A DNA stretch of 37,464 bases, taken from positions 1 through 37,464 of the forward strand of contig ONRQ01000014.1 of NCBI GenBank assembly GCA_900320285.1. Reading direction: 5' to 3'. The notes under the pieces are model-generated. The model worked only from the letters and a program-made list of their open reading frames with translations. It did no database searches and had not been told where the DNA came from. The position numbers were made by a program, and so were the translations under genes. Shown here in pieces: positions 1-37,464 of the stretch. The stretch comes from an uncultured Eubacteriales bacterium. GTDB lineage: Bacteria > Bacillota > Clostridia > Peptostreptococcales > Anaerovoracaceae. How positions within the stretch are numbered: the first letter of the stretch is position 1; each line of letters starts with the position of its first letter.

Positions 1-364
1 GAAAAGAGAACGTAAGAACGTTGAACGTGGCCAGGCTCATATCCAGTCCACCTTCAACAATACGCTGATCACACTGACCGACATGGACGGAAACGCACTT
101 AGCTGGTCCAGCGCTGGTTCAAACGGATTCAGAGGCTCCCGTAAGAGCACTCCGTTCGCAGCAGCAGAGGCAGCTACAGTAGCAGCTAAGGCGGCTATGG
201 AACACGGTCTCAAGACAGTAGAAGTCTACGTAAAGGGACCTGGCTCGGGCAGAGATTCCGCAGTAAGAGCACTCGAGACTGCAGGACTCAAGGTAACCAT
301 GATCAAGGACATCACACCGATTCCTCACAATGGTTGCAGACCGCCTAAGAAGAGAAGAGTCTAA
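1..364 (+). CDS. rpsK: 30S ribosomal protein S11, 5'-truncated by the window edge
   Basis: The reading frame is open from base 2 and begins in [20 protein letters not shown], so the first residues of S11 lie outside the window. The visible part contains the S11 core: the [11 protein letters not shown] strand, [19 protein letters not shown], and the C-terminal [19 protein letters not shown] tail that contacts 16S rRNA in the 30S platform. It is followed 22 bases later by S4 and then RNA polymerase alpha, the usual end of the S10-spc-alpha ribosomal cluster in Bacillota. Nothing unusual is visible in the retained part. Confidence 0.97.
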
Positions 365-386
365 TCGGGAAGGAGGAGCAGAATAT

Positions 387-974
387 ATGTCAAGAGATAG
401 AGGACCTGTACTGAAGAGAGCAAGAGCTCTTGGTATCGAGCCACAGTACCTGGGTGTTAATAAAAAATCCAAAAGACATGGCGCAGTAAGACGCCGTAAA
501 AAGAGTGAATACGGTATCCAGCTGAATGAGAAGCAGAAAGTAAGATTCACTTATGGACTCAGCGAGACTCAGTTCCGCAACCTGTTCGACAAGGCTTCGA
601 AGAGAAAAGGCGGAGCCGGTGAGAACCTCCTCATCATGCTCGAGAGCAGACTGGACAATGTTGTATTCAGAATGGGATTCGCAGCAACAAGAAGAGAAGC
701 TCGTCAGCTTGTCAACCACGGTCACTTCCTGGTAAACGGCAAGAAGGCAGACATCCCTTCAATGGAGCTCAAGGCTGGCGATGTTGTATCCGTAAAGGCT
801 AAGTCGCAGTCATCCCCTAAGTTCAACGAGCTTAAGGAAATGATCATCACAACACCTGCCTGGATCGACCTTAATCTTGATAAGTTCGAGGGAAAGATCG
901 TCAGAACTCCTGAGAGAGCGGACGTTGACCTTCCTATCGAAGAACACTACATCGTAGAGTTCTATTCAAGATAA
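387..974 (+). CDS. rpsD: 30S ribosomal protein S4
   Basis: This 195-residue protein is S4, a primary 16S rRNA binding protein and, in many bacteria, the translational repressor of its own operon. The N-terminal region (MSRDRGPVLKRARALGIEPQ) and the S4 RNA-binding domain (about residues 87-150: ESRLDNVVFRMGF, ARQLVNHGHFLVNGKKADIPS) are clear, as is the C-terminal HYIVEFYSR. There are no cysteines, so this is the zinc-free C-minus form. An in-frame upstream start at 330 lies inside rpsK. I chose the ATG at 387 because AGGAGG at 371-376 is correctly spaced and family length fits. It is cotranscribed between rpsK and rpoA. Confidence 0.97.
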   Translation: MSRDRGPVLKRARALGIEPQYLGVNKKSKRHGAVRRRKKSEYGIQLNEKQKVRFTYGLSETQFRNLFDKASKRKGGAGENLLIMLESRLDNVVFRMGFAATRREARQLVNHGHFLVNGKKADIPSMELKAGDVVSVKAKSQSSPKFNELKEMIITTPAWIDLNLDKFEGKIVRTPERADVDLPIEEHYIVEFYSR

Positions 975-1038
975 TAGCTTGAAGCCGGGTGATCCGGCAA
1001 AAAAGCAGTCGTTTAATTGAATATCCAGGGGGAAGACT

Positions 1039-1986
1039 ATGATCGAGATTATTAAACCAACTATTACCAAAGAAGTTGATGAAAACGGTCGTTATGGCAA
1101 ATTCGTGATCGAACCTCTTGAGAGAGGATACGGCACAACTCTCGGCAATTGCATGAGAAGAGTTCTGCTTAGTTCCCTTCCGGGCGCAGCAATCACAAGC
1201 GTAAAGATCGACGGGATTCTCCACGAATTCTCGACTATTCCTGGTGTTAAGGAAGATGTAACTGAGATCATCCTTAACCTCAAGAGACTCGCAGTAAGGG
1301 TCGACGGAGATGACGACAGAAGAGCGATCATCAATGCCGTTGGTCCGTGCGAAGTCACGGCCAGGGACATCCTCGTAGATTCAGATACAGAGATCTACAA
1401 TCCCGACCTCCACATTGCCACACTGGCAGACAATGCTACGCTGGTAATGGAGATGAACATCGCAACAGGCAAGGGCTATGTTCCTGCAGAAGAGAACAAG
1501 ACCCCGGAGACACCGATCGCGGTTATCCCTGTTGACTCGATCTTCACACCGGTTACAAAGGTCAACTTTACGGTTGAAAACACAAGAGTCGGTCAGAAAA
1601 CAGACTATGACAGACTCGTACTGGAGATATGGACTGACGGTTCGATCGCTCCTGAAGAGGGCGTTTCGATCGGAGCAAAGATCATCCAGGAGCACCTCGA
1701 TCTGTTCATCGGACTTGGTGCAGAAGTCAGCGACATGAAGTTTATGATTGAGAAGGACGAGGATCGCAAGGAAAAGGCACTCGTCATGGCAATCGAAGAA
1801 CTGGAACTGTCTGTACGTTCATTCAACTGCCTCAAGAGAGCATCCATCAACACAGTTGAGGAGCTCACACAGAAGACTGAGGAAGACATGATGAAGGTCA
1901 GAAACCTCGGAATGAAGTCGCTGGTAGAAGTTAAAAACAAACTCGCTGAGCTGGGGCTTTCACTCAAGCCGAGCGAAGAAGAGTAA
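1039..1986 (+). CDS. rpoA: DNA-directed RNA polymerase subunit alpha
   Basis: The 315-residue product has the usual alpha length. The N-terminal assembly domain that dimerises and binds beta and beta' is seen in [20 protein letters not shown] (about residues 31-50) and in [16 protein letters not shown]. The C-terminal domain that binds UP-element DNA and activators is seen in [20 protein letters not shown] and [20 protein letters not shown]. The start at 1039 is supported by AGGGGGA at 1027-1033. The 64-base gap after rpsD holds only a small GC-rich inverted sequence and no terminator, so it should be read through from the ribosomal genes. Confidence 0.98.
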
Positions 1987-2003
1987 TTTGAAAGGAGCCA
2001 TCA

Positions 2004-2345
2004 ATGAAAGGTTATAAGAAGCTGGGCAGAAATTCTGCACACAGAAAATCCATGCTGAGAAACCTGGTAACCGATCTTTTCAGAGAAGGCAGAATCACAA
2101 CAACAGATATGAGAGCTAAGGAAGCCGGCCGTCAGGCTGAGAAGCTGATCACAATCGCAAAGAAGGGCGACCTTCACGCAAGAAGACAGTGCCTCGAGTA
2201 TCTGTTTGATGAAGACGTTGTGACTAAACTCTTCGATGAGATCGCTCCGGGCTATGAGAACAGAAACGGCGGATACACACGTATCCTCAAGCTGGGACCT
2301 AGGCAGGGAGACAATGCAGAAGTAGTATTTCTGGAACTTGTTTAA
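2004..2345 (+). CDS. rplQ: 50S ribosomal protein L17
   Basis: The product has 113 residues and the typical L17 sequence: [20 protein letters not shown] at the N-terminus, the basic central part [19 protein letters not shown], and the end [21 protein letters not shown]17 lies near the peptide exit tunnel of the 50S subunit. It starts 17 bases after rpoA with AAAGGAG at 1991-1997 and is the last gene of the operon, followed at once by an intrinsic terminator. Confidence 0.97.
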
Positions 2346-2368
2346 TACAGAAAAATAAAACTGCAAGA

Positions 2369-2398
2369 GGGCGGTGCGAAAGCACCGCCCTATTTTTA
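2369..2398 (+). terminator. Rho-independent terminator of the rpsK-rplQ operon
   Basis: A perfect 9-bp GC-rich stem (GGGCGGTGC, 2369-2377, with GCACCGCCC, 2382-2390) closes a GAAA tetraloop and is followed by TATTTTTATATTT. It lies 24 bases after the rplQ stop codon. Confidence 0.93.
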
Positions 2399-2454
2399 TA
2401 TTTATCACGCCGGCAGGTCCCGGGGCGGGAGTCCTCAAAAGCACCTTGAAAAAT

Positions 2455-2820
2455 CTATTTGTCGGTACGTTGATCGGGATCCATATCCATTGCCTCTAAA
2501 AAGAGATCGAGATTCCTTTCCGCCATCTCTGCCTTGTTTTTCGGAAGGCGCTGGATTTTTTCTATAAGTGTTGAGTTGGCTGTATCTGTAAAGCGGCTGT
2601 TGCCAAACAGTATGAAGTCTGAGCTTACGTTGAGCTCAGTACAGATTCTTATCAGCGTAGATATAGATGTGCCGACAAGCCCTCTCTCAAGATCAGATAA
2701 ATACTGAGGGGTAACACCAATCATTTCCGACATTTTCTCCTGTGTCAAATCGGCCCGCACACGCGCGGTGCGGATATTTGACCCGATATTGTACATGCTG
2801 TCGTCGACCCTTTTTCTCAT
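2455..2820 (-). CDS. XRE-family helix-turn-helix transcriptional regulator
   Basis: The 121-residue product carries an N-terminal Cro/C1-type HTH at about residues 11-68: IGSNIRTARVRADLTQEKMS, the turn MIGVTPQYLSDLERG, and the hydrophobic helix ISTLIRICTELNVSSDFILFG. The C-terminal tail (about 70-121) is polar and has no recognised domain. It may start at the first ATG or at Met9 (MYNIGSNIRT), since neither has a strong ribosome site. It is transcribed away from a region with several inverted repeats (2839-2944), the natural place for its own operators, and faces a divergent unknown gene. Target and ligand are unknown. Confidence 0.88.
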   Translation of the reverse strand: MRKRVDDSMYNIGSNIRTARVRADLTQEKMSEMIGVTPQYLSDLERGLVGTSISTLIRICTELNVSSDFILFGNSRFTDTANSTLIEKIQRLPKNKAEMAERNLDLFLEAMDMDPDQRTDK

Positions 2821-2838
2821 GTTGCTTACCTGGTTCTG

Positions 2839-2944
2839 ATGATAGTTCTTTATATAAATGATAGTTCAAAGCAATACATTTGGTTTACAATGTAAAAACA
2901 TAAGATAATAAATGCAAAACATTGAATATGACTAAATGTTTTGC
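2839..2944. promoter_or_regulatory. Divergent intergenic region with direct repeat and two dyads (operator candidates)
   Basis: Between the XRE regulator and the divergent unknown gene there is a direct repeat ATGATAGTTC at 2839-2848 and 2858-2867 (19-bp period). There is also a near-palindrome TTTACA-A-TGTAAA at 2884-2896 and a perfect 10-bp inverted repeat GCAAAACATT (2914-2923) / AATGTTTTGC (2935-2944) with an 11-bp spacer. The stretch is AT-rich and lacks a T-tract after the dyads, which suits DNA-binding sites better than terminators. TTTACA at 2884 with TAATAA at 2906 is a possible rightward promoter. The assignment to the XRE protein is inferred from adjacency. Confidence 0.5.
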
Positions 2945-3015
2945 TATTATCACAAAGGTTTTATACATAAGGATCATTGCTGTTCGGACTGCTGATATAC
3001 GCTAAAAAGGAAAAG

Positions 3016-3372
3016 ATGAAGGATATAAAGATAAACGGACATATTCTTGATGGGGCTTTGCTGGTGGATGACCCTGATGTAAAAAGGTCATTCTATGATG
3101 CCTCGGGACAGCTTCGTCATGTAAGGTTTTTTTCACAGCCGGGGAAGCTGAAAAGTTATGTATGCAGACATCCTGAAGGAATCATAATTGCAGGCGTGGG
3201 AGCTTTCTTTTTTATTGAACCTATTCTTGTGTCCTGTACCATGATCAGGTTTGATGAAGCAGGTAATGCGGACATACAGGTACGTGATAACGCTGAAAGT
3301 GTAGAAAAACAGCTTTCGGTGATGGAGGAGATACGAGCTGCCGCGGAAGATGAACTGGCGCATATCAGGTAA
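3016..3372 (+). CDS. Hypothetical protein, divergent from XRE regulator
   Basis: I do not recognise this 118-residue protein. It begins MKDIKINGHILDGALLVDDP, has a hydrophobic segment IIIAGVGAFFFIEPILVSCTMI in the middle (about 55-77), and ends in a charged helix VEKQLSVMEEIRAAAEDELAHIR. The hydrophobic part could be one membrane segment or a buried strand pair. I chose the ATG at 3016, with AAGG 5 bases upstream, over an in-frame TTG at 2977 whose Shine-Dalgarno is too close. Its divergent position beside the XRE gene suggests regulation by that protein, but no function can be stated. Confidence 0.6.
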   Translation: MKDIKINGHILDGALLVDDPDVKRSFYDASGQLRHVRFFSQPGKLKSYVCRHPEGIIIAGVGAFFFIEPILVSCTMIRFDEAGNADIQVRDNAESVEKQLSVMEEIRAAAEDELAHIR

Positions 3373-3407
3373 AACACATCGCATCCCGTCAATCAGCATA
3401 CCGAATC

Positions 3408-3437
3408 TTCAACATAGATACGGGTGATTATGTTGAA
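3408..3437 (+). promoter_or_regulatory. Inverted repeat just upstream of leader ORF
   Basis: TTCAACATA (3408-3416) and TATGTTGAA (3429-3437) form a perfect 9-bp inverted repeat with a 12-base spacer, ending a few bases before the AAGGGAG ribosome site at 3441-3447. As RNA it would be a stem-loop abutting that site; as DNA it could be an operator. There is no following T-tract, so it is not a terminator. Confidence 0.45.
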
Positions 3438-3454
3438 AGTGAAGGGAGATGTAA

Positions 3455-3646
3455 ATGAACAATACAGCACGTTTCATTACGATGAATGATACAGAGACCT
3501 TGCCGGCGGACAAGGTCTTTTTTTATACAGGGCTTGAAACCTGTTCGCAAAGTGGTAAAATTATTCAGTTAGGAAAGCTGCCATCGCAACTGATCATAAC
3601 GGTCAGGAGAGATGGCATTGTTAAAGGAGTATACGCTTATGACTAA
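3455..3646 (+). CDS. Possible 63-residue leader ORF before atpB
   Basis: This short ORF has a good ribosome site (AAGGGAG at 3441-3447, 7 bases before ATG) and its stop overlaps the atpB start region. The product (MNNTARFITMNDTETLPADK onward) resembles nothing I know. Its coding region contains a strong intrinsic terminator at 3495-3524. Either it is a regulatory leader whose translation would disrupt the hairpin, or it is a chance frame over a terminator. The peptide is not enriched for one amino acid, so a classic amino-acid attenuator is not evident. Real translation is uncertain. Confidence 0.3.
   Translation: MNNTARFITMNDTETLPADKVFFYTGLETCSQSGKIIQLGKLPSQLIITVRRDGIVKGVYAYD
3495..3524 (+). 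terminator. Intrinsic terminator/attenuator in the atp leader
   Basis: An 8-bp stem AGACCTTG (3495-3502) / CAAGGTCT (3511-3518) is followed by seven consecutive T residues (3518-3524). It lies about 115 bases upstream of atpB on the same strand and inside the 63-residue leader ORF. It may end transcription from the upstream unknown gene, or act as an attenuator for the ATP synthase operon. Confidence 0.75.
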
Positions 3647-4502
3647 ACAAGAGCGTAAAAAAGCAATACTGTTCTTCTCAGCCATCGCGCTGGTATTCAT
3701 GGTTGGATCCATACTTACCGGCGGCGGGGTAGGAGAAGAAGAGTCCATTCAGACCGTTATGCGAGACGCCGTAATGCACGACGTCAACAAGGTCAGCCTG
3801 TTCGGACTCAAAGATGTCAATCCGGCACTGATTTCAGGTTTTATTGTGTCGGGCATCATGATAATCTTCGCACTCATCTGCAGGATATTCGTGATACCGC
3901 GCTTCAAGCTTGTACCGGGAAAGTTCCAGCTCGTGCTTGAGACTGTGGTCGGCATCTTTGACGGAATGGCGAAGAGCAATTCACATATCAACGGATTTCT
4001 GGGAGCGTACATTTTTGCGGCCGGTTCATACATCTTTACAGGCACGCTGTTCGAGCTTCTGGGAGTTCAGGTGATGACCACGGGAGGCCACCCGATATCC
4101 CTTCCGGCACCGATGGCTGATGTAAACGGGGCCATCATGATGGGCTGCCTCTCATATCTCGTGATAATGTCAGGAGGTATCGTGGGCAACGGAGTAAAGG
4201 GTATAGGCAAGACCCTCAAGGACTTCTCGCTTCCGCTTTCACTCAGCTTCCGACTTTTCGGAGCCCTGATCTCGGGAGCACTGGTCACAGAGCTTGTTTA
4301 CTACTACACGGCAATGAGCTACGTTGTACCGGTCATAGTAGGAGTACTGTTTACACTGCTCCACGCACTGATACAGGCATACGTACTTACCATGCTGACA
4401 TCACTCTTCTACGGAGAAGTATCCGAAAAAGTCGTGAAACCGCCAAAAGAGAAGCGACGCGGAAAAAAGCGCAAGACAGTAGTAAAGGAACAAACTGCTT
4501 AA
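3639..4502 (+). CDS. atpB: F1Fo ATP synthase subunit a
   Basis: Subunit a forms the half-channels through which ions reach the c-ring. This 287-residue protein has about five to six hydrophobic helices. It has the essential arginine in PLSLSFRLFGALISGALV (Arg205) and the last-helix glutamine in LHALIQAYVLTMLTSLFYGE (Gln246). The usual Asn-Met after RLFG is replaced by Ala-Leu. The C-terminus is a basic tail (KPPKEKRRGKKRKTVVKEQ). I chose ATG 3639 because AAAGGAG at 3623-3629 is well placed; an upstream in-frame ATG at 3612 has its ribosome site too close. It is first in the atp operon; no atpI precedes it. Confidence 0.96.
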   Translation: MTKQERKKAILFFSAIALVFMVGSILTGGGVGEEESIQTVMRDAVMHDVNKVSLFGLKDVNPALISGFIVSGIMIIFALICRIFVIPRFKLVPGKFQLVLETVVGIFDGMAKSNSHINGFLGAYIFAAGSYIFTGTLFELLGVQVMTTGGHPISLPAPMADVNGAIMMGCLSYLVIMSGGIVGNGVKGIGKTLKDFSLPLSLSFRLFGALISGALVTELVYYYTAMSYVVPVIVGVLFTLLHALIQAYVLTMLTSLFYGEVSEKVVKPPKEKRRGKKRKTVVKEQTA

Positions 4503-4542
4503 CAGAGATATCAATAACACTTTTTTAAAAGGAGAAACTAAA

Positions 4543-4920
4543 ATGCTTAACCTCAATGCAAAGAAACTGAGAAGAATGGCAATCGTGCTCGCAATGGTCG
4601 CTGCCGCCATGATGATGATCCTGACGGTAGCAGTATTCGCTGACAGCGGCGATGCCGCAGCTGCCGGTGACGCAGCAGTTGCTGCTGCCGCTACCACTAC
4701 AGGTCTCAAAGCCATAGCTGCAGGAATCGCTATCGGACTCGCTGCATGCGGAGGCGCCATCGGAATGGGCCTGCTCGGCGCAAAGACTTCCGAAGGTATT
4801 TCGAGGCAGCCTGAAGCGGACGGCAAGATCCGTACCAGTTTCATGCTTGGACTCGTTTTTATTGAAACAGTAGTCATCTATGCGCTGCTCACGGTTATTC
4901 TGATCATATTCGTTCTTTAG
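4543..4920 (+). CDS. atpE: F1Fo ATP synthase subunit c with N-terminal signal-like extension
   Basis: The 125-residue protein is about 45 residues longer than a typical c subunit. Residues 1-34 (basic NAKKLRRM, then a hydrophobic stretch ending VAVFADSG) look like a signal peptide, followed by an Ala-rich linker. The two-helix hairpin is at about 54-80 and 98-124 with the polar loop SRQPEADGKIR. The ion-carrying carboxylate is Glu108 in GLVFIETVVIYALL. The helix-1 position that is Gln in sodium-coupled c-rings aligns with Met75, which favours protons, although Glu is followed by Thr as in sodium types. Coupling ion is therefore undecided. AAAGGAG precedes the ATG. Confidence 0.95.
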   Translation: MLNLNAKKLRRMAIVLAMVAAAMMMILTVAVFADSGDAAAAGDAAVAAAATTTGLKAIAAGIAIGLAACGGAIGMGLLGAKTSEGISRQPEADGKIRTSFMLGLVFIETVVIYALLTVILIIFVL

Positions 4921-4967
4921 CGGGTGCGACAGCAGACCGGTACATTTGACAGACAGGGAGTAATAAG

Positions 4968-5459
4968 ATGACAGGAGTACCACTTAATATAGATTGGCAG
5001 CAAATACTGCTGCACCTGTTCAACTTCACCATACTCTTCGGAGCTCTTTATATACTTCTCTATAAGCCTGTGAAGGATTTCATGGACGGAAGAGAGGCTC
5101 ATTATGCTGACATGGACAGCAGAGCTGAGCAGGCTCTGGCTGATGCCGAGAACAGCAAGGCTTCCTATGAGAAGAAAGAGAAAGAGTTCGACGAGGAAGT
5201 CAGGACTGAGAAGAACAGGATGAGCAAGGAAATCGAAGCAGAAAGAGAACGGAGACTTGCGGCAGCCCGCGGCGAAGCCGAGAAGATCATTTCGGATGCC
5301 CGCGGTGAAGCAGAAAGAGAGAAGAACGAGATCATCGAATCCGCGCAGAAGGAGATCACAGAAATGGTCACCGACGCTATGGAGAAACTCACTCTCGAGC
5401 AGACCGCTTCGGATGCTTTCGATCAGTTCCTTGATGCTGCGGAGGAGGCAGATAAATGA
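4968..5459 (+). CDS. atpF: F1Fo ATP synthase subunit b
   Basis: Subunit b is the peripheral stalk linking Fo to F1. This 163-residue protein has one N-terminal membrane helix (IDWQQILLHLFNFTILFGALYILLYKPV, about 7-34). A long charged coiled coil rich in Glu, Lys and Arg runs from about 45 to 145 (EKKEKEFDEEVRTEKNRMSK and AEAEREKNEI-type repeats). It overlaps the next gene by four bases (ATGA at 5456-5459). The C-terminal end would contact delta, which here exists only as a domain fused to alpha. Confidence 0.95.
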   Translation: MTGVPLNIDWQQILLHLFNFTILFGALYILLYKPVKDFMDGREAHYADMDSRAEQALADAENSKASYEKKEKEFDEEVRTEKNRMSKEIEAERERRLAAARGEAEKIISDARGEAEREKNEIIESAQKEITEMVTDAMEKLTLEQTASDAFDQFLDAAEEADK

Positions 5460-7201
5460 GTAATGAAGAAATGGTCCTCACCGCAGTAATTTACTCGGCC
5501 GCAGAGCCGAGCGAATCGCAGAAGGCGAGGTTCGGACAATTCCTAAAGAAAAAATATAACGCAGATATTCCTCTCAAATGGGAGAAATCCGACGCGTTCC
5601 CGGGAGGCTTCAGACTTGAGGTCGGCTCCGACATATATGACTGGTCGGTAGGCGGAAGGTTCCGCCAGCTGAGAGACACCCTTGTCAAGGTGCCTACAAA
5701 CAACGGCAACATCATCCCGCTGCTCAAGGAGAGTATCGAGACATGGACGCCGGAGGCCATGGCCGAGCAGGTCGGAGAAGTTATCACGGTCGGAGACGGC
5801 ATCGCTACAGTTGCCGGGCTTCCGCATGCAACATTCGGAGAGATCCTGCTGTTTGCTGACGGAGTCAGGGGCATGGTACAGGACATCCGCAGGGACACGA
5901 TCGGCTGCGTACTTTTCAGCAGTGACGAGAGCGTCACTCAGGGATCCTCAGTCAAGAGGACAGGCAAGACGGCAGGAACACCTGTAGGCGAGGGCTTCCT
6001 CGGAAGAGTAGTCGATTCGCTGGGTTCACCTGTTGACGGCCTCGGAGACATCACGGCCTCGGGCTACATGCCTGTAGAAGCTCAGGCTCCGCCTATCATT
6101 GACAGACAGCCTGTAGATACGCCGCTTGAGACGGGAATCTTCTCGATCGACTCCATGTTCCCTATCGGAAGAGGACAGAGAGAGCTGATCATCGGCGACA
6201 GACAGACAGGCAAAACAGCTATCGCGGTAGACGCTATTATCAACCAGAAGGGCAAGGACTGCATCTGCATCTACGTAGCCATCGGACAGAAGACTTCTTC
6301 GGTAGTACAGATACAGCAGACTCTGAAGAAGCACGATGCACTGGACTACTCAATTATAGTAACTGCTTCGGCGAGCGACCCTGCTCCGCTGCAGTACATC
6401 GCTCCGTATGCAGGATGCGCAATGGGCGAGTACTTCATGCATAAGGGCAAGGATGTACTCATCGTTTACGATGACCTTTCAAAGCACGCTGTAGCATACC
6501 GTGCGCTTTCACTGCTGCTCGACAGATCGCCGGGCCGCGAGGCGTATCCGGGCGACGTATTCTACCTGCATTCAAGACTGCTCGAGAGAGCCGCAAGGCT
6601 TTCGGATGAGATCGGCGGAGGCTCAATTACCGCTCTGCCTATTGTTGAAACGCAGGCGGGCGATGTATCGGCATACATCCCTACAAATATCATTTCGATC
6701 ACAGACGGCCAGATATTCCTGGAGTCAGACCTCTTCTTCTCGGGTCAGAGACCTGCCGTAAACGTAGGCCTTTCCGTTTCCCGTGTAGGAGGCGACGCCC
6801 AGACGAAGGCCATGAAGAAGGCCGCAGGTACGCTCAGAATCGACCTCGCCCAGTACCGCGAGATGGAAGTGTTCACGCAGTTCGCTTCAGACCTCGACGA
6901 TCAGACTAGATCGCAGCTCGAGTACGGCCAGGGCCTTATGCGCATGCTGAGACAGAAGCAGTACAGGCCGAAATCGCAGCATGAGCAGGTCATAACACTT
7001 GTTATGGCGCTTGCTCACACTATGCAGGGCATCCCTGCGCCGGAAGTGCCTAAGTTTATCGATAGCCTCATCGAAATGTTCGAGTCGGATCACAGAGATA
7101 TCTGTGACCGCATCGACCAGACAGGCAAGCTCGATGACGATCTTAAGAAGGAGATCATAGACATCTCCGCAAAATATAAAGAAAAGTATAAAGCGGCGTA
7201 A
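5456..7201 (+). CDS. atpA: ATP synthase delta C-terminal domain fused to subunit alpha
   Basis: The 581-residue protein is about 80 residues longer than normal alpha. Residues 7-77 match the C-terminal domain of delta/OSCP: VLTAVIYSAAEPSESQKARF, then DAFPGGFRLEVGSDIYDWSV and GGRFRQLRDTL, as in the family's 'vdPsliGGi.i..gd.viDgSv..rL' pattern. The alpha part starts near residue 86 with its N-terminal helix (IIPLLKESIETW), then the beta-barrel (GEVITVGDGIATVAGL) and the P-loop GDRQTGKT (247-254). No separate atpH exists between atpF and atpA, and the N-terminal helical domain of delta is missing. The fusion is in a single frame without any sign of frameshift. Start ATG overlaps atpF. Confidence 0.95.
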   Translation: MSNEEMVLTAVIYSAAEPSESQKARFGQFLKKKYNADIPLKWEKSDAFPGGFRLEVGSDIYDWSVGGRFRQLRDTLVKVPTNNGNIIPLLKESIETWTPEAMAEQVGEVITVGDGIATVAGLPHATFGEILLFADGVRGMVQDIRRDTIGCVLFSSDESVTQGSSVKRTGKTAGTPVGEGFLGRVVDSLGSPVDGLGDITASGYMPVEAQAPPIIDRQPVDTPLETGIFSIDSMFPIGRGQRELIIGDRQTGKTAIAVDAIINQKGKDCICIYVAIGQKTSSVVQIQQTLKKHDALDYSIIVTASASDPAPLQYIAPYAGCAMGEYFMHKGKDVLIVYDDLSKHAVAYRALSLLLDRSPGREAYPGDVFYLHSRLLERAARLSDEIGGGSITALPIVETQAGDVSAYIPTNIISITDGQIFLESDLFFSGQRPAVNVGLSVSRVGGDAQTKAMKKAAGTLRIDLAQYREMEVFTQFASDLDDQTRSQLEYGQGLMRMLRQKQYRPKSQHEQVITLVMALAHTMQGIPAPEVPKFIDSLIEMFESDHRDICDRIDQTGKLDDDLKKEIIDISAKYKEKYKAA

Positions 7202-7204
7202 AAA

Positions 7205-8104
7205 ATGCCATCGACAAAAGAGATAAAAAACCGAATAAAAAGTGTCAGCGACACTCAGAAGATCACAAACGCGATGTATCTTATCTCTTCGACCAAGATG
7301 CGGCGCGCCCGCAAGGAAGCTGAGGAGACAAAGCCGTACTTTGACCTTCTGAGAAAGGAGATCCGCAGGATGTTCGCCATAGAAGGCGACATCACAAGCC
7401 GGTACTATGACGCTGCAGTCGATGAGGCTGTGGCAGGAGGACGTAACGGCATCCTTGTAATCACAGGCGATAAGGGCCTTGCGGGAGCCTACAACCAGAA
7501 CGTCATAAAGGAAGCGCTTGCGCTGATGGACAAGAGCGACGAGTACAGGCTGTATATTGTCGGAGATTTCGGATGGAGATTTTTCAGGACTCACGGAATA
7601 CAGATCTGCGAGGACTTTGCCCATTCGATGAATCAGCCGTCACTTGCGATGGCAAGAGACATAACACGCGAGCTTCTCGATGACTTCGACGATGGACTGT
7701 TTGACAGGCTGTACGTATGCTACACGGAGTTTTCAGGCGGCCTGAGTTTCGGAAACGCGATGCATGACAGGCTCATTCCTTTCGACAGGGATGACTTCGT
7801 GCCGGAGGGTACTGAAACGGATGTAAACGCTTCGACCGTATTTGAGTACGAGCCTGATGTGAAGACAGTACTCGAGAGAATAATGCAGTCGTATCTTGTC
7901 GGATACGTTTACTCGGCGCTGGTCAACAGCTATTCATCCGAGCAGAGCGCAAGGATGATGGCTATGGACTCAGCTAATGAGAACGCGAGCGAGCTGCTCG
8001 ACCAGCTCACACTTGAATTTAACCACCTCAGACAGAACGCGATAACACAGGAGATAACCGAAATCTCATCCGGAGCGCGAAGTTTAAGGAGTAAAAATCA
8101 ATAA
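7205..8104 (+). CDS. atpG: F1Fo ATP synthase subunit gamma
   Basis: Gamma is the rotating central shaft of F1. The 299-residue protein has the N-terminal coiled-coil helix (MPSTKEIKNRIKSVSDTQKI followed by TNAMYLISSTKMRRA), the Rossmann-like core (GILVITGDKGLAGAYNQNVI), and the C-terminal helix (MMAMDSANENASELLDQLTL, then NHLRQNAITQEITEISSGA). It starts 3 bases after atpA. The stop codon is immediately followed by the 5' strand of a long RNA stem (8106 on), so translation ends exactly where the structured RNA begins. Confidence 0.96.
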   Translation: MPSTKEIKNRIKSVSDTQKITNAMYLISSTKMRRARKEAEETKPYFDLLRKEIRRMFAIEGDITSRYYDAAVDEAVAGGRNGILVITGDKGLAGAYNQNVIKEALALMDKSDEYRLYIVGDFGWRFFRTHGIQICEDFAHSMNQPSLAMARDITRELLDDFDDGLFDRLYVCYTEFSGGLSFGNAMHDRLIPFDRDDFVPEGTETDVNASTVFEYEPDVKTVLERIMQSYLVGYVYSALVNSYSSEQSARMMAMDSANENASELLDQLTLEFNHLRQNAITQEITEISSGARSLRSKNQ

Positions 8105-8105
8105 T

Positions 8106-8316
8106 GGGATTTAATAATACTTCGACGGGTGACTCGAGGACGCCGGCACTTAGCGACTGGCAAACCGAAGGTGAAGACAGAGCTTAGTACCGCTGCGTCC
8201 GAATGAAATGCTTTCTTGTTCACCACGGCGTTGCCGTAGTGTAGAAAGCATTAATCTACGTCGGCAAGCTCCTTCGATAACAGCGAGAGCGTGCCCGGCA
8301 AGTATTATTAAAGCCC
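8106..8316 (+). ncRNA. Large structured RNA between atpG and atpD (raiA-class candidate)
   Basis: The 239-base gap between atpG and atpD folds into an elaborate RNA. The closing stem pairs 8110-8122 with 8300-8312 (13 bp, no mismatch), extended outward by GGG 8106-8108 / CCC 8314-8316 and inward by CGGG 8126-8129 / CCCG 8294-8297. Inside are GGACGC 8138-8143 / GCGTCC 8195-8200 continued by CGG 8144-8146 / CCG 8190-8192. There is also a long hairpin of 10 bp (8207-8216 / 8243-8252) topped by 8221-8229 / 8233-8241, and a short GCTC/GAGC stem (8268-8271 / 8287-8290). Unpaired stretches (GGTGACTC, CACTTAGC, GGCAAACC, GAGCTTAGTACC) look like conserved-motif RNA. Size and motifs resemble my memory of raiA RNAs of Firmicutes; I could not run a covariance search, so the class name is tentative. 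The structure itself is strong. Confidence 0.8.
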
Positions 8317-8331
8317 ATCTAATGAACTTAA

Positions 8332-9729
<1,398 letters not shown>

Positions 9730-9749
9730 GGAATAACAGAGGTTTTGAA

Positions 9750-10187
9750 ATGGCGACGTTCAAATTGCACTTTATGGCAAGTGAACATATGGTATATGAC
9801 GGCGATGCTGAATCTGTATCACTGATGACTACGGAAGGCAGCATCGGTATCTTGGCGTACCATTCAAACCTTATAATGGCTGTTGTTCCGGGCATCGTTG
9901 AGTATGTACCGGTGGGTGAAGCAGCTGATAAGGCCGGGATGTCCGGCAAGCAGATATCGGTCGTATCGGATGGACTCCTTAAGGTTGAGAACAACGAGGT
10001 GATGATCCTTGTTGACACCGCGGAGAATCCTGAAGAGATCGATGAAGCAAGAGCAAGACGTGCTGAGGAGAAGGCAAGAGAGGATCTTAAGAGGGCAAAT
10101 TCCAACAGGGATGTGGCGCTTGCGAGCGCTGAGCTCTCAAGAGCAATGAGCCGTATAAAAGCTTCGAGGCACAAACATACTCTGTAA
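9750..10187 (+). CDS. atpC: F1Fo ATP synthase subunit epsilon
   Basis: The 145-residue product is the F1 epsilon subunit, part of the central stalk and a brake on ATP hydrolysis. The N-terminal beta-sandwich reads FKLHFMASEHMVYDGDAESV, TTEGSIGILAYHSNLIMAVV and SVVSDGLLKVENNEVMILVD. The C-terminal helical hairpin reads NPEEIDEARARRAEEKARED and ALASAELSRAMSRIKASRHK. It is the last gene of the atp operon. The 92-base gap that follows contains CAGGC/GCCTG pairing but no T-tract, so transcription may continue into the next gene. Confidence 0.93.
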   Translation: MATFKLHFMASEHMVYDGDAESVSLMTTEGSIGILAYHSNLIMAVVPGIVEYVPVGEAADKAGMSGKQISVVSDGLLKVENNEVMILVDTAENPEEIDEARARRAEEKAREDLKRANSNRDVALASAELSRAMSRIKASRHKHTL

Positions 10188-10279
10188 AAGTGACAGGGGG
10201 TCTTCAGGCAGAAAACAGACGCCTGTAATAACGGACGCAGGAATCTGCACCAGAATATACTTGGAGAGGAATAACTGAA

Positions 10280-12352
10280 TTGAGGACGATACTGTCCATA
10301 TTTAGAAGTGATATCGGTTCTTTAAGCCGGCGCTTTTTTGCGCTGGCTATTATAGTGGCGATTTCTGTGCTTCCGGCTCTTTACGCGTGGGTGAACATAT
10401 TTGCCAATGCGAATCCTTATGCAAACACCGGTGAAATACAGATCGCCGTCGCTTCGCTTGACCCGGGTCTCGACCTTGAAGATGGGACACACATCAATAT
10501 GGCTGAAGAAGTAGCGGAGGATCTGAAAACCAGCGACAAGATCGGCTGGCAGTTCCCGGAATCCGCTGATGAGGCCATAGAGGGTGTGAAGTCGGGCAAG
10601 TACTACGCCGCTGTTGTTTTCGAAGACAATTTTACATATAACATGTATCACTTTGAGCAGGCCCTTCTCGATAACAGGGCGCCGCTCACATATTACGAGA
10701 ACCAGAAGAGGAATGCAATCGCGCCTAAGATAACCGAGACCGCGGTGACCAACCTTCAGCAGTCCATAAAGACAACGTATCTGGAGACTGTTTTCGGCTT
10801 CATTTTTGATGAGACCAATGATATCGCGGACGAGCTGTCAGAAGATGATACCTCTGATGATGTGATTGCCCGTCTTAAGGACCTCAGGGATACGCTCAGG
10901 GCGTACGATTCCTCGATAAGCGCCTTTACGGATAAGAGCGCCAATATACATTCCGGCATAAAGGACGCGAAGAAAAAGCTGTCAAGCGCGAGCAAGACAG
11001 CGGGGAAATCCGCTTCGGACGCTGAGAAGGATCTTACGAAAGCAAAGAAGACACTTGAGGTTTTAAAGAAGATCCTTGTTAACAGGGAGACCCGCATTGA
11101 GAAAGAAAGGGCCTCACTCGAAGAAGTGGTCAATAAGATCACCGCTGGAGGATTATCCGAAGAGGAAAAAGCAGCTCTGATTGCGGAAGCCGGCGAGAAA
11201 GCAAATGTACTCAAATCTGATCTCGAAGGTTTGCTTGCGCTGTTCCCTGAGTCCGAGGATTCAGCCTCGATCATGGCCCTGAGGGCAGTACTGAGTGCCA
11301 TGATAAGTGATGTAGATACGCTGACGACTGCGTTCTCGAATCCTACGGCAATTCCGGCGATAATGGAGGAGCTGAAGAAGCTGAGCCAGAAATCGCTCAG
11401 TGATTCCGTGGAGTCACTTATAAGCACCATCGACAGGACTATGGAACTCATGGATCCGCTGATGAACAGTATGTCATCAATGCTGAGCGGCATGTCACCT
11501 GTGCTGGACAGCGCAGATAATACCGTAAGCGAGCTTGATAACTCACTGCTCCAGATGCAGACGGTATTCCGCATGGCTGCAGACAAGATAGATGACATCA
11601 TCGAAAGAGTAGAGGCGGTTTCTGAGAGCGACAGACTTGCGCTTCTGATCGACCTGCTGGGCGGAGACCCTGAGGCGTATGCGAAATTCTTCTCATCACT
11701 GGTTGACGTCGAAGTTGAAGAGGTCTATTCGGTCGCTTCATATGGTGCCGCGATGGCTCCGTTCTACTCGGTGTTAGCGATATGGGTCGGCGGGGTAATA
11801 CTCATATCCATCCTGAAGACTCATATAGACAGAAAGAAATTCCCGGGCGCTACTGAATCCCAGGCATTTTTCGGACGCTTCCTGCTGTTCTTCCTCATCG
11901 GGCAGATGCAGGCGGCGGTCATTGTGGCGGGAGATATATTCCTGCTCGACTGCCAGCCGGTACATCCGTGGCTGATGTGGTTCTCGGCAGCGGTCACAAG
12001 CTTCGTATTCGTACTGCTGATCTATGCTCTCACGATCTCATTCGGAGACATAGGCAAGGCGATAGTTGTCGTGATCATGGTGCTCCAGATAGCGGGATCG
12101 AGCGGCTCGTATCCTATAGAAATACTTCCGCCGGTATTCGGAAAGATCTACAAGTTCTTCCCGTTCCCGCACGCAATCAACGCGATGAGAGAAGCTCTTT
12201 GCGGCACATACAGGCACGACTTTACGAAATACCTTGCATACCTGCTCATCTTTGCCGCAGTCGGACTTGCGATAGGGCTGCTCATAAGGAAGCCTTTCCT
12301 TGGCATGAACAGCTTTGTATCTGAAAAGATCGAAGAAACGGAGGTGCTGTGA
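10280..12352 (+). CDS. YhgE/Pip-family membrane protein (first copy)
   Basis: The 690-residue product belongs to the YhgE/Pip (phage infection protein) group, ABC-2-like membrane proteins whose physiological role is poorly defined. It has one N-terminal membrane helix (about 17-38), the family hallmark PALYAWVNIFANANPYANTG and KNAIAPKITE-like segment (NQKRNAIAPKITETAV), a long extracellular coiled-coil part (about 190-480), and five C-terminal membrane helices from about 492 to 680, including IAGSSGSYPIEILPPVFGKI. The start is TTG at 10280 with GAGAGGA 9 bases upstream. It overlaps the next gene by one base, suggesting translational coupling. Confidence 0.9.
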   Translation: MRTILSIFRSDIGSLSRRFFALAIIVAISVLPALYAWVNIFANANPYANTGEIQIAVASLDPGLDLEDGTHINMAEEVAEDLKTSDKIGWQFPESADEAIEGVKSGKYYAAVVFEDNFTYNMYHFEQALLDNRAPLTYYENQKRNAIAPKITETAVTNLQQSIKTTYLETVFGFIFDETNDIADELSEDDTSDDVIARLKDLRDTLRAYDSSISAFTDKSANIHSGIKDAKKKLSSASKTAGKSASDAEKDLTKAKKTLEVLKKILVNRETRIEKERASLEEVVNKITAGGLSEEEKAALIAEAGEKANVLKSDLEGLLALFPESEDSASIMALRAVLSAMISDVDTLTTAFSNPTAIPAIMEELKKLSQKSLSDSVESLISTIDRTMELMDPLMNSMSSMLSGMSPVLDSADNTVSELDNSLLQMQTVFRMAADKIDDIIERVEAVSESDRLALLIDLLGGDPEAYAKFFSSLVDVEVEEVYSVASYGAAMAPFYSVLAIWVGGVILISILKTHIDRKKFPGATESQAFFGRFLLFFLIGQMQAAVIVAGDIFLLDCQPVHPWLMWFSAAVTSFVFVLLIYALTISFGDIGKAIVVVIMVLQIAGSSGSYPIEILPPVFGKIYKFFPFPHAINAMREALCGTYRHDFTKYLAYLLIFAAVGLAIGLLIRKPFLGMNSFVSEKIEETEVL

Positions 12353-12849
12353 TGGACAGAAAAAAGCAGGACATCCGTTATGAAGACCTCTACAACAGGC
12401 TGCTCGACCGCGGCATGGCTTTGCATGAAAGCAACAAGAAGAGGATAAGAGTGGGATTGGTGCTTCTTGGCGTATTCACTGTCCTTATGATACTCATACG
12501 CCTTATCACCGATAGCGACAGGGTCGTATTCATGATCCTGTGGGTTGTCGGAATGTTCGCCATATCCGTTTATCTCATAAGTGTTGAATACATAGACGAT
12601 TCGATACGCAAGACGCTCGAAGACGTGAGCGACAGAGAGGCAGATTTCGGCGTGCTTCTGCCTGATTCAGAGCAGGTTCGCGAGAAGGTGCAGACCCGTC
12701 TGCAGGAGAAGCACGAAGAGATTCAGAGCCATATACAGGAGAGGCACGAGGAGATTCAGAGCCACATACAGGAGAAGCACGAGGAGATACACGCCCATTA
12801 TATGGAACACAGGCGTGAAAAAGCTCCGGAAAGTGAGGATGAAGAATGA
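12352..12849 (+). CDS. Two-TM membrane protein with 11-residue coiled-coil repeats
   Basis: This 165-residue protein lies between two YhgE genes and overlaps both (by one base at the start and ATGA at the end). It has two membrane helices (about 33-52 and 58-78). After a short charged segment come three consecutive 11-residue units LQEKHEEIQSH, IQERHEEIQSH and IQEKHEEIHAH (residues 117-149), then an acidic end. A hendecad fits a right-handed coiled coil and the His-Glu content is striking. I chose ATG 12352 with GGAGG 5-7 bases upstream over the GTG at 12349. Function unknown; the operon position suggests it assembles with the YhgE pair. Confidence 0.85.
   Translation: MDRKKQDIRYEDLYNRLLDRGMALHESNKKRIRVGLVLLGVFTVLMILIRLITDSDRVVFMILWVVGMFAISVYLISVEYIDDSIRKTLEDVSDREADFGVLLPDSEQVREKVQTRLQEKHEEIQSHIQERHEEIQSHIQEKHEEIHAHYMEHRREKAPESEDEE
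12700..12798 (+). repeat. Three tandem 33-bp repeats in the small membrane protein
   Basis: Units at 12700-12732, 12733-12765 and 12766-12798 encode the three 11-residue hendecads. Units one and two are nearly identical in DNA, so the array could change length by slippage or recombination. Confidence 0.85.
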
Positions 12850-14990
12850 AGAACATCCTCAATATAATCAGACATGATCTTAAAAAAATAACAGGAAGCG
12901 TGGTAGCCATCATAACAATAATGGGGCTTTGCCTTGTGCCTTGCTGCTATGCGTGGTTCAATATTCTATCGAACTGGGCTCCTTACGAGTCGGATGCTAC
13001 AGGGCGCATCTCGGTAGCAGTTGCCAATATGGACGAGGGCCATACGGCAGCTGGGCTCTCCATAAATGTAGGCGATAAAATCGTTGAGGCGCTCGGAGGG
13101 AATGATGACATAGGCTGGATCTTCGTTGAAAACGATGAAGATGCCATAAAAGGAGTCTATTCAGGTGATTATTATGCTGCACTCGTGATACCTGAGGACT
13201 TCAGCGCGGGCGTGCTCAGCTTCCTGAACGGCGACCTCACAAATCCTAAGCTGAAATACTACGAAAATGAGAAGAAGAATGCTATCGCTCCTAAGATAAC
13301 CGGCAAGGCAAAGACTGCCGTGCAGGAGGAAGTGAACGCGGCATTCGTAGAAACTCTGGCGGGCTATGTATCCGACGCTGCATCCGTGGCAGAGGCGAAC
13401 GGACTCGACCCGCAGCAGATGCTGGCAGATCTGGCAAACAGGATAGACGATCTGAGCAGAGATCTGACGAGCTGCATAGCGCTTGCGAACTCGGCAGCCG
13501 GGCTCACGGACGCAGCCGGGAATCTCCTCGACGTGTCGGATGAATTCATCGGAAGCACGCATGATGTGTTCAAGGCCAATGACAAGATCCTGGCAGAGGC
13601 TCAGGAGGAGCTCGCTAAGATTAAAAAAGCGGACACGTCAAAGCTCGATGACGCGAACAAAAAAATAGAGGATACGGCTTCTTCGCTCAAGACCTTCGAT
13701 ACCGTTGCGGTCGAACTGCTCAGCGCGAGCGACCTTGCTTATAACACATTCCTGGACCTCAACAGGGACAAATGGGTAAGCAGGTACAGTACCATGAAGA
13801 CCCGCGCAGACGAGCAGGCTAAATACCTGAAGGAGGAAGGCTTCACTGCCCTGAGCGAGAGGTTCGAAGAACTATCTGCGACTCTCGGGGACATAATATC
13901 CGGGCTCGAACAGCTGGACAAAAACATGGATTATGCTGAACGCGAGCCTATAATCAAAAAGATTTCCGAGGATAATGATAAGGCAAAAGAGCTGACTGAA
14001 AAAATACAGGAGCAGATAAAAACTGACATAGACGGCAATCTCGAGACGGCACTTGCAAACACGAGGACATCCTTGTCGGGCTTCCGCAAGATCATGTCGG
14101 GTGCAGACAAGGGCCTGTCGTCACTTGGCAAGAACCTCGGCTCATACGGAAACGCGCTTTCGAAGCTCCAGTCGAGCATCAACACGACTTCCTCAAATCT
14201 GGAGACACTTCAGGACGGGACGGGCTCACTGAGCGATATTCTCATGAACGCATCAGGCAACGACCTGCTGGAGAAGCTGAACCACCTTATGGCAAATGAC
14301 GAGGCTGCGGTCGCGGAGTATCTCGCTAATCCGGTGGGGATGGACAAAGAGGTATTCTGGTCAATAGAAAACTACGGCTCGTCAATGGCGCCGTTCTACA
14401 CGGTGCTCGCCCAGTGGGTAGGAGCGCTGCTGACTGCGGTTCTCATAAAAGTGAGAATCAAGAAGAGAGAAGACCTTACAAATCTGAGACTCCATGAATG
14501 GTATTTCGGAAGACTGGGACTCTACCTGCTGGTAGGCATCCTGCAGGCCCTTGTGGTCTCTGCCGGCGATCTGCTGTATGTGCGCATACAATGCGTGGCG
14601 CCGCTCAGATTCGTGCTGCTCGCATGCATCAACAGCATCGTCTTCATGATGATCAACTATGCGCTGGTATTTGCGCTCGACAACATCGGGCTTGGCGCAG
14701 GCGTTATCATACTGGTGCTGCAGGTTGCAGGCTCCGGCGGAACATATCCGGTCGAGGTACTTCCGGGCATATTCAGGACGCTGTACCCGTTCATGCCATT
14801 CCGCTATGCGATGGATGCCATGCGCGAATGCATAGGCGGCATGTACGGCAACACCTACTGGGTCTGCATAGGAATACTGCTGCTGTTCGCACTTTTCTCG
14901 GTGGCATTCGGCATGGCACTTTACAGCCCGGCAAGGAAGCTGAACGAGACAATAGCAGCGAGCAAGGCTAAATCAGAAATAATGCTCTAA
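12846..14990 (+). CDS. YhgE/Pip-family membrane protein (second copy)
   Basis: The 714-residue product is a paralogue of the YhgE protein at 10280. Shared elements are the N-terminal helix with CLVPCCYAWFNILSNWAPYE, the KYYENEKKNAIAPKITGKAK segment, a long coiled-coil extracellular domain (about 180-500), and five C-terminal helices starting with SSMAPFYTVLAQWVGALL and containing LQVAGSGGTYPVEVLPGIF. The overall architecture is the same as the first copy but sequence identity is modest outside the hallmarks. It overlaps the upstream gene by ATGA and is followed 30 bases later by a strong terminator, so it ends the operon. Confidence 0.9.
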   Translation: MKNILNIIRHDLKKITGSVVAIITIMGLCLVPCCYAWFNILSNWAPYESDATGRISVAVANMDEGHTAAGLSINVGDKIVEALGGNDDIGWIFVENDEDAIKGVYSGDYYAALVIPEDFSAGVLSFLNGDLTNPKLKYYENEKKNAIAPKITGKAKTAVQEEVNAAFVETLAGYVSDAASVAEANGLDPQQMLADLANRIDDLSRDLTSCIALANSAAGLTDAAGNLLDVSDEFIGSTHDVFKANDKILAEAQEELAKIKKADTSKLDDANKKIEDTASSLKTFDTVAVELLSASDLAYNTFLDLNRDKWVSRYSTMKTRADEQAKYLKEEGFTALSERFEELSATLGDIISGLEQLDKNMDYAEREPIIKKISEDNDKAKELTEKIQEQIKTDIDGNLETALANTRTSLSGFRKIMSGADKGLSSLGKNLGSYGNALSKLQSSINTTSSNLETLQDGTGSLSDILMNASGNDLLEKLNHLMANDEAAVAEYLANPVGMDKEVFWSIENYGSSMAPFYTVLAQWVGALLTAVLIKVRIKKREDLTNLRLHEWYFGRLGLYLLVGILQALVVSAGDLLYVRIQCVAPLRFVLLACINSIVFMMINYALVFALDNIGLGAGVIILVLQVAGSGGTYPVEVLPGIFRTLYPFMPFRYAMDAMRECIGGMYGNTYWVCIGILLLFALFSVAFGMALYSPARKLNETIAASKAKSEIML

Positions 14991-15020
14991 AGGAATCTCT
15001 TTGAATCATTTCATCGGCAG

Positions 15021-15056
15021 TTGACGGGGAACACATTTCCCTGTCAATTTTTTTTT
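15021..15056 (+). terminator. Rho-independent terminator after the YhgE operon
   Basis: TTGACGGGGAA (15021-15031) pairs with TTCCCTGTCAA (15037-15047) through 11 bp with one G-U pair and a five-base loop, followed by nine T residues (15048-15056). Confidence 0.93.
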
Positions 15057-15093
15057 ATTTGTTCTTATTCTGGAAATTCCGGCGGTATCGTTG

Positions 15094-15174
15094 TTCGTCC
15101 TTATCTGCCGTGTTTGATGAAAAAGCACGAAATTATTCGTGCCTGATAGCCTTTTTTTAAATTTGAAGGACGAA
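15094..15174. repeat. Nested palindromic element, copy 1
   Basis: An outer stem TTCGTCCTT (15094-15102) / AAGGACGAA (15166-15174) encloses a 7-bp hairpin GCACGAA (15125-15131) / TTCGTGC (15136-15142) with loop ATTA. A second copy with the same inner hairpin lies 240 bases downstream. The region codes for no convincing protein. Confidence 0.6.
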
Positions 15175-15330
15175 TCGCTCTCCACTGAAATATGCTGCAC
15201 TTGAGTGAAAAGTGTCAATTATGCATAGATATTCATAAGAATGGGTTTTCTTAATGGAAATCGTTGCATTGTAAGCGATCTATTCCCAACACAGATAAAG
15301 GAGGACGGGTTGTGCGGCTGTTCTGTAACA

Positions 15331-15423
15331 AACATGTTCGTGCTCGTGTTGATGAATATGCCACATAAGCACGAAATTATTCGTGCTTTAGCGTAATTTC
15401 GGCAAAATGAGTACGAACATGTT
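15331..15423. repeat. Nested palindromic element, copy 2
   Basis: An outer stem AACATGTTCGTGCTC (15331-15345) / GAGTACGAACATGTT (15409-15423) of 15 bp with one G-U pair encloses the same inner hairpin GCACGAA (15369-15375) / TTCGTGC (15380-15386), extended to AAGCACGAA/TTCGTGCTT. The right arm is itself part of a 16-bp palindrome TACGAACA/TGTTCGTA. An 18-codon GTG ORF (15312-15368) with AAAGGAGG at 15297 runs into the element; it may be spurious. Confidence 0.6.
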
Positions 15424-15490
15424 CGTATTCATAATATGCATAAACAACAATCACATCATAAACGGATGGTCTTCTTGTCTGTCTTTCCCA

Positions 15491-15519
15491 TTGTTAGCGC
15501 AAGTCATTTGTGTTAAAAT
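15491..15519 (+). promoter_or_regulatory. Sigma-A-type promoter of the SRP RNA
   Basis: TTGTTA (15491-15496), a 17-base spacer and TAAAAT (15514-15519) are followed about seven bases later by the first bases of the SRP RNA. The spacing is ideal for the housekeeping sigma factor. Confidence 0.75.
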
Positions 15520-15525
15520 GGAGAG

Positions 15526-15672
15526 CGAAATCGGGCGGGCGGCCTGCTGTGCGCGGGGGCCCTGCGCAATGGGGCACCGTGAACCATGTCAGGACCGAGA
15601 GGTAGCAGCATTAAGCGATCTGTCCTGTGTGCCGCAGATCAGCCTCTGCGTACTGCAGACCGCCCGCTTATT
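15526..15672 (+). ncRNA. ffs: Signal recognition particle RNA (small, 4.5S-like)
   Basis: The conserved SRP domain IV is plain: GTCAGGACC, then the tetraloop GAGA and GGTAGCAGC followed by ATTAAG (about 15588-15615), which binds Ffh. The ends pair as GCGGGCGG (15535-15542) with CCGCCCGC (15660-15667), followed by TTATTTTATT as a likely terminator. At about 145 bases it is closer to the short 4.5S form than to the long Bacillus type with an Alu domain. The tetraloop is GAGA rather than the common GGAA, still a GNRA fold. Its place directly upstream of dnaX is the classic Gram-positive arrangement. Confidence 0.92.
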
Positions 15673-15722
15673 TTATTAGAGTTAAAGGGTGCTGCCATGC
15701 ACCGTTTTTAAAAGAGGTACCG

Positions 15723-17366
15723 ATGCAGCCCGCACTATACAGAGCCGAAAGGCCGGAAGTTTTCGAAGAAGTAATAGGCCAGAAGCACATCGTCCGCATC
15801 CTGCAGAACCAGATCAGGACAGGTACGGTGAGTCAGGCTTATTTATTTGCCGGAACTCACGGAACGGGCAAAACCAGCACAGCGCGAATACTTGCAAAAG
15901 CTGTCAACTGTATGGAGGGTGAACCCGGTGATCCGGGAATGAATCTCCCGTGCGGAAAGTGCGAAAACTGCGAAGCCATACGCGAGGGCAGGTTCGTCGA
16001 TGTTATAGAACTCGACGCAGCCTCCAACAACGGCGTTGACGACCTCAGGGCAATCATCGAGATGGTGAAGTATCCTCCGGCAGTCGGAAGATACAAAGTG
16101 TACATAATCGACGAGGTCCACATGCTCAGCACAGCTGCTGAGAACGCGTTCCTCAAGACTCTCGAGGAGCCGCCTGAGCACGCAATCTTTATTCTTGCGA
16201 CTACCGATCCTCAGAAGGTGAGATCCACCATAAGATCGCGCTGCATGCAGCTGAACTTCAGGCGTGTCACCGAAGAGGAACTCGTGGAGGGCATGAAGAG
16301 GATATGCGCCAGAAGAGGCATACATGCTACTGACGACGCGCTCTCGACCATAGCTTCGAGAGCTGACGGTTCGGTCAGGGACGCGCTCAGCATACTGGAG
16401 CAGTGCACTGCGGCAGGGGATAAGGAACTCAGCAGAGCGGCGGTTCTTGAATATACGGGAGCTGCGGGAGCTGACTTCTTCCTTGCTCTGACCGGTGCTG
16501 TGATCGCGGGCGATGCAGGCAAGGCGCTCATATATATAGATGAGATAATCAGGCGCGGCAAGGACCCGAGGCAGATCATGAAGGACTGGCTCAAGCACAT
16601 GCGCGACCTCATGATAGTAAAATATGTAGGAAAGGCCGAGCGAATCGTTGGCTCATCGGGTGAGAACATCTCGAGGCTCAGGGCACAGGCCGATCTGACA
16701 GATGTGACGTTCATAGAAAAGTCGATCCGTCTGATCTCTGAATACATCAATCTCGGGAGATATTCCGAGAGACCGCGCATACTTCTCGAGACCGCGGCAG
16801 TAAGACTCGCTTCTCCGGATGACAGTGCGGAGGCTCCCTCGAGAAGACCTCTGAGACCTGCTCCGAAAAGAGAGGCAGCTCCGGCAAGACCGGCTGAGAA
16901 AGCTGCGCATGTGGCAGCTCCGGCAGAAGAGGAATCTGCGGCAGAGGCGCTCGCCGGAATGATAGCTTCCGTTCAGAAAGAGGAACCGGGAAGTCCGGAG
17001 GAGATGTGGGACCGTATAGTCAGAGCGGTGTCTGCCAGCGACAGAACGTTCATGAGCCTCGTGGGACGCTACTCGGCAGGCGTGGAATACGATGCGGGCA
17101 GACTGACCGTCATTGTGAGTCCGGGCAAGCTGAGGCTCGCTGAAGACAAATCGGGCGATATAACCCAGGCTGCCAAGAGCATTTACGGCAGCGATGTCTA
17201 CGTAACGATGAGAGGCGGGGTCATATCCAAGTCCGGTGCGGCAGAGGAAAGCACGGGCATATCAGAGGAAGAGACTGCAAGGATAATCAACGACGATATC
17301 AATAAGAACGAAGTGATCGGCGATATAGTGGATCTGTTCGGTATAGAGCCGGTCATAGAAGACTGA
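15723..17366 (+). CDS. dnaX: DNA polymerase III subunits gamma/tau
   Basis: The 547-residue product is the clamp-loader ATPase. It starts MQPALYRAERPEVFEEVIGQ, with Walker A GTHGTGKTSTARI, a cysteine zinc module (CGKCENCEAI), Walker B YIIDEVHML, the SRC/arginine-finger region RSTIRSRCMQLNF, and the helical domain III. The C-terminal part (about 400-470) is an Ala/Pro/Glu-rich linker followed by a shorter folded end. I chose ATG 15723 (AAGAGG upstream) because an in-frame upstream start would run into the SRP RNA. I see no strong slippery sequence for making a short gamma form. Confidence 0.96.
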   Translation: MQPALYRAERPEVFEEVIGQKHIVRILQNQIRTGTVSQAYLFAGTHGTGKTSTARILAKAVNCMEGEPGDPGMNLPCGKCENCEAIREGRFVDVIELDAASNNGVDDLRAIIEMVKYPPAVGRYKVYIIDEVHMLSTAAENAFLKTLEEPPEHAIFILATTDPQKVRSTIRSRCMQLNFRRVTEEELVEGMKRICARRGIHATDDALSTIASRADGSVRDALSILEQCTAAGDKELSRAAVLEYTGAAGADFFLALTGAVIAGDAGKALIYIDEIIRRGKDPRQIMKDWLKHMRDLMIVKYVGKAERIVGSSGENISRLRAQADLTDVTFIEKSIRLISEYINLGRYSERPRILLETAAVRLASPDDSAEAPSRRPLRPAPKREAAPARPAEKAAHVAAPAEEESAAEALAGMIASVQKEEPGSPEEMWDRIVRAVSASDRTFMSLVGRYSAGVEYDAGRLTVIVSPGKLRLAEDKSGDITQAAKSIYGSDVYVTMRGGVISKSGAAEESTGISEEETARIINDDINKNEVIGDIVDLFGIEPVIED

Positions 17367-17384
17367 TAAATACAGGAGGACGAA

Positions 17385-17768
17385 ATGGGTAAAGGAATGA
17401 AGGCCGGAAAGAAGCCTAAAAACAGAAACGGCGGCGGCGCAAAGGATATGCAGAAGCAGCTGAAGCAGCTCCAGGCTATGCAGGCCGAGATGGAGCAGAA
17501 GCAGGCTGAACTCGAAAAGAAGGAGCTCACAACGACAGCCGGCGGCGGCGCAGTTGAAGTAACGATCAACGGCAAAAAGCAGATCACAGCGCTGAACATC
17601 GACAAGGACGTTGTCGATCCTGATGATGTTGAAATGCTTCAGGACCTCGTAATGGCGGCTGTTAATGAAGCGATCAGACAGATCGAAGAGCTCGAGGAAT
17701 CCGAGATGAACAGCATTACGGGCGGCTTCGGCGGCATGGGCGGCGGACTTGGAGGCTTCGGCTTCTGA
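17385..17768 (+). CDS. YbaB/EbfC family nucleoid-associated protein
   Basis: This 127-residue protein has the YbaB pattern: a helical [20 protein letters not shown] segment, [20 protein letters not shown], then [20 protein letters not shown] and [10 protein letters not shown]. Family members are dimeric DNA-binding proteins of the nucleoid. The ends are unusual only in being Lys/Gly-rich at the start and Gly/Met-rich at the end ([15 protein letters not shown]). AGGAGG stands before the ATG. It overlaps recR by one base in the standard dnaX-ybaB-recR order. Confidence 0.95.
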
Positions 17769-18370
17769 TGAAGCAGTATCCGCGTTCACTCAACAAGCTG
17801 ATAAATGAGCTGGGAAAGCTTCCGGGTATTGGCGGAAAGACCGCTCAGAGGCTCGCTTTTCATGTGCTCAGCCTGACTGACCGCGAGGCGGAGATGCTGG
17901 CCGAGTCGATCGTGGAGGCCAAGAGATCACTGCACTACTGCAGCGTCTGCGGCAATCTGACCGACAAGGACATCTGCGGCATCTGCTCCGACGGCTCAAG
18001 AGACAGGAGCGTCATCTGCGTCGTTGAGACACCTCAGGACGTAATGGCGATGGAACGCATACGCGAATATAAGGGTACTTATCACGTGCTCCACGGAGTG
18101 ATATCTCCGGCCGAGGGCATAGGTCCTGCCGACATCAACCTGAAGAGCCTGATCGAAAGGCTGCAGGGCGACAGCGATGTCGAGGAAGTTATCATAGCCA
18201 CCAACCCTAACATAGAGGGAGAGGCTACAGCTATGTATATTGCAAGACTTCTGAAACCGGCAGGAATCAAGGTGACGAGGATCGCGCACGGAATACCGGT
18301 AGGCGGAGACCTCGAATATGCAGATGAAGTCACACTTCTTAAAGCTGTTGAAGGACGAAGGGAACTCTAG
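17768..18370 (+). CDS. recR: Recombination mediator RecR
   Basis: The 200-residue protein has all RecR parts: the helix-hairpin-helix [20 protein letters not shown], a four-cysteine zinc finger ([18 protein letters not shown]), the Toprim domain ([17 protein letters not shown], followed by [18 protein letters not shown]), and the C-terminal [20 protein letters not shown]. RecR works with RecO/RecF to load RecA at gaps. The start codon overlaps the ybaB stop (TGATG). After the stop there is only a weak GCCGCAT/ATGCGGC hairpin, not a clear terminator. Confidence 0.97.
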
Positions 18371-18428
18371 GAATCGGGCCGCATGATGCGGCACCATATA
18401 ACTTGCTTAGAAGGGAGCAAACATAGTT

Positions 18429-19793
18429 ATGAAAAGAAAACTGACGATGAAAGAGACCATCGTCGTCGCAAGTACGCTGTTCGGAATGTTCTTCGGTGCC
18501 GGCAATCTCATATTCCCGGTGCACCTGGGACAGATGGCGGGCAGCAATGCATGGCCGGCGATATTCGGATTCTGTATTACGGCTGTGACGGTCCCGATCC
18601 TCGCAGTAGCGGCTATCGGAAACACACACAGTGACAACCTGATGGAGCTTTCGAACAAGGTGTCGGGATGGTACGGCAGGCTGTTCACGGCAGTGCTTTA
18701 CCTCACGATAGGACCGTTCTTTGCTATCCCGAGATGTGCATCAGTATCGTTCACCACAGGTCTTGCGCCTATAGTGGGCGAGTCGCACTTCAGGCTCTGG
18801 CAGCTCATTTTCACATTCATATTCTTCGCGTTCGTAATGTATTTCTCGCTCAGACCGGGCAAGATCACCACATGGATCGGACGTGTTATCAATCCGCTGT
18901 TCCTGCTGTTCCTCGGTATTCTCATAGTCGTGGCACTCATCCATCCGGGAGCACCGATGTCTGAGGTCACACCGGCAGACGCTTATCAGAACAGTGCGTT
19001 CTTTAACTCCATAATCGAGGGATACGGCACGATGGATGCTATCGCGGGACTCGCATTCGGTATCGTTATCATCAATGTCGTAAGAGACCTCGGAGTAGAT
19101 AAGGACAGCGATGTTGCAAGAGAAACTCTTAAGGCAGGAGTGTTCGCAGGCATACTGATGTTCGTCATCTACATGCTCACCATCATAATGGGTGCACAGT
19201 CAAGAGGACTCTTCGATGTTTCCGATAACGGCGGCATCGCGCTTACACAGATTTCGAACCATTACCTTGGAAGTATCGGAAGCATCGTGCTCGCGCTGAC
19301 CATCACATTCGCCTGCCTCAAGACGGCGATCGGACTTATCACAAGCTGCGGAGAGATGTTTGTAAAGCTCGTACCGGGCAAGCTCAACTACAGAGGATGG
19401 GCAATGTTCTTCACACTGTTCTCGTTCATCGTTTCGAACGTAGGACTCACAGCGATCATCAATTACGCGGTTCCTGTGCTGATGCTTCTCTATCCGCTTG
19501 TAACGGTTCTTATCATCATGGCGCTTTGCGAGAAGGCATTCGGCAAGAGCAAATACGTATACAGACTGGTGACTCTCGGTGCATTTATCCCGGCAGTATT
19601 CGACTTCTTCAAGACACTGCCTGCAGGTGTCCAGAACGCGCTGCACATCTCTGCAATAACAGAGTTCGGACGCAAAGTATTCCCGTTCTTTGACCTCGGC
19701 CTCGGCTGGGTGGTACCGGCGCTGATCGGACTGGTCATCGGCCTCGTGCTGACATTCGCTATGCGCGGCAAAGACAAAAAAGCAGCTGCGTAA
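18429..19793 (+). CDS. brnQ: Branched-chain amino acid transporter, BrnQ family
   Basis: The 454-residue protein is a twelve-helix secondary carrier of the LIVCS/BrnQ family that imports Leu, Ile and Val with a cation. Typical sequence is GMFFGAGNLIFPVHLGQMAG at the N-terminus, RCASVSFTTGLAPI, DAIAGLAFGIVIINVVRDLG, and LTITFACLKTAIGLITSCGE. The C-terminus is a short Lys-rich tail. AGAAGGGAG lies upstream of the ATG. No riboswitch or T-box is visible in the short 58-base gap upstream. Confidence 0.95.
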   Translation: MKRKLTMKETIVVASTLFGMFFGAGNLIFPVHLGQMAGSNAWPAIFGFCITAVTVPILAVAAIGNTHSDNLMELSNKVSGWYGRLFTAVLYLTIGPFFAIPRCASVSFTTGLAPIVGESHFRLWQLIFTFIFFAFVMYFSLRPGKITTWIGRVINPLFLLFLGILIVVALIHPGAPMSEVTPADAYQNSAFFNSIIEGYGTMDAIAGLAFGIVIINVVRDLGVDKDSDVARETLKAGVFAGILMFVIYMLTIIMGAQSRGLFDVSDNGGIALTQISNHYLGSIGSIVLALTITFACLKTAIGLITSCGEMFVKLVPGKLNYRGWAMFFTLFSFIVSNVGLTAIINYAVPVLMLLYPLVTVLIIMALCEKAFGKSKYVYRLVTLGAFIPAVFDFFKTLPAGVQNALHISAITEFGRKVFPFFDLGLGWVVPALIGLVIGLVLTFAMRGKDKKAAA

Positions 19794-19863
19794 GCATATT
19801 ACAAAAGCCAGACAAGGCTGCTGCTTATCGGAAACAGCATAAAACAAAGAAAAAATGATACAG

Positions 19864-19898
19864 CCGCGGTGTTGCTCATACGGCACCGCGGACTTCTA
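19864..19898 (+). terminator. Possible terminator after brnQ
   Basis: CCGCGGTG (19864-19871) and CACCGCGG (19884-19891) form a perfect 8-bp GC-rich stem with a 12-base loop, but the following ACTTCTATAT is a poor T-tract. A second stem GGGCGCA (19911-19917) / TGCGCCC (19937-19943) sits just before the next ribosome site. Confidence 0.4.
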
Positions 19899-19957
19899 TA
19901 TAAGGGTATAGGGCGCACAATCAAAGAAATAGTACTTGCGCCCGGACAGGAGATTAT

Positions 19958-20437
19958 ATGTCAATAGAAATTGCAAGAGCATATCTGGAAAAATATGGCA
20001 TGGTCGACCGCGTCAGGGAATTTGACGTCTCAAGCGCGACGGTCGAGCTGGCGGCAAAGGCGGTCGGCGTAGAGCCTGCCCGCATCTGCAAGACGCTCAG
20101 CTTCAAACTCAAGGACGGCACGGGCATCCTCGTACAGGCAGCCGGTGACGCCAGAGTCGACAACAAGAAATACAAGAATTACTTCGGCGAAAAAGCAAAG
20201 ATGCTCTCGCCTGAAGAGGTTCCTGAATACACAAACCACGAGATCGGCGGAGTCTGCGCATTCGGCGTTACACGCGACGATGTCAGGATCTACTGCGACG
20301 AGTCGATGAAGAGGTTCGAATCAGTGTTCCCGGCCTGCGGCTCCTCAAACTCTGCCGCAGAGTTCACACCGGACGAACTTTTCGACGTTTCTCGCTCACT
20401 CGCCTGGATCGACGTCTGCAAACTGCCTGAGGCATAA
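19958..20437 (+). CDS. YbaK/EbsC-type aminoacyl-tRNA deacylase
   Basis: The 159-residue protein has the YbaK/ProX fold: SSATVELAAKAVGVEPARIC with the conserved lysine in KTLSFK, VQAAGDARVDNKKYKNYFGE, LSPEEVPEYTNHEIGGVCAF, and the final SSNSAAEFTPDELFDVS. Relatives hydrolyse mischarged tRNAs such as Cys-tRNAPro or Ala-tRNAPro. Which tRNA it edits cannot be told from sequence. It has its own ribosome site AGGAG at 19948-19952 and is followed by a terminator, so it may be a single-gene unit or follow brnQ. Confidence 0.88.
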   Translation: MSIEIARAYLEKYGMVDRVREFDVSSATVELAAKAVGVEPARICKTLSFKLKDGTGILVQAAGDARVDNKKYKNYFGEKAKMLSPEEVPEYTNHEIGGVCAFGVTRDDVRIYCDESMKRFESVFPACGSSNSAAEFTPDELFDVSRSLAWIDVCKLPEA

Positions 20438-20487
20438 ATCGAGTAATTTCTCAGCAGGAAACAGATATCGGTACATCAATACTAAAG

Positions 20488-20537
20488 AAAAAGCACGACA
20501 GACATGGTATAAACCGCATCTGCGCGTGCTTTTTATT
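20488..20537 (+). terminator. Rho-independent terminator after the YbaK gene
   Basis: AAAAAGCACG (20488-20497) pairs with CGTGCTTTTT (20525-20534). The stem is continued after a bulge by CAGA/TCTG (20499-20502 / 20519-20522) and followed by TTTTTATTATATT. Confidence 0.75.
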
Positions 20538-21049
20538 ATATTCCTCGGAACTGTTTATGAATAATATGAGGAATAAAGTAAATATGCATAAATATGAAAA
20601 AGAATTCTGAGAGTCAAGCTGCCAAAGATTCGTTCAGAAGGAATTTCTGAAAATGTTCTACATAATTCCTCTGATATTTGGTTTCATGTAGAAAAAGCGA
20701 AAGAGTATTTCTAAGCGCCGTTCGGATAAAACATTATAGTCTGATGAACTGTGAGCGAGAGGAGAAATGATTCTATATTTACAGGCTTTTTTTGGCGCTT
20801 TTGCCCGTTTTTCACACTTGCCTATCAGTGAATAAAGATTCGTCAGAAAATTATGGCTGTTTTTTCTACATGAAGTCCCTAAAAACGAGATCATATGCAG
20901 AAGAAAATAAAAGTTTCCTTTTTTTAATTGATATGAGATGCTCTGAAAATTCTGCCAGAATCAGACTGTCGCAAATGTAAGTTTTCTAATAAATGGTACG
21001 GTACAGAGCCGAAGCACAGGATGTATTTGTAAGAAAACAGTAATTATGC
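20538..21049. other. Long AT-rich intergenic region without a credible gene
   Basis: I see no coding region here. Short open frames on both strands (for example 20658-20894 minus and 20792-20980 plus) lack ribosome sites and owe part of their sequence to an inverted repeat. The region holds repeated modules described separately and stretches rich in A and T, unlike the neighbouring GC-balanced genes. Confidence 0.6.
20624..20874. repeat. Repeat cluster: 14-bp inverted repeat plus direct repeat module
   Basis: TTCATGTAGAAAAA (20683-20696) and TTTTTCTACATGAA (20861-20874) are a perfect 14-bp inverted pair 164 bases apart. In addition AAAGATTCGTTCAGAA (20624-20639) followed by TTCTACAT (20656-20663) recurs as AAAGATTCGTCAGAA (20834-20848) followed by TTCTACAT (20865-20872). 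This suggests a decayed or non-autonomous repeated element. Confidence 0.6.
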
Positions 21050-21078
21050 TTGACCGAAGGATGCAGGGATGCTATGAT
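21050..21078 (+). promoter_or_regulatory. Promoter of the amino acid ABC transporter operon
   Basis: TTGACC (21050-21055), a 17-base spacer and TATGAT (21073-21078) match a housekeeping promoter. Transcription would begin near 21085, about 100 bases before the first gene. Confidence 0.65.
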
Positions 21079-21094
21079 TGCTTTGTCAATTTAG

Positions 21095-21114
21095 CACTTT
21101 AGCACGCTAAAGTG
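21095..21114. promoter_or_regulatory. Operator-like 20-bp palindrome
   Basis: CACTTTAGC (21095-21103), AC and GCTAAAGTG (21106-21114) form a perfect dyad starting about ten bases after the predicted transcription start. A half-site TTTAGCAC is repeated just upstream. A repressor bound here would block the transporter promoter. The absence of a T-tract argues against a terminator. Confidence 0.6.
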
Positions 21115-21186
21115 AGCAAACAATCAATAACTGGTCTATAACTAAGGAAGAAAAGAAAAAGTTACAATCGGAAAGGACTAAAAAAG

Positions 21187-22017
21187 ATGAAAAAGAGATT
21201 AACAGCACTTGTGCTTGCATTCGCGATGATCTTCACGATGACAGTTTTGACGGCATGCGGTGGCAATCAGGGCGATCAGGCCGATCAGGGTGATCAGTCA
21301 GAAGGCAGGACTTTCGTCATGGGAATCGACCCGGAGTATCCGCCTTTCTCGTATCTCGGAGACAACGGGGAGTACACAGGCTTCGACGTGGACGTTGCCC
21401 GCGCGGTATGCGACAAGCTTGGTTGGCAGCTTGAGATATTCGAACTCAACTGGGACAACAGGTATATCCAGCTTGACAACAACGAATGCGACTGCGTCTG
21501 GTCAGGCATGACAATCCTCGAAAGTACTAAGGAAGAGGGATACGTCCTCTCTGCGCCGTACTTTGACAACAGCCAGGTGCTCATGGTCAAAGCGGACAGC
21601 GGTATTGCTTCGTCGGCTGACCTCGCCGGCAAGGACGTAGGCGTACAGCTCGGAACCAGCGGAGACATTCTGCTGGGCGAAGACCTTGCTGAACTCGCCG
21701 GAACATTCAACAGTGTCGTCAGAAGCGACAGCTTCCTCAAGTGCTTTACAGAGCTGGACGGCGGTGCGGTAGACGCGGTGCTCGTCGACGCTCCGGTCGC
21801 GGCAAGCTACGCTGCCGAGCACGATGGCTTCGTGATCCTTGACGAGAAACTCGGCGGCGAACAGTACGGCATCTGCTTCCGCTCGGGAGACCAGGAGCTG
21901 TGCGATGAGGTCGAAGGCGCGATCCAGGAGCTGGTTGCGGATGGAACTTACAAGCAGATTGCTGAGAAGGAAGAATATGGGGAGATCATAAACAGCCTTA
22001 TCTTCCTGCAGCAGTAA
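21187..22017 (+). CDS. Amino acid ABC transporter substrate-binding lipoprotein
   Basis: The 276-residue protein has a lipoprotein signal peptide ending in the lipobox LTAC (Cys24), then a Gly/Asp/Gln-rich linker (GDQADQGDQ). The family-3 solute-binding fold follows: FVMGIDPEYPPFSYLGDNGE, YTGFDVDVARAVCDKLGW, the CDCVWSGMTI hinge strand, and VGVQLGTSGDILL. Such proteins capture polar or basic amino acids outside the membrane. The ligand-binding arginine usually found near 'TxxR' appears replaced (SGMTILESTKEEGY), so the ligand is uncertain. It starts the operon, with GGAAAGGA upstream. Confidence 0.93.
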   Translation: MKKRLTALVLAFAMIFTMTVLTACGGNQGDQADQGDQSEGRTFVMGIDPEYPPFSYLGDNGEYTGFDVDVARAVCDKLGWQLEIFELNWDNRYIQLDNNECDCVWSGMTILESTKEEGYVLSAPYFDNSQVLMVKADSGIASSADLAGKDVGVQLGTSGDILLGEDLAELAGTFNSVVRSDSFLKCFTELDGGAVDAVLVDAPVAASYAAEHDGFVILDEKLGGEQYGICFRSGDQELCDEVEGAIQELVADGTYKQIAEKEEYGEIINSLIFLQQ

Positions 22018-22075
22018 CCGCAGGGCCGGGCCGCAGCGCCCGCCACAATTCTGATCGTATAACAAGAGGTAAACT

Positions 22076-22723
22076 ATGTCACTTTGGACTATGATAGTTT
22101 CGATGGCGGAGGGGCTTGAGCGTACCTGCGCCATCTTCTTTCTGACACTGATATTCTCGCTCCCGCTGGGCATGTGCGTGGCTCTGCTCAGAATGAGCAA
22201 GAACAAAGTCGTCGCGAACGCGACGCGGTTCGTCATCTCTGTTCTCAGGGGGACGCCGCTTATGCTGCAGTTGCTGGCCGTCACCTACGGTCCGTACTAC
22301 CTGTTCGGCATCGGCGTCGCGCGGAACAAGCTGATCCCGGTCGTGATCGCTTTCGCCATCAACTACGCGGCCTACTTTGCCGAGATCTACCGCGGCGGCA
22401 TCGAATCCATCCCGCTGGGGCAGTATGAAGCGGCAAACGTCCTCGGCTACACCAAAACGCAGACCTTCATCAGGATCATCCTGCCGCAGGTCGTCAAGAG
22501 GATCATGCCGAGCGTGACCAACGAAGTCGTCACGCTGGTCAAAGACACCTCGCTCGCATTCACGGTCTCGTACCAGGAGATGTTCACGATAGGCAAGCAG
22601 ATCGCCAACTCGCAGACGAGCTTCATGCCATTCGTCGTGGCCGGAGTCTTCTACTTTGTGTTCAACGCGATCGTTGACTACGGAATGGGCCGGATCGAAA
22701 ACCGGCTGGATTACTACAACTGA
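22076..22723 (+). CDS. Amino acid ABC transporter permease
   Basis: The 215-residue integral membrane protein is of the HisM/GlnP type. It has about five helices, the [20 protein letters not shown] segment typical of polar amino acid permeases, and the EAA loop contacting the ATPase ([20 protein letters not shown] then [10 protein letters not shown]). It lies between the binding protein and the ATPase in the usual order. The 58-base gap before it contains a GC-rich sequence (GGGCCGGGCCGCAGCGCCCG) that may form a weak hairpin and lower downstream expression relative to the binding protein. Confidence 0.94.
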
Positions 22724-22745
22724 TCACTGCAGAAGGAGCGTTACT

Positions 22746-23504
22746 ATGATACTTGAAATGAAGAATATCGAGAAGTCCTTCGGTGATCTGGAGGTGCTGA
22801 AAGACATAAGCTTTGGAGTTGACCGAAGCGAGGTGGTGAGCATAATCGGACCGTCTGGATCAGGCAAGTCTACACTGCTCAGATGCGCGACTTTTCTGGA
22901 GACCATCGACGGCGGAGAGATATCCTATATGGGTGAGAAAGCGGCACATACCGACAGCAACGGCAGAGCGGTCTATGTGACTCCTAACGAGCTGAGGCAT
23001 TTCAGAAAATACTGCGGACTGGTGTTCCAGCAGTTCAATCTGTTCCCGCACTACAGCATACTGAAGAACCTCACCGATGCACCTATACATGTGCAGGGCG
23101 TGAGCCGCGAGGAGGCGGAGGAGACAGCGATGGATCTTCTGCGCAAGATGGGCATCGAAGACAAGGCGAATGCCTATCCGTACCAGCTGTCCGGAGGTCA
23201 GCAGCAGAGAGTCGCGATCGCGAGAGCTATGGCGATGAAACCTGAAATACTCTTCTTTGACGAGCCTACTTCGGCTCTCGACCCGGAGCTGACCGGGGAG
23301 GTGCTGAAGGTCATACGCCAGCTCGCAGAAGAGAAGATGACGATGGTGGTGGTGACCCATGAGATGCCGTTCGCGAGGGCGGTAAGCAACCGCGTCATAT
23401 TTATGGAAGGTGGAGTCATCGTAGAGCAGGGCGATCCGCGTGATGTATTCGGTGATCCGCAGGAGGAGAGGACCAAGCAGTTCCTGCGTGTATTTGAAAG
23501 ATAA
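22746..23504 (+). CDS. Amino acid ABC transporter ATP-binding protein
   Basis: The 252-residue ATPase has Walker [10 protein letters not shown], the Q-loop [12 protein letters not shown], the signature [14 protein letters not shown], Walker [15 protein letters not shown] and the switch histidine VVVTHEM. It powers the transporter encoded just upstream. An insertion in the region after Walker A ([20 protein letters not shown]) is a little longer than in GlnQ. I chose ATG 22746 with AGAAGGAG upstream; a longer in-frame version begins inside the permease gene and lacks homology. The stop is immediately followed by the racemase start. Confidence 0.95.
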
Positions 23505-24398
23505 ATGGAAGACAGAATTCAGTACTGCATATTTGATCCGACCGGAAATATTACTGCCCTGGTGGAGACCCCGGTTGATATAGCGAATCAGCCGGCGGTC
23601 GCATCAAGGATAATGGAGCTGGAACCTGACGTAGAGCAGGTCGGCTTCGTTACCTATGCTAATCAATCGGCGCTTGCGGAAGGCGACGCGCCGGTCAGTC
23701 TTCGAATGGCAGGAGGAGAGTTCTGCGGCAATGCCACGATGTGTGCGGCAGCGCTCGTTGCCATCCACAATGACCTGCGGGGCGGTGTGGTGCCTGTGCA
23801 GATAAAAGTAAAGGTAACGGGGACAACTGAGCCATTGACAGTCAGTCTGGAGCAGCAGGGTGCCTTTAGTTTCAGCACGGCTGTCAGTATGCCGCCGGCC
23901 ATCAGGATAGGCAAGATCGAACTGCAGTCTGCGGAAGCGGCCGACGCCTCTGAAAGCGGCAGCACTGGCGAGACCGGCGCCATGCTCTCACTTCCAATTG
24001 TGGAGATGGAGGGCATCAGTCACATAATAATTGAACCTGAGTCGGGCTTCTTCGGAATTAAAGATGACCCGGATTTCGCCGAATCCATGCTTAGGCACTG
24101 GTGCGGCGTGCTCGGAGCGGATTGTCTCGGCATGATGTTCCTGGGTGAGGGCGATACGCTCCGTCCGATGACACCGCTGGTGTACGTTCCGGGAGCCGAC
24201 ACGATGTTCTGGGAAAACTCCTGCGCAAGCGGGAGCGCGGCGGCAGGCATGTATCTCGCCGCGAAAGCCGGATCGCCTGTGGACGTCACATTTGACGAGC
24301 CGGCAGGCAGATTCAGAGTAGAAAGCGATCCGGCGACAGGCCGTACTGTTCTTCATGGATCGGCAATACTTCGCGGATCAACTATTTTTGCAAATTAG
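23505..24398 (+). CDS. DapF-fold amino acid racemase/epimerase
   Basis: The 297-residue protein has the two cysteine motifs of the diaminopimelate epimerase fold: GGEFCGNATMCA (Cys74) and WENSCASGSAAAGM (Cys240), which act as the acid/base pair without cofactor. The N-terminus, YCIFDPTGNITALVE, differs from true DapF (usually 'MHGLGND') and is more like the non-DAP branch that includes CntK-type histidine racemases. The ATG directly follows the ATPase stop, so it is translated with the transporter. I infer that it racemises the imported or a related amino acid. Substrate identity cannot be read from sequence. An internal Ser/Gly/Glu insert lies near 148-158. Confidence 0.85.
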   Translation: MEDRIQYCIFDPTGNITALVETPVDIANQPAVASRIMELEPDVEQVGFVTYANQSALAEGDAPVSLRMAGGEFCGNATMCAAALVAIHNDLRGGVVPVQIKVKVTGTTEPLTVSLEQQGAFSFSTAVSMPPAIRIGKIELQSAEAADASESGSTGETGAMLSLPIVEMEGISHIIIEPESGFFGIKDDPDFAESMLRHWCGVLGADCLGMMFLGEGDTLRPMTPLVYVPGADTMFWENSCASGSAAAGMYLAAKAGSPVDVTFDEPAGRFRVESDPATGRTVLHGSAILRGSTIFAN

Positions 24399-24450
24399 AG
24401 GAGGCGGCGCTGCTGCTGATAGACCTAAGTAAATAGAGTGCTTACCGACG

Positions 24451-24479
24451 TTGCATTCATTGACATATGAGACTATAAA
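24451..24479 (+). promoter_or_regulatory. Promoter overlapping the upstream terminator
   Basis: TTGCAT (24451-24456), a 17-base spacer and TATAAA (24474-24479) form a good promoter for the acyl-CoA ligase gene. Its -10 box overlaps the left arm of the following terminator hairpin. Confidence 0.5.
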
Positions 24480-24536
24480 ATGGTAAAATTTACGGCGGCC
24501 ACCGAGGTTTGACAGGTGGCTTTTACCATTTTTTTT
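24477..24536 (+). terminator. Strong terminator after the transporter-racemase operon
   Basis: AAAATGGTAAAA (24477-24488) pairs with TTTTACCATTTT (24521-24532), and GCCACC (24498-24503) with GGTGGC (24515-24520), followed by TTTTTTTTATAC. Readthrough RNA from upstream forms the full hairpin; RNA starting at the overlapping promoter would hold only the inner stem. Confidence 0.88.
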
Positions 24537-24602
24537 ATACGCAAAAACTATGTTAGGCCTGTGCGGCAAACGCCGCGGAAGGCAGGAGAGGAAACAACCA
24601 AA

Positions 24603-26489
24603 TTGGATAATTACAAGGAAGTTATCGCAAAGTACAGGGATGCAGACCTCGAGAGTCTGACGGAAGGGGAATATAGAGAATTAAAAGCAGCCGAGATGGC
24701 TGACATGCAGTCATACGTCGATGCCATCACAGCAAGCAAGGTGCCTGAGGTGATGTACCGTATCGGCAGACCTATCACAGATCTTAAGATGATGATGGAG
24801 TCCGGCGTCGAAGCTTTCGGCGACAAGGTGCTCTACCACCAGATCATGCCGGGTGATGATCACTTCACCGAATATACTTACGGCGGAGTAAGGGATGACG
24901 TAAGGGGACTCGGCACAGCTCTGCTCGGACTCGGACTAAAGGGTGCACACATTGGTGTCATCGGAGCAAACTGCTATGAATGGGCAGAGTCGTACTTCGC
25001 AGTTACAGGCGGAGTAGGCGTAGTTGTTCCGCTCGATAAGGAACTCAGCAAGGAAGAGCTCACCAATCTCTGCGAAATGGGAGAAATCGACGCTGTCATC
25101 TGCTGCCAGGATAAGTTCTACAAACTGTTCAAGGAAATTAAGGCTGAAGGCAAAACCGGTCTCAGAATGGTTATCGGCGTCAACAGGGACGCTCACGAAG
25201 ACGCGGCAGACGGACTTTATTCCTGGAACGTCCTCAGAGAAGAGGGCAGAGCCAAAGTAGCTGCAGGCGACAGAAGCTACCTCGATGCCAGAGTAAGAGC
25301 TTCCGACCTTGTATCGATAATCTTCACATCCGGCACCACCGGAGTGAGCAAGGGAGTAATGCTCTCACACAGGAACCTCTGCACTGATGTACTTATCGCG
25401 CAGACTTACCTCGAAGTACGCCCAAGCGATATCTTCTTCAGCGTACTTCCTATACATCATACATATGAGTGCACCTGCACAATGATCGAGGGCCTGTTCA
25501 TGGGCGCTTCGATGGCATTCTGCAGAGGCCTCAAATATATAACAAAGGACATGCAGATGGTGCATCCGACATTCCTGCTCGCGGTGCCTCTCATCTACGA
25601 GAAGTTCTACAACACGATCCAGAAGACCCTCAAGAAGCAGGGTCAGGACAAGCTGGTCAACACGCTGTTTGCCGCCAACAACTTCACGAGCAAGTTCGGC
25701 CTCAACATAGCGAAGCCGATAGCAAACAAGATCATGGCTCAGTTCGGCGGAAACATCGACATGTTCATCGCAGGCGGCGCGAGAGTAGACCCTAAGGTGC
25801 TCGCATTCTTCCGCAGCATGGGCATACCGTGCCTCCAGGGTTACGGCCTCACAGAGACCTCGCCGATGGTGGCACTCAACCCTGACCAGTGGAAATACAT
25901 GAGAAACGATTCAGCCGGCAAGCTGTTCCAGTTCACCGAGTGCAAGATCATCGACAAGGATGAGGACGGCAACGGCGAGATCTGCTTCCGCGGACCTATG
26001 GTAATGATGGGCTACTACAAGAACCCTGAAGCCACCGCTGCAAGCATGGAGAACGGATGGTTCCACACAGGTGATATCGGATACCTCGATGCTGACAACT
26101 ATGTCTACATCACAGGCCGCAAGAAGAACGTCATCATCGCTGCGAACGGCAAGAACGTCTTCCCTGAGGAGCTCGAGGAGCTCATCGCGCGCAGCCCGTA
26201 CATCGAGGAGTGCATGGTCTGGGCCGACGAGGAAAACGAAGACAGGATGAAGAGGGGCATCTACGTTACCCTGCGTCCTGACAGGGAGAACGTTAAGGAA
26301 GCCCTCGGAGACAGAGCTGCCGACGAAAGCGCAGTCATGGCGCTTGTAAGCAGCGAGATCGACAGGCTGAACGCGAACTGGCCTGACTGGAAGAGAGTCA
26401 AGCACATCGTCATCAAGAAGAGCGAGTTCAATAAAACGACCGGAATGAAGATCCGCAGATTCGTCGAAGAAAATAAGCTCGCTGATTAA
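24603..26489 (+). CDS. AMP-forming long-chain acyl-CoA synthetase
   Basis: The 628-residue protein is an adenylate-forming ligase. Core motifs are the phosphate loop SIIFTSGTTGVSKGVMLSHR, the A5 motif QGYGLTETSPMVA, A7 GWFHTGDIGYLD, and A8 ITGRKKNVIIAANGKNVFPE. A C-terminal lysine follows in FNKTTGMKIRRF. It likely makes acyl-CoA or another acyl thioester from a carboxylate; chain length is uncertain. I place the start at TTG 24603 (LDNYKEVIAKYRDAD) with AGGAGAGG 11 bases upstream, since the sequence before it overlaps the terminator. It is followed 11 bases later by a racemase-fold gene. Confidence 0.9.
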   Translation: MDNYKEVIAKYRDADLESLTEGEYRELKAAEMADMQSYVDAITASKVPEVMYRIGRPITDLKMMMESGVEAFGDKVLYHQIMPGDDHFTEYTYGGVRDDVRGLGTALLGLGLKGAHIGVIGANCYEWAESYFAVTGGVGVVVPLDKELSKEELTNLCEMGEIDAVICCQDKFYKLFKEIKAEGKTGLRMVIGVNRDAHEDAADGLYSWNVLREEGRAKVAAGDRSYLDARVRASDLVSIIFTSGTTGVSKGVMLSHRNLCTDVLIAQTYLEVRPSDIFFSVLPIHHTYECTCTMIEGLFMGASMAFCRGLKYITKDMQMVHPTFLLAVPLIYEKFYNTIQKTLKKQGQDKLVNTLFAANNFTSKFGLNIAKPIANKIMAQFGGNIDMFIAGGARVDPKVLAFFRSMGIPCLQGYGLTETSPMVALNPDQWKYMRNDSAGKLFQFTECKIIDKDEDGNGEICFRGPMVMMGYYKNPEATAASMENGWFHTGDIGYLDADNYVYITGRKKNVIIAANGKNVFPEELEELIARSPYIEECMVWADEENEDRMKRGIYVTLRPDRENVKEALGDRAADESAVMALVSSEIDRLNANWPDWKRVKHIVIKKSEFNKTTGMKIRRFVEENKLAD

Positions 26490-26500
26490 GAGGAAACAAT

Positions 26501-27604
26501 ATGAGAAAGAGACCAACGCTTATAGTCGATCATAAGAATCTCAGGCACAACATGAATACTGTGATCGGCTGGTGCCGCGAAGCGGGCATAGACGTTGCGG
26601 GCGTCATCAAGGTGACGACAGGTTTGGCATCTGCAGCACTCGACTATGAGAGCTGCGGCGCGAAGTGGATCGCCTCGTCAAGACTCGAGCAGCTTGCAAG
26701 GGCAAGGGAGGCCGGAGTAAAACTCCCGCTCCTCATGATAAGAGTCCCGATGCTGTCCGAATTAAGCGAGATGGTAAAGATCTGTGACTACAGCCTGCAG
26801 AGCAGCCTCGACACACTCAAGGCTCTCCAGGAGGCCGCCGCCGAAAACGGAAAGGTGCACAACGTCATTCTGATGGCGGATCTCGGAGACCTCAGAGAGG
26901 GATTCTTCGAAAAGGAAGAGATTGTCGATATAGCCGTATATGTGGAGAATGAACTCGACTTTGTCCACCTTGCGGGCATCGGCACAAACCTCGGCTGCGT
27001 GGGCTCCGTAAAGCCGACCAAAGAGAAGATGGACATGCTGGCCGACTGGGCGGAGGCTGTCGAAGAAGCGATCGGCAGGCCGCTCGAGATAGTATCCGGA
27101 GGAGCAACATCAAGCCTGATACCGCTGTTCGATGGCGTCATGAATCCTAAAGTCAACATGCTCAGGATAGGCGCGGTCTCATACATAGGACCGCTCGAGG
27201 ATCTCCGAACATGCTACGGCAGGGAGGAGGTGGATGTCCTGAGTGACGAGTGCTTCGTACTCGAGGCTGAAGTCATCGAGACAAACACCAAGCCGACTCA
27301 TCCGATCGGCGAACTCGGAGTAGACGCGTTCGGTAAAAAGGCCGTGTATGTCGACAGAGGCCGCCGCAGACGTGCACTGCTTGCGGTAGGCAGAGCCGAT
27401 TACGGCGATATAGACGACATTGTCCCTCAGCTTGAGGGAGCAGAGGTGATGATGGCCTCCGGAGATCACACCATTCTCGACATCGAGGACTGCAGGGAGC
27501 AGCTTCGCGTCGGAGACATCGTGAGATTCAAAGTCAAGTACTCAGCGCTGCTGAGGCTCACGGCAAGCGAAAATATAACTATTGAAGAGATCAACAGACA
27601 GTAG
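26501..27604 (+). CDS. PLP-dependent amino acid racemase, alanine/ornithine racemase fold
   Basis: The 367-residue protein matches the N-terminal barrel of the alanine racemase family in its Orr-like branch. The start is RPTLIVDHKNLRHNMNTVIG, followed by the PLP lysine in VAGVIKVTTG (Lys37). Then come the substrate-phosphate region LAGIGTNLGCVGSVKPTKEK, the SGGATSSLIPLF loop and LRIGAVSYIGPLEDL. The C-terminal beta domain is present (about 255-367). Relatives include ornithine racemase of clostridial ornithine fermentation; this cannot be told from alanine or other substrates here. No other ornithine genes are adjacent. It lies between the acyl-CoA ligase and greA. Confidence 0.85.
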   Translation: MRKRPTLIVDHKNLRHNMNTVIGWCREAGIDVAGVIKVTTGLASAALDYESCGAKWIASSRLEQLARAREAGVKLPLLMIRVPMLSELSEMVKICDYSLQSSLDTLKALQEAAAENGKVHNVILMADLGDLREGFFEKEEIVDIAVYVENELDFVHLAGIGTNLGCVGSVKPTKEKMDMLADWAEAVEEAIGRPLEIVSGGATSSLIPLFDGVMNPKVNMLRIGAVSYIGPLEDLRTCYGREEVDVLSDECFVLEAEVIETNTKPTHPIGELGVDAFGKKAVYVDRGRRRRALLAVGRADYGDIDDIVPQLEGAEVMMASGDHTILDIEDCREQLRVGDIVRFKVKYSALLRLTASENITIEEINRQ

Positions 27605-27638
27605 GGTCTGGGAATATAAAGAAAGGGAAGGAAACAAA

Positions 27639-28118
27639 ATGGCAGCTTTAAAGTCAAATGAAATGACCAGAGAGGGTTATGAAAGCCTTAATGCGGAGCT
27701 GGAACATCTTATTACCGTAGTACGTAAAGAGAACGCTGAAAGGCTCAAGGAAGCCATCTCCCTCGGAGATATCAGTGAGAACGCTGAGTACGATGCTGCG
27801 AAGGACGCACAGGCTGAAACTGAAGAAAGGATCAGCAACATCGAAGAGATCCTCCGTACAGCCGTCATAGTAGAAGAGACAGACGAGAGCGACGACTCGG
27901 TCCAGACAGGCCGTACAGTTACTATCGAAGATCTGAACACAAACGAGAAGAGCACATATAAGATCGTAGGTACAACTGAAGCAGATCCGCTGAACGGAAA
28001 GCTCTCGAACGTTTCACTGGTCGGACAGCACCTTCTGGGCCTTAAGGCCGGCGAAAAGGTAGAGTTCGTGGTTCCGGACGGCGTTGCCAGATACAAAGTC
28101 GTGGAGGTCAAGAGGTAA
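27639..28118 (+). CDS. greA: Transcription elongation factor GreA
   Basis: The 159-residue protein has the N-terminal coiled coil with the acidic tip (ISLGDISENAEYDAAKDAQA), which enters the RNA polymerase secondary channel and stimulates cleavage of backtracked RNA, and the C-terminal domain (TVTIEDLNTNEKSTYKIVGT to VPDGVARYKVVEVKR). I chose ATG 27639 with AAGGGAAGG upstream; an in-frame start at 27582 overlaps the racemase. Its stop overlaps the lysS start by one base, the known greA-lysS pairing of many Gram-positives. Confidence 0.96.
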   Translation: MAALKSNEMTREGYESLNAELEHLITVVRKENAERLKEAISLGDISENAEYDAAKDAQAETEERISNIEEILRTAVIVEETDESDDSVQTGRTVTIEDLNTNEKSTYKIVGTTEADPLNGKLSNVSLVGQHLLGLKAGEKVEFVVPDGVARYKVVEVKR

Positions 28119-30070
28119 TGGCTGACATTAAGAATGATATAAAGGCTGCTGTTGAAGCCGTGGAGCGCGAGCTTACCGAAAAGGAGATCGGCGAACAGAG
28201 GCAGATCAAGAGAAAGAAACTTGAAGAGCTTCGCGCCATGGGCAGAGACCCGTATCGTGAGGAGACATACGACGTGACCGCATGGTCGAAGGATATAAAA
28301 GATAACTTCGAAGCCATGGAAGATCAGGAAGTCAGAGTGGCAGGCCGTATCATGGCATTCCGCCGCATGGGCAAGGTCGCTTTCGTCGACATGCAGGACA
28401 AGCAGGGCCGCATCCAGATCTTCGTTGCAAGAGACAACATCGGTCAGGACGAGTACAACATCTTCAAGACATATGACACAGGTGATATCCTTGGTATCAA
28501 GGGCGAAGTCTTCAAGACAAAGACAGGCGAGGTCAGCATAAGAGCGCAGGAAGTAAAGCTTCTGTGCAAGTCTCTGCAGGTGCTGCCTAACAAATGGCAT
28601 GGCCTCAAGGACACAGACCTCAGATACCGCCAGAGATACGTCGACCTCATCATGAACGAGGACGTAAGAGAAACCTTCATGAAGAGGGCTAAGATCATCA
28701 GCACAATGAGAAAGGTTCTCGAGGAGGACTATGATCTCATCGAGGTCGAGACACCTGTACTCGGAAACATCGCGGGCGGCGCGGCTGCAAGACCGTTCCT
28801 GACCCACCATAACACCCTCGATATCGACATGACACTGCGCATCTCGCTCGAGCTTCACCTCAAGAGACTCATCGTCGGCGGACTCGACGGAGTTTATGAG
28901 ATCGGCAAGGTGTTCAGAAACGAGGGCATGGACAAGAACCACAGCCCTGAGTTCACATCTATGGAGGCATACAAGGCTTATGTAAATCTCGAGACCATGA
29001 TGGACCTCATGGAACAGGTTACATACAAGTGCGCCATGGCTGTAAACGGCACACCAATCGTCAAGTATGGCGACAAGGAATTCGACGTTACTCCTCCTTG
29101 GAGAAAGATCGACATGACCGAGGCAGTCATCAAGACTACAGGCATCCCGTTCGACAAGATCGACAGTGATGAAGAGGCTATCGAAGCTGCAAAAAAATAC
29201 GGCATGACATTCGAGGACGAGTCCGAGTGGACAAGAGGCAAGATCATCGCTGAGATGTTTGAAGACTACTGCGAAGACATCCCTGGATTCCTGGACGGAC
29301 CGTGCTTCGTCTGCGGACATCCGCTCGAAGTTTCACCGCTGGCAAAGAAGGATCCTAAGGACCCTCGCATCACAAGAAGATTCGAATCGTACATCAACGG
29401 CTGGGAGATGTCGAACGCGTTCAGCGAGCTGAATGACCCTATCGACCAGTACGAGAGATTCGCAGAGCAGCAGAGACAGCTCGACCTGGGAATCGATGAT
29501 GAGGCCCATCCTATGGATACAGATTTCGTCAATGCGCTGGAAGTCGGAATGCCGCCGACAGGCGGAATCGGCATCGGAGTCGACAGACTGGTTATGTTGC
29601 TCACCGACAGCGCAACCATCAGAGACGTCCAGCTCTTCCCTGTAATGAAGCCGGAAGGTAAGGGCGGAGCTCAGAAGAAGGAGACAGTCAAGATCGATTT
29701 CAGCAAGGTAGAGATCGAGCCGCTGTTCGAAGAATTCGTCGATTTCGACACCTTCAGCAAGTCAGATTTCAGAGCAGTTAAGATCAAAAACTGCGAGGAA
29801 GTTCCTAAGTCAGACAAGCTCCTGAAGTTCACACTGAACGACGGAACAGGCGAAGACAGGATCATCCTGAGCGGCATCAAGAAGTACTACGATCCGGCTG
29901 AACTCGTTGGAAAGACTGCGATTGCGATCGTGAACCTTCCACCGAGAAAGATGATGGGACAGTACTCAAACGGCATGCTGATCTCCGCAGTCAACGAGTA
30001 TGACGGCGAGGAAATGCTCAACCTCCTGCTCGTAGACGACAGGATCCCGGCAGGAGCAAAGCTTTACTAA
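28118..30070 (+). CDS. lysS: Lysyl-tRNA synthetase (class II) with C-terminal tRNA-binding domain
   Basis: The 650-residue protein has the class II LysRS body: the anticodon-binding OB fold (VRVAGRIMAFRRMGKVAFVD), motif 2 (GKVFRNEGMDKNHSPEFTSM then EAYKAY) and motif 3 (GGIGIGVDRLVMLLT). Beyond the usual end there are about 126 residues (525-650), KIDFSKVEIEPLFEEFVDFD through VDDRIPAGAKLY. These match the Trbp111/EMAP-II-type tRNA-binding domain normally found at the C-terminus of MetRS (PKSDKLLKF, then PPRKMMGQYSNGMLISA). The fusion probably improves tRNA capture. A 25-residue charged N-terminal helix precedes the OB fold. It overlaps greA by one base. Confidence 0.95.
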   Translation: MADIKNDIKAAVEAVERELTEKEIGEQRQIKRKKLEELRAMGRDPYREETYDVTAWSKDIKDNFEAMEDQEVRVAGRIMAFRRMGKVAFVDMQDKQGRIQIFVARDNIGQDEYNIFKTYDTGDILGIKGEVFKTKTGEVSIRAQEVKLLCKSLQVLPNKWHGLKDTDLRYRQRYVDLIMNEDVRETFMKRAKIISTMRKVLEEDYDLIEVETPVLGNIAGGAAARPFLTHHNTLDIDMTLRISLELHLKRLIVGGLDGVYEIGKVFRNEGMDKNHSPEFTSMEAYKAYVNLETMMDLMEQVTYKCAMAVNGTPIVKYGDKEFDVTPPWRKIDMTEAVIKTTGIPFDKIDSDEEAIEAAKKYGMTFEDESEWTRGKIIAEMFEDYCEDIPGFLDGPCFVCGHPLEVSPLAKKDPKDPRITRRFESYINGWEMSNAFSELNDPIDQYERFAEQQRQLDLGIDDEAHPMDTDFVNALEVGMPPTGGIGIGVDRLVMLLTDSATIRDVQLFPVMKPEGKGGAQKKETVKIDFSKVEIEPLFEEFVDFDTFSKSDFRAVKIKNCEEVPKSDKLLKFTLNDGTGEDRIILSGIKKYYDPAELVGKTAIAIVNLPPRKMMGQYSNGMLISAVNEYDGEEMLNLLLVDDRIPAGAKLY

Positions 30071-30327
30071 AAAGGTGCGATGGGAAGTGCGGAAAAACGG
30101 TCTGATGAAGAGCAAAAAACAGGCCGGAAAAGGACGATTTGAAAGAGCGAAAAACATTAGAATCGTACCCCGACTACCCCATTTTTACCCCTTTTACACA
30201 TCAAGTTATAACAAGTAAAGTGAAAATCTTCGGATAGCTGAAAATTAGAAAGTGAATGTATAACGGAATATAAAGGGTAACCTTCCGCCAAAATTCGCTT
30301 AAAAACCCAATTTGATGATCCATTTAG
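30071..30327. other. Post-lysS junction with three TACCCC repeats
   Basis: No gene is visible. TACCCC occurs at 30166-30171, 30175-30180 and 30186-30191 in a run at 9- and 11-base steps. Base composition drops towards AT after this point, and plasmid-type genes begin at 30471, so this may be the chromosome/element junction. No tRNA gene lies at the end of lysS. Confidence 0.35.
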
Positions 30328-30365
30328 GACGCGATTTACAGATAACTGTAGGTCGCGTCTTTTTT
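30328..30365 (+). terminator. Rho-independent terminator before the mobile-element genes
   Basis: GACGCGA (30328-30334) pairs with TCGCGTC (30353-30359), with an inner TACAG/CTGTA stem (30337-30341 / 30346-30350), followed by six T residues. It could end the greA-lysS transcript or shield the downstream element. Confidence 0.88.
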
Positions 30366-30470
30366 AGTCTCTGCTTTTACACTTTTTCTGAGCGGGTTTG
30401 CAAGATTGTGAGAATGCCGATTCAGGAATAGACTTGCGTTACAAACATACAGACAGGAGGGTATGCGTCA

Positions 30471-30656
30471 ATGATAGATAACAAAGCAATAGATGAAGCT
30501 ATGAAGAAGCTTGACAGAAGACTGTTCTATAATATGCAGATTGCTATTATCAGCAGGGCCCAGTCAGAAGGACTATTCTTCGACATGATGGAAGGTGAGA
30601 GCCTGAAGTTAAAGATACGTGAAAACTATTATAAAGAAACCAGAGAGCGACTCTAA
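30471..30656 (+). CDS. Hypothetical 61-residue protein
   Basis: A short protein (MIDNKAIDEAMKKLDRRLFY, ending ETRERL) with a strong ribosome site AGGAGGG at 30455-30461. It is charged and helical with no recognised domain. Its stop overlaps the start of the ParB-like gene by one base, so the two are translated together. It opens the element's gene set. Confidence 0.75.
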   Translation: MIDNKAIDEAMKKLDRRLFYNMQIAIISRAQSEGLFFDMMEGESLKLKIRENYYKETRERL

Positions 30657-31537
30657 TGGCAAATTCAGTTACAGCAGATAAACAGTTAATAATGCTGGGA
30701 TCCCTGCTCGATTCCTTTATAAGTGAATGCGAAGCAGCAAAGCAGGATCTAGCCTGTATCCATAATATACCTGTTGAAAAAATAGATTTGTTCCCGGACC
30801 ATCCTTATTATGTTGACAACGACGAGGATATGGCCAATCTGGTGAGGTCAATTAAAGCTATCGGCCAGATTTCACCGGGAATAACACGTGTAAAGAAAGA
30901 TGGAAGATATGAATTACTATCAGGGCATAGACGATTATGGGCCTGCAGACTTGCTTGTATTAAGACCTTTAGATGTGAAGTTCTGGATCTGTCTGACGAG
31001 GATGCCTTGATATATATGATCGAAGCAAACCGGCAGAGACAGAAGCTCCATCCCGGAGAAAAAAGCCAGGTATACAGGCTCAAAAGAGAAGAATTAAATG
31101 GCAGACAAAACATAAGCGACATCAGGATCGATGCACGTGACAATACTGATCAGATCAGGTTATATATGAGACTCGGATATCTTATACCTGAAATTCTGGA
31201 TATGGTTGATGAGGGTATAATAGCACTCAGACCGGCTGCCTCTGTTTCTTTTCTTTCTGAAGGGCTGCAACGCTACCTTCTGGAAAACATGGAGTATGAG
31301 CAGAAAACACCTTCGTATTCACAGGCGCTGAGAATGAAGCAATTGTTTCAGGAAGGCGTGCTTACAAGAGATAAGATCATCGACATCATGATGGAAGAAA
31401 AACCGAACCAGAGAGAACGTATTGTCCTGCATGATGAAAAGATACTTGCAAAGCTGCCCAGAGATATCCCTGCCAAAGAACAGGAAGAATATATAGCCAG
31501 AGCGCTTGAGTTTTATGAAAAGCATGGGAGGCAATGA
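30656..31537 (+). CDS. ParB/Spo0J-like nuclease-fold protein with shortened HTH region
   Basis: The 293-residue protein has the ParB N-terminal domain: IPVEKIDLFPDHPYYVDNDE, GQISPGITRVKKDGRYELLS and the CTP-binding GHRR (90-93), then YMIEANRQRQKLHPGEKSQV. It is paralogous to the ParB at 34083: both have PEILDMVDEG, TPSY(S/A)QA(L/I)RM and EEKPNQRERIVLH-like segments. Where the other protein carries the HTH (LRSGQELASAVGDSQAQIYR), this one is about 13 residues shorter (NISDIRIDARDNTDQIRLYM) and the helix-turn-helix looks broken. The canonical 'ENxQR' becomes EANRQRQ. It has no ParA beside it; it may act as an adaptor or regulator. Confidence 0.88.
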   Translation: MANSVTADKQLIMLGSLLDSFISECEAAKQDLACIHNIPVEKIDLFPDHPYYVDNDEDMANLVRSIKAIGQISPGITRVKKDGRYELLSGHRRLWACRLACIKTFRCEVLDLSDEDALIYMIEANRQRQKLHPGEKSQVYRLKREELNGRQNISDIRIDARDNTDQIRLYMRLGYLIPEILDMVDEGIIALRPAASVSFLSEGLQRYLLENMEYEQKTPSYSQALRMKQLFQEGVLTRDKIIDIMMEEKPNQRERIVLHDEKILAKLPRDIPAKEQEEYIARALEFYEKHGRQ

Positions 31538-31854
31538 TGGCAAGACGGAAGACTGATGAGCAAAGAACTGAGAGACTCAGGCAAGTGCAAAGGAGCTGGT
31601 ATGAACAATCCAGACTTGGGCCGATTTATGTATCAGCTGAGGTCATCCTGTATTCAATCGATGATCTTGTAGAGATGACAGGATGGAGTCACGGAACTGT
31701 ACAGAAACTATTCAACGATCCTAAATTTCCATCGATAGATTATGGAAGGAGGAAGCTGGTAGAGAACCATTCCCTGATGCAGTTTCTGTCAGTCAGGCAT
31801 GAGAAGGAACTCGACAGTTTCTGGAGATCAACACCAGTCAAGAGGAAAAAATAG
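31537..31854 (+). CDS. Small HTH-module protein
   Basis: This 105-residue protein has one module, EVILYSIDDLVEMTGWSHGT followed by VQKLFNDPKFPSIDYGRRKL and VENHSLMQFL (about 34-82). It resembles the AlpA/excisionase-type winged HTH (helix, turn after TGWS, then a basic wing). A basic N-terminus (RRKTDEQRTERLRQVQRSWY) precedes it. I prefer the second ATG, 31537, since GGGAGG at 31526-31531 is too close to 31534. It overlaps the ParB-like stop and is followed directly by a two-module relative. Possible roles are excision, copy or transfer control. Confidence 0.8.
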   Translation: MARRKTDEQRTERLRQVQRSWYEQSRLGPIYVSAEVILYSIDDLVEMTGWSHGTVQKLFNDPKFPSIDYGRRKLVENHSLMQFLSVRHEKELDSFWRSTPVKRKK

Positions 31855-32493
31855 ATGGAACCGCATGAGTATCAGGGACAGCGTGAAACGTCCGAATATA
31901 GAAAACTATATGTGTCCGGAGAGGTGATCCTTTATTCCGCACATGACCTTGCCAGAATGACAGGGTGGAGTCTTGGCACTATATACAGATTGTTCGACGA
32001 TCCGGATATTCCGGCAATAGACTATGGAAAGGGTAAACTGGTAGAAAATCATGCACTAATGCAGTTTTTCTCATCAAGACGTGACGAAGTAAATAGATAT
32101 AGTTTTCAGCTAAAAAGAAATCCCTGGGAGGATAAAATTTACAGCAGTATCTATAGCAATCTCAGAGTTGATTATCTTGACAGATGCAAAAAAGTGGATG
32201 ACCTTCAGTTGGACTGGTTAGATGCCTTAATGATGTTTGCTTCTCCTGAAGTGGTCTTCTTCACAGAAGAGGATATCCTGAAAAAGAGTAACTGGACTGA
32301 GGAAGAGGTCAGGATGCTTTTTCTTGATTTTCGATTCCCAAGAGTAGAGTTTGCAAGGAAGAATGTCGTTGAGGTTCATGCTCTGATACATTTTTTTGCA
32401 AGGAAAGAATATGAAAAAAAGAAGCAACTGGCAGAGTACGAAAGGTATGAGGAACGCTTTGCACATTTGCATCGTGGACGGTCAGGGCGTTAA
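31855..32493 (+). CDS. Two-module HTH protein
   Basis: The 212-residue protein contains two copies of the module seen in the preceding gene. The first reads EVILYSAHDLARMTGWSLGT then IYRLFDDPDIPAIDYGKGKL and VENHALMQFFSSRRD (about 24-77). The second, diverged, reads EVVFFTEEDILKKSNWTEEE then VRMLFLDFRFPRVEFARKNV and VEVHALIHFFARKE (about 132-185). The second has lost the TGWS turn and is likely weaker in DNA binding. The start ATG follows the previous stop directly. I know no named family for this tandem arrangement. Confidence 0.8.
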   Translation: MEPHEYQGQRETSEYRKLYVSGEVILYSAHDLARMTGWSLGTIYRLFDDPDIPAIDYGKGKLVENHALMQFFSSRRDEVNRYSFQLKRNPWEDKIYSSIYSNLRVDYLDRCKKVDDLQLDWLDALMMFASPEVVFFTEEDILKKSNWTEEEVRMLFLDFRFPRVEFARKNVVEVHALIHFFARKEYEKKKQLAEYERYEERFAHLHRGRSGR

Positions 32494-32519
32494 ATAAATA
32501 CGAAGGAGGTAAAAGCATC

Positions 32520-32660
32520 ATGTTCAGACCAAAATTCAGATTCACTCATGATGAGGTGAGGATCATAGTAATGGCGCTGGTAGAACTCAAGAACCAGCTT
32601 ATATCAGAAGGCAGATACACTGATGCGGTGGATGACCTTCTAATAAAGTTCGTTGACTGA
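32520..32660 (+). CDS. 46-residue conserved-looking microprotein
   Basis: ATG at 32520 with AAGGAGGT at 32502-32510 (9 bases) opens a frame MFRPKFRFTHDEVRIIVMAL to LLIKFVD and stops at 32660. The composition suggests a small helical protein. The very strong ribosome site makes translation likely. Small proteins of this kind are common between plasmid/ICE genes; function unknown. Confidence 0.7.
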   Translation: MFRPKFRFTHDEVRIIVMALVELKNQLISEGRYTDAVDDLLIKFVD

Positions 32661-32671
32661 TGACAGTCCTT

Positions 32672-32720
32672 TCAGCTCCGGCTGAATAATTACATGGCTC
32701 CGTGCAATAAGGTGCGGAGT
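32672..32720 (+). promoter_or_regulatory. Hairpin with weak terminator features
   Basis: TGGCTCCG (about 32694-32701) and CGGAGTCA (about 32714-32721) pair with one G-U and are followed by ATTTTATTG, between the microprotein and the next gene. It may reduce readthrough or process the transcript. Confidence 0.35.
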
Positions 32721-32762
32721 CAATTTTATTGCAGCCGGGCTAACCGGAGAAAGGACAACACG

Positions 32763-33299
32763 ATGATGTTTATGAAAATGATATGCAAAGAGAAGGACGT
32801 TAATGCTAAAGAAGATAAAAAGCAGGCAGAAGCACTGAACAGAGAGTTCTATGTCATTGATCCAAAGACTGGCTTCCTGGATGTCAGAGGCGCGGATGAG
32901 ATCGAGGGCAAATCCGACAGCACGCCGGATACTGATGATTCTGAACCAGGTTCACCTGTGACTGATGTTATCGCATTTCTTGCAGACAAGACTGCCGACA
33001 GGTTCGACTGTATGGCAGATGGCATGGAAGTGATGGTTCTCAAAGAGATCGTTTACAGAATGGAGCACACTGATCCGAAAACGGCGGTGGTAATGCTGCA
33101 GTCAATGTTCATGACAAATGAACTGGAGGCAGCTGCGGTGGATCTGGATATTCTGGATATCTTCAGCGAATATGATGCAGATACTTATGAGGACTTCATC
33201 GATGAACTCTTTGATACGGAGATATTCAATCAGTTCCTGGTAGCGAACTGGCTGGATGAAGCCTTCGGAAAACCATGCGGACATGCCTGCCTAAGTTAG
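32763..33299 (+). CDS. Acidic hypothetical protein before parA
   Basis: The 178-residue product (from MMFMKMICKEKDVNAKEDKK) is not recognised. It has a lysine-rich N-terminus, an acidic Ser/Asp/Pro linker (GKSDSTPDTDDSEPGSPVTD), and a helical C-terminal half rich in Asp and Glu (DILDIFSEYDADTYEDFIDE, then LFDTEIFNQFLVANWLDEAF). I chose ATG 32763 because GAGAAAGGA lies at a good distance; a longer version from 32694 starts inside a hairpin. It lies 11 bases ahead of parA, so it is probably in the same unit. Confidence 0.7.
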   Translation: MMFMKMICKEKDVNAKEDKKQAEALNREFYVIDPKTGFLDVRGADEIEGKSDSTPDTDDSEPGSPVTDVIAFLADKTADRFDCMADGMEVMVLKEIVYRMEHTDPKTAVVMLQSMFMTNELEAAAVDLDILDIFSEYDADTYEDFIDELFDTEIFNQFLVANWLDEAFGKPCGHACLS

Positions 33300-33310
33300 G
33301 AGGTGAATGA

Positions 33311-34129
33311 ATGGCGAAGACGATAGCTATATGTAATCAGAAAGGCGGAGTCGGGAAGACAACGACTACTCTGAATCTCGGCATTGGATTGGCCAGGGAA
33401 GGAAAGAAGGTATTGCTTATAGATGGTGACCCTCAGAGCGATCTCACAACGAGTTTGGGATGGGATGCGGATTCTATCGAGAACTCACTCGGCAGGCTGA
33501 TGTATCTGGTGACTCAGAACTACAAACCTGCTGTTCAGGACACTATCCTGCATCATCCGGAGGGAGTCGATCTGATACCATCCAATCTGGATCTTTCATC
33601 GATGGAGACACAGCTTGTAAATGCTATGAGCAGAGAAAAGGTACTGTCCAATCTTTTGAAGGATGTGAAGAAGGACTATGACTATATCCTGATTGACTGT
33701 ATGCCTTCGCTTGGTATGATCACGATCAATGCTCTTACTGCAGCTGACAGTGTCATCATTCCGGTACAGGCTCAGTACCTGCCGGCAAAAGGCATGACTC
33801 AGCTGATGAAGAGCATAGACATGGTCAGGAACCATACTAATGAGAAGCTTCAGATCGGTGGCATAGTCATGACACTCGTCGACAACCGTACTAATCTGGC
33901 GAAAGATGTCACAGACAAAATCAGAACACAGTATGGGATGCACATCAGGATCTTCGACACACAGATACCGGTTGCAGTCAAAGCAGCGGAGGCATCCAAG
34001 GCAGGTATGAGCATCTTTGCCTATGACAATGACTCAAAGCCAGCCAGAGCATACGAGCAGCTGACGAAGGAGGTGATGAAGCATGGCGAACGTGAGAGAC
34101 ATAGAGATGAAGCTTCCATCACTCGATGA
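33311..34129 (+). CDS. parA: ParA/Soj-family partition ATPase
   Basis: The 272-residue protein has the deviant Walker A NQKGGVGKTTTT (residues 9-20), VLLIDGDPQSDLTTSLGW, and the Walker B YDYILIDCMPSLGMITINAL followed by VIIPVQAQYLPAKGMTQL. It lacks the N-terminal HTH of type Ia plasmid ParA, so it is Soj/type-Ib-like. It would position DNA using the partner ParB at 34083. The last 47 bases overlap the parB start, and AGGAGGTG for parB lies within it, so production is coupled. AGGAGGTGA precedes its own ATG. Confidence 0.94.
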   Translation: MAKTIAICNQKGGVGKTTTTLNLGIGLAREGKKVLLIDGDPQSDLTTSLGWDADSIENSLGRLMYLVTQNYKPAVQDTILHHPEGVDLIPSNLDLSSMETQLVNAMSREKVLSNLLKDVKKDYDYILIDCMPSLGMITINALTAADSVIIPVQAQYLPAKGMTQLMKSIDMVRNHTNEKLQIGGIVMTLVDNRTNLAKDVTDKIRTQYGMHIRIFDTQIPVAVKAAEASKAGMSIFAYDNDSKPARAYEQLTKEVMKHGERERHRDEASITR

Positions 34130-35024
34130 TCTGTTTTCCTCACAGGAGGAGAGAGACGATGCCAAGTTAAAGAGGATATATGAGATTCCGCTTGGAGAGA
34201 TCGATCCGTTTCCTGATCATCCATTCAAGGTAAGAGATGACGAGGATATGATGAATCTGGTCGAATCAGTCAGAGCGAACGGAGTGCTCACTCCAGCTAC
34301 AGTCCGGAAGAAGGAGGATGGAAGATATGAGCTTCTGTCAGGACACCGTAGGTACAGAGCCTGTCAGCTTGCCGGACTTGAGGTGCTCAGATGCGAAGTT
34401 GTCGAGATGAACCGCGACGAAGCTACAATATTCATGGTCGAGTCCAACTTCCAGAGAACGACGATACTTCCGTCAGAGAAAGCATTCGCGTATAAGATGC
34501 GACTGGATGCGATGAACAGACAGGGGCATCGCTCAGACTTAACTTTTTCTCCAGTGGATAAAAAGTTAAGGTCAGGGCAGGAACTAGCAAGTGCGGTTGG
34601 AGATAGTCAGGCGCAAATATACAGATATATCCGGCTTACAGAACTTTTACCGGAAATTCTGGATATGGTGGATGAAGGAGTGGTGGCTATGAGACCGGCT
34701 GTTGAGCTGTCATATATACCAAAACTTCAGCAGGGACAGATATGGGAGAGCATGGAACTCGAAGGCTGTACACCATCGTACGCTCAGGCCATTCGGATGC
34801 GTAAGCTTTCAGAGGATCACAAGCTTACTCCTGAGGCCATTGATGCGATCCTGATGGAGCAGAAGCCTAACCAGAAGGAACGAATTGTCCTCAGAGGTGA
34901 ACGCTTCAGCAGACTGTTCCCACCAGACTTGCCAGTATCCAAGAGGGAGGACTATGTTGCAGCTGCGATGGAACACTATGCAAGGTTCCGTGAGAAGCAG
35001 CGGTCGAGGGATGATGCGAGGTAG
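34083..35024 (+). CDS. parB: ParB-family partition protein
   Basis: The 313-residue protein has the N-terminal ParB domain (IPLGEIDPFPDHPFKVRDDE), CTP-binding SGHRRYRACQLAG (GHRR 87-90), and the MVESNFQRTTILPSEKAFAY segment. An intact HTH follows (SGQELASAVGDSQAQIYRYI, about 164-183), with a C-terminal helical region like that of the first ParB-like protein. It pairs with the overlapping parA. AGGAGGTG at 34069-34076 decides the start. The DNA target parS is not identified; I saw no obvious repeated 16-bp sites in the element's visible part. Confidence 0.92.
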   Translation: MANVRDIEMKLPSLDDLFSSQEERDDAKLKRIYEIPLGEIDPFPDHPFKVRDDEDMMNLVESVRANGVLTPATVRKKEDGRYELLSGHRRYRACQLAGLEVLRCEVVEMNRDEATIFMVESNFQRTTILPSEKAFAYKMRLDAMNRQGHRSDLTFSPVDKKLRSGQELASAVGDSQAQIYRYIRLTELLPEILDMVDEGVVAMRPAVELSYIPKLQQGQIWESMELEGCTPSYAQAIRMRKLSEDHKLTPEAIDAILMEQKPNQKERIVLRGERFSRLFPPDLPVSKREDYVAAAMEHYARFREKQRSRDDAR

Positions 35025-35146
35025 GTGCAGTGAGCACTCATCCGCCCATCTCCTCCCCTGTAACCCCTCCTCTAGAACTACCAGTTACTTACCGAAGAAG
35101 AAAAACAATAATATTACAACAATCGCAATAGCATGACAAACATATA

Positions 35147-35179
35147 GCGCTCAGATCATTACGACCTGGGCGTTTTTTG
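35147..35179 (+). terminator. Rho-independent terminator after parAB
   Basis: CGCTCAG (35147-35153) pairs with CTGGGCG (about 35166-35172) with one G-U pair, followed by six T residues. It ends the parA-parB unit, about 120 bases after the parB stop. Confidence 0.8.
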
Positions 35180-35209
35180 TTTGCCCGGATTTGCGGGAAA
35201 GGATGACCA

Positions 35210-35383
35210 ATGACGAAAACCAAAGACAACCAACCAAGCGATGACGTGATCATCTGCATGGACGATGCAGGGATGCAGCTCTATCTCAGCGAAAAGGCAG
35301 CCAACAGGCTCAGCTGGATCCTGACAGGGATCTGCATCGTGCTCAGCCTGCCGGTGATCATCCTCGCATTCATGTGCATTTAG
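35210..35383 (+). CDS. 57-residue single-pass membrane microprotein
   Basis: ATG at 35210, with AAAGGA 7-8 bases upstream, opens MTKTKDNQPSDDVIICMDDA, then GMQLYLSEKAANRLSWILTG, and a C-terminal membrane helix ICIVLSLPVIILAFMCI ending at TAG 35383. The polar N-terminus would be cytoplasmic or exposed depending on topology. It stands 15 bases before the surface adhesin gene and may be cotranscribed with it. Function unknown. Confidence 0.7.
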   Translation: MTKTKDNQPSDDVIICMDDAGMQLYLSEKAANRLSWILTGICIVLSLPVIILAFMCI

Positions 35384-35398
35384 CGGAAAGGAGAAGCA

Positions 35399-37464
35399 AT
35401 GACAGACAACAAAGTATTCGGCGCATTAAGGCGCCTGCTCACCATGGCACTTGCCTTTGTCATGGTACTCGGAGCAACTATGCCTCTGATGACGCAGGAA
35501 TCATACGCGGCATTCTCAGGCAAGAAAGGCAGCAAGTATACTGTTTATGACGGCGGGCAGATCGTCTACGGATCGGGCAATGGAGGATACAGTAACTCCA
35601 GAAAATGCGACCTCGGAGATGATCTCGGCAGCAGATATTCCTACTGCGTACAGCCGGCGAAGCTGTCACCTGGAACAGGAACAGTGACGGTAGATAAGGT
35701 CATCGATGATGATGACGATAAAGGCAAGTGGAACGCGCTGAGAAATATCATCTACTACTCACCGTCCTACCCGGGATATGACAACAACGTAACCAATATC
35801 CGCAGTAAGTATTACACTGGTACCTTCAATAAGGACTGGGGTATTGCCCATATGGCTCTTTCATATGTGTATGCAGGAAGGCCATCGGACATGGCTACCT
35901 TCGGCGGCACTCACGCTTCTGACCTCGGCGAAGTATGGACCAAGGCGAAGAAGCTCGGAGATGAGCTGTATCAGGCGGATTCTGAAAGAGATGCTGCCGT
36001 ACCAACAAGCTTCAAGGTATTCATCTGCTATATGTCCGGAGTACAGGACATGATTGTCGGATATCTTGAAGCACCGGGACACCTCAACATGAAGAAGGTA
36101 TCAAACAGGACCTCGATCACTGATGGTAATAACTGCTATTCAATCGAGGGTGCTGAATATACTGTCTATGACAGCAACAATAGGGCAGTTGAAACGCTTG
36201 TTGTAAATTCAAAGGGAGAGAGCAACACTGTAGACCTCATGGAGGGCACATATACAGTCAAAGAGACATATGCTCCTCCGGGATATGCGAAGGACGATAC
36301 TACTTACACAGTAAAGCTCGTATCCGATGAGACCACGACTTTCACAGCAAAAGACGAGCCGATTACGGACCTGGTTCAGCTCCTGCTGACAAAGAATCCT
36401 GTTGGATATCCTCATGATCACGGCGAAGGTGATGCGACACTGAAGGGCGCTGTATATAAGTTCGAGTATTACGACAGACTCAAGAATCAGGAAGTACTCC
36501 TCAAGGCAGCAAAGGCGGATGCTCCACTCAGGACATGGCACTTTGTAACTGACGAGCACGGAAAGATCGACGGTCAGAACCCGGCATTTGCTTCCGGCTA
36601 TTCCAATGATGCCCTGTACAAGGACAAGGACGGAAAGGTCTGCTATCCGCTCGGAACTTATCTGATCCAGGAGGTAAAAGCACCTGAAGGATATCTTGTC
36701 AATGATGAGATCCTTGAAGTGACTGTCACTGAAGACGGTACAGACAATATCCATGTAAAGACTTACAACGAATCTATCAAAGGAAACGATACCATCCAGA
36801 GAGGCGGCGTCAAGGTAGCTAAGATCGATAATGACCTGGACACAAACTACGCTCAGGGCGATGCAACACTCGCAGGCGCTGAATTCACCATCTACAACCA
36901 GTCAAAGGAGACTGTAATGGTAGGCGGGAAGGAGATCGTAAAGGGCGGCGCAGCGCTCGTGATCACTACGAATGCAGATGGTATCGCAACTTCGGATGCG
37001 CACGCACTCCCATACGGCTCATATCTTGTAAAGGAGACTAAGCCTTCCAAGGGATATCTTCTGAATACTGAGTGGTCCAGAGCCTTCACTATCCGTGAGG
37101 ACGGAAAGATCGTTGACCTGACTGAAGACAAGGTAAGAGAAGCAGTAGAGAGAGGCGGCGTACAGATCATCAAGAGAGATAATGAACTCGTAAAATCCGA
37201 AGCTCTCGGCGGAGCAAGACTTGATGACATCGTCATGACCATCAAAAATGTATCAGGAAGAGACGTAGTAGTCCGCAAGGACCTCGACAACAAGACTGAT
37301 AAGGTCGACTGGAAGAAGCTCGAATCCAAGAGTGCAATGTTTGAGGATGAGTCGATCAAGAGAGTACCTACTGGCAAGGACGTCGGCAAGATCACTGTCC
37401 ACTGGAACGAAGAAAAGAAGGCATATACTGCTGAGACTCTGGCAGATGACCTTCCATACGGAAC
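35399..37464 (+). CDS. Large surface protein with Cna-B repeats, 3'-truncated by the window edge
   Basis: From ATG 35399 (AAAGGAGAAGCA upstream) the frame is open to the window end, 688 codons, so the anchor region is not seen. A signal peptide (RRLLTMALAFVMVLGATMP, cleavage near SYA-A) leads into an N-terminal globular domain (about 40-225) with YSYCVQPAKL (Cys83) and WGIAHMALSYVYAG (His151). Then follow Cna-B/SpaA-type modules: about 238-318 (GAEYTVYD, GTYTVKETYAPPGY), 325-455 (GAVYKFEYYD, GTYLIQEVKAPEGY), 468-570 (VKVAKIDND, GSYLVKETKPSKGY) and a fourth beginning near 588. The repeated K and E residues fit isopeptide crosslinks. Likely a cell-wall adhesin or pilin-like protein carried by the element. 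Confidence 0.88.
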   Translation, partial: MTDNKVFGALRRLLTMALAFVMVLGATMPLMTQESYAAFSGKKGSKYTVYDGGQIVYGSGNGGYSNSRKCDLGDDLGSRYSYCVQPAKLSPGTGTVTVDKVIDDDDDKGKWNALRNIIYYSPSYPGYDNNVTNIRSKYYTGTFNKDWGIAHMALSYVYAGRPSDMATFGGTHASDLGEVWTKAKKLGDELYQADSERDAAVPTSFKVFICYMSGVQDMIVGYLEAPGHLNMKKVSNRTSITDGNNCYSIEGAEYTVYDSNNRAVETLVVNSKGESNTVDLMEGTYTVKETYAPPGYAKDDTTYTVKLVSDETTTFTAKDEPITDLVQLLLTKNPVGYPHDHGEGDATLKGAVYKFEYYDRLKNQEVLLKAAKADAPLRTWHFVTDEHGKIDGQNPAFASGYSNDALYKDKDGKVCYPLGTYLIQEVKAPEGYLVNDEILEVTVTEDGTDNIHVKTYNESIKGNDTIQRGGVKVAKIDNDLDTNYAQGDATLAGAEFTIYNQSKETVMVGGKEIVKGGAALVITTNADGIATSDAHALPYGSYLVKETKPSKGYLLNTEWSRAFTIREDGKIVDLTEDKVREAVERGGVQIIKRDNELVKSEALGGARLDDIVMTIKNVSGRDVVVRKDLDNKTDKVDWKKLESKSAMFEDESIKRVPTGKDVGKITVHWNEEKKAYTAETLADDLPYG

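What the first reader, a model, noticed from the sequence alone, without database searches (positions are those of the whole stretch)
8106..8316. Highly structured ~210-nt RNA embedded inside the ATP synthase operon
Seen: a 13-bp uninterrupted closing stem starts two bases after the atpG stop and is closed by its partner 28 bases before atpD. Inside are at least three further stems and a 10-bp hairpin capped by another helix, with conserved-looking unpaired motifs. This far exceeds chance for 239 bases. I recall similar motifs in raiA RNAs, which are abundant in Clostridia, but those usually lie near raiA or comF genes. An RNA in the middle of atp would be released by processing or act in cis on atpD levels (beta is needed in three copies, gamma in one).
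Basis: partly seen in the sequence, partly recalled or inferred. Interest (0 to 1): 0.88.

Follow-up and report, generated by a model that had tools for sequence, protein, structure and literature searches.

The report
Dispersed structured repeat inside ATP-synthase operon
The folded stretch between two ATP-synthase genes is one copy of a repeat, apparently undescribed, that is scattered through the chromosomes of many gut bacteria and folds into a conserved three-armed shape; it is not the raiA RNA, and it probably arrived here as a passenger rather than as an ATP-synthase control element.

Summary
The fold is real: z = -4.8, 0 of 200 shuffles fold as well. It is not raiA RNA: RF03072 does not match here, and the genome's raiA RNA lies on another contig. 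Window 8104-8318 is one copy of a dispersed repeat. Its core is a three-way junction: closing stem P1, a conserved hairpin P2, and a tiny hairpin P3 with a GNRA-type loop. It shows strong covariation. A model built from other copies hits the window at E = 1.7e-17, 41 of 47 genomes of the genus and 89 of 200 genomes, one per genus, of another family, probably Lachnospiraceae. In the atp operon it is an insertion: 24 of 28 readable atpG-atpD gaps of the genus lack it, and in G011 its body is inverted. No gene-orientation bias was seen. So: a mobile repeat of the BOX/bcr1 kind, new in its fold, with a 75-base module inserted in this copy. P1 arms differ between most loci yet stay complementary; at one site one arm matches pre-existing host DNA and the other its inverted copy. 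Mobiliser and function are unknown.

The parts
8104..8122 (+). left arm of closing stem P1 (13 uninterrupted bp 8110-8122 plus 5 bp 8104-8108 beyond an A.G mismatch)
   Evidence: other copies have their own, mostly differently worded arms
8126..8129 (+). inner, element-type part of P1 (CGGG, pairs with 8294-8297)
   Evidence: CM alignment
8138..8156 (+). 5' strand of conserved hairpin P2 (GGACGC CGG C AC UUAGCGA)
   Evidence: near-invariant CGGCACTTAGCGA
8157..8179 (+). variable apical part of P2
   Evidence: alignments
8180..8200 (+). 3' strand of P2 (GAGCUUAGUACCG CU GCGUCC)
8206..8280 (+). module B: 75-base self-folding module inserted between P2 and P3; absent from the orthologous atp copies of G013 and G011; parts of it are repeated by themselves elsewhere, in tandem in G021:C67
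8283..8290 (+). P3: 2-bp GC stem with GNRA-type tetraloop GAGA (8285-8288)
   Evidence: placed by alignment with copies that lack module B; in 126 of 136 copies a GNRA loop follows P2, shuffled mean 21.7
8294..8297 (+). 3' partner of the inner P1 (CCCG)
8300..8318 (+). right arm of closing stem P1
7205..8104 (+). atpG (host gene upstream; not part of the element)
   Evidence: ORF, named by my reading; congeners compared
8344..9729 (+). atpD (host gene downstream; Shine-Dalgarno-like GAGGAGG at 8333-8339)
   Evidence: named by my reading

Best explanation
Window 8104-8318 is one copy of a small interspersed, non-autonomous, mobile repeat. Its conserved core is a strand-specific fold: a three-way junction of a mostly locus-specific closing stem P1, a sequence-conserved hairpin P2, and a 2-3 bp hairpin P3 with a GNRA-type loop. 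SHOWN: structure, covariation, dispersal, presence/absence at orthologous sites, opposite body orientation at orthologous sites, no evident gene-orientation bias, and no match in the virus, phage and plasmid collections with the single query given to each. INFERRED: it entered the atpG-atpD gap after the genus had diversified and is transcribed as a passenger within the atp mRNA; the fold is the signal recognised by a trans-acting host or mobiliser protein, as RNA or as single-stranded DNA; the long arms are maintained and extended by copying one flank onto the other in inverted orientation (template switching in the palindrome), which would explain why they differ between loci yet stay complementary. 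In the atp mRNA the long stem would be a candidate RNase III or processing site with a modest effect on neighbouring expression; this is untested.
For: Fold z -4.8. A CM from 46 other copies hits the window at 68.3 bits, E 1.7e-17; its seed held the two orthologous atp copies of G013 and G011 and two paralogues of this genome. Covariation on A3: 278 cells with both sides changed against 118 shuffled and at most 132 slid, 0 of 500 shuffles as high on any of the five measures; 110 against 36.6 on 51 model matches from stretches of G765, G795 and G799. Flanking stems: score 12 or more in 106 of 136 copies, in 0 of 408 shuffled-flank controls. Copies: 41 of 47 genus genomes at E <= 0.01, up to 17 each; 89 of 200 genomes of family f37; 13-15 per 100 kb in G765 stretches. 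Presence/absence: 24 of 28 gaps without it; a 152-base presence/absence difference L174/L084 with flanks 91-92% identical. Opposite bodies at three orthologous sites. Orientation: 33 sense, 40 antisense, 26 convergent, 17 divergent, 20 at edges, of 136. Composite A+B copies at further non-orthologous loci.
Against: No mobiliser found. Of eight genomes of the genus tested, the four with copies (G000, G003, G023, G011) have no Y1_Tnp, and the two with Y1_Tnp (G014, G064) have no copies; in genus g50 Y1_Tnp is present with or without copies. RVT_1 is absent from copy-rich G003, G023 and G356. Other transposase families were not searched; neighbour clusters were only read by eye. No target-site duplication or fixed insertion end was defined. 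Strong conservation of P2 across families could mean a host function. RNA versus ssDNA is undecided: G.U exceeds A.C in arms (94 to 64) but not in A3 (81 to 68, p 0.33), and the given strand folds better with both RNA and DNA parameters. Independent insertion in both orientations could replace inversion. The host-matching arm is clear at one site only.
Confidence: 0.72

Rival explanations
1. The copies are genes of an abundant, trans-acting structured RNA: each copy is transcribed, trimmed at the long P1 stem by RNase III, and the three-way junction binds a host protein.
For: Near-invariant P2 sequence across families and a GNRA loop in 126 of 136 copies; compensatory changes even in the 2-bp P3 of orthologous copies L209/L213; strand asymmetry of mismatches, 127 A.G to 13 C.T in arms.
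Against: Presence/absence at the sites compared, 13-15 copies per 100 kb in G765, no evident orientation bias, patchy occurrence within a genus (7 of 9 g50 genomes, 0 to 15 copies). A useful RNA could also have been amplified.
Confidence: 0.15
2. The fold is a cis regulator of the operon (attenuator or RNase III site) that sets atpD relative to atpG.
For: It is on the sense strand, inside the operon, and its stem would be a good RNase III substrate (inference); BOX and ERIC repeats are reported to affect expression of neighbouring or co-transcribed genes (PMC3049150, passages seen).
Against: 24 of 28 readable gaps of the genus lack it; inverted in G011; copies elsewhere in unrelated loci in all orientations. 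A local side effect in this strain is not excluded.
Confidence: 0.08
3. It is raiA (ModT) RNA in an unusual place.
Against: No RF03072 match at E <= 10; a true raiA RNA sits on contig C48 at 133.3 bits; 17 loci with other copies give no match to the element at E <= 0.5 either.
Confidence: 0.01
4. The repeat core targets pre-existing hairpins, for example terminators, and inserts in their loops, so the arms are wholly host DNA.
For: Arms differ between most loci, and one outer arm at the C17 site matches sequence present in congeners without the element.
Against: By reading, none of the 10 empty C17 sites carries the inverted partner; the atpG-atpD, atpD-atpC and L174/L084 empty sites show no palindrome matching the arms; copies of one genome share the inner arm.
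Confidence: 0.07

Closest known systems
BOX elements of Streptococcus pneumoniae (PMC3049150: abstract and passages seen)
   Same: Small interspersed chromosomal repeat, predicted strongly folded if transcribed, modular, with a central module that folds largely by itself and may be absent or repeated; judged there to be parasitic rather than to serve the host.
   Different: Conserved end modules (boxA, boxC) and a proposed link of its ends to ISSpn2; here the centre is conserved and the outer stem is mostly worded differently at each locus. BOX-type elements are described there in streptococci; this one spans many genera. Sequences were not compared by a tool.
bcr1-bcr3 repeats of the Bacillus cereus group (PMC3446304: passages seen)
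   Same: Intergenic, multi-copy, MITE-like, often inside operons or UTRs and transcribed with them.
   Different: A cited title there calls bcr1 specific to one species group; no three-way junction with a GNRA loop is recalled for it (recalled, not checked).
REP repeats with RAYT transposases (PMC3733652: start of abstract and passages seen)
   Same: Chromosomal palindromic repeats, high copy number, no coding capacity.
   Different: REPs are 20-40 bp and GTAG- or CGTC-tagged; here 100-250 bases, and no Y1 transposase in the copy-bearing genomes of the window's genus that were tested. The tags were not searched for.
raiA/ModT RNA, RF03072 (PMC11706538: abstract and passages seen)
   Same: Structured non-coding RNA of similar length found in the same phylum.
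   Different: Different model: P1-P8 with two pseudoknots, mostly beside comFC or raiA; the same genome has a separate raiA RNA.

Membership tests
raiA/ModT RNA (RF03072) | match to the Rfam covariance model at gathering score 101.3 | tested here: not met
   none here; the only hit in the genome is on C48 at 133.3 bits
raiA/ModT RNA (RF03072) | usual location beside comFC or raiA | tested here: not met
   lies between atpG and atpD, named by reading the translations and by the congener comparison
any Rfam 15 family | score at or above gathering | tested here: not met
   for the window; for 17 loci with other copies (E <= 0.5: only two L10 leaders)
small interspersed repeat / MITE in the broad sense | multi-copy, mostly intergenic, strongly folded, no ORF inside the core | tested here: met
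   29 of 136 copies overlap a crude ORF
small interspersed repeat / MITE in the broad sense | presence/absence at orthologous sites | tested here: met
MITE in the strict sense | conserved terminal inverted repeats shared by copies | tested here: not met
   terminal stems are complementary within loci but mostly unrelated between loci; related arms occur within some genomes
MITE in the strict sense | target-site duplication | tested here: inconclusive
   TAATG at 8102-8106 and 8320-8324 flanks the window copy, but not both sides of the orthologous copy of G013
REP/RAYT | Y1 (HUH) transposase in the genome | tested here: not met
   0 matches in G000, G003, G023, G011, which have 7, 17, 11 and 10 copies; assemblies 79-97% complete. 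In genus g50 the family is present, so this test excludes it only for the window's genus
group II intron, retron or other RT element | reverse transcriptase in the genome | tested here: not met
   RVT_1 absent from G003 and G023 (and G356, 80% complete); a 60-position partial match in G000; present in G011, G096, G248
BOX element | boxA-boxB-boxC sequence modules of streptococci | not tested
   sequence models of BOX were not run; resemblance is architectural
stable independent RNA | discrete transcript | not testable with these tools
   no RNA-seq available

The most novel reading that the evidence does not exclude
A widespread, previously undescribed class of bacterial mobile element in which a GNRA-capped three-way-junction fold is the only conserved part. 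On or after insertion it builds its own closing palindrome out of host DNA by inverted copying of a flank, giving perfect arms of up to about 70 bp (L149). It would need neither an HUH transposase nor a reverse transcriptase of the families tested.
Probability: 0.25. Interest if true: 0.85.

Novelty: new variant of a known kind. Interest (0 to 1): 0.63.

Why it matters
If right, 89 of 200 sampled genera of one family, probably the dominant gut family Lachnospiraceae, carry a structured repeat that no Rfam 15 model recognised in the copies scanned, in one genome at 13-15 copies per 100 kb. It can break assemblies (three contigs of G765 start inside copies), reshapes operon spacers and supplies long hairpins to mRNAs. 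Its locus-specific yet complementary arms make a concrete, testable prediction about how palindromes grow in bacterial chromosomes. It also warns that a single highly folded spacer in an operon need not be a riboswitch or ncRNA gene.

Tried and rejected
raiA RNA: rejected. Rfam on 17 loci with other copies: nothing for the element. Insertion into pre-existing palindromes as a general rule: not supported by the empty sites read. Mobiliser search: recurrent neighbours (40 largest clusters read by eye, no family search run on them), ORFs between seven pairs of copies (by eye), a version of the core split by a long insert, Y1_Tnp and RVT_1: negative or uninformative; other transposase families not searched. 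Gene-orientation bias: none evident (crude ORF calling, 29 of 136 copies overlap a crude ORF). RNA versus DNA by G.U/A.C counts: arms 94/64, A3 81/68: undecided. Literature: searches gave no description of this repeat among the titles listed (held open-access library only; one search searched four letter strings of the core, 24 papers, 20 listed, titles unrelated).

Corrections and dropped rows: one search was a wrong parse for minus-strand loci and is replaced. The 46-of-46 GNRA count on A3 is not used as evidence because its rows had been filtered for a GNRA motif (125 of 136 copies passed, 78 after clustering). Of these 78, 64 went into A2 (14 left out: four with module B and ten with unusual linkers or arms). 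Of the 64, 44 were kept for A3 plus 2 atp copies; the 20 left out were 14 of a subtype with a longer P2-P3 linker and 6 other variants that aligned poorly. Covariation counts therefore describe the main type. P2-apex pairs were in the count but not in model R1. In G765, two of 12 stretches had been picked for known copies; without them 26 matches in 200 kb.

Full report
WHAT IS IN THE WINDOW. The atpG-atpD gap (8105-8343) contains a strongly folded element; 8090-8340 has MFE -85.9 kcal/mol, shuffled mean -64.3, z -4.8, 0 of 200 shuffles as good. The uninterrupted 13-bp stem is 8110-8122 with 8300-8312 and is prolonged by 5 bp beyond an A.G mismatch.

NOT raiA. Above gathering, Rfam 15 finds only the SRP RNA in the window; in 8060-8380 at E <= 10 only two low-scoring matches appear, a viral frameshift element and a microRNA. 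The raiA family RF03072 does occur in this genome, on contig C48:11901-12063 at 133.3 bits. Seventeen loci with other copies gave no Rfam match to the element at E <= 0.5.

IT IS A REPEAT. BLASTN of the gap against its own genome found partial copies on other contigs (C17, C53, C50, C88, C41, C68), and in congeners many copies, with the query falling into separately matching blocks. The copies share a core (window 8138-8200 plus 8281-8291) enclosed by a stem whose sequence differs at most loci. The stem scores 12 or more in 106 of 136 distinct copies and in 0 of 408 controls with shuffled flanks. The 80 titles shown include Mogibacterium sp., Candidatus Crickella equi, many Lachnospiraceae, Blautia, Dorea, Eubacteriales and one Selenomonadaceae. 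Equal contig lengths suggest that congeners G017 and G023 are Mogibacterium sp. records, G033 an uncultured Clostridiales and G012 Candidatus Crickella equi.

STRUCTURE. From 46 copies (A3, main type only; see dropped rows) the consensus is a three-way junction: P1; P2 with CGGCACUUAGCGA opposite GAGCUUAGUACCG and a conserved CU bulge; and P3, a 2-3 bp hairpin with a GNRA loop. On A3, 79.8% of 1724 cells pair against 67.2% in shuffles and at most 37.9% with partners slid. 278 cells changed on both sides against 118 shuffled; 28 of 38 pairs have double changes; 0 of 500 shuffles reached any of the five measures. On 51 model matches from stretches of G765, G795 and G799, 110 double-change cells against 36.6 shuffled (that alignment was fitted to the model, and one measure was reached by 1 of 500 shuffles). 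Among 136 distinct copies caught by a core pattern, without any GNRA filter, 126 carry a GNRA tetraloop in a 2-bp stem after P2, against a mean of 21.7 (maximum 35) in 500 shuffles. Four of the ten misses are copies with module B, where P3 lies beyond the scanned stretch. Orthologous copies L209 and L213 (93.7% identical over 4.9 kb) show compensated changes in P1, P2 and both pairs of P3. Mismatches in P1 arms are strand-asymmetric: 127 A.G against 13 C.T; G.U 94 against A.C 64 (120 of 136 copies had a stem of score 9 or more; related copies are not independent). On A3 G.U and A.C do not differ (81 and 68, p 0.33). In 109 of 136 copies the given strand folds better than its complement with RNA parameters, and in 104 with DNA parameters. 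One particular strand is therefore favoured, but RNA and single-stranded DNA cannot be told apart.

THE WINDOW COPY. The covariance model R1, built without the window copy but with its orthologues from G013 and G011, finds it at 8121-8304, 68.3 bits, E 1.7e-17, with 74 extra bases between P2 and P3. These are module B (8206-8280), a 75-base self-folding unit. Parts of it recur elsewhere, in tandem in G021:C67, and composite A+B copies occur at L010/L012, L011 and L013. The orthologous atp copies of G013 and G011 lack it.

AN INSERTION IN THE atp OPERON. AtpG was found in 40 of 47 genus genomes. In the 28 loci where both gene ends could be read (of 30 fetched, the window's genome included), the element or a remnant is in 4: G000, G013, G011 (inverted) and G003 (core deleted, arms and tail kept). 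The other 24 have other, mostly short, gaps, judged by reading. Coordinates show a further inverted copy in G021. In G033, G026, G004 and G008 a copy follows atpD, before atpC where that could be read, and in G063 one lies between atpA and atpG. The closest congeners by AtpG (G033, G004, G026; 97%) have 8-14 base gaps here.

MOBILITY AND ARMS. Between MAG loci L174 and L084 one copy is present/absent with a 152-base difference (flanks 91-92% identical); at a second site L174 seems to keep part of the arms of a copy present in L084, which reads as a deletion remnant or a small host hairpin. The body lies in opposite orientation at three orthologous sites: atpG-atpD, the C17 site in G000 versus G015, and a ddl-side site in L004 versus L121. 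At gyrB-gyrA, rplL-rpoB and cysS-mrnC sites (gene names by my reading of translations) different species carry copies with quite different arms. At the C17 site, 13 genomes were compared: G000 and G015 carry the element, G026 a remnant, 10 none. The right outer arm, TTGAATCTCTGTTTA, exists exactly in 5 of these 10 and with one mismatch in 2 more; by reading, none of the ten has the inverted copy that forms the left arm in G000 and G015. That these ten are all later losses keeping one arm is less likely but not excluded. In L197 the outermost 15 bases of the right arm are a perfect inverted copy of its left flank, which is not so in its orthologue L211. Some Lachnospiraceae MAG copies have perfect arms of 50-70 bp (L085, L081, L149). 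I infer that arms are extended or rewritten by inverted copying of a flank. Against this as a rule: at the atp sites and for the L174 copy no arm is visible in the empty site.

DISTRIBUTION. 41 of 47 genomes of the genus at E <= 0.01, up to 17 copies. In a class sample, 7 of 291 genomes: the window's own and six, all of one family f37; 0 of 5 other genera of the own family. In f37, 89 of 200 genomes, one per genus. f37 is probably Lachnospiraceae, by the titles (inference). In a phylum sample, 7 of 398, including nine copies in G715 of another family and two weak matches near E 4e-5. Large searches score only 9-19 candidates per genome, so copy counts there are lower bounds. In G765, 36 matches in 238 kb, three of them cut by contig starts, or 26 in the 200 kb not picked for known copies. 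Patchy within genus g50: 7 of 9 genomes, 0 to 15 copies. None in viral contigs by exact pattern, and no blastn match in plasmids (query the L014 copy) or phages (query an L103 copy).

HOW IT WORKS. Orientation to neighbouring genes shows no evident bias (33 sense, 40 antisense, 26 convergent, 17 divergent, 20 at edges, of 136; crude ORFs), which argues against a cis-regulatory role as the reason for its spread. Two usual mobilisers were sought in 16 genomes. Y1 transposase is absent from G000, G003, G023 and G011 (7, 17, 11 and 10 copies) and present in G014 and G064, which have none; in the eight g50 genomes tested it is present whether copies are many or none. Reverse transcriptase is absent from G003, G023 and G356. 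No recurrent neighbour recognised by eye and no core split by a long insert suggests an autonomous parent. The best reading is a BOX-like passenger mobilised in trans by something not yet identified, with the fold as its recognition signal. In the window it adds a long hairpin to the presumed atp mRNA while leaving the ribosome-binding site of atpD in place.

COMPARISON. The nearest kind is the small interspersed repeat: BOX (PMC3049150, abstract and passages), bcr1-3 (PMC3446304, passages) and REP (PMC3733652, passages). It shares small size, intergenic dispersal, strong folding and modularity. It differs in having a conserved centre with variable ends, a GNRA-capped junction and a spread over many genera. 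Searches of the held library listed no description of it; subscription journals are mostly not held.

Noticed in passing
8206-8280 (window); tandem in G021:C67:1348-1553: Module B is a second, separate dispersed repeat of 75 bases that folds by itself and occurs alone, in tandem (partial matches), and inside copies of the main repeat, much like boxB in BOX elements.
   Followed up: partly
L001 (G000:C48:11901-12063): The genome's genuine raiA (ModT) RNA, 133.3 bits.
   Followed up: no
15553-15652: Bacterial small SRP RNA (RF00169, 61.5 bits), just upstream of a gene that reads like dnaX (my reading of the ORF).
   Followed up: no
L249-L255 (G795) and L237-L248 (G765): Neighbouring copies closer than 1 kb are arranged minus-then-plus (5' arms facing each other): 9 of 9 such pairs in the G765 stretches. 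The seven G795 pairs were fetched because they were pairs; there they form similar composite units of about 390-530 bases.
   Followed up: partly
L018 (G020:C44, locus 2-617): Tandem array of three copies and a cut fourth, spaced about 160-190 bases.
   Followed up: no
L081, L140, L149 (Lachnospiraceae MAG contigs): Copies with near-perfect or perfect closing arms of 60-70 bp, far longer than a structural RNA should need.
   Followed up: partly
30656-35024: ORFs that look like a ParA and two ParB-like proteins with small helix-turn-helix-like proteins between them, suggesting an integrated plasmid-like element (my reading of the translations; no search run).
   Followed up: no
L209 versus L213: In this orthologous pair the repeat has diverged more than its flanks, with compensated changes, while other orthologous copies of the same two genomes are nearly identical; replacement by another copy is possible.
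   Followed up: no
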